Assembly (NCBI RefSeq): GCF_030547005.1
Contig: NZ_JAUOPN010000013.1
Location: 1-64,000 of the forward strand
DNA from: Maribacter sp. 1_MG-2023
GTDB lineage: Bacteria > Bacteroidota > Bacteroidia > Flavobacteriales > Flavobacteriaceae
Length of the DNA stretch: 64,000 nt
Direction of reading: 5' to 3'
Made by a program: the position numbers and the translations under genes. The notes under the pieces were generated by a model. It was not told the DNA's origin. It saw nothing but the letters and a program-made list of their open reading frames with translations, and did no database searches. Numbering within the stretch: position 1 is the stretch's first letter; every line of letters starts with the position of its first letter. Positions 1-64,000 of the stretch are shown one piece after another.

Positions 1-84
1 TTAGTAATTAGTAATTAGTAATTAGTAATTAGTAATTAGTAATTAGTAATTAGTAATTAGTAATTAGTAATTAGTAATTAGTAA
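1..84. repeat. Heptanucleotide satellite (TTAGTAA)12
   Basis: Twelve perfect head-to-tail copies of the 7-base unit TTAGTAA run from the first base of the window, so the array may extend further left. No gene overlaps it. It belongs to a set of 7-base satellites scattered through this window. Confidence 0.95.
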
Positions 85-90
85 AAGTTA

Positions 91-118
91 AAAAATGAAA
101 AATGAAAAATGAAAAATG
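91..118. repeat. Heptanucleotide satellite (AAAAATG)4
   Basis: Four perfect copies of the 7-base unit AAAAATG, six bases after the TTAGTAA array. It differs in unit sequence but not unit length from its neighbour. Confidence 0.9.
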
Positions 119-232
119 AAATTTCTGTTAGAGTAGTTTTGTTCTTCTAGCAACCAGATTGCCACGTCGCGAAATTCTCATCGCAATGACGTATACTTTT
201 TACTTAATACTCTTTACTATTACAAAACGAAA

Positions 233-341
233 TGTCAGTTCGAGTGAATTTTCGAAGCATGAGAAAATTTATATCGAGAACCTTCGCGTGTACCGAACCT
301 GTTCTCGATACATTTTCTTTCAGAAAACACTCGAACTGACA
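233..341. repeat. Palindromic intergenic repeat, copy 1
   Basis: The outer arms TGTCAGTTCGAGTG (233-246) and CACTCGAACTGACA (328-341) are perfect inverted repeats. Inner arms ATCGAGAAC (273-281) and GTTCTCGAT (301-309) are also inverted, so the element can fold into a two-part hairpin. Other copies are at 445-553, 32074-32197, 53012-53102 (right part) and 53149-53340. No protein is encoded. Confidence 0.9.
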
Positions 342-444
342 TTGATAATATTAAGACCACAGATTGCCACGATGTGAAAAACTTCTCGCAATGCCACATA
401 CTTTTCACTAAACACTAAATACTCTTTACCATAGCAAAACGTAT

Positions 445-553
445 TGTCAGTTCGAGTAAATTTTTGAAGGATGAGAAAATTTGTATCGAGAACCTTTGCG
501 TGTTACAAACCTGTTCTCGATACATTTTCTTTTAGAAAACACTCGAACTGACA
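445..553. repeat. Palindromic intergenic repeat, copy 2
   Basis: A near-identical copy of the element at 233-341, with the left arm slightly changed (TGTCAGTTCGAGT) and the right arm CACTCGAACTGACA at 540-553. The inner ATCGAGAAC / GTTCTCGAT arms are kept. Confidence 0.9.
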
Positions 554-763
554 TTGATAATATTAAGACCACAGATTGCCTCGTTGCGAAATTCTCCTCG
601 CAATGACGTATACTTTTTACTTAAGACTTTGTGCTTCTTACCTTGTACCTTGTACTTAAAACTTCCCAAAACAATTCAGCACCCAAAACTTACAATTGAG
701 TAACTTAACTTATTTTCCATAGAATAATTCCTCCATCTTTGAGTAATATAAAACCAACTGACC

Positions 764-1423
764 ATGGAAAATATCATTGAAATCTTCATTTTCATACATG
801 CCTTTTTTGGCGGTGTGGGACTACTTACCGGCATTGCGAGTATTGTTGTTAAAAAAGGAAGGCTAAACCATAAACGATTGGGCAAATGGTTTTCATGGTC
901 TATGATTATTAGTTCTGCAATTTCTTTGGTGATTGCGAGAATGCCCAACCACATCAATACCTTTTTATTCTTGATTGGTATTTTTACTATTTATATGGTG
1001 CTCGCTGGTAATAGAGCGCTCACATTTAAATCTGTCATAAAAACAAAAGCAAATTTGACCGATAAATTGGTTTCAGGTATTATGGCTTTATCAGCTTTAT
1101 TGATGATTGGCTTTGGTGTCACCGGACTCCTAAACGGCTATTCTCACAGTATTCTTTTTCTGTTCTTCGGAATAATAGGTCTATTTCTACCTTACGGAGA
1201 TTATAAACTATTTAAGACCACATTAGAAAACAGGAAGCTTTGGCTCATAAATCACCTTAGTAGAATGTTAGGTGCACTTATAGCCTCGGTTACCGCATTT
1301 ATAGTTGCAGGTATGCACCAAGACACCTTATGGGCGTGGATTACCCCATCTGTTTTAGGCACTGTCTATATTATCTACTGGATTAAAAAAACGAAAGGAA
1401 AAAAGAAGTTAAAAACAGCTTAG
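764..1423 (+). CDS. Membrane protein, DUF2306-like
   Basis: A 219-residue protein with about seven hydrophobic segments and a basic tail (ending KKTKGKKKLK), so an inner-membrane protein. The N-terminal part, with HAFFGGVGLLTG followed by a KGRLNHKRLGKWF loop, resembles the DUF2306 family of predicted membrane proteins; that assignment is from memory of the motif. The function is unknown. It converges on gldC and the two stop regions overlap by four bases (1420-1423). An element CATCTTTG at about 733 is one base off the -7 consensus TAnnTTTG. Confidence 0.7.
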   Translation: MENIIEIFIFIHAFFGGVGLLTGIASIVVKKGRLNHKRLGKWFSWSMIISSAISLVIARMPNHINTFLFLIGIFTIYMVLAGNRALTFKSVIKTKANLTDKLVSGIMALSALLMIGFGVTGLLNGYSHSILFLFFGIIGLFLPYGDYKLFKTTLENRKLWLINHLSRMLGALIASVTAFIVAGMHQDTLWAWITPSVLGTVYIIYWIKKTKGKKKLKTA

Positions 1424-1761
1424 TCTTTTTCTTTAAGATTTAGATTTTCAGCAAAGTAATCACAGAAATCTTTCATGGTAGCCGTCATTTTATCGTCTTG
1501 TGTCGCCTTTTGAAAAGTATTGGTCAAAGAAACCAATGTCTGGTGAAAAAATGTTTTCATCTCATCAACAGGCATATCTTTTGTCCACAAGTCAATTTTT
1601 AAAGACTCTTGGTTTTTACTATCCCAAACAGATAATAACATAGCTTTGACTTCCTCATTTTCAATACCACCGTCTTGTGCAGACCAGTTTAATTTTTCAG
1701 GAATTCTATTTTCATCTAATCCTACGCGCAGTGTAATTTCTGAAGTATGTAAATCTGCCAT
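1420..1761 (-). CDS. gldC: Gliding motility protein GldC
   Basis: A 113-residue soluble protein with no signal peptide. Recognised as GldC by the block DLWTKDMPVDEMKTFFHQTL and the ending MKDFCDYFAENL. In Flavobacterium johnsoniae GldC is associated with gliding motility, but its biochemical role is not established. It starts one base after the gldB stop, so the two are co-transcribed. Length is normal for the family. Confidence 0.9.
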   Translation of the reverse strand: MADLHTSEITLRVGLDENRIPEKLNWSAQDGGIENEEVKAMLLSVWDSKNQESLKIDLWTKDMPVDEMKTFFHQTLVSLTNTFQKATQDDKMTATMKDFCDYFAENLNLKEKD

Positions 1762-2760
1762 CTAATTTCTCGGTTTGTAATTTGATTTTTTAAATATTTC
1801 ATCCGCAGGCATCGGCATTAATTGCATCATGCTTACATCATTATTTTCCATAAAGGCACGTACTATTTGCCACCCTATGTAACGACCTAGTCTCCCCGGC
1901 GATTCGTTGTCTAATTCTAATCCGAATTTTGAAAACGGAGCAGGATCTAAAAATCGCTGATTCAATTTATTATCGGTACTGTATAAATATTCGTTCTCTA
2001 TAAAATTTCTCCACATAGGCTCTTCATTTGCTATAGCCCATTCCATTTCAGATTCAGAGTATCCTATTTTTTTACTATCAGCAGCCTCTGGCATTAATTT
2101 ATCTTTCTGGTATAATTCTTTACCGAAATAAACCATACGGGCAAGATATGTACGATCTCTAGGTCTTGGCACAACTTGCTTGGCAAATGCACTTGCTACA
2201 TCACTCACTAAATAATTGCGATCTAAAGATTGTGCTATGTATCGTTGAAATCCGCCATAATATTTATGCTCAGAACCCAAGTAATTATCAAGACTAATAA
2301 ATAATAAACTATCGGTTAAAATGATTCTATTATTATAATCTACATCATTGGTTACCGTAAGTACTTTTGGCACCTTGTATTCTGGAAAATAATATTTGAT
2401 GTGCTTGAATAGTTGTACCAACCCTTCTTCCTCATCTTCAAAACTACGGAAGGCATTACCCACCTCTTGAAACAATTCTATTTGAAGAGAATCTTCCATC
2501 TTGGCGATCCAAACACTATCTGGTGCCGGAAACAAATACGGGTACATTTTACGCAATGCCGGTAAACCTTTTTCGCCAGAAGCGGCAAACTCACGATCAA
2601 ATCGCGAAATCTTTAGATCTATCGGTATGGCAGAAATCTCTTCAGCTACCTTATCACTATCATTACAGCTAGAAAGAATGAAAAAAACTGATAATAGTAT
2701 AAAAATAGGTTTGACCTTGGTAAGTATTTTAGAATACATTTTATTATTCACAGTGTTCAA
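1762..2760 (-). CDS. gldB: Gliding motility lipoprotein GldB
   Basis: A 332-residue lipoprotein. A basic start (KILTKVK) and a hydrophobic run lead to the lipobox ILSSC, with the lipidated cysteine at residue 32. The body matches GldB, with IDLKISRFDREFA after the signal and GYSESEMEWAIANEEPMW in the later part. GldB is required for gliding and works with the type IX secretion/gliding machinery in the envelope. The stop abuts the gldC start. It is divergent from nadE with 49 bp between, which holds a likely gldB promoter (TAACTTTG). Confidence 0.92.
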   Translation of the reverse strand: MNTVNNKMYSKILTKVKPIFILLSVFFILSSCNDSDKVAEEISAIPIDLKISRFDREFAASGEKGLPALRKMYPYLFPAPDSVWIAKMEDSLQIELFQEVGNAFRSFEDEEEGLVQLFKHIKYYFPEYKVPKVLTVTNDVDYNNRIILTDSLLFISLDNYLGSEHKYYGGFQRYIAQSLDRNYLVSDVASAFAKQVVPRPRDRTYLARMVYFGKELYQKDKLMPEAADSKKIGYSESEMEWAIANEEPMWRNFIENEYLYSTDNKLNQRFLDPAPFSKFGLELDNESPGRLGRYIGWQIVRAFMENNDVSMMQLMPMPADEIFKKSNYKPRN

Positions 2761-2773
2761 CTTATTTTTATGG

Positions 2774-2781
2774 CAAAGTTA
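2774..2781 (-). promoter_or_regulatory. Putative -7 promoter element of gldB
   Basis: The minus strand reads TAACTTTG, an exact match to the Bacteroidetes -7 consensus TAnnTTTG, 14 bases before the gldB start codon. No clear -33 TTG was found, so the call is tentative. Confidence 0.45.
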
Positions 2782-2809
2782 ATTGATTTTACTAAATAAT
2801 TAGAGCGGT

Positions 2810-3598
2810 ATGCAAACGGAAAAGGTAATTGAGCACATTGTTAATTGGTTAAAGGATTATGCCACAAACGCAAAACAGAAAGGTTTTGTCATTGGTATAT
2901 CTGGCGGAATTGATTCTGCGGTCACTTCAACCCTATGCGCAAAGACAGGTTTAGAACTTCTTTGTTTAGAAATGCCGATTCACCAAGCCGAGAATCAAAG
3001 CGACCGTGCATCTCGCCATATTGAGTGGTTACAAGAGAATTTCAAAAATGTAAAAAGACAACCGGTAAACCTTACACCGGTGTTCGATAGTTTGGTTGCT
3101 ACTTTACCAGCTGTTGATAATGAAGAGGACAGATTTATGTCTTTGGCAAATACACGAGCTCGTTTACGTATGACCAGCTTATACTATTTTGCAGCACTTG
3201 AACGCTACCTTGTAGCGGGAACTGGTAACAAGGTGGAGGATTTCGGCGTAGGATTTTACACTAAATACGGAGATGGTGGAGTAGATTTGAGTCCGATCGC
3301 AGATTTAATGAAAACTGAAGTATATGCCATTGCAAAGGTTTTAGGCATTAACGAAGAGATAATCGGCGCTGCACCAACTGATGGATTGTGGGGCGATGAT
3401 AGAACAGATGAAGATCAAATCGGTGCTTCTTACCCTGAGCTAGAATGGGCGATGAACATGAAAGACGAGGGTAAAAAAATTGATGATTTTGAGGGTAGAA
3501 AAAAGGAAGTTTATACTATCTTTACAAGGTTAAATACAATGAACCAGCATAAAATGCTACCTATACCGGTTTGTGAGATACCAAAAGAGTTAAAATAA
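2810..3598 (+). CDS. nadE: NAD+ synthetase, ammonia-dependent (NadE)
   Basis: A 262-residue cytoplasmic enzyme that amidates nicotinate adenine dinucleotide to NAD+ using ATP and ammonia. The PP-loop SGGIDS is at residues 31-36, and the GTGNKVEDFGVGFYTKYGDGGVD type block that forms the second half of the active site follows. There is no N-terminal glutaminase domain, so the enzyme is the ammonia-using form. It lies back to back with gldB and is followed after 164 bp by a response regulator. Confidence 0.93.
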   Translation: MQTEKVIEHIVNWLKDYATNAKQKGFVIGISGGIDSAVTSTLCAKTGLELLCLEMPIHQAENQSDRASRHIEWLQENFKNVKRQPVNLTPVFDSLVATLPAVDNEEDRFMSLANTRARLRMTSLYYFAALERYLVAGTGNKVEDFGVGFYTKYGDGGVDLSPIADLMKTEVYAIAKVLGINEEIIGAAPTDGLWGDDRTDEDQIGASYPELEWAMNMKDEGKKIDDFEGRKKEVYTIFTRLNTMNQHKMLPIPVCEIPKELK

Positions 3599-3762
3599 CA
3601 ACTCAACTAAGAATCAAGGTATTAAATCGAAAATAAAGCCGAAAATTTTACATTAAAAGTAAAATAATGCAACTTTGACTTCTAATTTAGAATTTTAAGC
3701 CTTACATTGCATGTTGTCTTTTCAGACAAAAAGGTTCCAAAATCTATATAAAAAAACAATTA

Positions 3763-4392
3763 ATGATCAAAGTTTTAATAGCGGATAACCACCCTATCAT
3801 AAGAATGGGAGTTAGGAAGGTTCTAGAATCCGCTGAGGGATTTGAACTGATCGATGAGGTAGCTACTACCGAAGATCTTTTTGAAAAACTTAAAGACACA
3901 ACCCCCGATGTAGTCATGCTAGAAATGGATATTCCTGATGTTAATGGAATAGCGGCATTACGCAGAATTAAAAAAGATTACGCGGACGTAAAAGTCCTTA
4001 TGTACAGCGGTCAATCTGAAGATGTTTACGCCTTAAGTGCCATTAGAGCTGGTGCTTTCGGATATTTATCGAAATCTTCTGGTGTAGAATACATTACTGC
4101 AGCAGTAACTAAAGTAAGTGAAGGTAGCATGTTCATTACAAACGAACTTGCACAACGTCTTGCTTTCGATGAAGGAACTAAAAAACCAAGAAGGTTCTTT
4201 AGAAAATTATCAACTAGAGAAATAGAAGTATTAAAACTTTTAGCTAGTGGTAAACGTAACAAAGAAGTTGCATTAGGCTTGAACCTAAATGAAAAAACAG
4301 TTAGTACCTACAAAGCTCGTTTAATGAAAAAATTAAATGTAGACAACATGGTAGATTTATTACAACAGGCAAAAGCCTTAGAATTGTACTAA
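3763..4392 (+). CDS. NarL/FixJ-type response regulator with degenerate receiver
   Basis: A 209-residue protein: receiver domain (about 1-120) and LuxR-type helix-turn-helix (about 145-209, LSTREIEVLKLLASGKRNKE). The usual phosphorylated aspartate lies in a motif like LLDxxMPxxNG; here residues 52-62 read MLEMDIPDVNG, so position 54 is Glu. The acidic pair near the N-terminus is D8-N9 instead of two acidic residues. The conserved Lys in YLSKSS is kept. No histidine kinase is adjacent. It probably binds DNA independently of phosphorylation, though this is inference. A near-consensus CAACTTTG lies at about 3667. Confidence 0.88.
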   Translation: MIKVLIADNHPIIRMGVRKVLESAEGFELIDEVATTEDLFEKLKDTTPDVVMLEMDIPDVNGIAALRRIKKDYADVKVLMYSGQSEDVYALSAIRAGAFGYLSKSSGVEYITAAVTKVSEGSMFITNELAQRLAFDEGTKKPRRFFRKLSTREIEVLKLLASGKRNKEVALGLNLNEKTVSTYKARLMKKLNVDNMVDLLQQAKALELY

Positions 4393-4419
4393 ATTCTTAC
4401 AACTGAATAAAATAAAAAA

Positions 4420-4440
4420 AGACCTGCTTTTAGCAGGTCT
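4420..4440. terminator. Bidirectional rho-independent terminator
   Basis: The stem AGACCTGC / GCAGGTCT has a TTTTA loop, with an A-run before it and a T-run after it. It lies between the convergent response regulator and dnaG genes and can serve both strands. Confidence 0.9.
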
Positions 4441-4468
4441 TTTTTTATTTTATGACATCTTTTCAATA

Positions 4469-6460
4469 TTAAGATAACACTCTATTTAATTTCTTATTTA
4501 GTAATTTATTCAACTGAATGTAATTCATAATCTCTTCAAGAACTTCTCTATGATCTGTAGTAGAATCTTGAGTTGTATTTTGCAAAGTATTCATTCTCTT
4601 TTTAATCAAAAAACAACGCAACGTAAGTATCGTCTCACTTACCAACTGCGCAACACCAATTTCTTTACTCTTCGGAAAAATCTCTTTACGCTCCCAATCA
4701 TGTAACATATACCGCTCCTCTTCCATTAAAATAGAAGAAATCTGGTTTGCCATTTCTTGCTCTAAACCATTAACAAAATTGGTGATCGAAAAATCTTCTT
4801 TTTCATTTAAGGCTTCTATCAATCTAGCATACATTTTACGGAAATCTTCATTCGCCAATTCTATTTCATCTTCTTGCAGATCTAAATAAATTTTCTCGTA
4901 CACCTTAATCTCTGATAATTCTGGCTCTAATACCAAATCTCCGGCATCATTTTCCTTTAATACTAAATCTTCAAACTGCTCTTTAAGATTACCATAAAGC
5001 ATAAGCGATTCTATAATTTTTCGCTCTAAAACATATTGTACATCAACTTTCTCTTGCTTTTGCTCATCTACATCTTTACCACGAACTACATCAAAAGCTT
5101 TCTGCTCTTCTTTAGGCTGGCTCTTTACATCCTTATCTTCTTTCTTCTCTATCTGCGCAAGGGTATTAAATAATACCGCTTCAGATATATTCATGATCTG
5201 AGCACACTCTTGAATATAGATTTCTTTTTGAATTCGATCGGGAATTTTAGCAATACTGTTCACTATATCCCTTACTGTATCTGCTCTCTTTATTGGATCG
5301 TTATCTGCCTCTTTTACCAGAAGCGACGCCTTGAACTGAATAAAATCTTTAGCGTTGTCATTAAGGTAGGTCATGACATCTTCTAACTCATTATTCTTAG
5401 CAAAACTGTCTGGATCTTCGCCTTCTGGAAATGTGCAAACACGTACATTCATGCCTTGCTCCAAAATAAGATCGATACCACGTAGCGACGCTCGTAAACC
5501 TGCCGCATCACCATCAAATAATACCGTAATATTTTTGGTCAATCTATTAATAAGCCTAATCTGCTCTGGTGTCAAGGCAGTACCACTAGATGATACTACG
5601 TTATCAATACCGCGTTGTACAAATTGAATAACATCGGTATACCCTTCTACCAAATAACAATTGTCTTCTTTAGCGATAGATTGCTTAGCATGGTAAATAC
5701 CATACAACACCTTACTCTTATGGTAGATGTCACTTTCAGGGGAGTTTAGGTACTTGGCTGCCTTTTTATCGTTCGTTAAAATACGCCCACCAAAACCAAG
5801 CACACGACCACTTAAAGAATGGATAGGAAACATCACCCTACCTTTGAATCGGTCGAATTTTCTAGACCCATTAGGGTTGTTAGGGTCGTCCTTTACTATG
5901 GTCAATCCTGTTTTTGAAAGGTATTCTAGTTTATACCCTTTATCTAGCGCTGCAGTTGTAAATCCGTCCCATTGATCCAGGCAATACCCTAACTCAAATT
6001 TCTTGATGGTTTCATCTGTAAAACCACGTTCTTTAAAATAGCTAAGTCCTATTGCCTTACCCAACTCAGATTCCCACAACATTTCTTTAAAATGCGTTTG
6101 GGCAAATTCAGACACCAAGTACATGCTTTCGCGCTCACTGGCCTGTTCTTTTTGTTCGTTAGATTGCTCAGTCTCCTCTACTTCAATATTATATTTCTTT
6201 GCTAAGTATTTAATAGCCTCAGGATACGTAAAATGCTCATGCTCCATTAAAAAAGCTACCACATTACCGCCTTTACCACTACTAAAATCTTTCCAAATCT
6301 GCTTTACCGGCGATACCATAAAACTTGGCGATCTCTCATCAGAAAAAGGGCTAAGTCCTTTAAAGTTAGACCCTGATTTTTTTAGCTGTACAAAATCACC
6401 AATAACCTCTTCTAGTCGAGCGGATTCATATACTTTATCGATGGTAATTTTTGAAATCAT
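4469..6460 (-). CDS. dnaG: DNA primase DnaG, zinc ligands absent
   Basis: A 663-residue primase that makes RNA primers at the replication fork. The N-terminal block GLSPFSDERSPSFMVSPVKQ aligns with the zinc-ribbon block CPFHxEKTPSF of other primases, but the cysteine and histidine ligands are replaced, and no cysteine occurs in the first 100 residues. The catalytic Toprim core is intact: EGYTDVIQF, FDGDAAGLRA and GEDPDSFAK carry the metal-binding acids. A DnaB-helicase-binding type C-terminal domain follows. I recall the missing zinc ligands as a feature shared by other flavobacterial DnaG proteins, so it is probably a lineage trait, not damage. Confidence 0.95.
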   Translation of the reverse strand: MISKITIDKVYESARLEEVIGDFVQLKKSGSNFKGLSPFSDERSPSFMVSPVKQIWKDFSSGKGGNVVAFLMEHEHFTYPEAIKYLAKKYNIEVEETEQSNEQKEQASERESMYLVSEFAQTHFKEMLWESELGKAIGLSYFKERGFTDETIKKFELGYCLDQWDGFTTAALDKGYKLEYLSKTGLTIVKDDPNNPNGSRKFDRFKGRVMFPIHSLSGRVLGFGGRILTNDKKAAKYLNSPESDIYHKSKVLYGIYHAKQSIAKEDNCYLVEGYTDVIQFVQRGIDNVVSSSGTALTPEQIRLINRLTKNITVLFDGDAAGLRASLRGIDLILEQGMNVRVCTFPEGEDPDSFAKNNELEDVMTYLNDNAKDFIQFKASLLVKEADNDPIKRADTVRDIVNSIAKIPDRIQKEIYIQECAQIMNISEAVLFNTLAQIEKKEDKDVKSQPKEEQKAFDVVRGKDVDEQKQEKVDVQYVLERKIIESLMLYGNLKEQFEDLVLKENDAGDLVLEPELSEIKVYEKIYLDLQEDEIELANEDFRKMYARLIEALNEKEDFSITNFVNGLEQEMANQISSILMEEERYMLHDWERKEIFPKSKEIGVAQLVSETILTLRCFLIKKRMNTLQNTTQDSTTDHREVLEEIMNYIQLNKLLNKKLNRVLS

Positions 6461-6529
6461 ATTTCGACCTTAACCCCTCTGAAGGAGATAAATAATTTTG
6501 GTAAATTAGAACTATCAAAAATAGTAATA

Positions 6530-6781
6530 ATGATTCTATTCTTTGGCACTAGATCAGGAAAGCCAGAAACTAAAAAACTTTTTAACAGTACATGTCCGTA
6601 TTGCCAGCAACGCGGAACTTTAAGTGCTATTATCCAAAAGAACTATTTTCATATCTTTTGGATCAAGCTATTTAAAATTTCCAGTACTACTACGATAGAA
6701 TGTAGTTACTGTAAAAGTGGTTATTATGAGAATGAGTTTACCGAAGAGATGAATTTGGAACTTTCTAAAACAAATAATTAG
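6530..6781 (+). CDS. Small zinc-ribbon protein
   Basis: An 83-residue protein with two cysteine pairs, CPYC at about residues 22-25 and CSYC at about 58-61, spaced as in a zinc-ribbon (zf-ribbon type) domain. It begins MILFFGTR, a start I associate with this small family in Flavobacteria. There is no signal peptide. The function is unknown. It is divergent from dnaG and convergent with the outer-membrane protein gene. Confidence 0.75.
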   Translation: MILFFGTRSGKPETKKLFNSTCPYCQQRGTLSAIIQKNYFHIFWIKLFKISSTTTIECSYCKSGYYENEFTEEMNLELSKTNN

Positions 6782-6820
6782 CTGTAGTAACCGGTAATTA
6801 AACACGGTACCACAGCTAAT
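6779..6820. terminator. Hairpin between convergent genes, possible terminator
   Basis: An imperfect inverted repeat, TTAGCTGTAGTAACCG against CGGTACCACAGCTAA, begins in the stop codon of the zinc-ribbon gene and ends 21 bp before the outer-membrane protein stop. The flanking T-run is weak, so efficient termination is uncertain. Confidence 0.5.
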
Positions 6821-6840
6821 TTGATTGATGAATTTCTTAT

Positions 6841-7914
6841 TTAAAGGTCGAAACGAAGGCCTAAGGAAATGTTGTGCTGTTCTACAACGGCATCTTTAAA
6901 TATAGGATTCAAATCATATTTCACATATAATAGAAAACCGTCAACACCTGCATAAGCACTTAAACCGTAAATTAAATCATTGGTATTGTAACTACGCTTT
7001 AGTTTGTCTTTTACATTATCACCGTCAAGGTTGTATTTCAATTTTTGGCGTGTACCCAAATTAAACCCACCGTACCCTCCAAGACCCAACCTAAATTGAT
7101 CTTTTAATGAGTAGCGAATTGTCTTCTCTGTGGTTTTTAGCTTGGAAGGTCCAAATTCAAAATGAATAGGAAAAACCAGGTTATCCATTCTAAACTTAGA
7201 TTTATTTAACTCATATTCAAACTCTTGAAGTTCAGACTGTCCATTCTCTAGCGAAACTAAATACTGATTATCTTTAGGTTTTAATCCGTTAAACTGAAAT
7301 GAAAATCCGTAATTAAATCTAAGAAAATTGGTGTTTTTAAACACCCTAGTTCGCCATTGCCATCCCATTTCAAAAAATCTACTACCACCTATCTTGTAAG
7401 GTGAATCGTTAAGAGATTGACCTTCAACAATTGCGTTATTAAGACCTACGGCCATTACAAAATCCGAATACGTTCTTCTGTCATACCGAATTTCACTTTT
7501 CCAATTCTTAGATTTAAAAAATACCGCAGGTTTTCCGTTAATATCCACACCCAAACGAAGACCTTTATCTGAAATAGTATCAAACTCAATTAAAACTAAT
7601 GTTTTACCTTCATTACGTTCTAATAGATTAATTTGATTCTCTATGATTGAAATTCTATTTTCAATATTCAAAGCCCTTTTTTCAGCCGCTTCTTGTTTTT
7701 TTGAATTTGCTTCGTCAACCGTTATACTTCCGTTTTGGAGTCGTTCATTAATGTTTTCAACTTCGTATTTTAAAGCTTCCTTTTCTTGCTGGGTAATTTT
7801 AGCTTTTTGTTCTTTTAAAGTTTCAATTTTCTTTTGATAATCTTCTTGTGCTGCTGAATATTGCACCATGAAAAGTGTCAACACCACTATTAAATACATT
7901 GTAATTGTTCTCAT
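6841..7914 (-). CDS. Outer-membrane beta-barrel protein with coiled-coil N-terminus
   Basis: A 357-residue protein. A signal peptide (cleavage probably after YSAA, near residue 22) is followed by a charged, Lys/Glu/Gln-rich coiled coil (about 23-100), and then alternating aromatic strands ending in LGLRFDL, typical of an outer-membrane barrel ending in a hydrophobic residue. No specific family was recognised. It lies downstream of the sigma/anti-sigma pair on the same strand (88 bp gap), so it may be part of that regulon; this is inference. Confidence 0.7.
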   Translation of the reverse strand: MRTITMYLIVVLTLFMVQYSAAQEDYQKKIETLKEQKAKITQQEKEALKYEVENINERLQNGSITVDEANSKKQEAAEKRALNIENRISIIENQINLLERNEGKTLVLIEFDTISDKGLRLGVDINGKPAVFFKSKNWKSEIRYDRRTYSDFVMAVGLNNAIVEGQSLNDSPYKIGGSRFFEMGWQWRTRVFKNTNFLRFNYGFSFQFNGLKPKDNQYLVSLENGQSELQEFEYELNKSKFRMDNLVFPIHFEFGPSKLKTTEKTIRYSLKDQFRLGLGGYGGFNLGTRQKLKYNLDGDNVKDKLKRSYNTNDLIYGLSAYAGVDGFLLYVKYDLNPIFKDAVVEQHNISLGLRFDL

Positions 7915-8002
7915 TTCGATTTTGATTTTTTTGATGAATAAAACTCCGCTCCCTGTCCCTATAAAATTTATAGAGATGTAGGATAAAACGATTTGTGTTT
8001 GA

Positions 8003-8752
8003 TTAATTATTGCGGTCTGCCACTGCAGTTCGCACTTTTATAAAACCGGCTTTTAAAGAATTAAAAATTTGGTCTCTGAAAGATTGATCAAGTTCTTCTT
8101 CAACCTCTGTCAACAAAGCCATTGCATCGACAGATTTATCTGTATTAAATATTTTATCTCTTAATATTTCATCTTGAGCACGTCTTAATAACGAATCTAC
8201 TTCTGCATCGGTAACCGTACTATACTGCTCTAAAACATCTATTTGAGCGACTATATCTACTACTTTAGAATTTATGATTTCGTCTGATATTTTTAATTTA
8301 GTATTGGAATTATCTGAAGTGACATGTTCTACAGCTGCTACTTCTATAGCTTTATTTAAAATGATATTCTCTTTTGCATCAGGCACTTCAATTTCTACCT
8401 CTTCTAAAGCTATACTCTCCGGTTTTGTTTCTGTTTGCAAAACAACTATGTGTTCTTTTTCAAGCTGATTTAGATCTTCAGTGATTACCTCTTCAACCTT
8501 ATTTTCATTTTCGATATCTACCAACTCTATTGTTGATTCGTTCAACTCATTAGTACCATTAAAATAAAATAATGCAACACCCAGCAACACTACAATGCTT
8601 GCTGCAACGCCCAACCATAAATACACAGGTTTCTTTTTTGCAGTATCAGTATTTAATTCTGATGAAATTTTGGACCACCCATTTTCTGACGGATTAATCT
8701 CCCGCTCTTGCAACTTGGTTTTTATATGTTTTTCGAATTTATCGGTTTCCAT
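8003..8752 (-). CDS. Putative anti-sigma factor
   Basis: A 249-residue single-pass membrane protein. The cytoplasmic N-terminus (about 1-40, METDKFEKHIKTKLQEREIN) is followed by one transmembrane helix (about 45-65, VYLWLGVAASIVVLLGVALF) and an acidic periplasmic part. This is the usual layout of a Bacteroidetes ECF anti-sigma factor. It starts inside the upstream sigma gene (14-base overlap), which supports a sigma/anti-sigma pair. No zinc-binding HxxxCxxC motif is seen, so it is not the ZAS type. Confidence 0.72.
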   Translation of the reverse strand: METDKFEKHIKTKLQEREINPSENGWSKISSELNTDTAKKKPVYLWLGVAASIVVLLGVALFYFNGTNELNESTIELVDIENENKVEEVITEDLNQLEKEHIVVLQTETKPESIALEEVEIEVPDAKENIILNKAIEVAAVEHVTSDNSNTKLKISDEIINSKVVDIVAQIDVLEQYSTVTDAEVDSLLRRAQDEILRDKIFNTDKSVDAMALLTEVEEELDQSFRDQIFNSLKAGFIKVRTAVADRNN

Positions 8753-9329
8753 ACCCTATAATATTTTGTTGCCTTAATTGTTCTTGAAGCAATTTTCGGG
8801 CTTTTAATAACTGTGTTTTTGAAGTGCTTTCCGTTATGGAAAGCATTTCTGCGATTTCTTTATGCTTATACCCTTCTACGGTATACAACACAAATACCAT
8901 TTTATAACCTTGCGGCAAAGCATCTATTAATTGTTGAATATGCTCGGTATCTAAATCGGTACTTTGCGATATTTCTTCAGATTGATTCTTTTCATACACC
9001 TCATCGTCATAAACCACAAACTGCTGCTTTCTTAAATAAGAGATGCTTTCTCGAATCATTATCCGCCGCAACCATCCTTCAAAACTACCTTCGAACTTGA
9101 ACGTATCTAGCTTATTGAACATTTTCAGAAAACCTTGCACCATTACATCCTCCGCAAAATGAATATCTTTAATATACTGACGGCAGACACTCAACATTTT
9201 TGGAGCATGTTTTTTATACAAACGCTCTTGCGCATCGCGGTTACCCGATGTTGCTTTTTTAATGAGCTGCTTCTCGTTTTTATAAAAAGGTATAATTTTC
9301 AAAATATTGGTTTGGTCTTCTATTAGCAT
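8739..9329 (-). CDS. ECF-type RNA polymerase sigma factor
   Basis: A 196-residue sigma-70 family protein. Region 2 is about residues 35-100 (YKKHAPKMLSVCRQYIKDIH, then FEGWLRRIMIRESISYLRK). Region 4 is about 130-185 (LPQGYKMVFVLYTVEGYKHKEIAEMLSITESTSKTQL, a helix-turn-helix; only part is quoted as function: EIAEMLSITESTSK). It redirects RNA polymerase to its own promoters and is presumably held by the overlapping downstream anti-sigma protein. The regulon is unknown. Confidence 0.9.
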   Translation of the reverse strand: MLIEDQTNILKIIPFYKNEKQLIKKATSGNRDAQERLYKKHAPKMLSVCRQYIKDIHFAEDVMVQGFLKMFNKLDTFKFEGSFEGWLRRIMIRESISYLRKQQFVVYDDEVYEKNQSEEISQSTDLDTEHIQQLIDALPQGYKMVFVLYTVEGYKHKEIAEMLSITESTSKTQLLKARKLLQEQLRQQNIIGYGNR

Positions 9330-9445
9330 AGACGCAGAAGAAGCAGATATAGTTGCCTGAAGATAAACAAAAATTAAAATTAATTTTTAAAATACTGAAA
9401 TACAGTTACTTAAAAATAAAAAAGATTATATTTTGTTTTAGGGAA

Positions 9446-10381
9446 TTACTTTTTACGATCCACCACGTAATTCACCATCAACTCTAAAGCACTTTTGTAC
9501 TCAGAATCAGGATATGTACTTAGCAGATTTAACGCCTCATCTCTATACTGCAGCATTTTAGTTACCGCATAATCCAATCCGCCTTTATCCTTTACAAAAG
9601 CGATAACTTCTTTGACGCGCTTTTTATCCTGGTTATGGTTTTTGATAGAATTAATGACCCAGCTTTTCTCTTTTTTGGTACAGTGGTTTAGCGCATATAT
9701 TAATGGCAAAGTCATTTTTTGCTCTTTAATATCAATACCGGTTGGCTTTCCTATTTGTTTAGTTCCATAGTCAAAAAGGTCATCTTTGATCTGAAATGCC
9801 ATACCGCAAAGTTCTCCGAATTTCCTGAAAGCTTCTACATCTTCGCTTTCGGGCTTTACTGAACAAGCACCGAGAGAACAGCATGCTGCAATTAACGTTG
9901 CCGTTTTTTGTCTGATAATATCGTAATAGACATCCTCAGTGATATCTAGACGCCTTGCTTTCTCTATCTGTAATAATTCGCCCTCGCTCATTTCGCGAAC
10001 GGCGACAGAGATAATTTTGAGCAAATCGAAATCTTCGTTATCTATGGATAATAAAAGGCCTTTAGACAGTAAATAATCGCCAACCAAAACGGCAATCTTA
10101 TTTTTCCAAAGGGCATTTATTGAGAAGAATCCTCTGCGTTTATTGCTTTCATCGACCACATCATCATGAACCAATGTTGCCGTATGTATCAATTCTATAA
10201 CCGAAGCACCACGGTAGGTACGCTCATTCACCTCTCCGTCATTCAACAGTTTTGCTGTTAGAAAAACGAACATAGGGCGCATTTGCTTCCCCTTGCGATT
10301 TACGATGTAATGGGTAATTCTATTGAGTAGCGCAACCTTAGAGGTCATTGAATCTCTAAACTTAGATTCAAACAGCTCCAT
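9446..10381 (-). CDS. ispB: Trans-polyprenyl diphosphate synthase (octaprenyl type)
   Basis: A 311-residue prenyl elongating enzyme that makes the side chain of menaquinone. It has both aspartate-rich motifs: DDVVD in LVHDDVVDESNKRR and DDLFD in QIKDDLFDYGTKQ. GKQMRPM, near residue 32, binds the allylic substrate. The coordinates use the first ATG, but the frame stays open upstream and the 14 codons from a CTG at 10423 encode LKIVAQIKEPVYQE, which looks like the N-terminus of related flavobacterial proteins. A TAATTTTG promoter element lies 20 bases before that CTG. The real start may therefore be CTG at 10423. The chain length of the product cannot be read from sequence. Confidence 0.9.
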   Translation of the reverse strand: MELFESKFRDSMTSKVALLNRITHYIVNRKGKQMRPMFVFLTAKLLNDGEVNERTYRGASVIELIHTATLVHDDVVDESNKRRGFFSINALWKNKIAVLVGDYLLSKGLLLSIDNEDFDLLKIISVAVREMSEGELLQIEKARRLDITEDVYYDIIRQKTATLIAACCSLGACSVKPESEDVEAFRKFGELCGMAFQIKDDLFDYGTKQIGKPTGIDIKEQKMTLPLIYALNHCTKKEKSWVINSIKNHNQDKKRVKEVIAFVKDKGGLDYAVTKMLQYRDEALNLLSTYPDSEYKSALELMVNYVVDRKK

Positions 10382-10442
10382 TTCCTGATAGACAGGTTCC
10401 TTTATTTGTGCTACTATTTTCAGTTGCTCTGTATTAGAACGG

Positions 10443-10450
10443 CAAAATTA
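10443..10450 (-). promoter_or_regulatory. Putative -7 promoter element of the polyprenyl synthase gene
   Basis: The minus strand reads TAATTTTG, an exact TAnnTTTG match. A start of transcription 5-7 bases downstream would give a leader of about 13 bases to the candidate CTG start at 10423. Confidence 0.5.
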
Positions 10451-10503
10451 GTCAAAAGCAAGCAGTTAACAGTACTCCGAGAAGAGATAATGGTTTAAAG
10501 GGA

Positions 10504-10535
10504 TTGGTTGTTGGTTGTTGGTTGTTGGTTGTTGG
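10504..10535. repeat. Heptanucleotide satellite (TTGGTTG)4.5
   Basis: Four and a half perfect copies of TTGGTTG. The same unit occurs at 36032-36060, 36466-36496 (inverted, degenerate) and 53348-53392 (inverted). The rest of the gap up to the rlmN stop (10536-10720) holds degenerate runs such as TTTTGGC repeats and AT-rich sequence; I see no gene in it. Confidence 0.92.
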
Positions 10536-10720
10536 AAAAAAAATAAGTTCAAGTTCAAGCTCAAAAATGCTTTTGGCTTTTGGCTTTAACGCTTCGCGTT
10601 TTTTAGTATTAAGTATAAACTACTTAGATATTATGCTAGCAATAGCTCTAGTAATTCGTTTTACTAAATATTCTATTTTCCCTATTCCACTTTTTACTTC
10701 TTACTTAATACTTTGTACTT

Positions 10721-11764
10721 CTAACTTTTATTTGCCAACTGTCCACATGCAGCGTCAATATCCTTTCCTCTAGAACGACGAACGGTTACAACTATATTAT
10801 TCTTTTCTAATGTATTAACATAGCGGTCTATGGCTGCGTTAGAAGCTTGTTTAAACTCGCCATCATCAATAGGGTTATATTCTATTAGATTTACCTTAGA
10901 TGGTGCGAAACGGCAGAATTCTACCAAGGCATCAACATCTTTTTGAGCGTCGTTAATTCCGTCCCAAACTACATATTCGTAAGTAATTCTACTTCTTGTT
11001 TTCTCATACCAATACACTAAAGACTCTCGCAAGTCACTCAATGTAAACTTAGCATTAAACGGCATAATAGATGTTCTAATTTCATCGATTGCGGAATGTA
11101 ATGAAACAGCCAATTTGAATTTCACCTCATCATCTGCCATTTTCTTAATTAACTTAGGCACACCAGAAGTTGAAACCGTAATTCGTTTTGGAGACATCCC
11201 CAATCCGTCAGGAGAAGTAATCTTATCAATTGCCTTCAAGACATTGTTATAGTTCATCAAAGGCTCTCCCATCCCCATAAAAACAATGTTGCTCAATGGT
11301 CTTTCAAAATACAAGCGACTTTCATTGTCTATAGCAACAACTTGATCATAAATCTCATCAGGATTCAAATTTCGCATACGTTTTAAACGAGACGTTGCAC
11401 AGAACCTACAGTCTAAACTACAACCTACCTGACTAGATACACAGGCAGTGGTTCTTGACTTCGTAGGAATCAAGACCGACTCTACAATTAAATCGTCATG
11501 TAAACGAACGGCATTTTTAATGGTACCATCGCTACTACGCTGCATTAAATCTACCTTAATATGGTTGATTACAAAATTAGCCTCTAGCATTTCTCTAGTT
11601 TCTTTTGATAGATTAGTCATCACATCAAAAGAATAAGCTGCTTTCTGCCATAACCATTCATACACCTGGTTACCACGAAAAGCTTTGTCACCGTTAGAAA
11701 CAAAGAATTCTCTAAGCTGCTCTCGCGTTAGTGCCCGAATATCTTTTTTCTTTATTTCTTCCAT
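10721..11764 (-). CDS. rlmN: 23S rRNA/tRNA adenine C2 methyltransferase RlmN
   Basis: A 347-residue radical-SAM enzyme that methylates A2503 of 23S rRNA (and A37 of some tRNAs) at C2. The iron-sulfur motif CxxxCxxC is at C115, C119 and C122 (VGCSLDCRFC). The C-terminal catalytic cysteine that carries the methyl group is C340 (AACGQL). FMGMGEPLMNYNNV is the GGEP-like motif. Length is normal. It is part of the long minus-strand run from rsgA and follows queA after a terminator. Confidence 0.95.
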   Translation of the reverse strand: MEEIKKKDIRALTREQLREFFVSNGDKAFRGNQVYEWLWQKAAYSFDVMTNLSKETREMLEANFVINHIKVDLMQRSSDGTIKNAVRLHDDLIVESVLIPTKSRTTACVSSQVGCSLDCRFCATSRLKRMRNLNPDEIYDQVVAIDNESRLYFERPLSNIVFMGMGEPLMNYNNVLKAIDKITSPDGLGMSPKRITVSTSGVPKLIKKMADDEVKFKLAVSLHSAIDEIRTSIMPFNAKFTLSDLRESLVYWYEKTRSRITYEYVVWDGINDAQKDVDALVEFCRFAPSKVNLIEYNPIDDGEFKQASNAAIDRYVNTLEKNNIVVTVRRSRGKDIDAACGQLANKS

Positions 11765-11793
11765 CTTTTTAAAGGTAGGTATTACTAGTGATA

Positions 11794-11832
11794 AAAATCC
11801 CGCTTTCTCAATATGTGATAAAGCGGGATTTT
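11794..11832 (-). terminator. Terminator after queA
   Basis: The stem AAAATCCCGCTTT / AAAGCGGGATTTT (11794-11806 with 11820-11832) lies between the queA stop and the rlmN start. A T-rich tail follows on both strands; on the minus strand it would end transcription coming from queA. Confidence 0.8.
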
Positions 11833-11869
11833 ATTATTTTGTCCTTTTTAGAAAGGATATATTTTGAAC

Positions 11870-12919
11870 TTATATAATCAACATGGCATCACCATAAGAA
11901 TAGAACTTATAGTTTTCCAGTATTGCTTCTTTATATGCTTTGTTCATTAAATCATGACCCATAAATGCAGATACCATCATCAATAATGTAGATTTTGGTA
12001 AGTGGAAATTAGTAATCATTGCATTAGCGATACTAAAATCATAAGGAGGGAAAATGAACTTATTTGTCCAACCTTCATAAGTATTCAAAGTATGCTTCGA
12101 TGAAACCGCACTTTCTAAACCTCTCATTGCAGTTGTACCTACAGCACAAATACGACGCTTTTCTCTCTTAGCATTATTAACAATATCTGTAGCTTTCTCA
12201 TCAATAAATAGCTCTTCGCTATCCATTTTATGCTTAGAAAGATCTTCAACTTCTACTGGGTTAAATGTACCTAAACCAACATGTAAAGTTAATTCAGCAA
12301 AATCAACACCTTTAATTTCTAAACGCTTTAATAAGTGTTTAGAAAAGTGAAGACCAGCAGTAGGGGCTGCAACCGCACCTTCATGCTTTGCATAAATAGT
12401 CTGGTAACGACCTTCATCTTCTGGCTCAACATCTCTTTTAATATACTTAGGTAACGGCGTTTCCCCTAGCTCTCTTAGTTTTCTTCTGAAATCTACGTAA
12501 GCACCATCATATAAGAAACGTAATGTTCTACCTCTAGAAGTAGTGTTATCAATAACCTCAGCTACCAACGTTTCATCATCACCAAAATATAGCTTGTTAC
12601 CAATACGTATTTTACGTGCCGGATCTACAAGAACATCCCATAGACGTTGTTCTTCGTTCAACTCACGTAAAAGAAAAACCTCTATACGTGCACCTGTTTT
12701 TTCCTTGTTACCGTATAAACGAGCAGGAAAAACTTTAGTGTTATTAAGAACCATAACATCACCTTCATCAAAATAGTCGATCATGTCTTTGAACATCTTG
12801 TGCTCAATTTTTCCGGTCTCTCTGTGGATAACCATTAATTTAGACTCATCTCTATTTTCAGATGGATGCTCCGCCAATAATTCGTCTGGAAGCTCAAAAC
12901 TAAAATTTGATAATTTCAT
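11870..12919 (-). CDS. queA: SAM:tRNA ribosyltransferase-isomerase QueA
   Basis: A 349-residue enzyme of queuosine synthesis that transfers the ribosyl part of SAM to preQ1 at tRNA wobble position 34. Typical blocks are present: the start [19 protein letters not shown], then [28 protein letters not shown] and [15 protein letters not shown]. Length is normal. No other queuosine genes are in the window. Confidence 0.95.
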
Positions 12920-12998
12920 GTAGCTGTTATATTTATTGTAGCAAATTGCGGCTGCAAATATACAATCTGCAGATAGGCCTTGTCAAGTAAAACGTTAA

Positions 12999-14228
12999 TT
13001 ATAATTCTTTTATACTGAAATCTAGTTGCTTTAGGTCATTCCAAAAATCAGGATATGACTTAGAAACCACTTCTGCATCATTCACAAAAAGAGTAGTTTT
13101 CATTGCCAACGGTGCAAAAGCCATTGCCATTCTATGATCGTTATAGGTATCTATAGCTACATCTGCGTTAATTTCAGTCGTTGGCTCTATAGTAAGTGTT
13201 TTATCAGTTACCGAAATATTCGCACCTAATTTAGAAAGCTCTGTATGTAATGCTTCCAATCGATCAGTTTCTTTGATTTTTAGAGTGTGTAGACCAATTA
13301 AATGACAACCAACTCCTAATCCGAAACAAGTAACTGCAATAGTTTGTGCAATATCTGGCGCATTGGCTAAATCGAATTCATTTGCTACCAATACTTTTTT
13401 ATCGGTCTTTTTTAAGGTGACTTTATTCTCACCAAAGGTAGTTTCTACTCCGAAGGCTTTATAAATATCTGCAAGTACACTATCGCCCTGAAGACTTTTC
13501 TTTTTATAGGCAGATAAGGTAATTTCAGTACCTGGTGCTGCAAGTGCACAAATACCATAGAAGTAAGATGCCGAACTCCAGTCAGATTCTACCACCAAGG
13601 TTGTAGGTACTACTTTTACTTTCGGTGAAACTTTAATCATATTACCTTCAAAAGAGGTTTCTACACCTATTTCTTCAAGCAATGCTAAAGTCATTTTAAT
13701 ATAAGGTACCGAAGTAATTTTACCGACCAGTTCTAATTCTAGTCCGTTTTCTAAACTTGGTGCAATTAATAACAAAGAAGAAATGTACTGACTGCTCACA
13801 TTAGCAGGCAGACTTACTTTATCTTTTTCAATACGTTGACCTTTAATTTTTATAGGCGGATACCCTTCATCTTGTACATAAGAGATTTCTGCCCCTAATG
13901 TTCTTAAAGCTTCCACAAGAATTTTAATAGGTCTTTCGGTCATTCTTTTAGATCCGGTAAGAATTACATCTTTACCTTCTTGAGAAGAGAAATACCCTGT
14001 TAAGAAACGCATTGCCGTACCAGCATGATGAATATCTACCGTACCCTCTGAAATTTCCAAACCTTTTGCCATTACCTGAGCATCATCAGAATTTGAAATA
14101 TTTTCAATTTTAATATCTGGGTATAGTGCCGCCAATAATAAACTACGGTTAGATTCACTTTTAGAACCTGTAATAGTTATAGTATCTTTTAATTGATGAT
14201 TTGACGGACCGGTTAAGTGAAGTTTCAA
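12999..14228 (-). CDS. aroA: 3-phosphoshikimate 1-carboxyvinyltransferase (EPSP synthase)
   Basis: A 409-residue enzyme of the shikimate pathway that joins PEP to shikimate-3-phosphate. Motifs include ITGSKSESNRSLLLA near the start, HHAGTAMRFLTGYF (usually DAGTAGTTMR-like, binding PEP), SSQYISSLLL and the late DHRMAMAFAPLA. Length is slightly below the 425-430 of enteric enzymes. It is grouped with mazG (38 bp gap) and not with the Phe/Tyr operon at 23-27 kb. Confidence 0.93.
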   Translation of the reverse strand: MKLHLTGPSNHQLKDTITITGSKSESNRSLLLAALYPDIKIENISNSDDAQVMAKGLEISEGTVDIHHAGTAMRFLTGYFSSQEGKDVILTGSKRMTERPIKILVEALRTLGAEISYVQDEGYPPIKIKGQRIEKDKVSLPANVSSQYISSLLLIAPSLENGLELELVGKITSVPYIKMTLALLEEIGVETSFEGNMIKVSPKVKVVPTTLVVESDWSSASYFYGICALAAPGTEITLSAYKKKSLQGDSVLADIYKAFGVETTFGENKVTLKKTDKKVLVANEFDLANAPDIAQTIAVTCFGLGVGCHLIGLHTLKIKETDRLEALHTELSKLGANISVTDKTLTIEPTTEINADVAIDTYNDHRMAMAFAPLAMKTTLFVNDAEVVSKSYPDFWNDLKQLDFSIKEL

Positions 14229-14265
14229 AGCGTATGGTTTTAAAAATAGAACGCCAAATATACGC

Positions 14266-14592
14266 CTATTTCAACTTTTTATTGTTGTGATGACGGTCAT
14301 GATCACGCTTTGTTTTTAAATCTAACTTTTTATCAAAAGCTTGTTGTAAATCGATACCTGTCTGATTTGCCAAACATAATACCACAAACATTACATCTGC
14401 CAATTCTTCGCCCAGATCTTTGTTCTTATCAGATTCCTTTTCGCTTTGCTCACCATAGCGTCTAGCAATAATTCTAGCTACCTCGCCTACTTCTTCTGTC
14501 AACTGTGCCATATTGGTAAGCTCGTTGAAATAACGAACGCCATGTTCCTTGATCCAGTTATCTACTTCTAGTTGTGCGTTTTCGATATTCAT
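14266..14592 (-). CDS. MazG-like nucleotide pyrophosphohydrolase
   Basis: A 108-residue all-alpha NTP pyrophosphohydrolase. The metal-binding motifs EEVGEVAR (about residue 33) and EELADVMFVV (about 63) match the MazG EExxE...ExxD pattern. A single MazG core is present, against two in E. coli MazG. It probably clears non-canonical nucleotides. The start is 8 bp after the DUF3857 gene upstream. Confidence 0.88.
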   Translation of the reverse strand: MNIENAQLEVDNWIKEHGVRYFNELTNMAQLTEEVGEVARIIARRYGEQSEKESDKNKDLGEELADVMFVVLCLANQTGIDLQQAFDKKLDLKTKRDHDRHHNNKKLK

Positions 14593-14600
14593 ATGTTATT

Positions 14601-16577
14601 CTAAATTTTTTCAAAAACAATTAAAGATTGGCTCTGACTTTTTACAGCTTCATTAAAAAGTTGTTTCAACCCCTCATAATATGCATTATTATAATGTGCA
14701 GAATTCAAATCAAAAGTAAAAAATAAATTAAGGGCACCACTGTTATTATCAGATACATTTAGTTTTAAGATACCTCCATTATCTGGCATACTAAAATTTT
14801 TATTCTCGGGTATCGACTTTACATTATACCCATCTGGTATTTTAATATTTACGACATATTGATATTTCATTGGATAACCAAAATCTACCGGATAGTTTCT
14901 CTCTGAAGCTACAAAAGGATTCTTATCAAAGAATTTAATCACAAACGGATTAAGATAAATATTATCTCCTTGAAATAAGTTTTCAATTTCAAAATTGAAT
15001 CGCTCAGTCAACTTTTTCTCATTAGAATATTTTAAATTCTTTTCGTGAGAAATAATATAGAAATCATCTGAAATCTCTTCTTCTAATTTCTCAATATAAC
15101 TATCTTCTTTTATTGTTGCTAACACTTCATCTTGAGAAACTTTTTTATAACCTGTATTAATTAAGTCAAATACACCTTCTAACTTTTTTTCATTTGAATC
15201 TATAGACATTTGTGCACGTAGCATAATTGAATTCTTTTTCTCGGCTACAATATCGTACCAATAACTTTCTTTATCAAAATCCATAACTCTGCCATAGTAA
15301 TTAAGACAACGAAATGGCAACATGCCAAAAGGCATATATTTATCAGTAGCATCTAACAAATATGACTCGCCATCAATATCAACTTTTGCAACTATATAAT
15401 TGAAATCATTCATAACCGGATGTGTCTTCTTTGGTAATCCTCTTTTTCGAGTAGCCATAACCATCATGTTCGCTTCTATATCAGCTGCATTTAAAAGGTT
15501 TATTAATGCAATATTTATTTCGGCTACATTACCTTTTTTCTCATCAAAAGCTTTTTTAACCTTGTTACCTTGCCAAATACTATATTTTTCATTCCAAGTG
15601 AAATGATTTTTTAAAAACTCATAAATATTCTTGGCACGGGTAATTTCATCGCCTTCCGTCAATAAACTTTTATCTACATTTTTTTCAAAAAAACTCTTTT
15701 TACGAAGCTGACTACCAATGTCCTTATCCGTTTTAAATTCTTTATCTACATCTTTCCATGATTTCGTATACTTTTCGGTACCACCATAGAAACTTTTATA
15801 CTCCGATAGTTCAAATTCTAATTTTGACCTATAGTTATTGGATGATAACATATATGCTTCAGAATCTTTGAATGCAGGAATATCTTTCATTACATATTTT
15901 AAAGACTCGCAATCGCTATCATCTTTGGTCCCTGGAAATTTAAAACACCCTTTTACAACATTAGCATCATTGACATCTAGGCCCAAATTTCCTTTTAAAC
16001 TTCTATTATATAGCCAATTACCGGGTATTTTAGCATTAAATTCAGAGTATACCTTAGGAATATCAGATTGAAAATCCCACCCTGTAAAATTAAAGTAAAA
16101 AGGAGATTGCATCTCAAATTCATATTCGATAATAGACCCAACTTTAACGTTAGGAAAAGTGAATTTTGTTTGTGACCATTTTTCATTGACTTCTTCATTG
16201 AAAAATTCACCCGTATTTACTGAATGTTTAATTTCACCGTTATGCGTGAGTGCCTTTATATTAACTATTTTCTCTTTTCTTGTCTTAGAACGGTAAAGAG
16301 GAATTTCAATATTCGCATATTCAAAACCCTCTTTTTCTAGTATTTTAATTTTAGCATGGTATTTTGTAATTAGTAATATATAATCATCTCTAATTTCAAA
16401 ATAATTATCTCCGTACTCATACAGATAAACTGCTGTTGCTTCTTCATCTTTTTCATAAGATGTAAATGCACTTTCTGATTGTGAAATAGCACCAAACTCT
16501 GGTTTTTCTTGAGAGATACCGCTTTGAAAGTAAAAAAATAATGCGCAAAAAATTGTTGTTACTCTAAAATAGGGCAT
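14601..16577 (-). CDS. DUF3857/transglutaminase-fold protein, catalytic Cys lost (copy 3)
   Basis: A 658-residue secreted protein. A signal peptide ends near QSGIS. The DUF3857 part is about residues 50-230 and the transglutaminase-like part about 300-420. At the place of the catalytic cysteine (GDCKGL in the neighbouring copy at 18604) this copy reads GNVAEIN, and the histidine position reads DFNYIV; the aspartate-like LLDATDKY remains. It is thus probably non-catalytic. It is the last of three tandem paralogues and more like the middle one than the first. Confidence 0.82.
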   Translation of the reverse strand: MPYFRVTTIFCALFFYFQSGISQEKPEFGAISQSESAFTSYEKDEEATAVYLYEYGDNYFEIRDDYILLITKYHAKIKILEKEGFEYANIEIPLYRSKTRKEKIVNIKALTHNGEIKHSVNTGEFFNEEVNEKWSQTKFTFPNVKVGSIIEYEFEMQSPFYFNFTGWDFQSDIPKVYSEFNAKIPGNWLYNRSLKGNLGLDVNDANVVKGCFKFPGTKDDSDCESLKYVMKDIPAFKDSEAYMLSSNNYRSKLEFELSEYKSFYGGTEKYTKSWKDVDKEFKTDKDIGSQLRKKSFFEKNVDKSLLTEGDEITRAKNIYEFLKNHFTWNEKYSIWQGNKVKKAFDEKKGNVAEINIALINLLNAADIEANMMVMATRKRGLPKKTHPVMNDFNYIVAKVDIDGESYLLDATDKYMPFGMLPFRCLNYYGRVMDFDKESYWYDIVAEKKNSIMLRAQMSIDSNEKKLEGVFDLINTGYKKVSQDEVLATIKEDSYIEKLEEEISDDFYIISHEKNLKYSNEKKLTERFNFEIENLFQGDNIYLNPFVIKFFDKNPFVASERNYPVDFGYPMKYQYVVNIKIPDGYNVKSIPENKNFSMPDNGGILKLNVSDNNSGALNLFFTFDLNSAHYNNAYYEGLKQLFNEAVKSQSQSLIVFEKI

Positions 16578-16647
16578 AAATAAATAGTAATAAATTGATG
16601 AATATTATTAGATAAAGAATTATCCTCAAACTTGATTCTTGAGTTTC

Positions 16648-18594
16648 CTAAATTTTCTCTAACATGACTTTTTCCGAGTGCTTCTCAATAATCTGGCGAT
16701 AAAATTCTTTCAATTGTTCGTAATTTTCACTAGAAACCAAAGATTTATTAAAACTGATTTTAGAAGAAATTTGAAGTGTATTTTTCAAATTAGTTACTTG
16801 AAAGTGAAATTGTCCTAATTTATTTGGTAAAGAAAGTATTTTATTCTCCGGTAAAGCTCCTACTTGATAATTTTCTGGAAGTTCAATATTAATTATAAAA
16901 CGATCTTCCCATGGATAACCAAAATCAACTGGAAACTCCCTTTTTTCAGCTTTAAAAGGTGACTCTAATTGAGATAAGTATAATAATGGGGAAAAATATA
17001 ATTTGTCTCCGGTATCATCAACACTTTCTTCTAAACTAACGCTATAAGCTTGGTTTAATTTTTTGCCAGATTGAGCTGCATCCTTTATTTTAAAATCTGA
17101 TATTTCAAGCCCTTCATATTTTGTTTCTAAATCTTGAATATATTCAGCTTCGGTTACATTATTATACTTTTCTCTTAAAAGCATTGCATAATAATCTGAA
17201 TAACGCTGTTTCACAGAACCTTTAAAATTTAAATCATCACCAAGAACCAAATTCACCATGGTAGTCTCAATAGATTTTCTTTCCGGAGACATGTCCACCA
17301 TCACCCCGGTACCATCTTTTTGAACCGCTCTACCAAACCAATTTAAATCTCGCATTGGCAAAACATCAACAGCGCTATACTTTGCAGTTGCATCTAAGAC
17401 AGCATAAGAATCGCCATTTTTTATACCAGCGACTACATAATTGAACCCTTTTAAAGTGGGAAATAATTGAACGCCATGATCCCTAGTGCTTAAAATTACA
17501 GGATAAGCGTCTAGACCTGCATATTTTAAACAGGTCACTAAAAATAAATTTATATCACCAGTATTACCTATACCTTCTTTATATGCCTTTTTTACACCTT
17601 CCTCAGTCCCAACACCGTAATTTTTATTCCATTTGACCTTTTCTTTTACAAATGCTAGAACGGCCTGTGCTCGTCGATTCTCATCTGCAATCCCTTCCAG
17701 GTCTTTGTCCAAATCTTCTTCAAAAAAGTTTTTCTTTTTCAACTCATTCCCAAATGAAGTATTTTTGTAAATTGTCTCCACAACATTTTCCCAGGATTTT
17801 GCAAAATTTTCCGTGATCTCACCGGGAATTTGAACAGATACAATTTCAAAATCTACTCCTGCTCTATAATTATTAATATTACTTACATAACTTTCCTCTT
17901 TTAACGCTGGAATATTTTCTAAATCATAAGAGGTTATAATATCATAGGTACCTACTTGATTATTCATTACCCTTTTTGTAGTAGGTTTTAGAATCAAAAA
18001 GCCTTTTTGGCGCTGATTAAACCTGAAATAATCAAAAATAGCCATACTTGCCCGAAGCTTTTTAATAGGTATTTCTTCCTGAAAACGAAACTCATCTAAA
18101 CTAGTATAGTATGGAGAAGCTATCCTATATTTATACTCAAGAATACTACCCTCCTTCACCTTTGGCATAGTTAATTTCACTTGATTAATTCCTTTTGAGA
18201 ACTCAGATTTGAATATACCGTCTTTTTCCAATTTAGTCTCTACTATTTCCCCTTCCACCAATGTATAGGTATAGCCTTTAGTTTTAGAAATAGTCTCTGC
18301 ACTACCAACACCTTTGCTTAAGTTTATTATTTTTGTAGCGTAATCAAAGCCGGCTTTATCATATACTTTTACACGTTCGTGAATCTCAGTAATAAGTGAT
18401 AATCCACTATTTTGGCTATACACATAATAAGTTTTTCTAAATTTATAAAGATAGACGGCAACAGCAGAAGAATCAGGTAAATATAGATTCTCCTCTAATT
18501 CTTGTTTTGATATTTTTCCAAATTCATAATCTTGAGCGTTACTGATTACTGAAAAAAACAGGAATATTAAAATAATTAATTTAGTTTGGGACAT
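16648..18594 (-). CDS. DUF3857/transglutaminase-fold protein, catalytic Cys lost (copy 2)
   Basis: A 648-residue secreted protein with a signal peptide ending SNAQ. It has the same layout as its neighbours. The cysteine position reads GNTGDINLFL and the histidine position GFNYVV, while VLDATAKY is kept, so the triad is broken. It is 70 bp from copy 3 and 9 bp from copy 1, so the three are probably one transcript. The function of the family in Bacteroidetes is not known to me. Confidence 0.82.
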   Translation of the reverse strand: MSQTKLIILIFLFFSVISNAQDYEFGKISKQELEENLYLPDSSAVAVYLYKFRKTYYVYSQNSGLSLITEIHERVKVYDKAGFDYATKIINLSKGVGSAETISKTKGYTYTLVEGEIVETKLEKDGIFKSEFSKGINQVKLTMPKVKEGSILEYKYRIASPYYTSLDEFRFQEEIPIKKLRASMAIFDYFRFNQRQKGFLILKPTTKRVMNNQVGTYDIITSYDLENIPALKEESYVSNINNYRAGVDFEIVSVQIPGEITENFAKSWENVVETIYKNTSFGNELKKKNFFEEDLDKDLEGIADENRRAQAVLAFVKEKVKWNKNYGVGTEEGVKKAYKEGIGNTGDINLFLVTCLKYAGLDAYPVILSTRDHGVQLFPTLKGFNYVVAGIKNGDSYAVLDATAKYSAVDVLPMRDLNWFGRAVQKDGTGVMVDMSPERKSIETTMVNLVLGDDLNFKGSVKQRYSDYYAMLLREKYNNVTEAEYIQDLETKYEGLEISDFKIKDAAQSGKKLNQAYSVSLEESVDDTGDKLYFSPLLYLSQLESPFKAEKREFPVDFGYPWEDRFIINIELPENYQVGALPENKILSLPNKLGQFHFQVTNLKNTLQISSKISFNKSLVSSENYEQLKEFYRQIIEKHSEKVMLEKI

Positions 18595-18603
18595 ATTTAA
18601 AGT

Positions 18604-20496
18604 TTATCTATTTAGTACTATTTTAATGTTATCATACTTTTTAACTTTTTTACGAAAATTTCGATAATCATCATATTTACTTTTGTCATATAATCCATTT
18701 TTTAGCTGAATTTTTCTTGTATATTTCAATCGATTTTTATCGATTAATTGAATCGCCATTTCGTAATTACCAAATTCAGAAGTAATCACGACAGGATCGG
18801 GTAATTTTCCCAATTTAAAATCGACGGGAAGCTTTATACTGATCTCATCGCTATCTGTATAGCCTCTATCAATTTCAAAAGACAATTTTCTATCCGTATA
18901 CCTACTCGGAACGTATTTACTTACATTAAAAGCATTAGGTTTAAACAGTAAATTATCGCCGATTTTCGTTACATAAGATTGAGCGGACACCTTTATTTTC
19001 TCAGATAAATAGACATTTTTCTTGTCATGATCAAAAACAACACCCTCTAATTCTAAGGCATTAATATTATTCCAATATTCCGTATAATAATCATTCTGAT
19101 CTTTGCCAGACATTGTTACTACCTGAGAATGTTTATCATACTGTAACCCGTAGGTCTTAATTTCCAAATTTGCCTTAATATCCCCAACATTGTCAAGCAC
19201 TAAATCACCTGTGGTTATCTGTGAATTTTCATCATTCAAATAAGATTGAGTATGTTTTATCTTCCCCCCTTCAGGCGTAACTACCAACACATCCCTATCA
19301 TCAGTAAAATCACTTAAAAATCCAAATGGAATTTTTTGACTTGTACATTCTAGCCATATATCATTTTCTTCGTTAGGTACGTTCAGAATAACATGGTTAC
19401 CTTGCATGATCGCAAAATCCTTTTCCATATCTAGTTTTGTTTGACCTGCATGTACCACACTGTAAAACGACTCTATTCCTTGAGATTTCAAAAGTGCTTT
19501 TGTGTAATTGGTCAACCCTTTACAGTCCCCATACTTTACTCTATCTACTTCTTCGGCAGAAATTGGTTGCCAACCTCCAATACCAAGTTGTACTGAAATG
19601 TAACGGGTATTGTTTTGAACATATTCATATACTTTCTTTATTTTCTCTTCCCTATCAGTAATCCCTGTAAGCTTTTCTTTCATAAGACTTACAGTACTCT
19701 CAGGTAGTTTATCACGGTTAGAAAGCAAACTATTATACTGCCAATTCCCCATAGACTCCCAATCTGTAGCGAAGCCATCTACTCCTTCAAGATGAAACTC
19801 CTCTAATGCAACCATAAGCTGAGGCTCATAATAATAAAAAGAAGGACTTAATGCTTCTCTTTTTTGTGCCGGAATTTGATTCATCTCATAACTTACAAGT
19901 GATTCGGATGATCGATTTATAATAACATAATTATCAAAATTCTTTTCTTTTTTCCGCCATTTTAATGATTCAGCTATTTGCATATTAAAAACACTTTTCT
20001 CAACACTAACCATATAATCATCTATAGGCATCCATCTTGGTAAAAATGCCGTGTTAGGTGTTGTATATGTGTAAGAAAAATCAACGGTATATGGGTAAGA
20101 AGTTGGTGTATACCGAAATACTTTAACCCTAGAGTCACCATATAATGTACCGCCATCAACTGCACTAATATCAATAAAATCCTTTCGTTTAATTTTTTCA
20201 ATTTCTTCGCCCTGTTCATTATAAACATGCGCTAAAATATCTGTTATCTTAGTTTTGGAACTATAAAATGCATAAGGGTTAATTGAACTCTCACCAGCTT
20301 TTTTTAGGATGGTAATAACCCTATGATTGGTTACCTCCATTTTATTTTTTGCAGTGATTTCAACAATTGTCTCATCTAAGCGAACTACCGCATTGGCATT
20401 TTCTTTTAAAGAGTCATTTATTGATAGAATAGAGTAGTTTGTTTGAGCACTTAGGACCGTGGTAAAGATCAAGCTCAGTAATAAAAAAAAACGCAT
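18604..20496 (-). CDS. DUF3857/transglutaminase-fold protein, triad kept (copy 1)
   Basis: A 630-residue secreted protein with a signal peptide ending VLSAQ. The transglutaminase core has the catalytic cysteine in KYGDCKGLTNYTKALL, the histidine in QGNHVILNV and an acidic third position in WLECTSQKIPFGFL. Of the three tandem paralogues it alone keeps the Cys-His pair and could be an active protease or transglutaminase acting in the periplasm or outside the cell. The substrate is unknown. Confidence 0.85.
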   Translation of the reverse strand: MRFFLLLSLIFTTVLSAQTNYSILSINDSLKENANAVVRLDETIVEITAKNKMEVTNHRVITILKKAGESSINPYAFYSSKTKITDILAHVYNEQGEEIEKIKRKDFIDISAVDGGTLYGDSRVKVFRYTPTSYPYTVDFSYTYTTPNTAFLPRWMPIDDYMVSVEKSVFNMQIAESLKWRKKEKNFDNYVIINRSSESLVSYEMNQIPAQKREALSPSFYYYEPQLMVALEEFHLEGVDGFATDWESMGNWQYNSLLSNRDKLPESTVSLMKEKLTGITDREEKIKKVYEYVQNNTRYISVQLGIGGWQPISAEEVDRVKYGDCKGLTNYTKALLKSQGIESFYSVVHAGQTKLDMEKDFAIMQGNHVILNVPNEENDIWLECTSQKIPFGFLSDFTDDRDVLVVTPEGGKIKHTQSYLNDENSQITTGDLVLDNVGDIKANLEIKTYGLQYDKHSQVVTMSGKDQNDYYTEYWNNINALELEGVVFDHDKKNVYLSEKIKVSAQSYVTKIGDNLLFKPNAFNVSKYVPSRYTDRKLSFEIDRGYTDSDEISIKLPVDFKLGKLPDPVVITSEFGNYEMAIQLIDKNRLKYTRKIQLKNGLYDKSKYDDYRNFRKKVKKYDNIKIVLNR

Positions 20497-20573
20497 TATT
20501 TTTAGTTTGGCTAAGCAATACTAACGATGAAATATAATTTTTCTTACAAAATATGTGGAAATATTATTGAATC

Positions 20574-21026
20574 CTAAGTTTTATCCTTCGTGTCTATTAA
20601 AATTGTAACCGGTCCATCATTCAACAATTCTACCTTCATATCTGCCCCAAATATGCCTGTACCTACTTTCTTATCCATTTTATATTCTATGGTAGCAATA
20701 AAAGCTTCGTATAGTGGAATAGCTACTTCTGGTCTTGCTGCTTTTATGTATGATGGGCGATTGCCTTTTTTAGTACTAGCGTGTAGCGTAAATTGACTAA
20801 CCACAATTGCATCGCCTTTTGTAGCTAAAAGTGACATATTCATTACTCCGTTGTCATCATTAAAAATACGAAGGTTGACTATTTTATTCGTAAGCCAATC
20901 GATATCGTCTTGTGTATCTTCATTTTCAATGCCGATGAGTATTAAAACACCTTGTTCGATGGCGCTAATCTGTTTTCCATCAACCGTTACACTAGCTTTG
21001 GAAACGCGCTGTATTACTGCTCTCAT
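20574..21026 (-). CDS. dtd: D-aminoacyl-tRNA deacylase
   Basis: A 150-residue enzyme that removes D-amino acids (and glycine mischarged on tRNA-Ala) from tRNA. The start MRAVIQRVSKASVTV, the motif SQFTLHAST and the GNRPSYIKAARPE block with late LNDGPVTI are diagnostic. Its start overlaps the rsgA stop by four bases, indicating translational coupling. Confidence 0.95.
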   Translation of the reverse strand: MRAVIQRVSKASVTVDGKQISAIEQGVLILIGIENEDTQDDIDWLTNKIVNLRIFNDDNGVMNMSLLATKGDAIVVSQFTLHASTKKGNRPSYIKAARPEVAIPLYEAFIATIEYKMDKKVGTGIFGADMKVELLNDGPVTILIDTKDKT

Positions 21027-21976
21027 TTTTTCTCGTCATGTATATCTACCCTATAATGCTCATCTTCGCCTTTTATCATCTGCAAATAACTATTATACCT
21101 ACTCCATGCAATATCGCCAGTTTCTAAGGCATCTTTTACAGCACATTTTGGTTCGTCTACATGAATACAGTTATTAAACTTACAATGTTGTTTCAGCCTA
21201 AAGAACTCTGGAAAATAGTTCCCTATTTCCTCCTTTTCCATATCTACAATTCCAAATCCTTTTATGCCGGGTGTATCTATTATTCTAGCATTAAAACTTA
21301 AATCGAACATTTCTGCAAACGTAGTGGTATGCTGACCTTGTGCATGCTGTTGAGAAATTTGTTTTGTTTTAATATCTAAGTTAGGCTCTATGGCATTTAC
21401 CAGTGTCGATTTACCTACCCCAGAATGACCAGAAAACATAGAGGTCTTACCTACCATCATTTCTTTGACCTTATCTACATTTTTACCTGTGGCTGCCGAA
21501 ATACCTAAACAGGTATAACCGATATTACGATATAATGCAGCCAAGAATTTAATTTCATCCAGCTCTTCTGGGGAGTAAGTATCTACCTTATTAAAAAGTA
21601 AAACCGCAGGTATTTCGTATGCTTCTGCCGTTATCAAAAAGCGATCTATAAAAACAGGATACGTAGGCGGATTATTCAATGTAACCAATAAAAATACCTG
21701 GTCTAAATTTGCAGCTATGATATGTGTCTGTTTTGATAAGTTTACAGACTTACGAATAATATAGTTTTTACGGGTTTCAATTTCATTGATAATACCGATG
21801 GTATCATCGCCGATGGTCTCAACCTCAAAGCGAACGCTATCGCCTACAGCAACGGGATTCGTACTTTTTATTCCTTTTATTCTAAACTTCCCTTTTATTC
21901 TACATTCATAGAAATCACCATTTTCTGCCTTAACAGTGTACCAACTTCCCGTAGATTTATAAACAATTCCTACCAT
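21023..21976 (-). CDS. rsgA: Ribosome biogenesis GTPase RsgA
   Basis: A 317-residue circularly permuted GTPase that helps mature the 30S subunit. An N-terminal OB fold (about 1-75) precedes the G domain in the order G4 (NKVD, 129-132), G1 (GHSGVGKS, 183-190), G3 (DTPG, 234-237). The C-terminal zinc site shows HCKFNNCIHVDEPKC. It is the first gene of the minus-strand run ending at rlmN. Confidence 0.96.
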   Translation of the reverse strand: MVGIVYKSTGSWYTVKAENGDFYECRIKGKFRIKGIKSTNPVAVGDSVRFEVETIGDDTIGIINEIETRKNYIIRKSVNLSKQTHIIAANLDQVFLLVTLNNPPTYPVFIDRFLITAEAYEIPAVLLFNKVDTYSPEELDEIKFLAALYRNIGYTCLGISAATGKNVDKVKEMMVGKTSMFSGHSGVGKSTLVNAIEPNLDIKTKQISQQHAQGQHTTTFAEMFDLSFNARIIDTPGIKGFGIVDMEKEEIGNYFPEFFRLKQHCKFNNCIHVDEPKCAVKDALETGDIAWSRYNSYLQMIKGEDEHYRVDIHDEKK

Positions 21977-22040
21977 TTGTCCAAAATACCTTCCTTTTAT
22001 ACAAAGTAACTGCTTTAAATATAAAAATTAACATAAATTT

Positions 22041-22089
22041 GAAATTTGAAATTAGAAATTAGAAATTAGAAATTAGAAATTAGAAATAT
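22041..22089. repeat. Heptanucleotide satellite (GAAATTA)5
   Basis: Five perfect GAAATTA units (22048-22082) flanked by one degenerate unit on each side. The array lies between the divergent rsgA and the secreted protein gene at 22119, 30 bases from the latter's start, so copy number changes could alter promoter spacing. Confidence 0.92.
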
Positions 22090-22118
22090 AACATTAAATA
22101 ATAACCGAAAACAAGAAA

Positions 22119-22931
22119 ATGAAATTCATTAATATATCATTGCTGATTCTTGCATTATTTGCACTTACTTTTGGGTCTGCACAAGAAACTATCACAAACG
22201 AATCTGTAGTACAAATGGTCGAACTTGGTTTTGACGATTATATGATTATCGATAAAATAAACACTTCAGATGTTAAATTCGATGCTTCTATTTCAGCTCT
22301 CGGACAAATGAAAAAAGCGGGCGTATCTTCTGAAATTTTATCCTTAATAATGGATAAATCAAAACAGAATACTAAATCTAAAACTGGAATTTATTATACC
22401 GATGCTAGCGGTGAAGACCAATTAGTTCAGCCAAGTGTTTTTTCTGGCTCGAATTCTAATGCAATTGCCCAGGTACTAGTTTCTAACTATTTAAATTCTA
22501 AACAGAAAGCACAACTACCAAAAACACAATCGAACAACGTTATTCGTCAGAACCAACCTGAGTTCACCTTCATTTTTGACCCAAGTGTCACCGAAGTTGA
22601 CAATATGCAAAACAATCAAGGTGGCGATACTGGTATGTTTAACTGGTGGTTTAGAATTGCTAGCAACCCAAATGAATTTGTTTTGGTAAAACTTACAGTA
22701 AAAGAAAAGAAAAACCTTAGAGAAGTAATTACCGGTAAAAAAAGTCGAATAAGTAGCACTAGTGGTATTGACCCGGAATACGCACTTAACTTTTCTATCG
22801 AAGAAATTGAAGGGAATAAATTTAAGGTTACTCCCGACGTTTTAGAGCCAGGCGAGTATTGCTTCATTTATCAAGGTCAAGTACCTCAGGGTAGAGAAAA
22901 CCAATCTGTTTTCGATTTCTCTATTCAATAG
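22119..22931 (+). CDS. Secreted protein of unknown function
   Basis: A 270-residue protein with a clear signal peptide (hydrophobic to LTFGSAQE, cleavage near residue 21). Residues 25-85 are helical and contain NESVVQMVELGFDDYMIIDKI, a short repeat-like module seen in other Bacteroidetes secreted proteins. The C-terminal half is beta-rich and ends GEYCFIYQGQVPQ. I do not recognise a named family and assign no function. It is a single gene with its own terminator. Confidence 0.7.
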   Translation: MKFINISLLILALFALTFGSAQETITNESVVQMVELGFDDYMIIDKINTSDVKFDASISALGQMKKAGVSSEILSLIMDKSKQNTKSKTGIYYTDASGEDQLVQPSVFSGSNSNAIAQVLVSNYLNSKQKAQLPKTQSNNVIRQNQPEFTFIFDPSVTEVDNMQNNQGGDTGMFNWWFRIASNPNEFVLVKLTVKEKKNLREVITGKKSRISSTSGIDPEYALNFSIEEIEGNKFKVTPDVLEPGEYCFIYQGQVPQGRENQSVFDFSIQ

Positions 22932-22950
22932 AAAATTCACTTTATATTAT

Positions 22951-22983
22951 AGACCCGTTGCTTTTAGCATCGGGTCTTTTTTT
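22951..22983 (+). terminator. Rho-independent terminator
   Basis: The stem AGACCCG / CGGGTCT with extra pairs TGC/GCA in the loop region is followed by a run of seven T. It lies 20 bases after the stop of the secreted protein gene. Confidence 0.88.
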
Positions 22984-23317
22984 GTCTACAACTATCTCAA
23001 TAGCTTTTAATGACTGTATACTTTTTACGTCACTCTTTGTTCTACAACTTTTCAAAAAAAAATCTATTAAGTATATTCTCTTATAACGTATTAACAACTT
23101 ACCCCCCTAGTAACAAAAATTAATTATCATAGAACAACCTATTTTTGATAACAAATAAGGTCGCTATATTATTACTCATGGTCATTTAGTTTTGAATTAA
23201 TTGCCGTGATTTTAATTTATAAAATTCTAACTAATATGCTTTTGAAGTTATTGACACAAACATTAGAAAGATAATCAATATACTACTTTTCTTATTTATT
23301 AAAATTTAAACAAAAAA
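22984..23317. other. Gene-free AT-rich gap
   Basis: About 330 bp between two terminators of convergent genes. No open frame with codon character, no repeat of the families seen elsewhere in the window and no convincing structured RNA was found. Confidence 0.5.
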
Positions 23318-23340
23318 AACATCCGCATAATACGGATGTT
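23318..23340 (-). terminator. Terminator of the Phe/Tyr operon
   Basis: The stem AACATCCG / CGGATGTT with a 7-base loop and an A-run on the left gives, on the minus strand, a hairpin followed by a T-run. It is 26 bases after the stop of the last operon gene. Confidence 0.88.
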
Positions 23341-23365
23341 TTGTTTTTATAACGTTAAGCGAATC

Positions 23366-24448
23366 TTAAGCGTTTACAATCTTCTCTTGATGACGAATAG
23401 ACTCTTGGTGAATTGCTTTGAACATACGAAGAACAAACTCTTCACTTAGCCCCTTGCTTTCTCCTTCAAGTATCATAGCTCCTAAAATTTCGTTCCAACG
23501 TGTACTTTGCAACACTGCTACGTTTTTCTCCTTTTTAAGCTCTCCGATTGCATCTGAAGTTTTCATACGCTTACCTAAAGTTTCAATTAATTGATTATCA
23601 ATAATATCAATATTGGCTCTAAGGTTGTTCAGCTTTGCATTATACTCAGCCTCGGTATTATCCTCTTTACGAATCTTAAGATCTCTCATGATCTGAACCA
23701 ATTTGCTTGGCGTCACTTGCTGTGCAGCATCACTCCATGCATTATCTGGATCATGATGTGTTTCTATCATCAATCCGTCAAAATTAAGATCAAGAGCAGT
23801 TTGTGATACATCAAAAATCATTTCTCTATTTCCTGTAATGTGCGATGGATCATTGATAATAGGTAAATCTGGAAATTTAGTCTGTAAATCAATAGCCATT
23901 TGCCATTCTGGAATATTTCTATATTTAGTTTTCTCATACGTAGAGAAACCTCTATGTATTACTCCTAAATTTTTAATATCTGCAGTAGCCAAACGCTCAA
24001 CGGCTCCTAACCATAAAGCTAAATCTGGATTTACAGGATTCTTTACCAACACCACTTTGTCGGTTCCTTTTAATGCATCGGCAATTTCTTGAACGATAAA
24101 CGGGCTTACCGTTGATCTTGCTCCGATCCATAATAAATCAATATCATGCTCTAAAGCTAATTCAACGTGTGCACGGTTAGCAACTTCTGTTGCTGTTTTC
24201 ATACCTGTTTCAGCCTTAACTTTCTGAAGCCATTTAAGCCCTAAAGCGCCTACACCTTCAAAATTTCCTGGGCGAGTACGAGGTTTCCAAATACCGGCTC
24301 TGTAATAATTTACATCGGTATCTTTTAGAGAGTGTGCTATACCTAACACTTGTTCCTCTGTTTCCGCACTACATGGCCCTGCTATTACTAGTGGATGGTC
24401 AAGGTTTAAATCATCCAACCATGTTCTCATTTGTTTTGAATTTTCCAT
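23366..24448 (-). CDS. Bifunctional DAHP synthase / chorismate mutase
   Basis: A 360-residue fusion. Residues about 1-255 are a type I DAHP synthase of the KDO8P-synthase-like group (VIAGPCSAET, RAGIWKPRTRPGNFEG, NDPSHITGNRE), which condenses PEP and erythrose-4-phosphate. Residues about 270-360 are an AroQ-type chorismate mutase (LRANIDIIDNQLIETLGKRM), which makes prephenate. The mutase domain is likely also the feedback sensor. It is the last gene of the operon and supplies both the entry step of the pathway and the branch to Phe/Tyr. Confidence 0.93.
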   Translation of the reverse strand: MENSKQMRTWLDDLNLDHPLVIAGPCSAETEEQVLGIAHSLKDTDVNYYRAGIWKPRTRPGNFEGVGALGLKWLQKVKAETGMKTATEVANRAHVELALEHDIDLLWIGARSTVSPFIVQEIADALKGTDKVVLVKNPVNPDLALWLGAVERLATADIKNLGVIHRGFSTYEKTKYRNIPEWQMAIDLQTKFPDLPIINDPSHITGNREMIFDVSQTALDLNFDGLMIETHHDPDNAWSDAAQQVTPSKLVQIMRDLKIRKEDNTEAEYNAKLNNLRANIDIIDNQLIETLGKRMKTSDAIGELKKEKNVAVLQSTRWNEILGAMILEGESKGLSEEFVLRMFKAIHQESIRHQEKIVNA

Positions 24449-24454
24449 TTTTAC

Positions 24455-25321
24455 TTATTCTATTTCTTGTTTAACGGTATTTCTTTTTAGTATTCCTTTA
24501 ATCTTATTCGTATTATTCATTTCATTATAAATGCCCTCGTAATCATCTTTCTGCAGCATTTCTTTAAATGCCGTAAGATTTTGAATGTACTCTTCTAATG
24601 TCTCGACTACATTCTCTTTATTCTGTTTAAAAATCGGCGTCCACATGGCTGGTGAACTCTTTGCCAAACGCACTGTACTTTCAAATCCACTACCCGCCAT
24701 ATCAAAAATATCGCGCTCGTTCTTCTCTTTTTCAATCACTGTTTTACCTAACATAAATGAACTTATGTGCGATAAATGAGAAACGTAAGCAATGTGCTTA
24801 TCATGAGCAATAGGATTCATATACCTGATTCTCATACCAACTGCCTGAAAAACTTTCAAAGCTCTTTCTTGAAGCTTAAATGCTGTTAATTCTACCTCGC
24901 AAATAATATTCGTTTTGTCTTTGAACAAATTATTTATTGCTGCAGATGGTCCAGAAAATTCTGTTCCTGCAATGGGATGACATGCCAAAAAGTTTCTTCT
25001 CTTAGGATGATTCTCTAAAACCTTACAGATTAAAGATTTGGTGGATCCCACATCAAAAACTACACAGTCTTCATGAACAGCATCTAATATTACCGGAAGC
25101 TCTGTAACCATAACATCAACAGGTATACTTACAATGACCATATCTGCTAATTGTAAATCTTGATAGGTAGCCGTCTTATCGATTATACCCAAAGACAATG
25201 CCTCAGCTAAATTTGCTTCATTAGATTCTATGCCATAAACGGTAACATTGTCGACTGCCGACTTTATGTCTTTCGCTAAAGAACCTCCTATTAAACCGAT
25301 ACCTATTACAAATACATTCAT
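24455..25321 (-). CDS. tyrA: Prephenate dehydrogenase
   Basis: A 288-residue NAD(P)-dependent enzyme that converts prephenate to 4-hydroxyphenylpyruvate for tyrosine. The Rossmann motif GIGLIGGSLAKDI is at the N-terminus. The prephenate-binding block HPIAGTEFSGP and the later SHLSHISSFML with MAGSGFESTVRLA are typical. There is no fused mutase or ACT domain. The downstream mutase fusion gene starts 6 bp after the stop. Confidence 0.93.
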   Translation of the reverse strand: MNVFVIGIGLIGGSLAKDIKSAVDNVTVYGIESNEANLAEALSLGIIDKTATYQDLQLADMVIVSIPVDVMVTELPVILDAVHEDCVVFDVGSTKSLICKVLENHPKRRNFLACHPIAGTEFSGPSAAINNLFKDKTNIICEVELTAFKLQERALKVFQAVGMRIRYMNPIAHDKHIAYVSHLSHISSFMLGKTVIEKEKNERDIFDMAGSGFESTVRLAKSSPAMWTPIFKQNKENVVETLEEYIQNLTAFKEMLQKDDYEGIYNEMNNTNKIKGILKRNTVKQEIE

Positions 25322-25355
25322 TATTAAAGCTACGCTTTAGTTATTTTTCTTTTAA

Positions 25356-26504
25356 CTAATCAAATCTTTTAATTGCTTCTTTTATTTTGTCTTTTGTGAT
25401 ACAAAGAGAAAAGCGAATATAACCTTCGCCATTACTACCAAATATGGTTCCTGGAGTTATGAACAAATCTTTTGTATACAATACATTATCTATAAATTCT
25501 TCTGATGACACACTGCCTTCTGGTAATTTTGCCCATACGAACAAGCCAACGGCATTTTTATCATATGTACACCCAAGCGTGTCTGCCAATTCAAAAATCA
25601 ACTCTCTACGCTCACTATATACGGCATTCAAGTTCTCGAACCATTCATCGGTACTTTCTAATGCTGCTATGGCTCCTTTCTGAATTCCGTAGAACATACC
25701 AGAGTCCATATTACTCTTCACCTTTAAAATAGCATTGATATGCTCTTCGCTACCTAATACAAAACCTACACGCCAACCGGCCATGTTAAAGGTTTTGCTC
25801 AATGAATTCAATTCTAAACACACCTCTTTTGCATTCGGTATACTCAAAATACTCGCAGGTTCGTCATTTAAGACAAAACTATACGGATTGTCGTTTACTA
25901 ACAGAATATCATGCTGCTTCGCAAAGTCTACTATTTTCACAAACTGCTCTTTAGTTGCCGAAGCACCTGTTGGCATATGTGGGTAACTCAACCACATAAT
26001 CTTTACCTTAGATAAATCTTGCTTTGCCAATGCCTCTAGGTCTGGAAACCAGCCATTATCTTCTGTCAAATCATAATATGTAGGCACTGCACCTACCAAA
26101 TTAGTTACAGAAGTGTACGTTGGGTATCCCGGATTAGGAATTAAAACCTCATCTCCTTCATTCAAAAAAGAAAGGCTAATATGCATTATACCTTCTTTTG
26201 ATCCCATTAATGGTAAAATCTCAGTATCAGGGTTGGCATCAACATTAAACCTGTTCTTATAAAAATCAGCAATTGCACCTCTTAACTGAGGTAACCCTTG
26301 GTAACTTTGATATTGATGTGCACCGTTTTCTAATACCGCGTTCTGTATTGCATTTAATACTTCTTGAGACGGAGTCAGATCCGGACTACCAATACCCATA
26401 TTTATGATTGGTTTACCTTGTGCCATTAAGCCGCGTACCTCTCTCAACTTTTTTGAGAAGTAGTATTCCTGTATGGTATTTAACCTTTCGGCTGTACGTA
26501 TCAT
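25356..26504 (-). CDS. PLP-dependent aminotransferase class I/II (aromatic branch)
   Basis: A 382-residue fold-type I aminotransferase. The PLP lysine lies in LNSLSKTFNMAGWRVGF, the phosphate-binding and ring-stacking residues in NPGYPTYTS, and DNPYSF follows. Its place between prephenate dehydratase and dehydrogenase implies the last step to Phe and Tyr (phenylpyruvate or hydroxyphenylpyruvate with glutamate). Sequence alone also fits LL-diaminopimelate or aspartate aminotransferases. It overlaps pheA by four bases. Confidence 0.88.
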   Translation of the reverse strand: MIRTAERLNTIQEYYFSKKLREVRGLMAQGKPIINMGIGSPDLTPSQEVLNAIQNAVLENGAHQYQSYQGLPQLRGAIADFYKNRFNVDANPDTEILPLMGSKEGIMHISLSFLNEGDEVLIPNPGYPTYTSVTNLVGAVPTYYDLTEDNGWFPDLEALAKQDLSKVKIMWLSYPHMPTGASATKEQFVKIVDFAKQHDILLVNDNPYSFVLNDEPASILSIPNAKEVCLELNSLSKTFNMAGWRVGFVLGSEEHINAILKVKSNMDSGMFYGIQKGAIAALESTDEWFENLNAVYSERRELIFELADTLGCTYDKNAVGLFVWAKLPEGSVSSEEFIDNVLYTKDLFITPGTIFGSNGEGYIRFSLCITKDKIKEAIKRFD

Positions 26505-27328
26505 TGTCTTACATTTTTATATTCGCCCAAAACTTTAAAGTCTTCTGACATGATGTTCAATAGACTTTTAGCCTTAGTAAAATCTGCATAATCGGTAAAA
26601 GTAACATCCACAAAAAATGCATATTTCCATGGTGTTTCTATTACTGGTAACGACTGTATTTTTGTCAAATTCAATCTACAATCGCTCATAACATTAAGCA
26701 CAGCCGCTAAACTTCCCCTTTTATGGTCGGTTATGAACCGTAATGAAGCCTTTGTAATATCAGCCTCTGGCAACACATTATTTTTTATCTCTACAATGAT
26801 AAAACGAGTAGCGTTATTTTGTATCGTCTGTATGTCATTCGCTACGATGTCCAACCCATATAATTCTGCCGCGACTTGAGGTGCAATAGCGGCTACATGC
26901 TTTAATTTCTTCTCTTGAATACGTTTAGCCGTCTCTGCTGTATCAACATCTTCTACCAGTTTTATATGTGGATATTGTTTAAAATATTCTTTACACTGCA
27001 ACAAAGCCATCGGGTGGGAACTGACCTCTGTTATATCTTCAATTTTCTGCCCCTTCAACATCATTAAATTATGATGAATATTTAAGTAATACTCACCTAT
27101 AATGTGCAAGTTATTATGATTGACCAATGCATAATTCGGTATTATTGAACCCGCAATGCTATTCTCGATTGCCATAACCCCTTGATCCGCTTCATTAGAC
27201 AATAACTTGTCTACCAAAGCATCGAAAGAAAGACATTCTACCAACTCGATATCGTCACCAAAACAATCTTTTGCTACCTGATGATGGTTGCTTCCCTTAA
27301 TTCCCTGTATGGCTATTTTTAAACTCAT
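26501..27328 (-). CDS. pheA: Prephenate dehydratase
   Basis: A 275-residue enzyme that converts prephenate to phenylpyruvate. The periplasmic-binding-like catalytic part carries GVMAIENSIAGSI and NNATRFIIVE (the conserved TRF triplet). An ACT regulatory domain (about 195-275) with LNLTKIQSLPV (usually ESRP-like, the Phe effector loop) follows. It lacks a chorismate mutase domain, which sits in the last gene of the operon. It is the first structural gene and is preceded by the leader peptide and attenuator. Confidence 0.94.
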   Translation of the reverse strand: MSLKIAIQGIKGSNHHQVAKDCFGDDIELVECLSFDALVDKLLSNEADQGVMAIENSIAGSIIPNYALVNHNNLHIIGEYYLNIHHNLMMLKGQKIEDITEVSSHPMALLQCKEYFKQYPHIKLVEDVDTAETAKRIQEKKLKHVAAIAPQVAAELYGLDIVANDIQTIQNNATRFIIVEIKNNVLPEADITKASLRFITDHKRGSLAAVLNVMSDCRLNLTKIQSLPVIETPWKYAFFVDVTFTDYADFTKAKSLLNIMSEDFKVLGEYKNVRQ

Positions 27329-27391
27329 AATTCACATTTCAACTTTCTGCAACACCCTTCGACTACGTTCAGGATGAATTCAATTTTTGAA

Positions 27392-27423
27392 CAAAAAAAA
27401 AGTTCCGATATATATCGGAACTT
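27392..27423 (-). terminator. Attenuator terminator upstream of pheA
   Basis: The palindrome formed by AAGTTCCGATAT and ATATCGGAACTT (27400-27423) is followed on the minus strand by nine T. It lies between the aromatic leader peptide (stop at 27450) and pheA (start 27328), so it would cut the operon transcript before the first gene. AGTTCCG of its first arm (27416-27422) can pair with CGGGACT inside the leader peptide frame (27457-27463), one G-T pair included, giving a candidate antiterminator. Confidence 0.85.
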
Positions 27424-27449
27424 AGATTCTATTTTATATTTAAAATATA

Positions 27450-27521
27450 CTACAACAGTCCCGTACCTCTCTTAAAAAAGAAGTAAAAATAAAAACCGTT
27501 CCAGAAATATTGTTTTGTCAT
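27450..27521 (-). CDS. Aromatic leader peptide of the Phe/Tyr operon
   Basis: A 23-codon frame, ATG at 27521 and TAG at 27450. Ten of 23 residues are aromatic: YFW at 5-7 and FYFYFFF at 10-16 (six Phe, three Tyr, one Trp). Such a run directly before a terminator and an operon for phenylalanine and tyrosine synthesis is the classic sign of ribosome-mediated attenuation. A ribosome stalled for charged tRNA-Phe or tRNA-Tyr at codons 10-16 would leave the antiterminator segment at 27457-27463 free; one that reaches the stop would cover it and allow termination. The frame is seen directly; the mechanism is inferred. Confidence 0.85.
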   Translation of the reverse strand: MTKQYFWNGFYFYFFFKRGTGLL

Positions 27522-27669
27522 TGTGCTTGTAAACTTTGGCTAAAGTAGTAATTATATTTAAAAATGGATGTTTTCCTTTTTATTATTTTAAAAAAATCAA
27601 TTTCTATCTCAAAAAGCGAAGGTTTTGTGTTAAAAATTGAATGAAATATGAATTACTATTAGAAATAAA

Positions 27670-27695
27670 AAAAGACCTCTAGAAAGAGGTCTTTT
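27670..27695 (-). terminator. Terminator of the lipoprotein gene at 27718
   Basis: The stem AAAAGACCTCT / AGAGGTCTTTT has a 4-base loop, with a T-run on the minus-strand side. It ends the transcript of the gene to its right, which means the hairpin at 27400-27423 is not needed for that purpose. Confidence 0.87.
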
Positions 27696-27717
27696 GAATA
27701 AGTTAAAGGACACTACT

Positions 27718-28827
27718 TTATTTTTTACTGAAAAAATATTCGTAAAGATATGTTTCACCAGAAAATGTATCTGATTCAGAAATGATCAATTCACTAGGTG
27801 AAAGACTAATTTCACCTTCTAACAATAAATAACCATCTGGCTCTGCATCAGTATAAGTTTCACCATCTTCAGTTTCAGTATATTCAAATTCTACCAAGGT
27901 CAAAATACCCTCCTCTTCGTTAAAAGCCCAGTTACCTGTTGAAGTATAAGATTCTCCACCATCTTCTTCATATACAACTTCGCATGCTTCATTAGATGCA
28001 GTGTAATCCAAACTTTTATAATCAGATTCTTGGCTAAAGAAATAGGTTCCGTTTTCATTAAATGTTATTGCTAGTTCGTTAAGTGCATAGCATTCATCCA
28101 ATTCAACATCTACTTGATTTCCATTTTCACAGTATAATGTAGAGTCGTAGCTCTCACATGACTCCTCACCCACTTCAATTGTTTCTCCGTTATCAATTTG
28201 CTTTGTAAAATCCCATTCACCTACAAGATTTACATTACCTCCCCAAGATTCAACTGTTACACAAACTTCTACTGGCTGACTAATATTACCTTGGTTGTCA
28301 TAAACACAAATAGCATAACAGAATGTACCGGCAGGAATAGCGTTAGAAAAATTAACATCTATTACCGTATCTTCATCTTTTTGAGTAGATGCTTCTTTTT
28401 TAGCGAAAATATCTTTTCTTTCTTTTGATAAAAATTTACCTCCGTAATAAGTTTCCGTTGCACTTGAAGGTACATCTATATAACTATCAGCCATTCCGTT
28501 TTCATCAAACAACTGAATATATGCTCCAGCAAAATCTGTTGGTGCATCAAATATTATTTCAAATCCATGATCTTGAAATGCAGTTTGAGTAGTATAATCT
28601 AAGCTGAAATCTACACCTCCTGTTGGCGTTACCCCGCCATCATTCATTGTTGCCCCATCTATTACTATACCAGAAGAGGTTGCATTTACATCTAATAAAA
28701 CTTCTTCTTTTACATTAACTCCATCTGGATCAATATCACCAGAGAGGCTTTCATTACTATCATCATTTGAACAAGAAAAAATGATAAGACTTAAAAAGAA
28801 CAGGATAAATAAATTCGGTTTTTTCAT
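27718..28827 (-). CDS. Lipoprotein with C-terminal lipocalin-like domain
   Basis: With the start at 28827 (MKKPNLFILF) this is a 369-residue lipoprotein with the lipobox IIFSC (Cys at residue 19). An upstream in-frame ATG at 28875 would add 16 residues before the basic start, which fits a signal peptide less well. The N-terminal part has an Ig-like beta character. The C-terminal part (LVGEWDFTKQ, then LAITFNENGTYFF) matches the lipocalin-like domain common in Flavobacteria. It is very acidic. The function is unknown. Confidence 0.75.
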   Translation of the reverse strand: MKKPNLFILFFLSLIIFSCSNDDSNESLSGDIDPDGVNVKEEVLLDVNATSSGIVIDGATMNDGGVTPTGGVDFSLDYTTQTAFQDHGFEIIFDAPTDFAGAYIQLFDENGMADSYIDVPSSATETYYGGKFLSKERKDIFAKKEASTQKDEDTVIDVNFSNAIPAGTFCYAICVYDNQGNISQPVEVCVTVESWGGNVNLVGEWDFTKQIDNGETIEVGEESCESYDSTLYCENGNQVDVELDECYALNELAITFNENGTYFFSQESDYKSLDYTASNEACEVVYEEDGGESYTSTGNWAFNEEEGILTLVEFEYTETEDGETYTDAEPDGYLLLEGEISLSPSELIISESDTFSGETYLYEYFFSKK

Positions 28828-28944
28828 AATTACGATTGGTTGTTTGTTAATATTTACATTACAAATATTAAGCACTAACTGAAAAAAGAAGTCAAAATTG
28901 TAGCAGTATCACATTTAGCAGGAATGGTAACTTTTTATTAAAGT

Positions 28945-30087
28945 TTATTTTGCACTTAAAATACTATCAATAACAGCATCCAAATCTTCTTGTATTTTAG
29001 GATCTGTACAATTAATAAAAATTGAAAAAACAAGTTGCTCTTTGGGGTAGACAAAGAAATTAGCATACCCTCCTACTCCGTTACCAACATGCCCAAAGAA
29101 CTTTCTGCCTTTTGCATCTTCGCTTACCTGCCAACCTAAACCGTAGTACGTAGAATTACCATCAACTTGCTGAGCGGTTAAAAATTGATTTAGAATAGCC
29201 TCTTTGACATTAACTTTCTTATCTAAAAATGCTTGTCCGAATTTTGCGATGTCCTCTGACGTAGATAAATAACCACCGCCAGCTAATTTGTAAAAATTAT
29301 CTACAGGTATCGCCTTTCTAAATCCTGAAATGCTCTTTGTGTAAAATGCAGTAACAAGGTTTTGCTCCTTCAATGCCGAAATATCTTTTACCTCAAGAGC
29401 ATCAGGGTTTTCACTACTGCCTTGTGAGTCTGACTCATAATAACATTGGGGACAATAAGTAGAATTCATCCCTAGCGGATTCAGCACCTTCTTTTGCACA
29501 TATTCCTCAAACGGAATTCCGCTTGCTTCTTGCATTGCCGCAGAAATCATTGCCCAGTCAAAACTATTGTACAAATATTCGGTACCCGGTTCATATACCA
29601 AAGGATCATCTTTAAATACATTTAAACCTTCTTTTATTGACAAAGGTTCGTTCAATCCGTATTCCTTGCCTTTATAAACTCTTATGCCTGCTGTGTGACT
29701 AGCTAATTGACGAATAGTAAAATCCCATTCTTTCTTAGGATAATCTGGAAGATATGTATAGAAAGATTCCTCTAAATCTATAAGACCATCTTGCACCATA
29801 TAAGCCAATGCTGTTGCAGCAATAGGCTTTGAGACACTAGCAATTCTAAAAATAGATTTTTTAGGGTCTACATATTGTTTCTCCTTAATATTGGCATACC
29901 CATACCCTTTTTGGAAAACTGACTTTCCCTCTTTTAAAACCGTAATTGCAATTCCGGGTACTTTATCTTCTATTATTAATTGTTGAAGTAGGTAATCTAC
30001 TTTTACCAATCCTGTTAACTCAGTATCATCCGCCAAAATACGTTTAGCAGCAAACATGTTTTTCAGATATTTAAGTATAGGGTTCAT
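28945..30087 (-). CDS. Serine hydrolase, beta-lactamase (class C)/esterase family
   Basis: A 380-residue protein with the penicillin-binding fold. The nucleophile motif SVSK is at residues 84-87 (RIASVSKPIA), and a Tyr-x-Asn-type YLYNSFDW and a late HVGNGVGGYANF complete the site. No clear signal peptide is seen, though the N-terminus has a weak hydrophobic stretch. The substrate may be a peptide, an ester or a beta-lactam; sequence does not decide. Its start overlaps the head-GIN gene stop by four bases. Confidence 0.85.
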   Translation of the reverse strand: MNPILKYLKNMFAAKRILADDTELTGLVKVDYLLQQLIIEDKVPGIAITVLKEGKSVFQKGYGYANIKEKQYVDPKKSIFRIASVSKPIAATALAYMVQDGLIDLEESFYTYLPDYPKKEWDFTIRQLASHTAGIRVYKGKEYGLNEPLSIKEGLNVFKDDPLVYEPGTEYLYNSFDWAMISAAMQEASGIPFEEYVQKKVLNPLGMNSTYCPQCYYESDSQGSSENPDALEVKDISALKEQNLVTAFYTKSISGFRKAIPVDNFYKLAGGGYLSTSEDIAKFGQAFLDKKVNVKEAILNQFLTAQQVDGNSTYYGLGWQVSEDAKGRKFFGHVGNGVGGYANFFVYPKEQLVFSIFINCTDPKIQEDLDAVIDSILSAK

Positions 30088-30887
30088 TCCACAAAGATCA
30101 AGCGTCCGTTATACAATTCTTCAACATCCACTGTTGCCGGTCGGTTAAAACTCTGCAGGTCTCCTGGACCTCTTAAAACTCCAATTAAACTTTCTTGCGG
30201 ATTTACTAAAATATCATTTGAACCTCTATGGTTAAAATTTACCCGCTGGGTTATCAGTTCTTCTGCCTCTACCCTAGAATCGCCTGCTGCAATGCTAATA
30301 TTGAAGCTTTCAGCATTTCCTTTTAAATTGAAATATGATATTCCGTTGCTTGTAATACTTAAACTAGTAACGTCTAATTCTAAATTGAATTCCCCATCTG
30401 TAGTTTCTGCTTCTGGATCTGTAAAACTCTCTGACAGCAAGCTTAAACTTTCAAAAGCCAAAACTCCGTCACTTTGAACAGGAAAACCGGTACTACTACG
30501 AATACTGGTTAAATTTGGAGTGGTCACATAAACTACCGTGGTTCCATAATCACGTACATAATTACAGTCATTTGTATCTGTAAGCAGTAATCGCCCATCT
30601 TCCACCACTGCAGCTACTTCATTACGCAAATTTTCACCGGTTTCAATTTCTACTTTTTGTGTATCTCCTTGTTTAATAATTAGAGCTACATTCTCAAAAA
30701 CTGTTATTGAAGAGAACTCGGCAACCGAAACTTCTTGTCTCATAATCTCACCAGCACTTTGAAAACAATCCGAAGCATTTTCAGAATCACAAGAAATAAA
30801 TAGGGAAACCAAAATTACCGTCAAGACTATAAGGTCTCGACTGCGCTCGACCAGACAACTAAGTGAATTATTTATCATTTTTATCAT
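30084..30887 (-). CDS. Head-GIN (DUF2807) lipoprotein
   Basis: A 267-residue lipoprotein. The body (ITVFENVALIIKQGD, GRLLLTDTNDC, then repeating beta-strands) fits the DUF2807 head-GIN domain, a right-handed beta-helix of unknown role. The lipobox is LFISC with Cys at residue 33. The residues before the signal core, SCLVERSRD at 10-18, are encoded by a GTCGAGCGCAGTCGAG repeat related to intergenic repeats in this genome, so the N-terminus appears lengthened by a repeat. Confidence 0.8.
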   Translation of the reverse strand: MIKMINNSLSCLVERSRDLIVLTVILVSLFISCDSENASDCFQSAGEIMRQEVSVAEFSSITVFENVALIIKQGDTQKVEIETGENLRNEVAAVVEDGRLLLTDTNDCNYVRDYGTTVVYVTTPNLTSIRSSTGFPVQSDGVLAFESLSLLSESFTDPEAETTDGEFNLELDVTSLSITSNGISYFNLKGNAESFNISIAAGDSRVEAEELITQRVNFNHRGSNDILVNPQESLIGVLRGPGDLQSFNRPATVDVEELYNGRLIFVE

Positions 30888-30888
30888 C

Positions 30889-31995
30889 TTATAATCGTAT
30901 TCCTATCCCGAATTCTACTGCTTCTGCTTTTGCTCCGTGAGACTTTAAGGTAACTGCCCCAAATATCTTTTCTCCAAAATAACGTTTTAACCCTACACGT
31001 AAATATGTACGCCCTTCAAAATCAAACGGATAATAAACATAATAACCGAACTGAGAAATTACCGACGTTCTATTTATGAACAACTCATGCCCAGCAAAAA
31101 CACCTACTCTTTTATAATCGTCATCTGCATCAACACCATTTTCTGGAAAAGCTATACTTTGATAGCGAATCAACTCCTTTAAAAAGTTCGAGAAATAGGC
31201 ATCTACCCCAAATTGTAACGCACTTTTTCTTCCTACCCTTTTATCGGCATAGGCAGAGAGTACAACAAACCCGTACTGACCAGAATCAATAACATCACTT
31301 TCATTTATACCTGTTCTTAAAGCAAAATTGTAACGTAAAGGCTCTGTAACTTTTTCTTTTTCTCGATGTATATATTCTATTTCTTTACCTCCATCTAAAT
31401 CGTATACAACACCGGCATTGAAAGCCAAGGTATTGGTCGAGGTATTCGGAGCCCTAAAATTAGCATTTGAATAATGTATTAAAGAGATACCAGCTTTGAA
31501 TCCTAGTCCTTTAATAATATTCTCCTTATGATAATTGAACATTAAATACGTAGAACTTAATACATCTGATCCGTATGCGTTATTTCTAAAATTTGTTACT
31601 TTATCATACGGGTTAGTAGCATAAGAGACCCCTTGCCCAACGCGAAGCTGCACGTTACGCTTAAAAAGATAAAAATTGTAATGAGCGTAAAGTCCGTAAT
31701 TATCACCTAATGTACTATTATTAGAATTCTGATATATGAAAGAATATCCAAAATCAGGATAATTATACAACTCCTCCCACTCATTTAAGCCATAAGTTTT
31801 TCGGTTATAGCTCAAAATCACTCCCGCAGGATGCGAAGTTATCAAATGCGATATATCTGGATTATGCAGAATGATAGACCCGTAGAATTGACTAGCATCT
31901 AGGGTATACTTTTTTTGCTCACCAGATTCTTGTGCGAAACAACAACTTACTGAAATCAGTAAAATGGATAGAAACTTAAAATTCATCGGGGGCAA
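30889..31995 (-). CDS. Acyloxyacyl hydrolase / lipid A 3-O-deacylase-like barrel (PagL family)
   Basis: A 368-residue outer-membrane protein with a signal peptide ending SCCFAQ. It is an antiparallel beta-barrel with GLGFKAGISLIHYSNANF in the middle; the H-x-S-N motif fits the catalytic His-Ser pair of PagL-type deacylases, which remove an acyl chain from lipid A. It is larger than the enteric PagL (about 170 residues). It is one base from the head-GIN gene and probably co-transcribed. Confidence 0.72.
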   Translation of the reverse strand: MPPMNFKFLSILLISVSCCFAQESGEQKKYTLDASQFYGSIILHNPDISHLITSHPAGVILSYNRKTYGLNEWEELYNYPDFGYSFIYQNSNNSTLGDNYGLYAHYNFYLFKRNVQLRVGQGVSYATNPYDKVTNFRNNAYGSDVLSSTYLMFNYHKENIIKGLGFKAGISLIHYSNANFRAPNTSTNTLAFNAGVVYDLDGGKEIEYIHREKEKVTEPLRYNFALRTGINESDVIDSGQYGFVVLSAYADKRVGRKSALQFGVDAYFSNFLKELIRYQSIAFPENGVDADDDYKRVGVFAGHELFINRTSVISQFGYYVYYPFDFEGRTYLRVGLKRYFGEKIFGAVTLKSHGAKAEAVEFGIGIRL

Positions 31996-32073
31996 AAATA
32001 GTTATAAGTACGAAGTACCATATACAAAGTACAAAGTTCTTTCTTACAAATTATGTGATTACAAAAGTAACAA

Positions 32074-32197
32074 TGTCACTTCGAGTGAATTTATGAGGTA
32101 CGAATAAATTTTTATCGAGAAGCTGTCATGTTCCAAAGATTCTCGATACATTTTTACATCTCCGTTACTCTACGATATAAAAACACTCGAACTGACA
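32074..32197. repeat. Palindromic intergenic repeat, copy 3
   Basis: The left arm TGTCACTTCGAGTG and right arm CACTCGAACTGACA, with inner ATCGAGAA / TTCTCGAT, match the elements at 233 and 445. It fills most of the gap between the PagL-like gene and metF. Confidence 0.88.
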
Positions 32198-32214
32198 AAC
32201 TAGCTTCACGGAAA

Positions 32215-33168
32215 CTAAAACAGTGCCTCCGCTATCGCCTTAATATTATCAGATTTCCCCATAGAGTAGTAATGCAACACAGGCACACCAGCAGCTTTCA
32301 GCTCTTTAGATTGCTGAATTGCCCATTCAATACCTACTTTACGCACATCTCTATTGGTTGCACAACCATCTACCGCTTCTATTAAATCTTGTGGCATATC
32401 AATTCTAAATACCTGTGGTAATAATTGCATATGTCTTTTAACTGCAATAGGCTTTATTCCCGGAATAATTGGTACGGTAATTCCCATACTTTTTGCAGCT
32501 TCTACAAACTCAAAATACTTTTTATTATCGAAGAACATTTGTGTTACCACATAATCGGCACCTGCATCTACTTTTTCTTTCAATCGTTTTAAATCTGATT
32601 GTAATGAAGGTGATTCTAAGTGCTTCTCCGGATAACCCGCCACACCGATACAAAAATCGCTACAGTGTTCGCTTTCTATTGTTTCATGCAGATACTTACC
32701 GCAATTTAATTCTTGAATTTGTTTTACCAAGTCAATCGCAAAAGGGTGTCCGCCATCGGTAGGTTCAAAATATTTTTGCTCGCTACGGGCATCACCACGT
32801 AAAGCCATTACATTTTGTATACCTAAATAATGACAATCTACCAACATGTACTCGGTCTCTTCTTTTGTAAAACCACCACAAATTACGTGAGGTACCGTAT
32901 CAACGTCATATTTATGCTGTATAGAGGCACAAATACCCACAGTACCTGGTCTCATACGTGTAGTCTTCTTATCTAAAAGACCCTCTTTTTTAATATAAAT
33001 AGTTTCTTCACGAGATGTGGTCACATCAATAAACGGAGGTTTAAATTCCATTAATGGGTCAATATTATTATACAATTCTTGAATATTTTTACCCTTTACC
33101 GGAGGCACTATTTCAAATGAAAAAAGTGTCTTTCCGTTTGCATTAATGATATGGTCTGTTACTTTCAT
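32215..33168 (-). CDS. metF: Methylenetetrahydrofolate reductase
   Basis: A 317-residue flavoprotein that reduces 5,10-methylene- to 5-methyl-tetrahydrofolate, the methyl donor for MetH. Typical blocks: FEIVPPVKGKN at the start, FIDVTTSREE, ALRGDAR (folate/FAD site) and YVVTQMFFDNKKYFEF. It lies downstream of the split metH and is presumably under the same SAM-I riboswitch at 37.6 kb. Confidence 0.95.
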   Translation of the reverse strand: MKVTDHIINANGKTLFSFEIVPPVKGKNIQELYNNIDPLMEFKPPFIDVTTSREETIYIKKEGLLDKKTTRMRPGTVGICASIQHKYDVDTVPHVICGGFTKEETEYMLVDCHYLGIQNVMALRGDARSEQKYFEPTDGGHPFAIDLVKQIQELNCGKYLHETIESEHCSDFCIGVAGYPEKHLESPSLQSDLKRLKEKVDAGADYVVTQMFFDNKKYFEFVEAAKSMGITVPIIPGIKPIAVKRHMQLLPQVFRIDMPQDLIEAVDGCATNRDVRKVGIEWAIQQSKELKAAGVPVLHYYSMGKSDNIKAIAEALF

Positions 33169-33237
33169 ATGCTATACTATTACTCTTTTTGTGAGCAGAC
33201 CTCAATGAGGCATTATTAGTTATAATTTAATTATTGT

Positions 33238-33345
33238 GGCGTTCGAGCGGGCTTTCAGCTTTATTTTTTCTATTTAAAAACTTTAGCAAAACTTCATCCT
33301 CACTGCTAAAATAGAAAAAGATGCCGCTTCAATCCCTAACGCACT
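33238..33345. repeat. Long palindromic repeat between metH and metF
   Basis: Nested inverted repeats: outer GCGTTCGAGCGG against CCGCTTC...AACGC, and inner TTTTTCTATTT with TAGCA against TGCTA and AAATAGAAAAA. On the minus strand it begins GCGTTAGGGATTGAAGCGG, a sequence I recall from intergenic repeats of many Flavobacteria. It may also act as a transcript end or stabiliser after metH. Confidence 0.7.
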
Positions 33346-36082
33346 AGTCAACTATATTCGGTGCCAACCATCTTTCGGCATCCTCCAATGGCATGCCTTT
33401 TCGTTCGGCAAAATCTTTAACCTGATCATCTTTTATTTTTCCTAATCCGAAATAACGTGCCTGCGGATTTCCAAAATAATACCCACTTACAGATGCTGCT
33501 GGCCACATAGCCAAACTATCCGTCAGTTCAACACCAATAGTCTCTTTTACATTTAAAATATCCCAAATAGTCAATTTCTCTAAGTGATCAGGACAAGCAG
33601 GATACCCTGGTGCAGGACGAATTCCTTTATAAGATTCCTTAATTAAATCTTCATTGCTTAACTCTTCATTTGCCGCATAGCCCCAGTGTTTCAGCCGGAC
33701 TTCCTTATGCAAATATTCTGCGAAAGCTTCTGCCAATCTATCCGCTAAAGCCTTTACCATAATGGAATTATAGTCATCTAAATCGGCTTCATATTTTGCC
33801 GCTAATTCCGCAGTACCAAAACCTGTAGACACACAGAAACAACCCATGTAATCTTGTTTTCCAGATTCTTTCGGTGCTATAAAATCTGCCAGAGCATAAT
33901 CTGCTACACCTTCTCTACGCTCTAATTGTTGGCGTAAGGTTCTAAAAGTATACTGCTCTTTATCTCGCCCTTGGACTGCGTTCAAGGTGACATCAATATC
34001 GTCATCGTTGACGGAGTTTGCAGGAAAGAGTCCAAAAATACCTTTTGCCTTTAATTTCTTCTCAGAAATAATGGTATTTAGCATTTCTTGAGCATCTGCA
34101 AATAACTCAGTTGCTTGAACACCTACAACATCATCAGTTAATATTGCGGGGTATTTACCATGTAATTCCCAACTTCTAAAAAATGGAGTCCAATCTATAA
34201 AAGGCAGCAAAAGATTTAAATCTAAATCATCAATTACTTGAATACCTAAGGTATTCGGTTTAACTATCTCAGACGTTTTCCAATCTATTTTAAACTTGTT
34301 TCTACGTGCCGCAGAAATAGGCTTATATGTTTTGCTTGATGAACGATTTAAGAACTTCTCCCTAAATACATCATAATCATCTTTAATACTCTTTTTGTAA
34401 CCTTGTGATGTTTCTTCTTTAAGTAAATCTCCCACAACGGTTACCGCCCTAGAGGCATCGTTTACATGGACTACCGCTTCACTGTACTGGGTATCTATCT
34501 TTACGGCCGTATGCGCTTTACTTGTTGTAGCACCACCAATTAACAGTGGAAATTTAAATTTCTTACGCTCCATTTCTTTTGCTAAATGAACCATTTCATC
34601 TAGAGATGGCGTAATCAATCCGCTAAGTCCTATTATATCTACATTATGCTCAATAGCAGCTGCAATTATTTTTTCAGGCGGTACCATTACCCCTAAATCA
34701 ACAATCTCATAATTATTACACGCAAGCACCACGCTTACAATATTTTTACCAATATCATGAACGTCGCCCTTTACGGTTGCCATTAAAATTTTACCTGCAC
34801 CCTTATCATCACCTTCCTGTGGATTAAGCAATTTCTCTTCTTCAATATATGGTAATAAATAGGCTACCGCTTTTTTCATTACACGGGCAGATTTTACCAC
34901 CTGTGGCAAGAACATTTTTCCGCTTCCGAATAAATCACCCACTACATTCATACCGGTCATTAAATTACCTTCAATAACCTCAATTGGCTTACTTGCGGCA
35001 AGCCTAGCTTCTTCTATATCTTCAATTATATATTGGTCAATACCTTTTACCAACGCTCGTGTTATTCTATTTTGTAATGGTTCTTCTCTCCATGATAAGT
35101 CTACCTTACTTTCCTTTGTTTTACCTACTACAGATTCTGCAAAATCAAGTAAGCGCTCTGTTGCATCGTCTCTTCTATTCAGAATAACATCTTCAACACG
35201 CTCTAATAAATCTTTAGGAATATCATCATAAACCTCAAGCATACTAGGATTTACGATACCCATGTTCATACCTGCTTTTATTGCATGATATAAAAATACC
35301 GAGTGCATTGCCTCACGAACCGGGTTGTTACCCCTAAAAGAGAAAGAAACATTACTTACCCCACCACTAACACTGGCATGTGGCAAGTTTTCACGCACCC
35401 ATCTTGTTGCTTCAATAAAATCGATGGCATTCAGTTTATGCTCATCCATACCTGTAGCAACAGGGAAAATATTTAAATCGAAAATAATATCTTCTGGCGC
35501 AAAATTTACTTTGTTCACTAAAACATCATACGAACGCTTGGCTATCTCAATACGTCGGTCATAATTATCTGCTTGACCTACCTCATCGAACGCCATGACA
35601 ATAACCGCCGCACCATATCGCTTTATCAATTTGGCATGGTGTAAAAACTGTTCTTCTCCTTCTTTTAAACTGATAGAGTTTACCACACATTTACCCTGAA
35701 CTACTTGCAGACCCGCCTCAATAATTTCCCATTTAGAGCTATCAATCATAATGGGAACACGAGAAATATCTGGCTCGGCAATAACTAGATTCAAAAATTT
35801 GACCATGGCTTCCTTACCATCAATCAAACCATCATCCATATTAATATCAATAACTTGGGCTCCATTCTCTACCTGCTCTCTAGCAACAGCTAATGCTTCT
35901 TCAAACTTCTGTTCTTTTACAAGACGTAGAAACTTTTTTGAACCAGCAACGTTTGTCCGTTCACCAACGTTGATAAAGTTGGTTTCGGGAGTGACTATTA
36001 AGGGTTCTAATCCGCTCAACCGTAGATATCTGGTTGTTGGTTGTTGGTTGTTGGTTGTTAGTATTTCAGACCTATTGCTCAT
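33344..36082 (-). CDS. metH: Methionine synthase, cobalamin-dependent, C-terminal half
   Basis: A 912-residue protein with three MetH modules: the pterin-binding barrel (about 20-290, [15 protein letters not shown]), the cobalamin-binding module with DVHDIGKN ([15 protein letters not shown]), and the reactivation domain binding SAM (about 590-912, [14 protein letters not shown] and [11 protein letters not shown]). The homocysteine-binding half is a separate gene at 36494. Two oddities: residues 8-18 ([11 protein letters not shown]) are encoded by an AACAACC heptamer array, and [10 protein letters not shown] in the reactivation domain is encoded by a short palindromic repeat. Both look like in-frame additions. 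Confidence 0.95.
36032..36060. repeat. Heptanucleotide satellite (TGGTTGT)4 inside metH
   Basis: Four copies of the 7-base unit plus one base, lying within the first 20 codons of the metH C-terminal-half gene. Since seven is not a multiple of three, gain or loss of one unit would shift the frame; gain or loss of three would not. Confidence 0.92.
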
Positions 36083-36092
36083 TTAATCTATA

Positions 36093-36446
36093 TCACTTTT
36101 TAAAATAATTGATAAATCCATTTACCAATTTCTTACAGCTAATAATTCTCTTATTAATAGCTTTAAAATCATCATTCTCAATATAATTCAAATCAAGGGC
36201 TATATAAATTTGAGTTTCCAACTCATACAATGAACCTCTTAAAATATGTAAAAACTGTATCGTGTCAGCAGCTGTCCTTCTCCCGCATCCTTCTGCTATG
36301 TTAGAAGGAATAGATACAGCACATCGCCTAAGTTGATTAGTAAGTCCATAAATCTCTTCTTTTGGAAACGACTTGGTCAAAGTATAAATATCCTTCACAA
36401 GAATTCTTGACTCCTTCCAAACATCCAATTCTGTATAGACTTTCAT
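36093..36446 (-). CDS. Four-helix bundle protein (S23 / 23S rRNA intervening-sequence family)
   Basis: A 117-residue all-helical protein. It begins VYTELDVWKESRILVKDIY and contains LRRCAVSIPSNIAEGCGR, the signature of the small four-helix bundle family first seen in intervening sequences of 23S rRNA genes and related to the bAvd accessory protein of diversity-generating retroelements. Here it is not in an rRNA gene: it sits between the two halves of metH, with 10 bp and 47 bp gaps. The gaps contain the same heptamer in opposite orientations. The function is unknown; it probably oligomerises and binds nucleic acid. Confidence 0.88.
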   Translation of the reverse strand: MKVYTELDVWKESRILVKDIYTLTKSFPKEEIYGLTNQLRRCAVSIPSNIAEGCGRRTAADTIQFLHILRGSLYELETQIYIALDLNYIENDDFKAINKRIISCKKLVNGFINYFKK

Positions 36447-36465
36447 AGTATTACTATTTCTTTAT

Positions 36466-36496
36466 CCAACAACTAACAACCGACAACCAACAACTA
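36466..36496. repeat. Degenerate heptamer array (CCAACAA), inverted to 36032-36060
   Basis: CCAACAA-type units with substitutions (CCAACAACTAACAACCGACA and onward) reach the stop codon of the metH N-terminal half at 36494. The orientation is opposite to the array at 36032, so the four-helix bundle gene is bracketed by inverted copies. Confidence 0.85.
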
Positions 36497-37483
36497 AAAT
36501 TGACGCGGAGCAAAATTTTCCACTACTTCTGCTATCGCCGTAATATGCTCAGGCGTTGTTCCACAACAACCACCTACTATATTTACTAATCCTTTTTCTG
36601 CGTATTCTTTAATTTGTTCTGCCATTTGATCAGGAGTCTCATCGTACTCTCCGAATGCATTTGGTAGTCCTGCATTGGGGTGTGCCGAAACCGCATGCTC
36701 ACTTTTGGTTGACAGTACCTCTAGATGCGGAACCAATTGATTCGCACCTAAAGCACAATTAAACCCGACTGATAAAATCGGAATATGAGATATCGATATT
36801 AGAAATGCTTCTGCGGTTTGACCAGATAACGTTCTACCTGATGCATCGGTTATTGTACCGCTCACCATTATAGGAACATCAATATTTCGTTCTTCTTTTA
36901 CTTCTTCAATAGCGAACAAAGCAGCTTTTGCATTCAGCGTATCAAAAATAGTTTCTACCAAAAGTAAATCTGAACCACCATCTAACAAGGCTTCTACTTG
37001 TTGTTTATATGCTATACGTAACTCATCAAAAGAAACTGCTCTATATCCCGGATCGTTTACATCAGGAGACATACTTGCCGTTTTATTCGTAGGTCCTATA
37101 CTACCGGCTACAAATCTTGGCTTATTCGGTTCTTTAGCCGTGAATTCATCTGCTACCATTTTAGCGATACGTGCAGACTCATAATTCAACTCGTACACCA
37201 AGTCTTCCATGTAATAATCTGCCATAGCGATAGTAGTACCTGAAAATGTATTGGTCTCTACGATATCGGCACCTGCAGCGAAGTATTTACGATGAACCTC
37301 AGCAATTGCTTCAGGCTGAGTTAGAGACAATAAATCATTATTGCCTTGTAAAGGGTGTTCCCATTCTTTAAAACGCTCTCCCCTAAAATCTTCCTCAGTA
37401 AATTTATAGCGTTGTAGCATCGTACCCATGGCACCATCTAATATGAGAATTCGCTCTTTTAAAATTTCTTTTATATCCTTCAT
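36494..37483 (-). CDS. metH: Methionine synthase, homocysteine-binding half
   Basis: A 329-residue homocysteine S-methyltransferase domain. It begins with [11 protein letters not shown] and has the zinc ligands in VGFNCALG and [11 protein letters not shown] (one and two cysteines). It is the N-terminal module of MetH as a separate protein; the partner with the folate, cobalamin and SAM modules is at 33344. Its stop codon is next to a heptamer array. A SAM-I riboswitch lies 85 bp upstream of the start. Confidence 0.94.
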
Positions 37484-37567
37484 TTTACGTTGTAAAAAGA
37501 TTCTACATTCAATAAAAAACTAATTCGAAATCAAGTAAGGAAAGTTAGGCTAGATGCCTTTTCTTAA

Positions 37568-37712
37568 GTTATCTGTCTTTTTTAATGCTATTTAAAATAA
37601 CACATTCTGCAGAAGTAAGCAGAATAAAGATAGAATGTAGCACCTTCTTTTCCATATTGGAAAGGGTTGCCAAGGTTTCAATGGGTCTAGTCCCTCCACC
37701 TTTCTTGATAAC
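37568..37712 (-). ncRNA. SAM-I (S-box) riboswitch of the metH-metF operon
   Basis: On the minus strand: P1 GTTATC (37712-37707) pairs with GATAAC (37573-37568). In between come AAGAAAGGTGGAGGGACTAG, GAAACCTTGGCAACC and AAGGTGCTACATTC, the conserved core of the SAM-I aptamer. P4 seems lengthened: TCTATCTTT pairs with AAAGACAGA and an inner hairpin ATTCTGC/GCAGAAT lies inside it. No strong terminator follows before the metH start at 37483, so the way it controls expression is unclear. High SAM is expected to turn the operon off. Confidence 0.93.
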
Positions 37713-37814
37713 GTTTCAATATATTTATGAACTAATTGCAAAGTAACGGCACAGTATGCTCTTATCCAAAACTTCAATAGGTTATTTAGTTAACGAAATT
37801 CTGGGGAATTGTCA

Positions 37815-37851
37815 TAAAAAAACCTCTGAATCATTAAAGAACCAGAGGTTT
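37815..37851 (-). terminator. Terminator of the sulfur assimilation run
   Basis: The stem AAACCTCTG / CAGAGGTTT (37820-37828 with 37843-37851) has an A-run on the left, that is, a T-run on the minus strand. It is 22 bp after the ferredoxin reductase stop. Confidence 0.85.
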
Positions 37852-37872
37852 CTGCCATATTACTTAAGTGTT

Positions 37873-38934
37873 TTATGCTATACTCTGTACTACTTCTTTC
37901 TTAGCTTCTTTCTTAGAACCATCAAATCCTTCGACTCCTCCAACGGTAGTATACTTCATTACATATCGCTTACCCGGATTAATTTGTTGGTATGCAAACT
38001 GACACATTACCGCAGCTTCATGAAAACCTGACAATATCAATTTTAATTTACCTTCGTATGTATTTACATCGCCAATAGCATATACTCCAGGTATGTTTGT
38101 TTGGTAATCTTTTGCATTGTTTACCTTAATCGCATTTTTATGAATATCTAAGCCCCAATCACCTATCGGACCTAATTTAGGTGATAAACCGAACAACGGA
38201 ATAAAATTATCAACTTCTAAATACGTATCGTCTTTCTCTTTATCTGTATGTTTGATAACAACAGCTTCAAGATGATCTTTGCCATGCAATTCTTTAACCT
38301 CAGCTTTCGTTATCAATTTAATTTTACCCAACTTAGCTAACTCAGCAGCTTTTTCAACAGAATCTAAAGCTCCTCTAAATTCATCTCTTCTATGCACCAA
38401 AGTTACTTCTGAAGCTACATCGGTTAAAAATATAGCCCAGTCTAAAGCTGAATCTCCACCACCGGCAATCACCACTTTTTTATCTCGATATACTTCTGGA
38501 TCCTTAATCATATAAGAAACACCGGTATCTTCAAAATTTACAATATTCGAGATAGGCGGTTTTCTTGGTTCAAAAGAACCTAACCCGCCTGCGATAACTA
38601 CAACTGGCGCATTGTGCTGAGTTCCTTTATTTGTAGTTACTACAAAAGAACCATCTTCTAACTTATCTAAAGTCTCTGCTCTTTCACCCAAGGTAAACCC
38701 TGGCTCGAAAGGTTTAATTTGCTCCATTAAATTATCTACCAAAGTACCCGCCAAAATTTCTGGAAAAGCCGGAATATCATAAATAGGTTTCTTAGGATAT
38801 ATCTCTGAACACTGTCCGCCTGGCTGTGGCAATGCATCTATTAAATGCGTTTTTAATTTTAATAATCCTGCTTCAAACACCGTAAATAATCCGGTTGGTC
38901 CCGCTCCTATAATGAGCATATCTGTTTTAATCAT
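37873..38934 (-). CDS. Ferredoxin-NADP+ reductase, thioredoxin-reductase-like
   Basis: A 353-residue FAD/NAD(P) protein. The FAD motif GAGPTGLFTVFEAGLL is at the start and the NAD(P) motif VIAGGGDSALDWA in the middle, with late YAIGDVNTYEGKLKLI. The CxxC of true thioredoxin reductases is absent, so this is the YumC-type ferredoxin reductase. At the end of the sulfate assimilation run it probably supplies electrons, through ferredoxin, to the sulfite reductase. The siroheme methyltransferase gene ends 107 bp downstream on the map side, so it may also have its own promoter. Confidence 0.88.
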   Translation of the reverse strand: MIKTDMLIIGAGPTGLFTVFEAGLLKLKTHLIDALPQPGGQCSEIYPKKPIYDIPAFPEILAGTLVDNLMEQIKPFEPGFTLGERAETLDKLEDGSFVVTTNKGTQHNAPVVVIAGGLGSFEPRKPPISNIVNFEDTGVSYMIKDPEVYRDKKVVIAGGGDSALDWAIFLTDVASEVTLVHRRDEFRGALDSVEKAAELAKLGKIKLITKAEVKELHGKDHLEAVVIKHTDKEKDDTYLEVDNFIPLFGLSPKLGPIGDWGLDIHKNAIKVNNAKDYQTNIPGVYAIGDVNTYEGKLKLILSGFHEAAVMCQFAYQQINPGKRYVMKYTTVGGVEGFDGSKKEAKKEVVQSIA

Positions 38935-39041
38935 AATCTTCTTTTTAGTAAAAAGTAATTAGTACAAAGTTGACATCATACTATACAACTACTTTTTAGC
39001 TTCTTTTTATTTCACTTAGTTTATGTACTATATACTTCCTA

Positions 39042-39884
39042 TTATGAGGTTTTGACTTCGCTCAAACTAACATTTTCTTTTGAATACTGATTTTTCGCTG
39101 CTACTAATGCTTCGCGATGTTTTACCACTTCACCTATAATAATGATTGCAGGATTCGATAATTCTTCTTTTTCCACAACCTCAGCTATAGTTTCAATAGT
39201 CGCTATACCTACTTTTTCATTTTTACGAGTTCCGTTTTGAATAATGGCTATTGGCATTTCTGCTTTGCCCTCACCTTTAAACAGCTCTACTATTTGGGGT
39301 AGTTTTGACATTCCCATTAATATCACCACCGTTGCGCTACTTTTTGCAGCTAAAGCAACATCTGTTGATAGCCTATGTTCTTTGGTAGTGCCTGTTATTA
39401 CCCAAAAACTTTCTGATACCCCTCTTTTTGTTACTGGAATATTCTGATAAGCCGGCACACTTAAACTTGAAGAAATACCTGGCACCATGGCCACTTCTAA
39501 ACCATGTGAAGCTGCATATTCCATCTCTTCTGAACCACGACCAAATACAAAAGGATCTCCGCCTTTTAATCTTACCACGTGTCCGTCAGAGTTTGCCCTG
39601 CTAACAATCAACTCATTTATTTGTTCCTGCTGATATGCATAGCATCCTTTGCGCTTACCCACAAAAATCAACTCTGCATTATTGGCATACTTCAGCAACT
39701 CTTCGTTAACCAAAGCATCATACAAAACCACATCGGCATTTTCAAGAGTTTTAATTGCTTTTAAAGTGATGAGCTCAATATCACCAGGTCCTGCACCAAC
39801 AACAGTCAACCTCCCTTGACTCTGCGAGGGAGTATCAACTATTGAATTGATTGTTTTTTGATTGGATAGATTATTAGTATGCAT
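39042..39884 (-). CDS. cobA: Uroporphyrinogen-III C-methyltransferase
   Basis: A 280-residue SAM-dependent enzyme that makes precorrin-2 for siroheme, the cofactor of the neighbouring sulfite reductase. Motifs: VGAGPGDIELITLKA, VVRLKGGDPFVFGRGSEE and VVPGISSSLSVPAYQ-like VPGISSS. The C-terminal tail SLSEVKTS is encoded by TTTGAGCGAAGTCAAA, a repeat-like sequence. The start is one base after the sulfite reductase stop. No CysG dehydrogenase/ferrochelatase part is fused. Confidence 0.93.
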   Translation of the reverse strand: MHTNNLSNQKTINSIVDTPSQSQGRLTVVGAGPGDIELITLKAIKTLENADVVLYDALVNEELLKYANNAELIFVGKRKGCYAYQQEQINELIVSRANSDGHVVRLKGGDPFVFGRGSEEMEYAASHGLEVAMVPGISSSLSVPAYQNIPVTKRGVSESFWVITGTTKEHRLSTDVALAAKSSATVVILMGMSKLPQIVELFKGEGKAEMPIAIIQNGTRKNEKVGIATIETIAEVVEKEELSNPAIIIIGEVVKHREALVAAKNQYSKENVSLSEVKTS

Positions 39885-39885
39885 G

Positions 39886-41976
39886 TTATGCTTCTGCTAA
39901 TTCTTGTTCTCTAAACTTTGCAACCGTTTCTAAGAATACTTTAGCATCCTTTATATAAGACTCGGCAAATTCTTTTGTTGGTTCATTCTGATTCAATTGA
40001 AGTACCAATTTTTCGAATCCGCCCGCAACAGCAATTCTACCATCGGCAACAAACTTCTCATCAAAATCTTTAATGATACTTACATGCGTATTCACTTTTG
40101 TATTCTCTGAGGTTAACATCGCTTTCGCTGAATTTACCATTGAAGAATATGCGTGGTAGATACTTGCAGACCATTTCTCTGCATCGAACATATCTTGTGC
40201 ATTCTGTATTTTCTCTTCACTTTCAAAAAGAAGCGTTGCTATTAAATCAATAACCACACCTGCACATTCACCTACTCCAATTGCTTTTTCATAACGTTCT
40301 GTATTTCCCCAGTCGATAAAATCTTCCGCCGTTAAATCATCTACAGATGATAGTGGTGTCAGAAAATCGTAGAAATACATTTGCCCTTTTTCCGCATAGT
40401 AATCTGGGAACGACAATTCGCCACCGTTAGCATCAAAATCATTCAAAATTAAACGTAATGCTTCAGGTCCTCTTTTACTTGGCACCTTTACTACTTTATC
40501 AGCAAAACGACCTTGACCGTTACCATCTGTGCTGCCGCCTAACAATACTTGTAATGCCGGAGCAACTAATTTATCTTTTGTACGAACGGACATTCCTTGG
40601 AAACCAATATTTGCCATATTGTGTTGACCACATGCGTTCATACAACCACTGATTTTTATAACAACATCTTCGTTATTGATATAATCAGGGTATTCTGTTT
40701 TTATAACTCGTTCTAGTTCTTCTGCAATACCTGTACTACTTGCTATACCTAAGTTACAGGTATCTGTACCTGGGCAAGCTGTAATATCTAGTGCTTTATT
40801 GTAACCCGCTTCTGCAAAACCTAATTTCTTTAATTCCGTATAGAAAAATTCAACATTCTCTTCTTTTACAAACGGAATCAAAATATTTTGACGTAATGAC
40901 AACCTTAACTCACCTGCTGCATATTTCTGTACCAGGTTCGCTAACAAACGTGCTTTATCCGTATAGAAATCTCCTAATAAAACTTTTATACCCAAAGCAA
41001 CATAACCTGGTTGTTTCTGCGGAACAACATTAGTTAATTTCCACTTTTCAAATTCCTTTGAATCTGCTATTTCAACTGCAGGAACTTTTAAATCTGAAAC
41101 TTTAGTTTTCGGATAGTCTTCTGGATCAATAGGAAAAGTATCAAAAGGCACAGCCGTTTTCTCAGCAGCCAATAATTCTTTGAACCCGTCCAAGCCTAAA
41201 TCTTTCAATAAGAACTTCATTCTTGCCTTTGCTCTACTCTTACGCTCACCGTAGCGATCAAAAACACGTATTACCGTTTCCATTAACGGAATGATCTGAT
41301 CTGCAGGCAAGAAACTATATAATTCATCTGCATGTCTTGGCTGAGAACCTAAACCGCCACCTAACATCACTTTAAAACCTACTTCTCCATTTTCGATTTT
41401 GGCGATAAAACCTAAATCATGCATGTATGATAATCCGGTATCAGCATCACTTGCCGAGAAAGAAACCTTGAACTTACGTCCCATTTCTTGACTTACAGGA
41501 TTTCTAAGGAAATACTGAAATAATGCATGTGCATACGGTGAAACATCGAAAGGCTCATCGACATCTACACCCGCAGTTTCACTAGCCGTTACATTACGTA
41601 CGGTGTTACCACAAGCTTCTCTTAACGTGATATCGTCTTTCTCAAGTTCCGACCATAACTCTGGAGTCCTGTTCAAATCTACATAGTGAATTTGAATATC
41701 TTGACGTGTAGTAATGTGCAATCTACCTGTAGAATACTCGTCAGACACATCGCAAATACGAAGCAATTGCTGAGAAGTCACCTTACCATATGGCAATTTT
41801 ATACGGATCATTTGAACGCCTTCTTGACGCTGACCGTATACCCCACGAGCTAAACGAAGGCTTCTAAATTTCTCTTCATCTAATTTGCCGCCATGGAACT
41901 CATGAATCTTGCGTTCCAATTCTAAAATATCATTCGCAACTACTTGATTCTCTATCTCTGTTCTAAAACTCTGCAT
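39886..41976 (-). CDS. Siroheme sulfite (nitrite) reductase with HEPN-like tail
   Basis: A 696-residue enzyme reducing sulfite to sulfide. Two ferredoxin-like/siroheme repeats: STGRLHITTRQDIQIHYV, then TACPGTDTCNLG and ISGCMNACGQH, whose four cysteines bind the 4Fe-4S cluster and siroheme. After about residue 560 comes an extra helical tail (YEKAIGVGECAGVV, then SASIYHAYSSMVNSAKAML) that resembles a HEPN domain. A nitrite reductase cannot be excluded by motif, but cysD, cysN and cysH upstream point to sulfite. Confidence 0.9.
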   Translation of the reverse strand: MQSFRTEIENQVVANDILELERKIHEFHGGKLDEEKFRSLRLARGVYGQRQEGVQMIRIKLPYGKVTSQQLLRICDVSDEYSTGRLHITTRQDIQIHYVDLNRTPELWSELEKDDITLREACGNTVRNVTASETAGVDVDEPFDVSPYAHALFQYFLRNPVSQEMGRKFKVSFSASDADTGLSYMHDLGFIAKIENGEVGFKVMLGGGLGSQPRHADELYSFLPADQIIPLMETVIRVFDRYGERKSRAKARMKFLLKDLGLDGFKELLAAEKTAVPFDTFPIDPEDYPKTKVSDLKVPAVEIADSKEFEKWKLTNVVPQKQPGYVALGIKVLLGDFYTDKARLLANLVQKYAAGELRLSLRQNILIPFVKEENVEFFYTELKKLGFAEAGYNKALDITACPGTDTCNLGIASSTGIAEELERVIKTEYPDYINNEDVVIKISGCMNACGQHNMANIGFQGMSVRTKDKLVAPALQVLLGGSTDGNGQGRFADKVVKVPSKRGPEALRLILNDFDANGGELSFPDYYAEKGQMYFYDFLTPLSSVDDLTAEDFIDWGNTERYEKAIGVGECAGVVIDLIATLLFESEEKIQNAQDMFDAEKWSASIYHAYSSMVNSAKAMLTSENTKVNTHVSIIKDFDEKFVADGRIAVAGGFEKLVLQLNQNEPTKEFAESYIKDAKVFLETVAKFREQELAEA

Positions 41977-42082
41977 CGTTCGGTATTAAATATTCAGTAC
42001 TAAAATTAACTTTTACTCTATTTTGCCTATAGATTTCATAGACTTAATTAAAACAGCCAATATTAAAATTGACCTTTTCTAT

Positions 42083-43348
42083 TTAACTAATGAATCCCGC
42101 TCCTACGGTACTATTAGATTTGGTGTCTATTAAAATAAATGAACCGTTAGTTCTATGATTTTTAAATTGATCGTAGAAAATTGGTTTATTTAAACGGAAA
42201 CTTACCTGGGCAATATCATTCATACCCAACGAATCTGTTTCTGTATCGATACCCGAATAATCAGGAGCTATCTTATGATGTACCTGCTCCACTTTTGCCA
42301 ATACTTTATTGACACCGTGTTGTACTATATATTTATTTCCAGCAGCTAACGGCAATGAATCCATCCAAGAAATAGTAGCAGTAAATTGCTTATCTACGGT
42401 TGGTAGATCATCAACCTTCACTAACATATCACCACGACTTAAATTAATTTCATCGTTTAACGTTATGGTTACCGAAGAACGTCTTGATGCTGTTTTGTAC
42501 TTTTTATCGTGGAAATAAATTTCTTTTATTTTTGAACGTGTTTGCGATGGAAGCGCTACAACCTCATCACCAACACTTAGCTCACCACCGTAAACCTTAC
42601 CAGCAAATCCTCTGAAATCGTGGTGCTCATCTGTCTTCGGACGGATAACATATTGCACCGGGAAACGTGGGGTACCTGCATTGAAAATATCTTTTCTATC
42701 CAACGCTTCAAAATGTTCTAACAAAGTCGGACCTGTATACCAAGGTGTCTTGTCTGTTTTATTTACTACGTTATCACCTTTCAATGCACTTACCGGAATG
42801 AAGGTTATCTTCTGATCTTGATAATCTCTTTTCGCCATCAATTCCTCAAAATCAGCCTTAATAGCGTTGTAAGTTTCCTCTGAATAGTCCACCAAATCCA
42901 TTTTATTAATAGCTACTACAACATCTTTAATGCGCAATAAATTATTGATAAAAAAGTGTCTGTTCGTTTGTTCGATTACGCCTTTACGTGCATCAATCAA
43001 TATAATTGCTGCCTGAGATGTAGATGCACCTGTAACCATGTTACGGGTATACTCTACGTGCCCAGGAGTATCTGCTATAATGTAACTTTTCTTGGCGGTA
43101 GAGAAATAAATATGAGCCACATCTATAGTAATACCTTGCTCACGTTCTGCTACCAAACCATCTGTTGCCAAAGAGAAATCTAAATAATCGTATCCCTTTT
43201 GCTTACTAGTCTTTTCTATTGCTTCTAACTTGTCACTGGTCAAAGATTTTGTATCGTAAAGCATTCTCCCAATCAAGGTACTTTTACCATCATCTACACT
43301 ACCTGCCGTTGCTATTTTTAGTACTTCCATTTTTATGCTGTTAGCCAT
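42083..43348 (-). CDS. cysN: Sulfate adenylyltransferase subunit 1 (GTPase)
   Basis: A 421-residue GTPase that drives APS synthesis together with CysD. The P-loop is GSVDDGKSTLIGR near residue 15; DTPGHVEYTRNMVTG (G3) and NKMDLVD (G4) follow, then two beta-barrel domains as in EF-Tu. There is no fused APS kinase domain; the chain ends soon after the second barrel. Confidence 0.95.
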   Translation of the reverse strand: MANSIKMEVLKIATAGSVDDGKSTLIGRMLYDTKSLTSDKLEAIEKTSKQKGYDYLDFSLATDGLVAEREQGITIDVAHIYFSTAKKSYIIADTPGHVEYTRNMVTGASTSQAAIILIDARKGVIEQTNRHFFINNLLRIKDVVVAINKMDLVDYSEETYNAIKADFEELMAKRDYQDQKITFIPVSALKGDNVVNKTDKTPWYTGPTLLEHFEALDRKDIFNAGTPRFPVQYVIRPKTDEHHDFRGFAGKVYGGELSVGDEVVALPSQTRSKIKEIYFHDKKYKTASRRSSVTITLNDEINLSRGDMLVKVDDLPTVDKQFTATISWMDSLPLAAGNKYIVQHGVNKVLAKVEQVHHKIAPDYSGIDTETDSLGMNDIAQVSFRLNKPIFYDQFKNHRTNGSFILIDTKSNSTVGAGFIS

Positions 43349-43435
43349 TTGCTTTTAGCTTCTGGCTATTAAATTATTAAATAAGGCTAATAGCCGATAG
43401 CCAAAAGCTAAGGGCAGAATTTTCTAAAGAAAATT

Positions 43436-44386
43436 CTAAAAATATCCCTGTTGTTTTCTTTTCTCCATTGCCGCTTCTGAACGCTTGTCGTCTATACGTG
43501 CTCCTCGTTCAGAAATAGATGAATCTCTAATTTCTTCTACTACTTTATCAATAGATTCTGCATCTGAAAGTACTGCTGCGGTACATGACATATCGCCGAC
43601 CGTACGGAAACGAACTAACCTTTCTTCTACAACCTCATCTTCTTCTCTAAATACGATACCGTCTTCTGCAGACCATATCATACCATCTCTTAAGAAAGTT
43701 TTACGTTTGTGTGCGAAGTAAATTGAAGGAATTTCAATTTGCTCTTCTTTGATATAAGACCATACGTCTAATTCTGTCCAGTTAGATATTGGAAAAACTC
43801 TTACATTCTGACCCAATTCTATTTGTCCGTTTAACATATCGAACAACTCTGGGCGTTGGTTACGCTCATCCCACTGTCCGAAATCATCACGAACAGAGAA
43901 AATACGTTCTTTAGCACGAGCCTTTTCTTCATCTCTACGTGCACCACCGATACAAGCATCGAACTTAAATTCTTCGATTGCATCTAATAATGTTGTTGTC
44001 TGAAGACTATTTCTACTTGAGTATCTACCTGATTCCTCTTTTACCTTACCCTGATCGATTGAATCTTGCACATTACGCACAATCAATTCTAACCCTAACT
44101 CTTCTACCAATCTATCTCTAAATTCGATAGTTTCAGGGAAGTTATGACCTGTATCAATATGCATTAATGGGAAAGGAATTTTCGATGGCCAAAATGCTTT
44201 TTGTGCCAAACGAACCAATGTAATCGAATCTTTTCCTCCAGAGAATAAAAGAACCGGCTTCTCGAACTGAGCAGCAACTTCTCTTATAATATAAATCGCC
44301 TCATTTTCAAGGGCATTTATATGAGAGGTATCTTTTAAAAGTTCTATGGATGGGGTTACTTCCAATTCCGTACTTGTATTACTCAT
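43436..44386 (-). CDS. cysD: Sulfate adenylyltransferase subunit 2
   Basis: A 316-residue PP-loop enzyme that adenylates sulfate to APS. The PP-loop is FSGGKDSITLVRLA; GGARRDEEKARAKERIFS and the C-terminal RGARIDDKRSEAAMEKRKQQGYF end are typical. The GTPase subunit CysN follows on the same strand after 87 bp. Confidence 0.95.
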   Translation of the reverse strand: MSNTSTELEVTPSIELLKDTSHINALENEAIYIIREVAAQFEKPVLLFSGGKDSITLVRLAQKAFWPSKIPFPLMHIDTGHNFPETIEFRDRLVEELGLELIVRNVQDSIDQGKVKEESGRYSSRNSLQTTTLLDAIEEFKFDACIGGARRDEEKARAKERIFSVRDDFGQWDERNQRPELFDMLNGQIELGQNVRVFPISNWTELDVWSYIKEEQIEIPSIYFAHKRKTFLRDGMIWSAEDGIVFREEDEVVEERLVRFRTVGDMSCTAAVLSDAESIDKVVEEIRDSSISERGARIDDKRSEAAMEKRKQQGYF

Positions 44387-44434
44387 TCTATATTTTCTTA
44401 GATAAATTATCTTATTCTTTTCTACAACCGCTGA

Positions 44435-45058
44435 TTAACTATGCAATCCGCATTCTCTATTTTCTAACACCTTAGTTGGGTCAAAATAGTTATGCTCGTT
44501 CGGTAACTTATACTTTCTTAAATAGGCATCTAATTGCGTATCGTTCCAGTGGTAAAACGGACTCACCTTTAAAACGCCGTCTTTGCTTAGACTTAAAATA
44601 TCTAAACTGTCGCGGTGTGCAGTCTGCCCTTTTCTCAGGTTCGTAAACCAAACATCTGGCTTAAATTCTGCCATAGCTCTTTTAAAAGGTTCCAACTTTA
44701 CTTGTTCAGTAAATAATGCATGTCTTGGATCATCAATTTGCGGAATACCCATTACAGCATCTCTATGTGCAGTAGTTTGTTTTGGTACAAACAATTTTAC
44801 GTTCAAATTCAACTTGTTGATTATCTCATCTGCATGCTTGTACGTTTTCGGCGTGTTATAACCCGTATCGCACCATACTACAGGAATATCTTTTTTTACA
44901 CCAGATACCGCATGTAAAATAGCTACTTCATATGGTCTGAAGTTTGTTGTTACTACGGGAGTTTCTGCATGCTTTACCGCCCAAGAAATAATTTCTTCTG
45001 GCGGTATACCTTTAAATTGAATGTTCAACTTCTGAACTTGTGCTTCTGTCAATGCCAT
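44435..45058 (-). CDS. cysH: Phosphoadenylylsulfate (PAPS) reductase family
   Basis: A 207-residue thioredoxin-dependent reductase. It has VVWCDTGYNTPKTY, LRKGQTAHRDSL and the catalytic ECGLH at the C-terminus. The CC...CxxC cysteines that hold a 4Fe-4S cluster in APS reductases are absent: only two cysteines are present. It should therefore use PAPS. No APS kinase (cysC) is in the window, so that step must come from elsewhere. Confidence 0.9.
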   Translation of the reverse strand: MALTEAQVQKLNIQFKGIPPEEIISWAVKHAETPVVTTNFRPYEVAILHAVSGVKKDIPVVWCDTGYNTPKTYKHADEIINKLNLNVKLFVPKQTTAHRDAVMGIPQIDDPRHALFTEQVKLEPFKRAMAEFKPDVWFTNLRKGQTAHRDSLDILSLSKDGVLKVSPFYHWNDTQLDAYLRKYKLPNEHNYFDPTKVLENRECGLHS

Positions 45059-45072
45059 AATCCTTTTCTTTA

Positions 45073-45336
45073 TTATTTACCCCACTTTACTAAATTCCAA
45101 AAACGCTCGTGAAAGAAATACAATATCATTTTTGTTACAAAATCTATAGAGGCTATTGATGCTGCTACCGAAAACTCGCCAGTAAGTATATAAGATATGA
45201 TTAACGTATCTACCGTACCTATTACTCTCCAACTGAAAGCCTTGGCAATACTACGAATTGGCTTTTCAGATGTTTTATCATCTTGATACGTAGTTTTGTT
45301 TTCCTTTTTATTTAATATAAGTTGATCTGCAATCAT
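45073..45336 (-). CDS. DUF2061 small membrane protein
   Basis: An 87-residue protein with two hydrophobic helices. The block RSIAKAFSWRVIGTVDTLII and the end FFHERFWNLVKWGK fit DUF2061, which is often found next to sulfate assimilation genes. It is the first gene of the cys run. The function is unknown; transport or membrane anchoring is possible. Confidence 0.88.
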   Translation of the reverse strand: MIADQLILNKKENKTTYQDDKTSEKPIRSIAKAFSWRVIGTVDTLIISYILTGEFSVAASIASIDFVTKMILYFFHERFWNLVKWGK

Positions 45337-45379
45337 CTTTTACTCAATTTTTATTACCCTACTAATTTAATAGAGTTTT

Positions 45380-45387
45380 CAAAAATA
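45380..45387 (-). promoter_or_regulatory. Putative -7 promoter element of the cys run
   Basis: The minus strand reads TATTTTTG, an exact TAnnTTTG match, 44 bases before the DUF2061 start codon. Confidence 0.5.
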
Positions 45388-45420
45388 GTATTATTTTCCA
45401 AAGTAGTCGCCCATATTTTA

Positions 45421-45437
45421 GATAAATTTCATTTATC
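45421..45437. promoter_or_regulatory. Candidate operator of the cys run
   Basis: GATAAAT-TTC-ATTTATC is a perfect inverted repeat with 7-base arms and a 3-base centre. It lies between the Rrf2 gene and the cys run, about 35 bases upstream of the -7 element, and is the best candidate for binding the Rrf2 regulator or another dimeric protein. No second copy was found upstream of the Rrf2 gene. Confidence 0.5.
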
Positions 45438-45536
45438 CTATAGATTTAGTAGATTATTAACAAAAGAGCATGAAAAATTAATATTTCGCAATGAATAGAG
45501 TTACTGCAAAATGAAGATTAATTAAAATAAGGGGAT

Positions 45537-45947
45537 TTACGAGATGATATCCTTTAATGTATTGTTACGATATACATCTAATGCACTATCACGCACTTGC
45601 AGCATTAACTTATGAACGGAACAGGTGTTTTCATCAGGACAGTCATCACAGGTTTCATAGAAATTAAGACTTACACAAGGTACCATGGCAATTGGTCCTT
45701 CTAAAACTCTCATAATATCGGTCATAGATATTTCTTCGGGAGATTTTATTAAATAATAACCACCTCCTTTGCCTTTTTTTGAACCTAAGAATCCTGTTTT
45801 TCTTAAACTCAAGAGTATACTCTCCAAGAATTTCTGGGAGATATTCTCTTTCTCAGCAATTTCTGAAATTTGAACTGGTTTCTTATCGGATTGTGCCGCT
45901 AAGTACGCCAGTGCTTTCAACCCATATTTTGTCTTTTTCGAGAGCAT
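45537..45947 (-). CDS. Rrf2-family transcription regulator
   Basis: A 136-residue winged-helix regulator when started at 45947 (MLSKKTKYGLKALAYLA); an in-frame ATG at 45998 would add 17 residues that do not fit the family. VQISEIAEKENISQKFLESIL is the recognition part. Four cysteines (PCVSL, ETCDDC, NTC) in the C-terminal half resemble the cluster-binding region of IscR, although the spacing is not identical. As the gene directly upstream of the cys run it probably senses sulfur or cysteine state, as CymR does in Firmicutes; this is inference. Confidence 0.88.
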   Translation of the reverse strand: MLSKKTKYGLKALAYLAAQSDKKPVQISEIAEKENISQKFLESILLSLRKTGFLGSKKGKGGGYYLIKSPEEISMTDIMRVLEGPIAMVPCVSLNFYETCDDCPDENTCSVHKLMLQVRDSALDVYRNNTLKDIIS

Positions 45948-46033
45948 GATGCTAAGATAGCCAAATAAAAAATATGTGTTAAATACTTGAACCAACAAAA
46001 CGTCGTTATACAGTCACAACCATTAAATTAATT

Positions 46034-46564
46034 ATGAAAAAAGTATTCTTATTATCGATTATCACAGTTTTTACTTTAGTCTTCACATCTTGTTCTAATG
46101 ATGACGATGGCGCAGTATCTAGCGCAACTGAAGAAGAAGTTGTAGGCACATGGAACCTAACAGCACTTGAAGCTACCGATGGTAGATCAGATACGACTAT
46201 TGAAGGAACCACAATTCCTGCTACTTTTAAAGCAGTAGGTAAAGATTTTCAAACTATTGTAACTTTTTCTGAAGATCCTCAGGTAGTCACTAGCGAAGGT
46301 TCTTATACTACCGTATTAAGTACTACTATAGCAGGAGAAAATGACACACAAGAGCAAGAAGGCGAAGACTTTTTTGCATCTGAAAAATGGAGACTAGATG
46401 GCAGTACGTTATACTTTGGTTCTGGCGAAGAAGAAATTGGCTACACTATTGTTGAACTTAATGATTCTAAAATGTCGCTTCGTTACGAGTTAAACGAAAC
46501 TGTTGAATCGTTCTTCGGGACTTCTACTGTTAGCGCTACTTACAACATGACGTTAAGTAAATAA
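46034..46564 (+). CDS. Lipocalin-like lipoprotein
   Basis: A 176-residue lipoprotein with the lipobox VFTSC (Cys at residue 20) and an acidic SNDDDG linker. EVVGTWNLTALEATDG and a row of beta-strands fit the lipocalin-like domain common in Flavobacteria. It is a single gene, divergent from the Rrf2 gene, with its own terminator. The function is unknown. Confidence 0.8.
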   Translation: MKKVFLLSIITVFTLVFTSCSNDDDGAVSSATEEEVVGTWNLTALEATDGRSDTTIEGTTIPATFKAVGKDFQTIVTFSEDPQVVTSEGSYTTVLSTTIAGENDTQEQEGEDFFASEKWRLDGSTLYFGSGEEEIGYTIVELNDSKMSLRYELNETVESFFGTSTVSATYNMTLSK

Positions 46565-46584
46565 AACAACATTTATACATACTA

Positions 46585-46610
46585 AAATGCCCGGTATATA
46601 CCGGGCATTT
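46585..46610. terminator. Bidirectional terminator
   Basis: The stem AAATGCCCGGTAT / ATACCGGGCATTT is a perfect palindrome with a T-run after it, between the convergent lipoprotein and metZ genes. Confidence 0.9.
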
Positions 46611-46631
46611 TTTGTTTCTTTTATTTTTACA

Positions 46632-47804
46632 CTACCCTAGTGCCTGAGCAATATCTGCGATAATATCATCTATATGTTCTAACCCTACCGAAATACGAAC
46701 TGTGCCATCAGATATACCTACTGCAGCACGTTCTTCTATACTCAACTTACTATGTGTTGTTGATGCCGGGTGCGTAACTATAGTTCTTGAATCTCCTAAA
46801 TTGGCAGAAAGGGACAACAGCTTAATGGAATCGAAAAACTCTCTACCTGCATCTAATCCGCCTTTAACTTCAAAAGCTACTACACAGCCACCCGCTTTCA
46901 TTTGCTTAATGGCTATCTCATATTTTGGATGCGATTTTAAGAACGGGTATTTTACCCAATTTATATTTTCATGAGCTTCTAAATACTCCGCCAGTTTCAA
47001 AGCATTTTCGCAATGCCTATCTACTCGTATTGCCAATGTCTCTAAACTTTTAGATAATACCCATGCATTGAATGGCGATAAAGCGGGACCTGTAATTCTT
47101 GAAAAGCGATATACTTTGTCCATCAACTCTGCACTACCTACCGTAATACCTGCCAATACTCTACCTTGACCATCCATTAGTTTTGTACCTGAATGAATGA
47201 CCAAATCTGCACCAAACTTTATCGGCTGCTGTAAATAAGGTGATGCAAAGCAGTTATCGATAACCAAAATCAAATTGTTCTTTTTCGCAATCTTACCCAA
47301 CTCCTCTAAATCTAAAACATCTACACCGGGATTCGTGGGAGTCTCTGCATAAATGATTTTTGTTTTCGGAGTGATTAAACTTTCTATTTCTTCTAATGCA
47401 TCTATCTTGAAATAGGTATGGTCAATATTCCATTTCGGGAAGAAGTTCGTAAACAATGAATGCGTTGAACCAAAAATACTTCTTGCCGATAATACATGAT
47501 CACCACTATCTAATAATGCCGCTAATGTAGAAAAAACTGCTGCCATACCCGATGCAAATGCGAATCCACTCTCTGCGCCTTCCATCTGGCACACTTTATC
47601 TATAAATTCAGTTGAATTCGGATTCGAATATCTAGAATATATATTACGCTCTTTCTCTTCTGCAAACGATGCACGCATATCTTCCGCATCTTCAAACACA
47701 AAACTAGATGTCAAATACAACGGTACAGAATGCTCTAAGTTCTCTGTACGCTTTAGTTGCTGTCGTATAGCGTTCGTTTCAAATTTATTGTTGTTCTTTT
47801 TCAT
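46632..47804 (-). CDS. metZ: Homoserine-ester sulfhydrylase, MetZ-like (Cys/Met PLP family)
   Basis: A 390-residue PLP enzyme. The substrate Tyr/Arg pair is in YSRYSNPN, the PLP lysine in HSGTKLMDGQGR, and the end RISVGLEHIDDII is typical. It is closest to O-succinylhomoserine sulfhydrylases, which join sulfide to an activated homoserine; a cystathionine synthase or lyase role is possible. Since the fused MetX upstream makes an ester of homoserine and MetY is also present, the two sulfhydrylases may differ in substrate. It is 68 bp downstream of the fusion gene. Confidence 0.87.
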   Translation of the reverse strand: MKKNNNKFETNAIRQQLKRTENLEHSVPLYLTSSFVFEDAEDMRASFAEEKERNIYSRYSNPNSTEFIDKVCQMEGAESGFAFASGMAAVFSTLAALLDSGDHVLSARSIFGSTHSLFTNFFPKWNIDHTYFKIDALEEIESLITPKTKIIYAETPTNPGVDVLDLEELGKIAKKNNLILVIDNCFASPYLQQPIKFGADLVIHSGTKLMDGQGRVLAGITVGSAELMDKVYRFSRITGPALSPFNAWVLSKSLETLAIRVDRHCENALKLAEYLEAHENINWVKYPFLKSHPKYEIAIKQMKAGGCVVAFEVKGGLDAGREFFDSIKLLSLSANLGDSRTIVTHPASTTHSKLSIEERAAVGISDGTVRISVGLEHIDDIIADIAQALG

Positions 47805-47872
47805 TGCACTAATTCTTCTCTATTCCAATTTCTACTTTCATAAACTTCGTACTTTTGACTTTGTACTTTTCA

Positions 47873-50800
47873 CTACCCTTTCTCCGCAATTCTCAAAATA
47901 TCTCCAAATACACCTCTTGCCGTAACTGCTGCGCCTGCACCTGCACCTTGAATTACTAACGGATTTTCTCCGTAAGACTCCGTGTAAATTTCTATAATGG
48001 AATCCGACCCCTTTACTTGCCCTAAGGCACTTTCTTTTGGTACGGATATTAACTTCACATCTAATACTCCTTTTTCTTTTTGAAGGTTACCATGTAAATC
48101 ACCTACATATCGTAATACATGATTTGGCTTCTGATTCTTTTTAATCTCATTGAACTTAGCATCTAATACATCTAAATTCTCTAAAAAGAAAGCCACTTCG
48201 CCGTCTTGTAATTTCTTCGGAATTAGATTGTCAATATTTATATCTGCAAACTCATTATGTAAATCTAATTCTCTTGCTAAAATCAACAACTTTCTACCTA
48301 CATCATTTCCTGATAAATCTTCACGCGGATCTGGTTCTGTAAATCCCTGTTGCATCGCATCTTTTAAAATGGACGAAAATGGCACATCTACTTCTGAGAA
48401 GGTATTAAATATATAACTCAATGACCCCGAGAACACTCCTTTTATTCTGGTAATATTCTCTCCGGACAAATGGAGTAACTTTATGGTATCTATCAATGGT
48501 AATCCTGCACCTACATTAGTTTCATACAAGTATTGCTTTTGATTTTTCTGCAGCTCTTCTCGCAATAGCTGATAAAAATCGTATCGTAAGGTATTGGCTA
48601 TTTTGTTTGATGAAACAATATCAAATCCGCGTTCTACGAATTCAAAGTAATTTGCCACAAAATCTTTACTTGCCGTATTATCAATGACTATCAGGTTTTC
48701 TAAATGATGACGTTTTGCAAAATCAAAAACATCTTCAACTTTATACGCCTTTCCTTTTTGCTTTAGATTCGTTTTCCAGTTTTTGGTGATTCCCTTTTCA
48801 TTCAACAAAATCTTTTTAGAGTTGGCGATTCCAAATACGCGCAAATCTAATTTTTTACGATCCTTAATTGTTTTTGCTGATTTCAGAATTTGATCGATCA
48901 GTGTTCCGCCTACATTTCCATGTCCGAAGACAAGAATATTTATCCTTTTACTGATACCAAATACTTGTCCGTGCATGACATTTACCGCCTTGTGCAAATC
49001 AGATTTCTTCACCACCAAACTCACGTTGTTACCCGATACCGTGTTATTGAACAACAACGGCACAATCTGGTTTTTAATCAATGCGTTAAACGGATTATGG
49101 AACGTACTTAAATCTTGACCGACAATAGATATAATTGAAACATCATCTATCACCGTAATCATATTTACATCTTTAGATTCGAAATCATTACTGAATTCAT
49201 TCTCTAAAGCCAATTTTGCTCTTTTCGCCTTGTCTTTCTTCACCACAAGACCGATTCCCCTTTCCGAAGAACCTTGAGATATTATACTAACACTAATATT
49301 ACTTGATTCTAACGCCTTAAATATTCTGGCATCTACACCTACTTTACCTAATAATCCGCGACCTTCAATATTGATCATCGCTACATCTTCAATTACAGAA
49401 AGCGACTTAATACCTTCCTTGCTTGATTTTGCACTTATTAAAGTTCCTTCACTATCATCATTATACGTATTTAAAATACGCAACGGAATGTTCTTTTCTA
49501 TAAGCGGAATAATCGTTTTCGCATGTAAAATTGTTGCTCCGAAATTAGCCAACTCATTCGCTTCTTCATACGACAGATTTTCTAGCTTTTTAGCCTCTGG
49601 TACATAATCAGGATTCGCAGTATATATTCCGTCAACATGAGTATAATTCTGTAATTCTTCAGCATCTAAAAAGTTAGCCAATAGAGCTGCAGAATAATTA
49701 CTGCCATTTCTACCTAAAGTAGTTGTCTCTCCATCTAATGTAGATGAAATAAAGCCCGTAACTACGGCTACGGTATCTTTCGGTATTTCAGCAAACTTCA
49801 GTAATACCTGCTCTTTTGATTCTGCCTCCAAGACCTTGGCATCACCAAATGTATTGTCGGTTTTTATCACCTTACGTGTATCAACCAGTACTGCATTGAT
49901 GCCTTTACCTATTAGTAATTTAGTAACCAATTTTGCAGAAATCAATTCACCATAAGCCAGTACCTCATCTTTAATTTTAGCACTGTAATCACCCAATAAA
50001 GAAACACCTTCATATAACTTCGCTAAGCCCTTAAACTCTGCCGATAAATTGATATTCTTATAGGTATGCTTTTGATATTTTTCTAGAGCTACAAAATCGG
50101 ACTGATAGTCTTTACCCTTTGCAGCTTTCTGCAACATATCTTCTAGCTGATCCGTAGCTTTTTCCCTAGCGGATAAAACAATGGCAATGTTCTCATCGTT
50201 CTTTACCTTATTGGCAACGATATCTAAAACACGCTCTAGTCCTTCTCCATTACTCAGGGACTTACCACCAAACTTCAGAATCTTTATTTTCTTGATATTA
50301 CCGTTGGTATTAAAAATACCACCAAGCAATTTCTCCATTTGATCAAACTCGATCAAAAAGGCATCATGCCCATGTAGCGACTGTACTTCGCCATAAGTAA
50401 CATTACTCTTCGCTTGCGCCAACTGCTTAAACGTATCTTTATTTTCCTGTGCGGTAAAGAACATATCAGAATCGACACCTATAATATGAATATTGGTATC
50501 ACTATTTTGCAGTCTGATGAAATTCTCATCTCCACCTCTAGTGACATCAATCGTTTTCAATAACTGATTCATCAATTTATAGGCAGATAATTGAAAACGC
50601 TCTTGCAACTTATCGCCATGATGCATTAACCAACTTTCTACATTAAAAACCTTTAGCTCTTCATTTGTACTTCTTTTGAAGCGCTCTTTAAAGGAAGCGG
50701 GTGTTCTATAGCACAACATTGCATGCATACGTGCATCGTGTACCGGTTGCTTAGAATTCACCAAAAACTGCTCTTGAATTTGACAATTGGCAATTAACCA

Positions 50801-51259
50801 GTCGGTCGATTTCCAGTCGGATGCCACAGGTATTAAATGCTCGGTTAAATCTGGTTGCAATGCTGCCATTTCCCAAGCAATACCACCACCTAAAGAACCA
50901 CCGATCAAAGCAAATAAACGGTCTACTTTCAACTGCTGCAAACCCAATAAAAACATTCTAGCTACATCGCCAGCAACAAAATCCTTATAGTTTTCAATCA
51001 CGAATTTATCATGTCCGTTTCCCGGAATATTGAATGCCAGAATGGTATACTTTTGGGTATCGATACATTTTTCATCACCGATAAGTGCTGACCACCAGCC
51101 ATCTTCTCCAGTAACATTAGAGTTACCGGTCAAAGCATGGTTCACCAAAATAATAGGCGCTGTATGTAGCTCTTTACCAAATACCTGATAAGACAATTGA
51201 ATATCTTGAGAGGCACCACTTAAGGTTTTGTATTTTTTTATCTGTAATTGATGTAGCAT
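47873..51259 (-). CDS. Three-domain fusion: homoserine O-acetyltransferase + aspartokinase + homoserine dehydrogenase
   Basis: A 1128-residue fusion. (1) Residues 1-320: alpha/beta hydrolase of the MetX family, nucleophile S122 in GGSLGGG, probable acid D265 in GVDSDMFF and H298 in LHGHDAF. (2) About 325-770: aspartokinase with ACT domains; the signature KFGG[ST]S reads KFGGKS (K333), GRNGSD reads GRNGSN and TDVDG reads THVDG. (3) About 785-1128: homoserine dehydrogenase with VFGHGNVGGTLIDQIL, SSNKIANTL and EPDPREDLSGNDVGRK. The dehydrogenase makes homoserine, which the MetX part would acetylate for MetY. The kinase part may be inactive. It is under the metY SAM-I riboswitch (129 bp gap after metY). 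Confidence 0.93.
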   Translation of the reverse strand: MLHQLQIKKYKTLSGASQDIQLSYQVFGKELHTAPIILVNHALTGNSNVTGEDGWWSALIGDEKCIDTQKYTILAFNIPGNGHDKFVIENYKDFVAGDVARMFLLGLQQLKVDRLFALIGGSLGGGIAWEMAALQPDLTEHLIPVASDWKSTDWLIANCQIQEQFLVNSKQPVHDARMHAMLCYRTPASFKERFKRSTNEELKVFNVESWLMHHGDKLQERFQLSAYKLMNQLLKTIDVTRGGDENFIRLQNSDTNIHIIGVDSDMFFTAQENKDTFKQLAQAKSNVTYGEVQSLHGHDAFLIEFDQMEKLLGGIFNTNGNIKKIKILKFGGKSLSNGEGLERVLDIVANKVKNDENIAIVLSAREKATDQLEDMLQKAAKGKDYQSDFVALEKYQKHTYKNINLSAEFKGLAKLYEGVSLLGDYSAKIKDEVLAYGELISAKLVTKLLIGKGINAVLVDTRKVIKTDNTFGDAKVLEAESKEQVLLKFAEIPKDTVAVVTGFISSTLDGETTTLGRNGSNYSAALLANFLDAEELQNYTHVDGIYTANPDYVPEAKKLENLSYEEANELANFGATILHAKTIIPLIEKNIPLRILNTYNDDSEGTLISAKSSKEGIKSLSVIEDVAMINIEGRGLLGKVGVDARIFKALESSNISVSIISQGSSERGIGLVVKKDKAKRAKLALENEFSNDFESKDVNMITVIDDVSIISIVGQDLSTFHNPFNALIKNQIVPLLFNNTVSGNNVSLVVKKSDLHKAVNVMHGQVFGISKRINILVFGHGNVGGTLIDQILKSAKTIKDRKKLDLRVFGIANSKKILLNEKGITKNWKTNLKQKGKAYKVEDVFDFAKRHHLENLIVIDNTASKDFVANYFEFVERGFDIVSSNKIANTLRYDFYQLLREELQKNQKQYLYETNVGAGLPLIDTIKLLHLSGENITRIKGVFSGSLSYIFNTFSEVDVPFSSILKDAMQQGFTEPDPREDLSGNDVGRKLLILARELDLHNEFADINIDNLIPKKLQDGEVAFFLENLDVLDAKFNEIKKNQKPNHVLRYVGDLHGNLQKEKGVLDVKLISVPKESALGQVKGSDSIIEIYTESYGENPLVIQGAGAGAAVTARGVFGDILRIAEKG

Positions 51260-51388
51260 CTATTTCAAAATCAATTTATGGCTTCAACTTCACTCAGCCA
51301 GTACTATTTTCCTATTTTAAATAACCGGTCACTTAGTTTTAGATCAATGACCAATTATTTCAATTTTGCTTTATAACGGTAACCGAGA

Positions 51389-52663
51389 TTAAAGACTTGC
51401 AAATGCCTGTTCTAAATCGGCTTTTAAATCTTCAATATCTTCTAGACCAACAGACAAACGAATTAAATCTTGACCTACACCAGCGCTTTCTTGCTGCTCT
51501 GCAGTTAATTGCTGGTGTGTGGTACTTGCTGGGTGAATTATTAATGATTTGGTATCACCAATATTCGCTAACAACGAAAATATCTTAGTCGCATCGGTCA
51601 CTTTTTTAGCAGCTTCAAATCCGCCTTTAACGCCAAAGGTAACTAATCCACTCTGTCCTTTTGGCAAGTACTCTTTAGCCAACTCGTTGTATTTATTGCT
51701 TTTAAGTCCTGGGTAATTCACCCATTCCACTTCTGACCTACCTTCTAACCATGTAGCGAGCTCTAATGCATTTGCACTATGCTGCTTGATACGTACCGGT
51801 AATGTTTCTAAACCTTGAATAATTTGGAATGCGTTAAACGGACTTAAAGCTCCACCAAAATCACGTAAGCCTTCTAATATTAATTTAAATGTAAATGCTG
51901 CCGCACCTAATGCTTCGCTATATACCAAACCATGATACCCAGCAGATGGCTCAGTAAACTCTGGGAATTTTCCGTTGGTCCAATCAAAAGTACCAGCATC
52001 AATAATTGCTCCACCTAATGAAGTTCCTTGTCCGCCGATATATTTTGTCAATGAATGTATTACTAGGTTAGCTCCGTGTTCAATAGGATTCAATAATGAC
52101 GGAGTAGCCACAGTATTATCTACTATAAATGGAACACCTGCTGCTTTTGATTCTTTTGCAATTCCTTTCAGATCCAACACATCTAATTTAGGGTTCCCTA
52201 AAGATTCCACAAAGAATGCTCTTGTATTCCCCTGTACAGCTTTTCCAAAATTTTCAGGATCAGATGCATCTACGAACGTTGTTGTAATACCGAATCTTGG
52301 CAATGTTACGTTCAATAAATTAAACGTACCACCATATAAACTGCTCGATGCCACAATGTGATCACCTGCTTTCAACAATGTCAACAACCCTGTTGAGATT
52401 GCCGCTGTACCCGATGCAAAAACCACCGCTCCAATTCCGCCTTCTACCGCAGCTAACCTGTCTTGTAGAATTTGATTGGTGGGGTTATTCAATCTTGTAT
52501 AAATGAAACCTAATTCTGCTAACGAAAATAAGTTTGCAGCATGGTCGGTATCATTGAACACATACGATGATGTTTGATAAATAGGCACTGCCCTTGTACC
52601 ACCATTGGTAGTTGTGTCGTGACCTGCGTGTAATGCGTTTGTTGCTAGTTTGTAATTACTCAT
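51389..52663 (-). CDS. metY: O-acetylhomoserine sulfhydrylase
   Basis: A 424-residue PLP enzyme making homocysteine from acetylhomoserine and sulfide. It begins TNALHAGHDTTTNGGTRAVP and has YTRLNNPTNQ, the PLP lysine in HSLTKYIGGQGTSLGG and the insert typical of the longer MetY group. First gene of the metY-fusion-metZ group. A SAM-I riboswitch occupies the leader. Confidence 0.94.
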   Translation of the reverse strand: MSNYKLATNALHAGHDTTTNGGTRAVPIYQTSSYVFNDTDHAANLFSLAELGFIYTRLNNPTNQILQDRLAAVEGGIGAVVFASGTAAISTGLLTLLKAGDHIVASSSLYGGTFNLLNVTLPRFGITTTFVDASDPENFGKAVQGNTRAFFVESLGNPKLDVLDLKGIAKESKAAGVPFIVDNTVATPSLLNPIEHGANLVIHSLTKYIGGQGTSLGGAIIDAGTFDWTNGKFPEFTEPSAGYHGLVYSEALGAAAFTFKLILEGLRDFGGALSPFNAFQIIQGLETLPVRIKQHSANALELATWLEGRSEVEWVNYPGLKSNKYNELAKEYLPKGQSGLVTFGVKGGFEAAKKVTDATKIFSLLANIGDTKSLIIHPASTTHQQLTAEQQESAGVGQDLIRLSVGLEDIEDLKADLEQAFASL

Positions 52664-52796
52664 GATTTTGTTGTTTTTAAAAATTGTTAATCCTAAGGAT
52701 ATTAAAAATTAAAAGCCAAACCTTGACCAGCATACTATGCGGGTAGGTAAAATCAAAAAGTTATAAGAAAGTAATATCGAAGAAAATTCGATTACT

Positions 52797-52896
52797 GTTA
52801 TCCATCCCCTAAGGGTAGAATGTAGCACCTTCTTTGTATTGAACAAAGGGTTGCTAAGGTTTCAAAGGGTCTAATCCCTCCACCTTTCTTGATAAC
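52797..52896 (-). ncRNA. SAM-I (S-box) riboswitch of metY
   Basis: On the minus strand P1 GTTATC (52896-52891) pairs with GATAAC (52802-52797). AAGAAAGGTGGAGGGATTAG, GAAACCTTAGCAACC and AAGGTGCTACATTC are the conserved core, nearly the same as in the metH copy; the P3 arm (TTTGTTCAATACAAA) and P4 (CCCTTAGGGG) are shorter. AAACCTT of the core is also complementary to AAGGTTT downstream (about 52705-52715), a possible switch pairing. No clear poly-T terminator is present. Confidence 0.94.
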
Positions 52897-52926
52897 TATT
52901 CAATAAGTGTTTGAACTTTGAGTTAG

Positions 52927-52934
52927 CAAATATA
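52927..52934 (-). promoter_or_regulatory. Putative -7 promoter element of the metY leader
   Basis: The minus strand reads TATATTTG, an exact TAnnTTTG match, about 30 bases before the riboswitch P1 stem. A transcription start near 52920 would place the aptamer at the 5' end. Confidence 0.55.
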
Positions 52935-53011
52935 AGGGCAGAAGTTTCTAATAACCTAAGATTTTAAGAAAAAAATATAATTTGAGGTTGTGTTGTTATT
53001 TTTCTGCGGGT

Positions 53012-53102
53012 TTCAAGGAAACGAGAAACCTCATCAACTACGAGGTTCTCAATACATTTTTGAGTATCCATTGCACTACACTCAAAAACACTCGAACTGA
53101 CA
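53012..53102. repeat. Palindromic intergenic repeat, partial copy
   Basis: It keeps only the right outer arm CACTCGAACTGACA; an inner hairpin GAGAAACCTC / GAGGTTCTC remains. It stands in the gap between the metY leader and the sulfatase. Confidence 0.75.
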
Positions 53103-53148
53103 ATACGGCTATTTGAATTTTAAAAACTTCACTAAACTAAGTACGGAT

Positions 53149-53340
53149 GTCACTTCGAATGGTTTTTACGACCTTTTCGGGAGTAAAAATTGCCCGCCTT
53201 CAGGTCGTGCAAGTATCGAGAAGCTTGCTTGCTAAAGGTTATTTTTTGAACTAGGAACAATTACAATCATGCTGACCCTTGAAGTTCTCGATACACCTTT
53301 GTCATAATGAAAAATTAGGTCAAAAACACTCGAACTGACA
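53149..53340. repeat. Palindromic intergenic repeat, long copy
   Basis: The left arm TGTCACTTCGAATG and right arm CACTCGAACTGACA bracket 192 bp. Inner ATCGAGAAGCTT and AAGTTCTCGAT arms are kept, and the central part is longer than in the other copies. The gap from 52935 to 53396 holds only such repeats. Confidence 0.82.
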
Positions 53341-53347
53341 TTTTCAT

Positions 53348-53392
53348 CCATCAACAATCAACCATCAACCAACAACCAACAACCAACAACCA
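53348..53392. repeat. Heptanucleotide satellite (CCAACAA)
   Basis: Units run CCATCAA, CAATCAA, CCATCAA, then three perfect CCAACAA and a partial one. The array ends five bases from the sulfatase stop codon. It is the same unit as at 10504 and 36032, in the other orientation. Confidence 0.9.
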
Positions 53393-53396
53393 GAAA

Positions 53397-55019
53397 CTAA
53401 TCGATCATACCAGCACTCTTATACTTATCAATATACTTCTGATCTTGCTCTGGAGAATCTTTGTAGTATTTTCTCATTTCTACTAAATCTGCCGTTAATT
53501 TTTTAACCGTAGCTGCATACGCTGGATCATGGTAGACATTGTTCATTTCCTTGGGGTCATTTAATCTATCGTACAGTTCCCATTCGTCAACATCATAGTA
53601 AAAATGTACTAGCTTAAATTCTTTGTTTACTATACCATAATGGCGTTTTACCATATGTACCGATGGATATTCGTAATACTGATAGTACACCGCATCTCTT
53701 GTCCACTTGTCTTTTTCGCCTTTCAGTAGCGGAATTAAACTCTCCCCTTGCATATCACTTGGCGGCGTGATGCCTACTGCTTCTAACATGGTCTGTGCAA
53801 AATCTAAATTCTGAACCATTTCATTTTCAACAGAACCTGGTTTTACCACATTGGGCCAACGCACCAATAATGGAGTTTTAAAAGATTCATCATAAATGAA
53901 TCGCTTATCGAACCAACCGTGTTCGCCCAAATAAAATCCTTGGTCAGAGGTGTAAATGACTATTGTATTTTCTGCTAAACCAGACTCATCTAAATAGTCT
54001 AATAGTCGACCTACATTATCATCTACCGAAGAAATGCTGCCCAAGTAGTCTTGCATATAGCGCTGGTATTTCCATTTCATTTTTTCGGTATCGGTCATCT
54101 TTGACCAATTATCATAAAAGAAGTCGTTGATGGAATCTAAAACCGGATCATACAATGCCTTTTGTTCTGCCCTAGCACGGTTGTACGGACCATAAAAACT
54201 ATTCGGAAATTCTTCGACCACAGGCAATACTTTACCTTCCATTTTAGCTAAGGTCTCTGGTCTTATTTTACTGTCATGACTATACATCATGTGGGTTAGC
54301 AAATTCATTTCTGCCGTTTTCGCCGCAGAACCTCTATTGCTATAATCATCAAAAAGTGTTTCTGGTTCTGGGAATGTTTTCTGTATAAACTCCTTAAACT
54401 TATCAGCTCTTGGCCACCAAGGTCTATGTGGTGCTTTATGCAAATACATCATCATAAATGGTTCGTCATCTGCAGCTTCTTTCTTTAACCAATCTAAAGA
54501 TACATCTGTGATGATATCGGTAACATAACCTTGCTTGGTAATGGTATCGCCATTGGTGACAATGAAATCGGGATTGATATAATGGCCCTGACCCGGAAGT
54601 ATCATAAACTCATCTACCCCTTTCGGGTTGTTACCAAAATGAAGTTTACCAAACATGGCTGTCTTATAGCCGTTCTCTTGAAATATTTGCGGAAAGGTGA
54701 CTTGTGTAGTATCGAACGGAAAGTAATTATCTACTTTTCCATTGATATGCGTATGCTTACCTGTTAGTATTGTTGCACGTGATGGTGCACAAATGGAGTT
54801 GGTAACACTCGCATTGGTAAATAGCATTCCTTCTTTTGCCAAACGATCAATATTGGGCGTATTCAACAATTTATCATCATACGCGCTAATGGCTTGATAA
54901 GCATGATCATCTGACATGATGAAAATGATATTCGGCTTTTTATTTTTACTTTTTTGAGCTTCACTACTAATTGGCAACAGGAAAAGTAAACCTACTATGG
55001 CTAGGATTAGTTTATTCAT
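53397..55019 (-). CDS. Sulfatase, formylglycine type (S1 family)
   Basis: A 540-residue exported sulfatase with a signal peptide ending SSEAQ. The metal-binding DD is in FIMSDDHAY (37-38). The cysteine that becomes formylglycine is C77 in ICAPSRATILTG. Later GEHGWFDKRF and YTSDQGFYLGEHG are typical. Cys-type maturation needs an anaerobic or FGE maturase, not seen here. It probably removes sulfate from a marine polysaccharide, but no carbohydrate-active enzymes or SusCD pair stand next to it. Confidence 0.92.
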   Translation of the reverse strand: MNKLILAIVGLLFLLPISSEAQKSKNKKPNIIFIMSDDHAYQAISAYDDKLLNTPNIDRLAKEGMLFTNASVTNSICAPSRATILTGKHTHINGKVDNYFPFDTTQVTFPQIFQENGYKTAMFGKLHFGNNPKGVDEFMILPGQGHYINPDFIVTNGDTITKQGYVTDIITDVSLDWLKKEAADDEPFMMMYLHKAPHRPWWPRADKFKEFIQKTFPEPETLFDDYSNRGSAAKTAEMNLLTHMMYSHDSKIRPETLAKMEGKVLPVVEEFPNSFYGPYNRARAEQKALYDPVLDSINDFFYDNWSKMTDTEKMKWKYQRYMQDYLGSISSVDDNVGRLLDYLDESGLAENTIVIYTSDQGFYLGEHGWFDKRFIYDESFKTPLLVRWPNVVKPGSVENEMVQNLDFAQTMLEAVGITPPSDMQGESLIPLLKGEKDKWTRDAVYYQYYEYPSVHMVKRHYGIVNKEFKLVHFYYDVDEWELYDRLNDPKEMNNVYHDPAYAATVKKLTADLVEMRKYYKDSPEQDQKYIDKYKSAGMID

Positions 55020-55419
55020 TTTGGTTGTTTGGTGAGTTTGATTAGTATTAAAAGTAGGGAAATTTTAAACTATAGCACTTAATATTTTGATTATAAGACC
55101 GCAAATGGTATTTGGTGATTTTATCAGAGCTATTTCTGAAGAATCATTAAATCAATTGCCTTAATCTGTAAAATATTCTACAAAGCTTGAGCTCATATAT
55201 TTTGATCTAAATTTGAATTTACTATAATTTATATAAACAAAAAGAGAGGGGTAAAGAGGTTAAGCTAGATACATTGTAATTGATTATTGATTTTAATTTT
55301 TTTCTCTGATTGGATAAAATTCAGCTTTAAAAAACACATGTTTCAACTGTTAGTAATATTAATTTTATCCATTCTATAAATATATATGAAAATTCGAAAA
55401 ATGTTTTTGTTTCAAAATT
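55020..55419. other. Gene-poor AT-rich gap
   Basis: 400 bp between the sulfatase start and the disrupted gene. A 19-codon plus-strand frame at 55107-55166 (starting MVFGDFIRAISEE) has codon-like character but nothing to support it. No repeat of the known families was seen. Confidence 0.4.
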
Positions 55420-55755
55420 TTAATTTCCAGTGATTTCAGCCAAAACTGAGCCGCCCTCAACTTTGCATCCAACTAGTATAAAATAATTCAACTTTCCGCC
55501 AACAAGAGATTCAAACTCGAACCTTTGTTTTTGATTCTCAACAGCTCCGACAATATCACCTGGATTCACTAATTGTCCTTTTTCAAAAAATCATTCTTTA
55601 ATCCTCCATTCAGTACTTATGTCCAATTCTTTTGGAAATATAATTTTTTCCGATTCCCCAACTTCAAGAAAACGACCTTTAAGTTCTACATCTGTTTTTA
55701 AATTCGAAGCGTCAAGTCCAAATTTTTCCATTTGCTTAATTAGCCATTTCTTCAT
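55420..55755 (-). pseudogene. Disrupted lipoyl/biotinyl-like domain protein, in-frame TGA
   Basis: One reading frame from ATG 55755 to TAA 55420 is interrupted by a single TGA at 55591-55593. The first part (54 codons) starts MKKWLIKQMEKFGLD; the part after the TGA continues in the same frame with GQLVNPGDIVGAVENQKQRF and FESLVGG, which look like the turn of a lipoyl/biotinyl carrier domain, but no lysine-containing DKA or MKM triplet is seen. I read it as a gene recently broken by a stop codon or by a small deletion near it. Confidence 0.65.
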
Positions 55756-55788
55756 TGTTTTCAATTATAAATAATATCAAAATATACC

Positions 55789-57732
55789 CTACTCCAACAC
55801 AGAAAACTCAATACTAGAATCTGTAAAAACCGTATGGGTTTGGGTTTTAAAATCTGACTCATCTGCCTCGAAGATATTATCTACGTAGGTCTGCGGGTTT
55901 AAATCTATCAACGGAAACCAAGTGCTCTGTACTTGCACTTGTAACTTGTGCCCTTTTTTAATGGTATGAAAAACATCTTGCAGCTTAATAGTAACATCTG
56001 TCTTTTGGTTTGCTACAAATGGCTCTGGCTCTGAAAAGCTATTTCTAAATCGTCCTCTCAACACCTCGCTACGAACCATTAAATGATAATTGCTCATTTT
56101 CAAGTGGTCTTGCATACCTTCGTAGGCTGGTTCATCTGCCGGATGAACGTCAATGATTTTAACGATCCAATCTGCAGCTGTACCTGTAGTTGCTACTTTT
56201 AGCTTTGCTAGAATATCGCCTGCCAAAGTCATATCATTTTCCATCACTTCCGTTTCAAACACCAATACATCGCCACGGCGAGCCGCAAAACGCTGATCGT
56301 CCGTCATGTACTTTCTTGGGGTAAATACCGTTTTAATATCTTCTGAATAAGGTACTGGTTTTTTAATATCACTTATAAACTTGACTTCCTCAACGCCTTT
56401 TGGCTCAAAAGTCAGTTCTTGATTTGGAGATAAATACATATCTTTTTTGACTACACCTGCTGGTGGCCAGGTATCGTAAGTTTTCCAATCTTTTCTTCCT
56501 GTATCGAAAACGTAGGCTTCCGGTAATCCGCTATTTTTATCTCCGCTTCCTTTTAAGAAATGGTCAAAGAATTTGGCTTCTATATTCTCTTGAAAAAACT
56601 CTGAAATATTATCACCGAAGTAATAATTACCCACAATATTCTGTCCTTTTCTTCGTGCCCATCCGCCGTGATCCCATGGTCCAAAAACCAAAGTGTTGTA
56701 ATTATCGGCATTGTACTTTTCAATATTCTTGTAGGTTTCTAATGGTCCGTATAAATCTTCAGCATCAAATTCCCCTGCAACAACCATAGTCGCTACTGTT
56801 GGTTTTACATTCTTTAAGTGCTGAATTAATCCCTTGCTCTGCCACATTTCATCATAATTAGGATGTTGCTTTAGCTCGTTCCAGAAATAATCGTCGGTTA
56901 CACCTTCTTTTGCCATACGTGGCGTATCTGTAGTTTCATATTCAAAGAAGCGATCTAAATTTTTCAGCGAACCTTCATCTAAAAAGAATTGGTACTGATC
57001 TTCTGTAGGTAAATCTGGTAGTGTATACCATGCCGTATCAATAGGCTTATCGCCATCTGGTCTAGGAGTACCAAATAATGATGTTGCCCTAAAATAACTC
57101 AACAAATATGCTCCGTTATGGTGAAAATCATCGAAAAAGAAATCTGCAATACTCGCCTGTGGCGAAGCTGCTTTTAATGCCGGGTGTGCATCTACAACGG
57201 AATACGTAGAATAGTAACCAGGATAGGAGATTCCCCAAATACCCACATTACCATTATTGTTTTCAACATTGTTTACCAGCCATTCAATCGTATCATAGGT
57301 ATCTGAACTTTCATCAATATCTTTTTCTGATTTTTTGTTCGGATTGAAAGCACGCATGTTCTCATAATGACCTTCACTTAACCAACGCCCACGAACATCT
57401 TGGTAAACGACAATATAGCCATCTTGCATCATGTGAATATTCGGAGCAATTTTTGTCTTGAATTTACCTTCTCCGTATGGTTGTGAACTATAGGGAGTTC
57501 GTTGCATGATAATCGGGTATTCTTTTGAAGTATCTTTTGGCGAATAGACCGTAGTGTGCAGTTTAATGCCGTCACGCATGGTGATATCGACTTCTTTCTT
57601 CGTGTAATTGTCTGCAACGTAGGTATCAGAAACTTCTGCATCTGCTACTTTAGGTGCTGTTTTTCTACAGGAAACAAGTACTGTAGCCAGTAAAATAAAG
57701 GTAAAAAAGTGTTTGATGGTAATCTTCGGCAT
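55789..57732 (-). CDS. CocE/NonD-family serine hydrolase (S15 peptidase type), lipoprotein
   Basis: A 647-residue lipoprotein with lipobox VLVSC (Cys at residue 22). The alpha/beta hydrolase nucleophile lies in GIWGISYPGYYSTYS; GEFDAEDLYG and the FGPWDHGGW block carry the acid and histidine. The C-terminal beta-jelly-roll domain (HTIKKGHKLQVQVQSTWFPL) is that of X-Pro dipeptidyl peptidases and CocE esterases. It acts outside the inner membrane. It may be an acyl-ester hydrolase or a peptidase; sequence does not decide. Confidence 0.9.
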   Translation of the reverse strand: MPKITIKHFFTFILLATVLVSCRKTAPKVADAEVSDTYVADNYTKKEVDITMRDGIKLHTTVYSPKDTSKEYPIIMQRTPYSSQPYGEGKFKTKIAPNIHMMQDGYIVVYQDVRGRWLSEGHYENMRAFNPNKKSEKDIDESSDTYDTIEWLVNNVENNNGNVGIWGISYPGYYSTYSVVDAHPALKAASPQASIADFFFDDFHHNGAYLLSYFRATSLFGTPRPDGDKPIDTAWYTLPDLPTEDQYQFFLDEGSLKNLDRFFEYETTDTPRMAKEGVTDDYFWNELKQHPNYDEMWQSKGLIQHLKNVKPTVATMVVAGEFDAEDLYGPLETYKNIEKYNADNYNTLVFGPWDHGGWARRKGQNIVGNYYFGDNISEFFQENIEAKFFDHFLKGSGDKNSGLPEAYVFDTGRKDWKTYDTWPPAGVVKKDMYLSPNQELTFEPKGVEEVKFISDIKKPVPYSEDIKTVFTPRKYMTDDQRFAARRGDVLVFETEVMENDMTLAGDILAKLKVATTGTAADWIVKIIDVHPADEPAYEGMQDHLKMSNYHLMVRSEVLRGRFRNSFSEPEPFVANQKTDVTIKLQDVFHTIKKGHKLQVQVQSTWFPLIDLNPQTYVDNIFEADESDFKTQTHTVFTDSSIEFSVLE

Positions 57733-57943
57733 GTCTTAAGAATTTGAATTCTTAAAGCTAAGAAAGTTTACTCGATTTTTGAAGATTTATAGATAGGTAG
57801 ACGCAGTAAAATTTTGACCTATCGAATACCTAAGTTGAAGTTTGCCAAATTACGTCATAGATTATCAACTACGCAATACAAATTAATAGGCGGACTCAAT
57901 ATAATTTACAAAATAAGCGGTGTTATTTAGAAGGGGAAAATGT

Positions 57944-57976
57944 TTCATAAATGCTATCGACGATAGCATTTATGAA
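57944..57976. promoter_or_regulatory. Perfect 33-bp palindrome
   Basis: TTCATAAATGCTATCG (57944-57959), a single A, then CGATAGCATTTATGAA (57961-57976): 16-base arms without a mismatch and a one-base centre. It has no T-run and cannot form a normal loop, so it is not a terminator; a site for a dimeric protein or a transposon end is possible. The gap from 57733 to 58598 holds only this element and a gene remnant. Confidence 0.6.
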
Positions 57977-58117
57977 GCAATTGTGAACAAGATTATACCA
58001 TGAACAACTTTCTAACAAGGATAAGTATGCCCGAAAAAAAATCTCCTTTATATTCTTGAACAGTAGTTTCTTGGAGTAATTGTTTTTTCATTAAGTTAAT
58101 GTTTAGTGTGTTGGAAT

Positions 58118-58302
58118 TTAATCAGAAAAAGGAATTAATGCAACTGTTTTTTCAGATTTTTCAATTTCAAAATCCGAGTAAATTTTCACCGAACGATATT
58201 CGGTTTTGTCTGCATCTAAAACAACATACTCAGAAATCAGGTCGGTTTCTTTTGAGCAAGATTGTAATATTATGCAAGAGAAATTCTGTGGGTTAATGAC
58301 AT
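58118..58302 (-). pseudogene. Lipoprotein gene remnant, frameshifted in the signal peptide
   Basis: From ATG 58302 the frame gives MSLTHRISLA and then a stop; a shift of the frame after GCA continues with ILQSCSKETDLISEYVV, a lipobox and the mature start typical of Bacteroidetes surface lipoproteins. It then runs DADKTEYRSVKIYSDF to a TAA at 58118. The remainder of such a gene (usually several hundred residues) is missing. A broken, truncated lipoprotein gene is the simplest reading. Confidence 0.55.
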
Positions 58303-58598
58303 GGCATTCGTAGGTTAAGTTATTACTTTAATAGGTTTTTCAAAGATTCAATACCTTAAACAGATTTAAAATTAAGCTGAATTTTGGGGCTTCAACTTGA
58401 ACTTATTCCTGTCTATTTTTATTTGTACTACTAGTATCTATTTCATCTTGGTAGGTGGCGAGATTAGGGATTCTCTAATTATTACATTTCAAATATATGT
58501 AATCCTTTTCCTACAAAATGGATTATGTGGTCAAAGTATGCCAACTTGTTGTGAATGGGTGTTAATTGGCTTGTGAAGTAATTTTGAGACAAAAAAAA

Positions 58599-58619
58599 TG
58601 CCCCGTGAAACACGAGGCA
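58599..58619 (-). terminator. Terminator downstream of metK
   Basis: TGCCCCGTG pairs with CACGAGGCA with one mismatch and a 3-base loop; an A-run on the left gives a T-run on the minus strand. It stands 143 bp after the metK stop. Confidence 0.7.
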
Positions 58620-58761
58620 CCTATATTCTAATTACTTGAAATACAATACTCATACTACATCAAATATACTTTCTAACAGCAATCTATTTCGACTGCGCTA
58701 AATATGACATATTGAAATATGATTTCATCATAAACAGCTACTTCGCTTCGCTCGCAATGAA

Positions 58762-60018
58762 TTACAAACTAAACGCTGACTTTATCTCTGCAACTTTATC
58801 TAATTTTTCCCAAGTGAATAATTCCACTTCTTTTTCGATACGACCGTTATATGGCGATTCAAAAACCTTAGTAACAGTTGTTGGCTGTTTCCCCATGTGG
58901 CCGTATGCAGCGGTTTCTAAATATATTGGGTTTCTTAATTTTAAACGTTCTTCAATAGCAAAAGGTCTCATATCAAATAACTGCGCTACTTTCTTGGCAA
59001 TATCACCATCGCTCAATCCTACTTTTGATGTTCCGTAGGTATCTACATAAATAGAGGTAGGCTCTACCACACCAATCGCATAACTAACTTGCACCAAAAT
59101 CTCAGTCGCTACACCTGCAGCTACTAAGTTCTTAGCCGCATGACGTGCTGCATAAGCTGCACTACGGTCTACCTTACTTGGATCTTTACCGCTAAAAGCA
59201 CCACCACCGTGAGCTCCTTTACCACCGTAGGTATCAACAATGATCTTACGACCTGTTAAACCGGTATCGCCATGCGGACCACCGATTACGAATTTACCTG
59301 TTGGATTAATATGATACTTGATCTGATCATCGAACAATTTCTGAGTATCTACAGGTAATTGTGCCTTTACCCTTGGTATCAATTTTGAAATAATGTCGGA
59401 CTTAATTTTTGCCAACATTTTCTCATCATCTGCATCAAAAGCATCGTGCTGTGTAGAAACTACAATAGTATCTATACGTATTGGCTCATTGGCATCTGAA
59501 TATTCTATAGTAACCTGTGCTTTTGCATCTGGTCTTAAATAAGAAATCTCTTTATTTTCACGACGCATTTCTGCCAAAGTATGTAGAATTTTGTGCGAAA
59601 TATCTAATGCTAATGGCATGTAGTTCTCGGTCTCGCTAGTTGCGTAACCAAACATCATACCTTGATCACCGGCACCTTGCTCTTCTTTTGAACCACGGTC
59701 TACACCTTGGTTAATGTCTTGAGACTGCTCATGTATCAACGATATCACTCCGCAAGAATCTCCACTGAACTGGTATTCTCCTTTTGTATATCCTATTTTA
59801 TTGATGACTTCACGAGCAATGTTCTGTACATCTAAATAGGTATCACTTTTCACTTCTCCCGCTAATACTACTTGACCAGTTGTTACTAATGTCTCGCAAG
59901 CAACTTTACTTTCTGGATCAAAGGCAAGAAAATTATCTAATAACGCGTCACTGATTTGATCCGCAACTTTGTCCGGATGTCCTTCACTAACAGATTCTGA
60001 TGTAAATAAATATGGCAT
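58762..60018 (-). CDS. metK: S-adenosylmethionine synthetase
   Basis: A 418-residue enzyme making SAM from methionine and ATP. Typical blocks: [20 protein letters not shown] at the start, [12 protein letters not shown], and the P-loop-like [19 protein letters not shown]. Length is somewhat over the enteric 384. It is a single gene with its own promoter and a SAM-II-like leader. Confidence 0.97.
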
Positions 60019-60084
60019 AACAATCTTTTTTTTTCAAAGGATTTGAATGAATGCCGAAAAGAAGTATGATGCGAAGTGATATCA

Positions 60085-60170
60085 ACATCAACTGCTTTAG
60101 CATTTTTTTCGCTTTATACCCTAAGGCTAAAACAGAGGTTGCAATCAGTCAAATCCCTCCTCACTTTTTT
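60085..60170 (-). ncRNA. SAM-II-like riboswitch candidate of metK
   Basis: On the minus strand, stem GAGG (60162-60159) / CCTC (60138-60135) closes a 20-base loop containing GATTTGACTGATTGCAA; after a 30-40 base linker comes TGCTAAAGCAGTT (from about 60102). The SAM-II consensus, as I remember it, is a stem whose loop holds GATTT, then ATTGCAA, with a distal GCTAAA that forms an H-type pseudoknot. Here GACTG in the loop (from about 60152) can pair with CAGTT just after GCTAAAG, the same layout. No terminator follows, so control would be on translation. Confidence 0.6.
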
Positions 60171-60180
60171 AATTCAGATG

Positions 60181-60207
60181 CAAAAATAGAAAAAATGTTC
60201 TGTTCAA
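60181..60207 (-). promoter_or_regulatory. Promoter of metK
   Basis: On the minus strand TTG (60207-60205) is followed after 16 bases by TATTTTTG (60188-60181), close to the Bacteroidetes TTG / TAnnTTTG layout. Transcription would begin near 60175, just before the SAM-II-like element. Confidence 0.65.
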
Positions 60208-60276
60208 TTCTTAATATGGTGTTATTTATTGACTCAATTAAATGAATTGATAATTCTAAGTATAAATCTGCTAGAA

Positions 60277-62955
60277 TTAAAGATCATACTTCACAGACAT
60301 TAATAGATATCTAGGTTGTACAAAATAGGCTTGTGTACTAAAGAATAATTCGTTGGTGCTATCTCTATTTAACGTAGTAGTGTTTAATAAATTAGTGCCT
60401 TTTATTCCGTATTCCCAGCGGCTATCTTTTTTCTGGTATGTTAGGTCAGATTCTAAGAAACTATAGGTATTAGAAATGGTATCAGCGTCATCGGTATAAT
60501 CATAATAATCATAATCTACCGTAAATATGAAGTTCTTTAAAAAACTGGCATCAAAACGAGCATAGGGTCTGCTCGTATAGAATGTGGTTTCTAAATCTCC
60601 ATTCTCATAATTATTTACAGTGTATCTATAGCCTAATTCTAGATTAGGAGCGTCTTTTAAATTAGTAGAAAGTGCTGCATTATAATTCTGAGTTAAAGAG
60701 TTTGAGGTACGCTGCGTATCGTCAACCAAGTTATTGGTAGTGGACCACCCCAAATTACCTTGAACAGATGCTTTTATTTTACCAAAGGTACGTTCATACT
60801 TTCCGCTTGCGGTTAAAGACTCATCGTCAAAATTTGAATTAATAGTACTACTCACCCTATTAATACCTATAATATTCACTCCACTTTTTAAGGCATCTAT
60901 TCTTTTGGTATATGCTACGTTAGCAAAAATGTTAGTGAAATTGAACATATTAAAGCTGAAAAAATTAAGCGATACATTATGGTTCAACGCACTTTCTAAA
61001 TCGCGATTACCGCTATACAACGAATTGTAATTATTGAGCACATACCCTTGTGCAAAATTGCTGACATCTGTAAACGAACGAGATACACGATAATTAAAGC
61101 GAAGGTTTTCTGATTTCTTCAGTTGTGCATTAATATACAAATCAGGCAACAAAGACGTTAAGTTATCTTCTACCACAGTACCTAATTGTTCATTCTTAAC
61201 ATTAAATTGATGCAAGGTTACACCAGGATTAAAAGTGAATATCCCTGAAATAACTTTGTAATGTAGACCCGCATAAATATCAGAAACATGAAACGCTACT
61301 TCATTACCAAATTCATCTCCGCTCAAATTCAAAACATCTTCATTATCTAATATCTGAAAAATGTTAGAATTGAAATTCTGATTACTTTGCGTTGTACCTA
61401 ACGTTAGATTGATGTTACTCTTTGTACCTAGAACCCTATAATAATCTACCTTGGCATCGACCTTATTGGTTACTACGGTTTTTGCCTGATTGATATTATA
61501 TAAGTCTTGAGTTTCATCTACCGGAAAAATATCAACAAAGGCAAATTCGTTTCGTATTGCTTCATAAAAAGGATCTTCATCTTGATATAAATATTGTGCT
61601 TCTACTGCAAAAATGTTCTTCTCATTTAAAGTATAGTAAATATTTAAATTCTGATTTACAGATAACGGCTTCTGCTTTTTTACCTCTGCAATTTGATCGG
61701 TAATAGAAGATATAGAAAGTACATCTACCTCTTCATTATCATCTGACTGTTTTAGCAGTGCATCAAAATCTAATTGAAAATCTTCATTAGGCTTGTACTT
61801 GGCACTTAACTTTGCTAAACCTAAATGTACGGTCTGGTTTGTATTGGTTGTGGTGCTTTCGATATCATTACTTGCAATATATGATGTGGTTCCTTCAGAT
61901 TTCATGAGTGTACCAGTGTACGAGTAAATTCCGAATCCGCTTAGGTCCAAACCATCCATCGGCGCATAGCTAAAATTAGCTGCCGTGAATTTGGTATCAA
62001 TATCATTTGCCCTATTATTCTGTGCAGAAGAAAGTCCTAACGCATCTGCACCTGTAGAAATGGAGCTTCCTCCTCTAGAATTCAAATTCCTGAATCCGCC
62101 TGTAAAATTTCTGTAATCATTACGTGTAAATGGTACTTCACCTATATTATTTAAATCGGTGATAATATTTATGCTGTATTTAGGACTGTAGTAGAATAAT
62201 TTAGGATGTGCTAAATAGCGATCATCAGGACCATATCCTGCCGTTATTTCTCCGAACCAAAAGTTCTTTTTCCCCTCTTTCAGTTTTATATTCAAAGCCA
62301 CATTGTCATCGTCATTAGTCAACCCTTTCATTTGAGAAACCTCATTGAAATTACGTAACACTTCTACTTTACTTAAGGCATTCGCCGGAATATTCTCTAC
62401 CGCCAATTTGGTATCGCCATCAAAAAAATCCTTGCCTTCTACCATGATCTTATTCACGGTTTTACCTTCTACTTCTATTTGACCATCATCGTTTATCTCA
62501 ATACCCGGAAGGTTTTCCAACACATCTTTTAATTTCTTTTCGGTACCCGATACAAACGAATCGGTATCATAAACTATTGTATCTCCTTTTACAGAAACCG
62601 GCATTTCATAGGTAACATCTACCTCATCTAATTGCGCCGCTTGCTCTTGCAATACAATATCTTTGACAGCATCGTTTTCGCCAGCCGTAAATGTGAACGA
62701 TTCTGGTTTAAAACCGAGATAACTGATTTTAACCGTGTATTGCTGACCAGACTTTAGCTTCAGCTTAAATAAACCTGCATGGTTGGTTATCCCATAAGAT
62801 TCCAAACCTTGTGTGGCCGTATTTATAGCAATTACGTTTGCCATATCGACACCAACGCCCAGACTATCTTTTACAGTACCCGACAATGCTATTTCTTGAG
62901 CTGAACCAATAGCAACAGCCAATAAAAGCAGGGTAATAAATACTTTATTTCTCAT
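60277..62955 (-). CDS. Outer-membrane TonB-receptor-like protein with carboxypeptidase-regulatory-like N-terminus
   Basis: An 892-residue protein with a signal peptide ending GSAQE. Residues about 22-105 are a carboxypeptidase-regulatory-like (beta-sandwich) domain (ALSGTVKDSLGVGVDMANVI, YLGFKPESF). A plug-like domain follows (VLENLPGIEINDDGQIEVEG), then a beta-barrel ending YLLMSVKYDL. Members of this group often pair with GLPGLI proteins, as here (gap 40 bp). A substrate cannot be assigned. Confidence 0.85.
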   Translation of the reverse strand: MRNKVFITLLLLAVAIGSAQEIALSGTVKDSLGVGVDMANVIAINTATQGLESYGITNHAGLFKLKLKSGQQYTVKISYLGFKPESFTFTAGENDAVKDIVLQEQAAQLDEVDVTYEMPVSVKGDTIVYDTDSFVSGTEKKLKDVLENLPGIEINDDGQIEVEGKTVNKIMVEGKDFFDGDTKLAVENIPANALSKVEVLRNFNEVSQMKGLTNDDDNVALNIKLKEGKKNFWFGEITAGYGPDDRYLAHPKLFYYSPKYSINIITDLNNIGEVPFTRNDYRNFTGGFRNLNSRGGSSISTGADALGLSSAQNNRANDIDTKFTAANFSYAPMDGLDLSGFGIYSYTGTLMKSEGTTSYIASNDIESTTTNTNQTVHLGLAKLSAKYKPNEDFQLDFDALLKQSDDNEEVDVLSISSITDQIAEVKKQKPLSVNQNLNIYYTLNEKNIFAVEAQYLYQDEDPFYEAIRNEFAFVDIFPVDETQDLYNINQAKTVVTNKVDAKVDYYRVLGTKSNINLTLGTTQSNQNFNSNIFQILDNEDVLNLSGDEFGNEVAFHVSDIYAGLHYKVISGIFTFNPGVTLHQFNVKNEQLGTVVEDNLTSLLPDLYINAQLKKSENLRFNYRVSRSFTDVSNFAQGYVLNNYNSLYSGNRDLESALNHNVSLNFFSFNMFNFTNIFANVAYTKRIDALKSGVNIIGINRVSSTINSNFDDESLTASGKYERTFGKIKASVQGNLGWSTTNNLVDDTQRTSNSLTQNYNAALSTNLKDAPNLELGYRYTVNNYENGDLETTFYTSRPYARFDASFLKNFIFTVDYDYYDYTDDADTISNTYSFLESDLTYQKKDSRWEYGIKGTNLLNTTTLNRDSTNELFFSTQAYFVQPRYLLMSVKYDL

Positions 62956-62995
62956 GTGATAGCAATAAAAAAGAATGAATTATGTAGTACAATAT

Positions 62996-63853
62996 TTAGT
63001 TTGGTCTACCGCCACCACGACCGCCTCTGTTTCTAAAATTCTCTCGCATTTCTTTCATCTTTTCTTGAGAGATTTCATCATACTCTGCTTGGGATACCTT
63101 TTTACCTTTACTTGGTGCTTTTATTTCCATTTTCTCAGAAGGATTCATTGTGATTTCTGAGCATACAATTGTAGTAATATCATCATTTACCGCTAATATT
63201 AAACCCGGCAGCCCCCAATAAAGTCCAGGACCTTGATTTATTGGAATTTCTGGTGTATACCACGCTACAATTTCTACTTCCTTAATCGTAAATTCTTCCT
63301 CTTTCTTCTCTTCATCTTTATTTTCTTCTCCCCTACCCGGTCTTCTGAAAATAGCACTCATATTTGGTCGTTTAATGGTTTTAGTTGCTGTTGCCTTAAA
63401 GGCAGTGTAATTTCCAATTTTCTTAGATTCGCTACCCATTTTCCACTCTAAGGCTTCCAGTTCATCATCGATCAAGAATATTTTACCTAACAGCTCATTT
63501 TTTATCAAATAACGTTGCTCTTTAATATCCTTATACAAATCACCATCAGTACCGGCCATAGCTCCAAAACGCGGACCACGACCTCCACCTCTTTCACCTG
63601 GTTGTTCTAATTTTTCTTCTTCTTGATAAATTGATGCTGTTTGATTGAAATTGAGTACAAAGGTCTTTTCATTTGCCTTTTTTATACGCTCCAACATTTC
63701 TTTTTTTCTATCCTCAGGAATATTTCTGTTCCCAAAATCGAAATTTACTTGAGTTTTACTCTGATAAACTGCCTTACCTTGAAAATCTTGTGCTTGCCCG
63801 GTAACACCTATAAAAACAATTGCAAATGCTATAAACCAATTAAATCTTTTCAT
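62996..63853 (-). CDS. GLPGLI-family protein
   Basis: A 285-residue secreted protein with a signal peptide ending TGQAQ. It carries the family-naming motif in GPGLYWGLPGLILAVNDD. It is rich in charged residues and ends in a Gly/Arg-rich tail (NRGGRGGGRPN). Its function is unknown; these genes usually stand beside TonB-receptor-like genes, as here, and are likely co-transcribed. Confidence 0.92.
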   Translation of the reverse strand: MKRFNWFIAFAIVFIGVTGQAQDFQGKAVYQSKTQVNFDFGNRNIPEDRKKEMLERIKKANEKTFVLNFNQTASIYQEEEKLEQPGERGGGRGPRFGAMAGTDGDLYKDIKEQRYLIKNELLGKIFLIDDELEALEWKMGSESKKIGNYTAFKATATKTIKRPNMSAIFRRPGRGEENKDEEKKEEEFTIKEVEIVAWYTPEIPINQGPGLYWGLPGLILAVNDDITTIVCSEITMNPSEKMEIKAPSKGKKVSQAEYDEISQEKMKEMRENFRNRGGRGGGRPN

Positions 63854-64000
63854 TTTCTAGAATTAAATATAGAAGTATGACATTATTTTTCGCTTTTGGT
63901 TTAATCGATATCTGTTAATAAATGAATTCAGATAATTATTTTTATGCCATACAACAAATATGTTTTTACTTCCTGTAGTTATCTTGTATCTTGTACCATC
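63854..64000. other. Right-end intergenic sequence
   Basis: No gene was seen. The last 20 bases contain TTGTATCTTGTACC, a two-unit, 7-base degenerate repeat like those elsewhere in the window. Confidence 0.4.

Follow-up and report, generated by a model that had tools for sequence, protein, structure and literature searches.

Enteric pheA leaders carry stall codons in a leader peptide and form the RNA pairings designated 1:2, 2:3, and 3:4. The leader of E. coli ilvGMEDA reads several products of the branched-chain pathway. Attenuators were described for the regulation of phenylalanine in other species and T-boxes for that of tyrosine (PMC1262725). Leader genes were treated in general terms in PMC4833913, without mention of pheA or phenylalanine.

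Small ORFs reminiscent of leader peptides were described in Bacteroides (PMC7366714). Bacteroid-trp RNA (RF01692), which has a table entry in PMC2864571, lies before trp genes in Bacteroidota and was described as similar to the trp leader of E. coli (PMC6414381). For F. psychrophilum, a structured and transcribed 5' element upstream of pheA, conserved in Flavobacteriaceae and without an Rfam match, was reported in 2021, and the same section sees strong indications of attenuation by leader peptides 5' of operons for amino acids (PMC9723704). That section describes no peptide, no codons, no pairing test, and no spread beyond the family. Compared by description, the element is very probably the same as the one analyzed here.

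A sequence-only reading of the Maribacter locus had called such a layout little described in Bacteroidetes. With the F. psychrophilum element in print, the layout is not entirely undescribed. No mixed Phe/Tyr leader was recognized in the literature searched, the scope of which did not extend to the older surveys Vitreschak 2004 and Lopatovskaya 2010, and we know of no earlier leader-peptide attenuator with mixed Phe/Tyr codons. The former survey reportedly names Bacteroidetes/Chlorobi, so part of the finding may already be in print. As far as searched, what is new is the mixing of aromatic codons, the class-wide spread, the architecture with its tests, and the connection with DAHP synthase.

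The window analyzed in this study is a stretch of 64,000 nt of Maribacter DNA. Sequence comparison established the leader before pheA, its mixed Phe/Tyr codons, its terminator, and the fit of pairings 1:2 and 2:3, and the leader is very likely an enteric-type, ribosome-mediated transcription attenuator. Like the enteric pheA/pheST leader (RF01859, Phe_leader), it combines a stall-codon peptide with pairings 1:2, 2:3, and 3:4 before pheA. Unlike the enteric leader, it mixes in Tyr codons, leaders of its type often contain Trp, and the operon adds tyrA and DAHP synthase/mutase. It is not a member of RF01859, for which it scored 23.2 bits where the cut-off is 55, and an Rfam scan at the leader, run with the gathering score and with a permissive E-value, gave no family above cut-off. 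With the ilvGMEDA leader it would share the use of one leader for several end products of a shared pathway, although these are branched-chain rather than aromatic amino acids in E. coli.

Bacteroid-trp RNA can be regarded as the trp cousin of the pheA leader. It is a separate Rfam family, the copy of which in this genome uses Trp codons alone, and RF01692 was not among the Rfam matches at the pheA leader. The one match in the genome (L275; G000 contig C6, 100180-100295, minus strand) scored 50.9 bits at a cut-off of 49. Its leader, MKNLIANTWWWNNLRKTS, precedes a 465-aa ORF that looks trpE-like by eye.

Leader and operon in the Maribacter window

The leader ORF (27450..27521, minus strand) encodes MTKQYFWNGFYFYFFFKRGTGLL in 23 codons, ends with TAG, and would supply the sensor codons. 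According to the translation, the residues at positions 5, 6, 7, and 10-16 are aromatic, ten in total. The run FYFYFFF at codons 10-16 (27474..27494, minus strand) contains the putative stall codons, as judged by the conservation of the run and the codon table described below.

Four genes follow on the minus strand, namely pheA for prephenate dehydratase (PDT; 26501..27328; PF00800, 6e-58), a class I/II aminotransferase gene (25356..26504; PF00155, 8.2e-59), tyrA for prephenate dehydrogenase (24455..25321; PF02153 and PF20463), and a gene for DAHP synthase fused to chorismate mutase (23366..24448; PF00793 and PF01817). All four exceeded the Pfam cut-offs. With the NCBIfam models, tyrA alone scored above cut-off (NF006307), and pheA, the aminotransferase, and DAHP synthase/mutase remained below. 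The sequence-only reading had proposed the same 23-codon frame (27521-27450) with ten aromatic residues and the same gene order; the former agrees with the translation letter for letter, and the latter was borne out by the Pfam hits for all four genes. A terminator-like site 3' of the upstream gene (27670..27695, minus strand; terminator prediction) would set that gene apart from the leader.

Leader occurrence and a putative promoter box

For the survey of relatives, a leader was defined as an ORF of at most 60 codons with at least six F/Y/W in ten residues and a terminator at most 95 nt from its stop, a rule that was formulated after a first look at class-wide leaders. Leaders of this kind were found before pheA in 79 of the 80 named loci, the closest of which are from Maribacter. 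The 80th (L059) is cut by the contig end within the leader, of which the remainder can still be recognized. Similarly, 67 of 70 further family genomes carry such a leader (57/60 and 10/10), the 60 having been picked among the less similar of 136 family genomes that have pheA; the three exceptions are L208, L236 (contig edge), and L249. Elsewhere in the class, outside the family, the leader was found in 33 of 52 genomes, and three of the remaining 19 have a shorter leader of the TYFWFYP type. In other classes, two of 27 genomes were positive (L097 and L103), these 27 being a sample of 77 matches from the same phylum. The weak or distant matches G012, G095, and G308 were left out. Named loci and further genomes may share species in these counts, and kinship was split by homology-search labels. 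Under the same rule, no leader was obtained from 294 random 500-nt pieces of the window or from 229 pieces of the flanks of relatives (0/523 in total); in the latter, matches holding FYF were not counted, to exclude the leader itself.

The frame and its aromatic run, for which conservation in relatives had been predicted, are thus retained in nearly all named loci. The earlier view needs widening on two points, as the leader also occurs outside Flavobacteriaceae and the codon mix often includes Trp.

A class-level set of 52 leaders was chosen from 48 genomes (10 from the family, 2 from other classes, and 36 from the class) after the class survey had been seen, and includes the shorter leaders L117, L120, and L140, which fail the strict rule. 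A terminator was found 3' of all 132 leaders analyzed, a count for which the second ORF of L088, L135, and L137 was dropped as not leader-like. The covariance model R1 matched 132 of 149 family genomes, with many matches weak and away from pheA, and no claim is based on it.

Two F/Y-rich leaders in tandem, each with its own terminator, precede pheA in L102, L105, L138, and L149, which belong to three families. L097 and L103 are labelled as another class of the phylum, and their pheA is 43-46% identical to that of Maribacter; their leader may reflect old inheritance or transfer.

Within the Maribacter genome, a pattern of seven consecutive F/Y codons gave 13 matches at ten distinct places, and the pheA leader was the only one of these with leader and terminator according to the rule. 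The nine other places were therefore rejected as leaders. A search for a his leader with a His-run pattern also gave 13 matches; eight distinct places were read by eye and none was his-leader-like, three matches having come without a locus and the downstream genes having been inspected for some places only.

Upstream of the leader, motif search located a putative -7 promoter box, TACTTTAG (27540..27547, minus strand), a TAnnTTAG variant of the sigmaA motif TAnnTTTG, the 3' end of which lies 18 nt before the leader ATG. TAnnTT[T/A]G was found within 45 nt 5' of the leader ATG in 70 of 80 close-clade leaders (~5.8 expected by shuffling), and 63 of these 70 boxes sit 17-18 nt before the ATG. The strict form TAnnTTTG was rare in the close clade (3 of 80 leaders), but the wider set had it in 24 of its 52 leaders, against ~1.4 expected. 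Most close relatives have TAnnTTAG, not TAnnTTTG, mostly with CC next. In F. psychrophilum, the box of the main sigma factor, TAnnTTTG, is located at -12 to -5 (PMC9723704). Applied to TACTTTAG, this position would place the RNA start near 27535, ~14 nt before the leader ATG. A promoter box of the Bacteroidota type is therefore present a short distance 5' of 27521, the position upstream of which the earlier reading required a transcript start.

RNA pairings and predicted ribosome positions

An intrinsic terminator hairpin (3:4; 27400..27423, minus strand) with 10 pairs and a loop of 4 is predicted 26 nt from the leader stop and is followed by a U-run, the remainder of which occupies 27393..27399 (minus strand; sequence and terminator prediction); pheA starts farther on, at 27328. 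The region 2 core CGGGACT (27457..27463, minus strand), identified by swap test and covariation, would form the 5' strand of the antiterminator. Its partner, the region 3 core AGTTCCG (27416..27422, minus strand), identified by terminator prediction and covariation, would provide the 3' strand and is part of the 5' arm of the terminator. Aligned with each other (27463-27457 opposite 27422-27416), the two cores form seven pairs, one of them G-U. Regions 1 and 2 together span 27450..27504 (minus strand; RNAalifold consensus and swap tests), and in the consensus, hairpin 1:2 pairs 27504-27492 with 27461-27450 and 27482-27477 with 27472-27467. None of 200 dinucleotide shuffles folded as well as the 146-nt leader (z -4.65). 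An aromatic-rich leader ORF, a terminator, a 2:3 antiterminator, and a 1:2 hairpin containing the stall codons, as expected of an enteric-type attenuator, are all predicted at this locus. The strong terminator and the pairing of CGGGACT with its arm had been noticed from the letters alone, and both stand.

Covariation was analyzed in an alignment of 57 sequences (A1), consisting of the window and 56 of 79 relatives after thinning for similarity. In the terminator, 94.2% of the cells are paired and 7 of 10 pairs changed on both sides. The antiterminator, with 96.2% of cells paired and six doubly changed cells, had a covariation score above all 500 shuffles; weaker measures were reached or exceeded by more of the shuffles (36/500 for doubly changed pairs and 122/500 for pair types). 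In hairpin 1:2, 96.3% of the cells are paired, yet within this close clade the covariation was no better than in shuffles (162/500).

Swapping of partners between leaders, most telling in the wider sets, pointed in the same direction for both pairings. For 2:3, the leader's own arm was favored over swapped arms in the class-level set (-13.3 vs -9.1 kcal/mol, sd 0.34), in the family set of 57 (-10.7 vs -8.2, sd 0.26), and in the 80 named loci (-12.3 vs -11.6, sd 0.10). For 1:2, the respective values for own and swapped partners were -14.6 vs -11.0, -15.7 vs -11.9, and -18.0 vs -16.9. None of 5000 permutations matched the observed value in any of these six tests, in which kinship and base composition were ignored. 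The predicted covariation of the pairing at 27457/27416 is hence supported by two kinds of test. As the region 2 motif is widely shared, the own arm was the best or tied best 2:3 partner in just 7 of 80 named, 17 of 52 class-level, and 10 of 57 family leaders. Furthermore, codon choice favors the fold of the 1:2 segment, which in 46 of 52 class-level and 78 of 80 named leaders is better than that of synonymous recodings on average.

These results also bear on nascent-peptide arrest, in which the aromatic peptide itself would stall the ribosome via contacts in the exit tunnel and a free amino acid would serve as the ligand, in the manner of TnaC. A ribosome stalled at the same place would affect the RNA equally, and the peptide of the close clade is indeed nearly fixed. 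Outside the close clade, however, peptides of the class share, by eye, little beyond their richness in F/Y/W (MTTHIYFYFNFYFADPAKRG, MKFNNAYFYGYYFYFTSKSRD, and MNRFSFTYYFYYFYFSRVKAGVCM), and their C-terminal part is the RNA motif read in different frames. CGGGAC is translated as part of GTGLL, KSRD, or RDC, which points to a role of the RNA rather than of the peptide. We consider peptide arrest highly improbable.

For the attenuator, we infer start site, leader translation, stalling, coupling of ribosome and polymerase, and readthrough on starvation as follows. RNA polymerase would start ~14 nt before the leader ATG, and a ribosome would translate the leader. If Phe-tRNA or Tyr-tRNA is scarce, the ribosome would stall within codons 10-16, thereby opening hairpin 1:2, and region 2 (27463-27457) would remain free immediately in front of the ribosome. 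Pairing 2:3 would then prevent terminator 3:4, and pheA, the aminotransferase gene, tyrA, and the DAHP synthase/mutase gene would be transcribed. If both tRNAs are charged, the ribosome would reach the stop codon and cover region 2, and the terminator would form.

The leading edge of a ribosome is expected to lie 12-13 nt 3' of the first base in the A site. The median distance from the last aromatic codon to the first paired base of region 2 is 10 nt in the named, 13 in the class-level, and ~14 in the family set, so that region 2 is expected to start at or beyond this edge with the last aromatic codon in the A site. From the last paired base of region 2 to the end of the stop codon, the median is 7, 7, and ~11 nt, respectively. 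The stop codon lies shortly 3' of the pairing segment in most leaders, as had been anticipated. When the window sequence was folded with the ribosome masked, each of seven stall positions tried within codons 7 to 16 allowed 10 pairs of 2:3 to form before region 4 was made, and no 2:3 pairs formed with the ribosome at the stop. The earlier proposal that a stalled ribosome frees region 2 and a ribosome at the stop covers it thus agrees with spacing and masked folding, with two exceptions: in the window, the edge of a ribosome with codon 16 in the A site just reaches region 2 at its first base, and 9 of the 52 class-level leaders have a 2:3 pairing that extends beyond the stop codon.

In free folding, the full leader preferred the terminator in every case tried; antitermination must therefore be kinetic. 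Pairing 2:3 likewise formed before region 4 was made when no ribosome was included, and a strong shut-off without translation is therefore not clearly predicted. Taken as a whole, the enteric layout proposed for the locus is supported by conservation, swap tests, spacing, and masked folding.

Codon content and the link to DAHP synthase

In the 12 residues richest in aromatics, Phe, Tyr, and Trp occur 497, 233, and 56 times among 960 residues in the 80 named leaders, 278, 181, and 37 times among 684 in the 57 family leaders, and 215, 182, and 18 times among 624 in the 52 class-level leaders; these counts ignore descent, and the leaders were picked for F/Y/W density. Trp is present in this block in 56 of 80, 36 of 57, and 18 of 52 leaders, respectively. 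The 225 residues other than Phe and Tyr in the 57 family blocks include 37 Trp, 3 His, and no Met or Cys. A codon table of 79 of the 80 close leaders, aligned on the last FFF or FFY with L060 left out and a few shorter runs maybe out of register, has TAC at position 13 in 74, TTC at 14 in 77, and TTT at 15 in 79.

The predominance of Phe over Tyr codons in all three sets would fit sensing of Phe only, with Tyr codons as tolerated fillers; the E. coli pheA leader reads Phe alone. Yet Tyr is present within the richest 12 residues in 189/189 leaders, at least two Phe together with at least two Tyr in 187 (80/80 named, 57/57 family, and 50/52 class-level), and selection by F/Y/W density would not force such a mix. 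Among the 79 aligned close relatives, 77 retain Tyr at position 13. Moreover, three leader-bearing genomes in which pheA is directly followed by DAHP synthase, with no tyrA match, still have Tyr codons in their leaders, and DAHP synthase is also needed for Tyr. Sensing of Phe only is hence very unlikely. The suggestion that one element may read both Phe and Tyr has gained support, and the leader very probably reads the charging of both tRNAs and perhaps that of Trp too. Trp codons may be sensed, and TGG could also serve RNA pairing. Control of the terminator by an RNA that binds uncharged tRNA or a small molecule (T-box or riboswitch) or by a protein, with an incidental ORF, would produce a similar terminator and antiterminator but can practically be dismissed, given that no Rfam family reached its gathering score, weak matches were far below cut-offs, and few features of the leader are as well conserved as its codon content.

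The Maribacter genome, which is 99.98% complete, encodes two PF00793 proteins, the DAHP synthase of the operon and a KDO8P synthase on contig C1, and a search for class II DAHP synthase with PF01474 gave no match in the genome. No DAHP synthase other than the operon enzyme was thus found, and the operon therefore provides the first step of Phe, Tyr, and Trp synthesis. The order pheA, aminotransferase, tyrA, DAHP synthase was found in 78 of 80 named loci; the other two, probably the short contigs L026 and L044, show just the first two or three genes. In 20 hand-picked genomes, DAHP synthase lies 3' of pheA in 14/14 with the leader (one family, two other classes; one weak match of 30%) versus 2/6 without (Fisher p 0.003, kinship ignored). 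In four of the six leaderless class genomes (L269-L272), DAHP synthase was not found after pheA, aminotransferase, and tyrA, as if leader and DAHP synthase had been lost or moved together.

Tentatively, and with slightly less than even confidence, we propose that one attenuator reads all three aromatic tRNAs, with mixed codons because the operon holds the only DAHP synthase, and that it is old in the class, occurs as a tandem pair in certain lineages, and tends to be missing when the operon lacks DAHP synthase. If true, it would be the aromatic counterpart of the multi-amino-acid ilv leader and would imply tight coupling of ribosome and polymerase in a phylum without the usual Shine-Dalgarno initiation.

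If attenuation as such is true, aromatic amino acid synthesis would be controlled with no need for a regulator protein. Leader-peptide attenuation works only if the ribosome keeps step with RNA polymerase, and these leaders thus offer a direct test of coupling in a non-Shine-Dalgarno phylum. The difference of translation initiation in this phylum from the Shine-Dalgarno mode was described previously (PMC9723704). In addition, the leaders allow annotation of the element as a family.

Further structured RNAs were matched on the minus strand of the window. One is a Flavo-1 RNA (33241-33357), a motif the function of which was left open in PMC9723704. Two SAM (S-box) riboswitches (52795-52898 and 37602-37714) scored above the gathering score, and a SAM-II riboswitch (60087-60168) is located within the same 64 kb.
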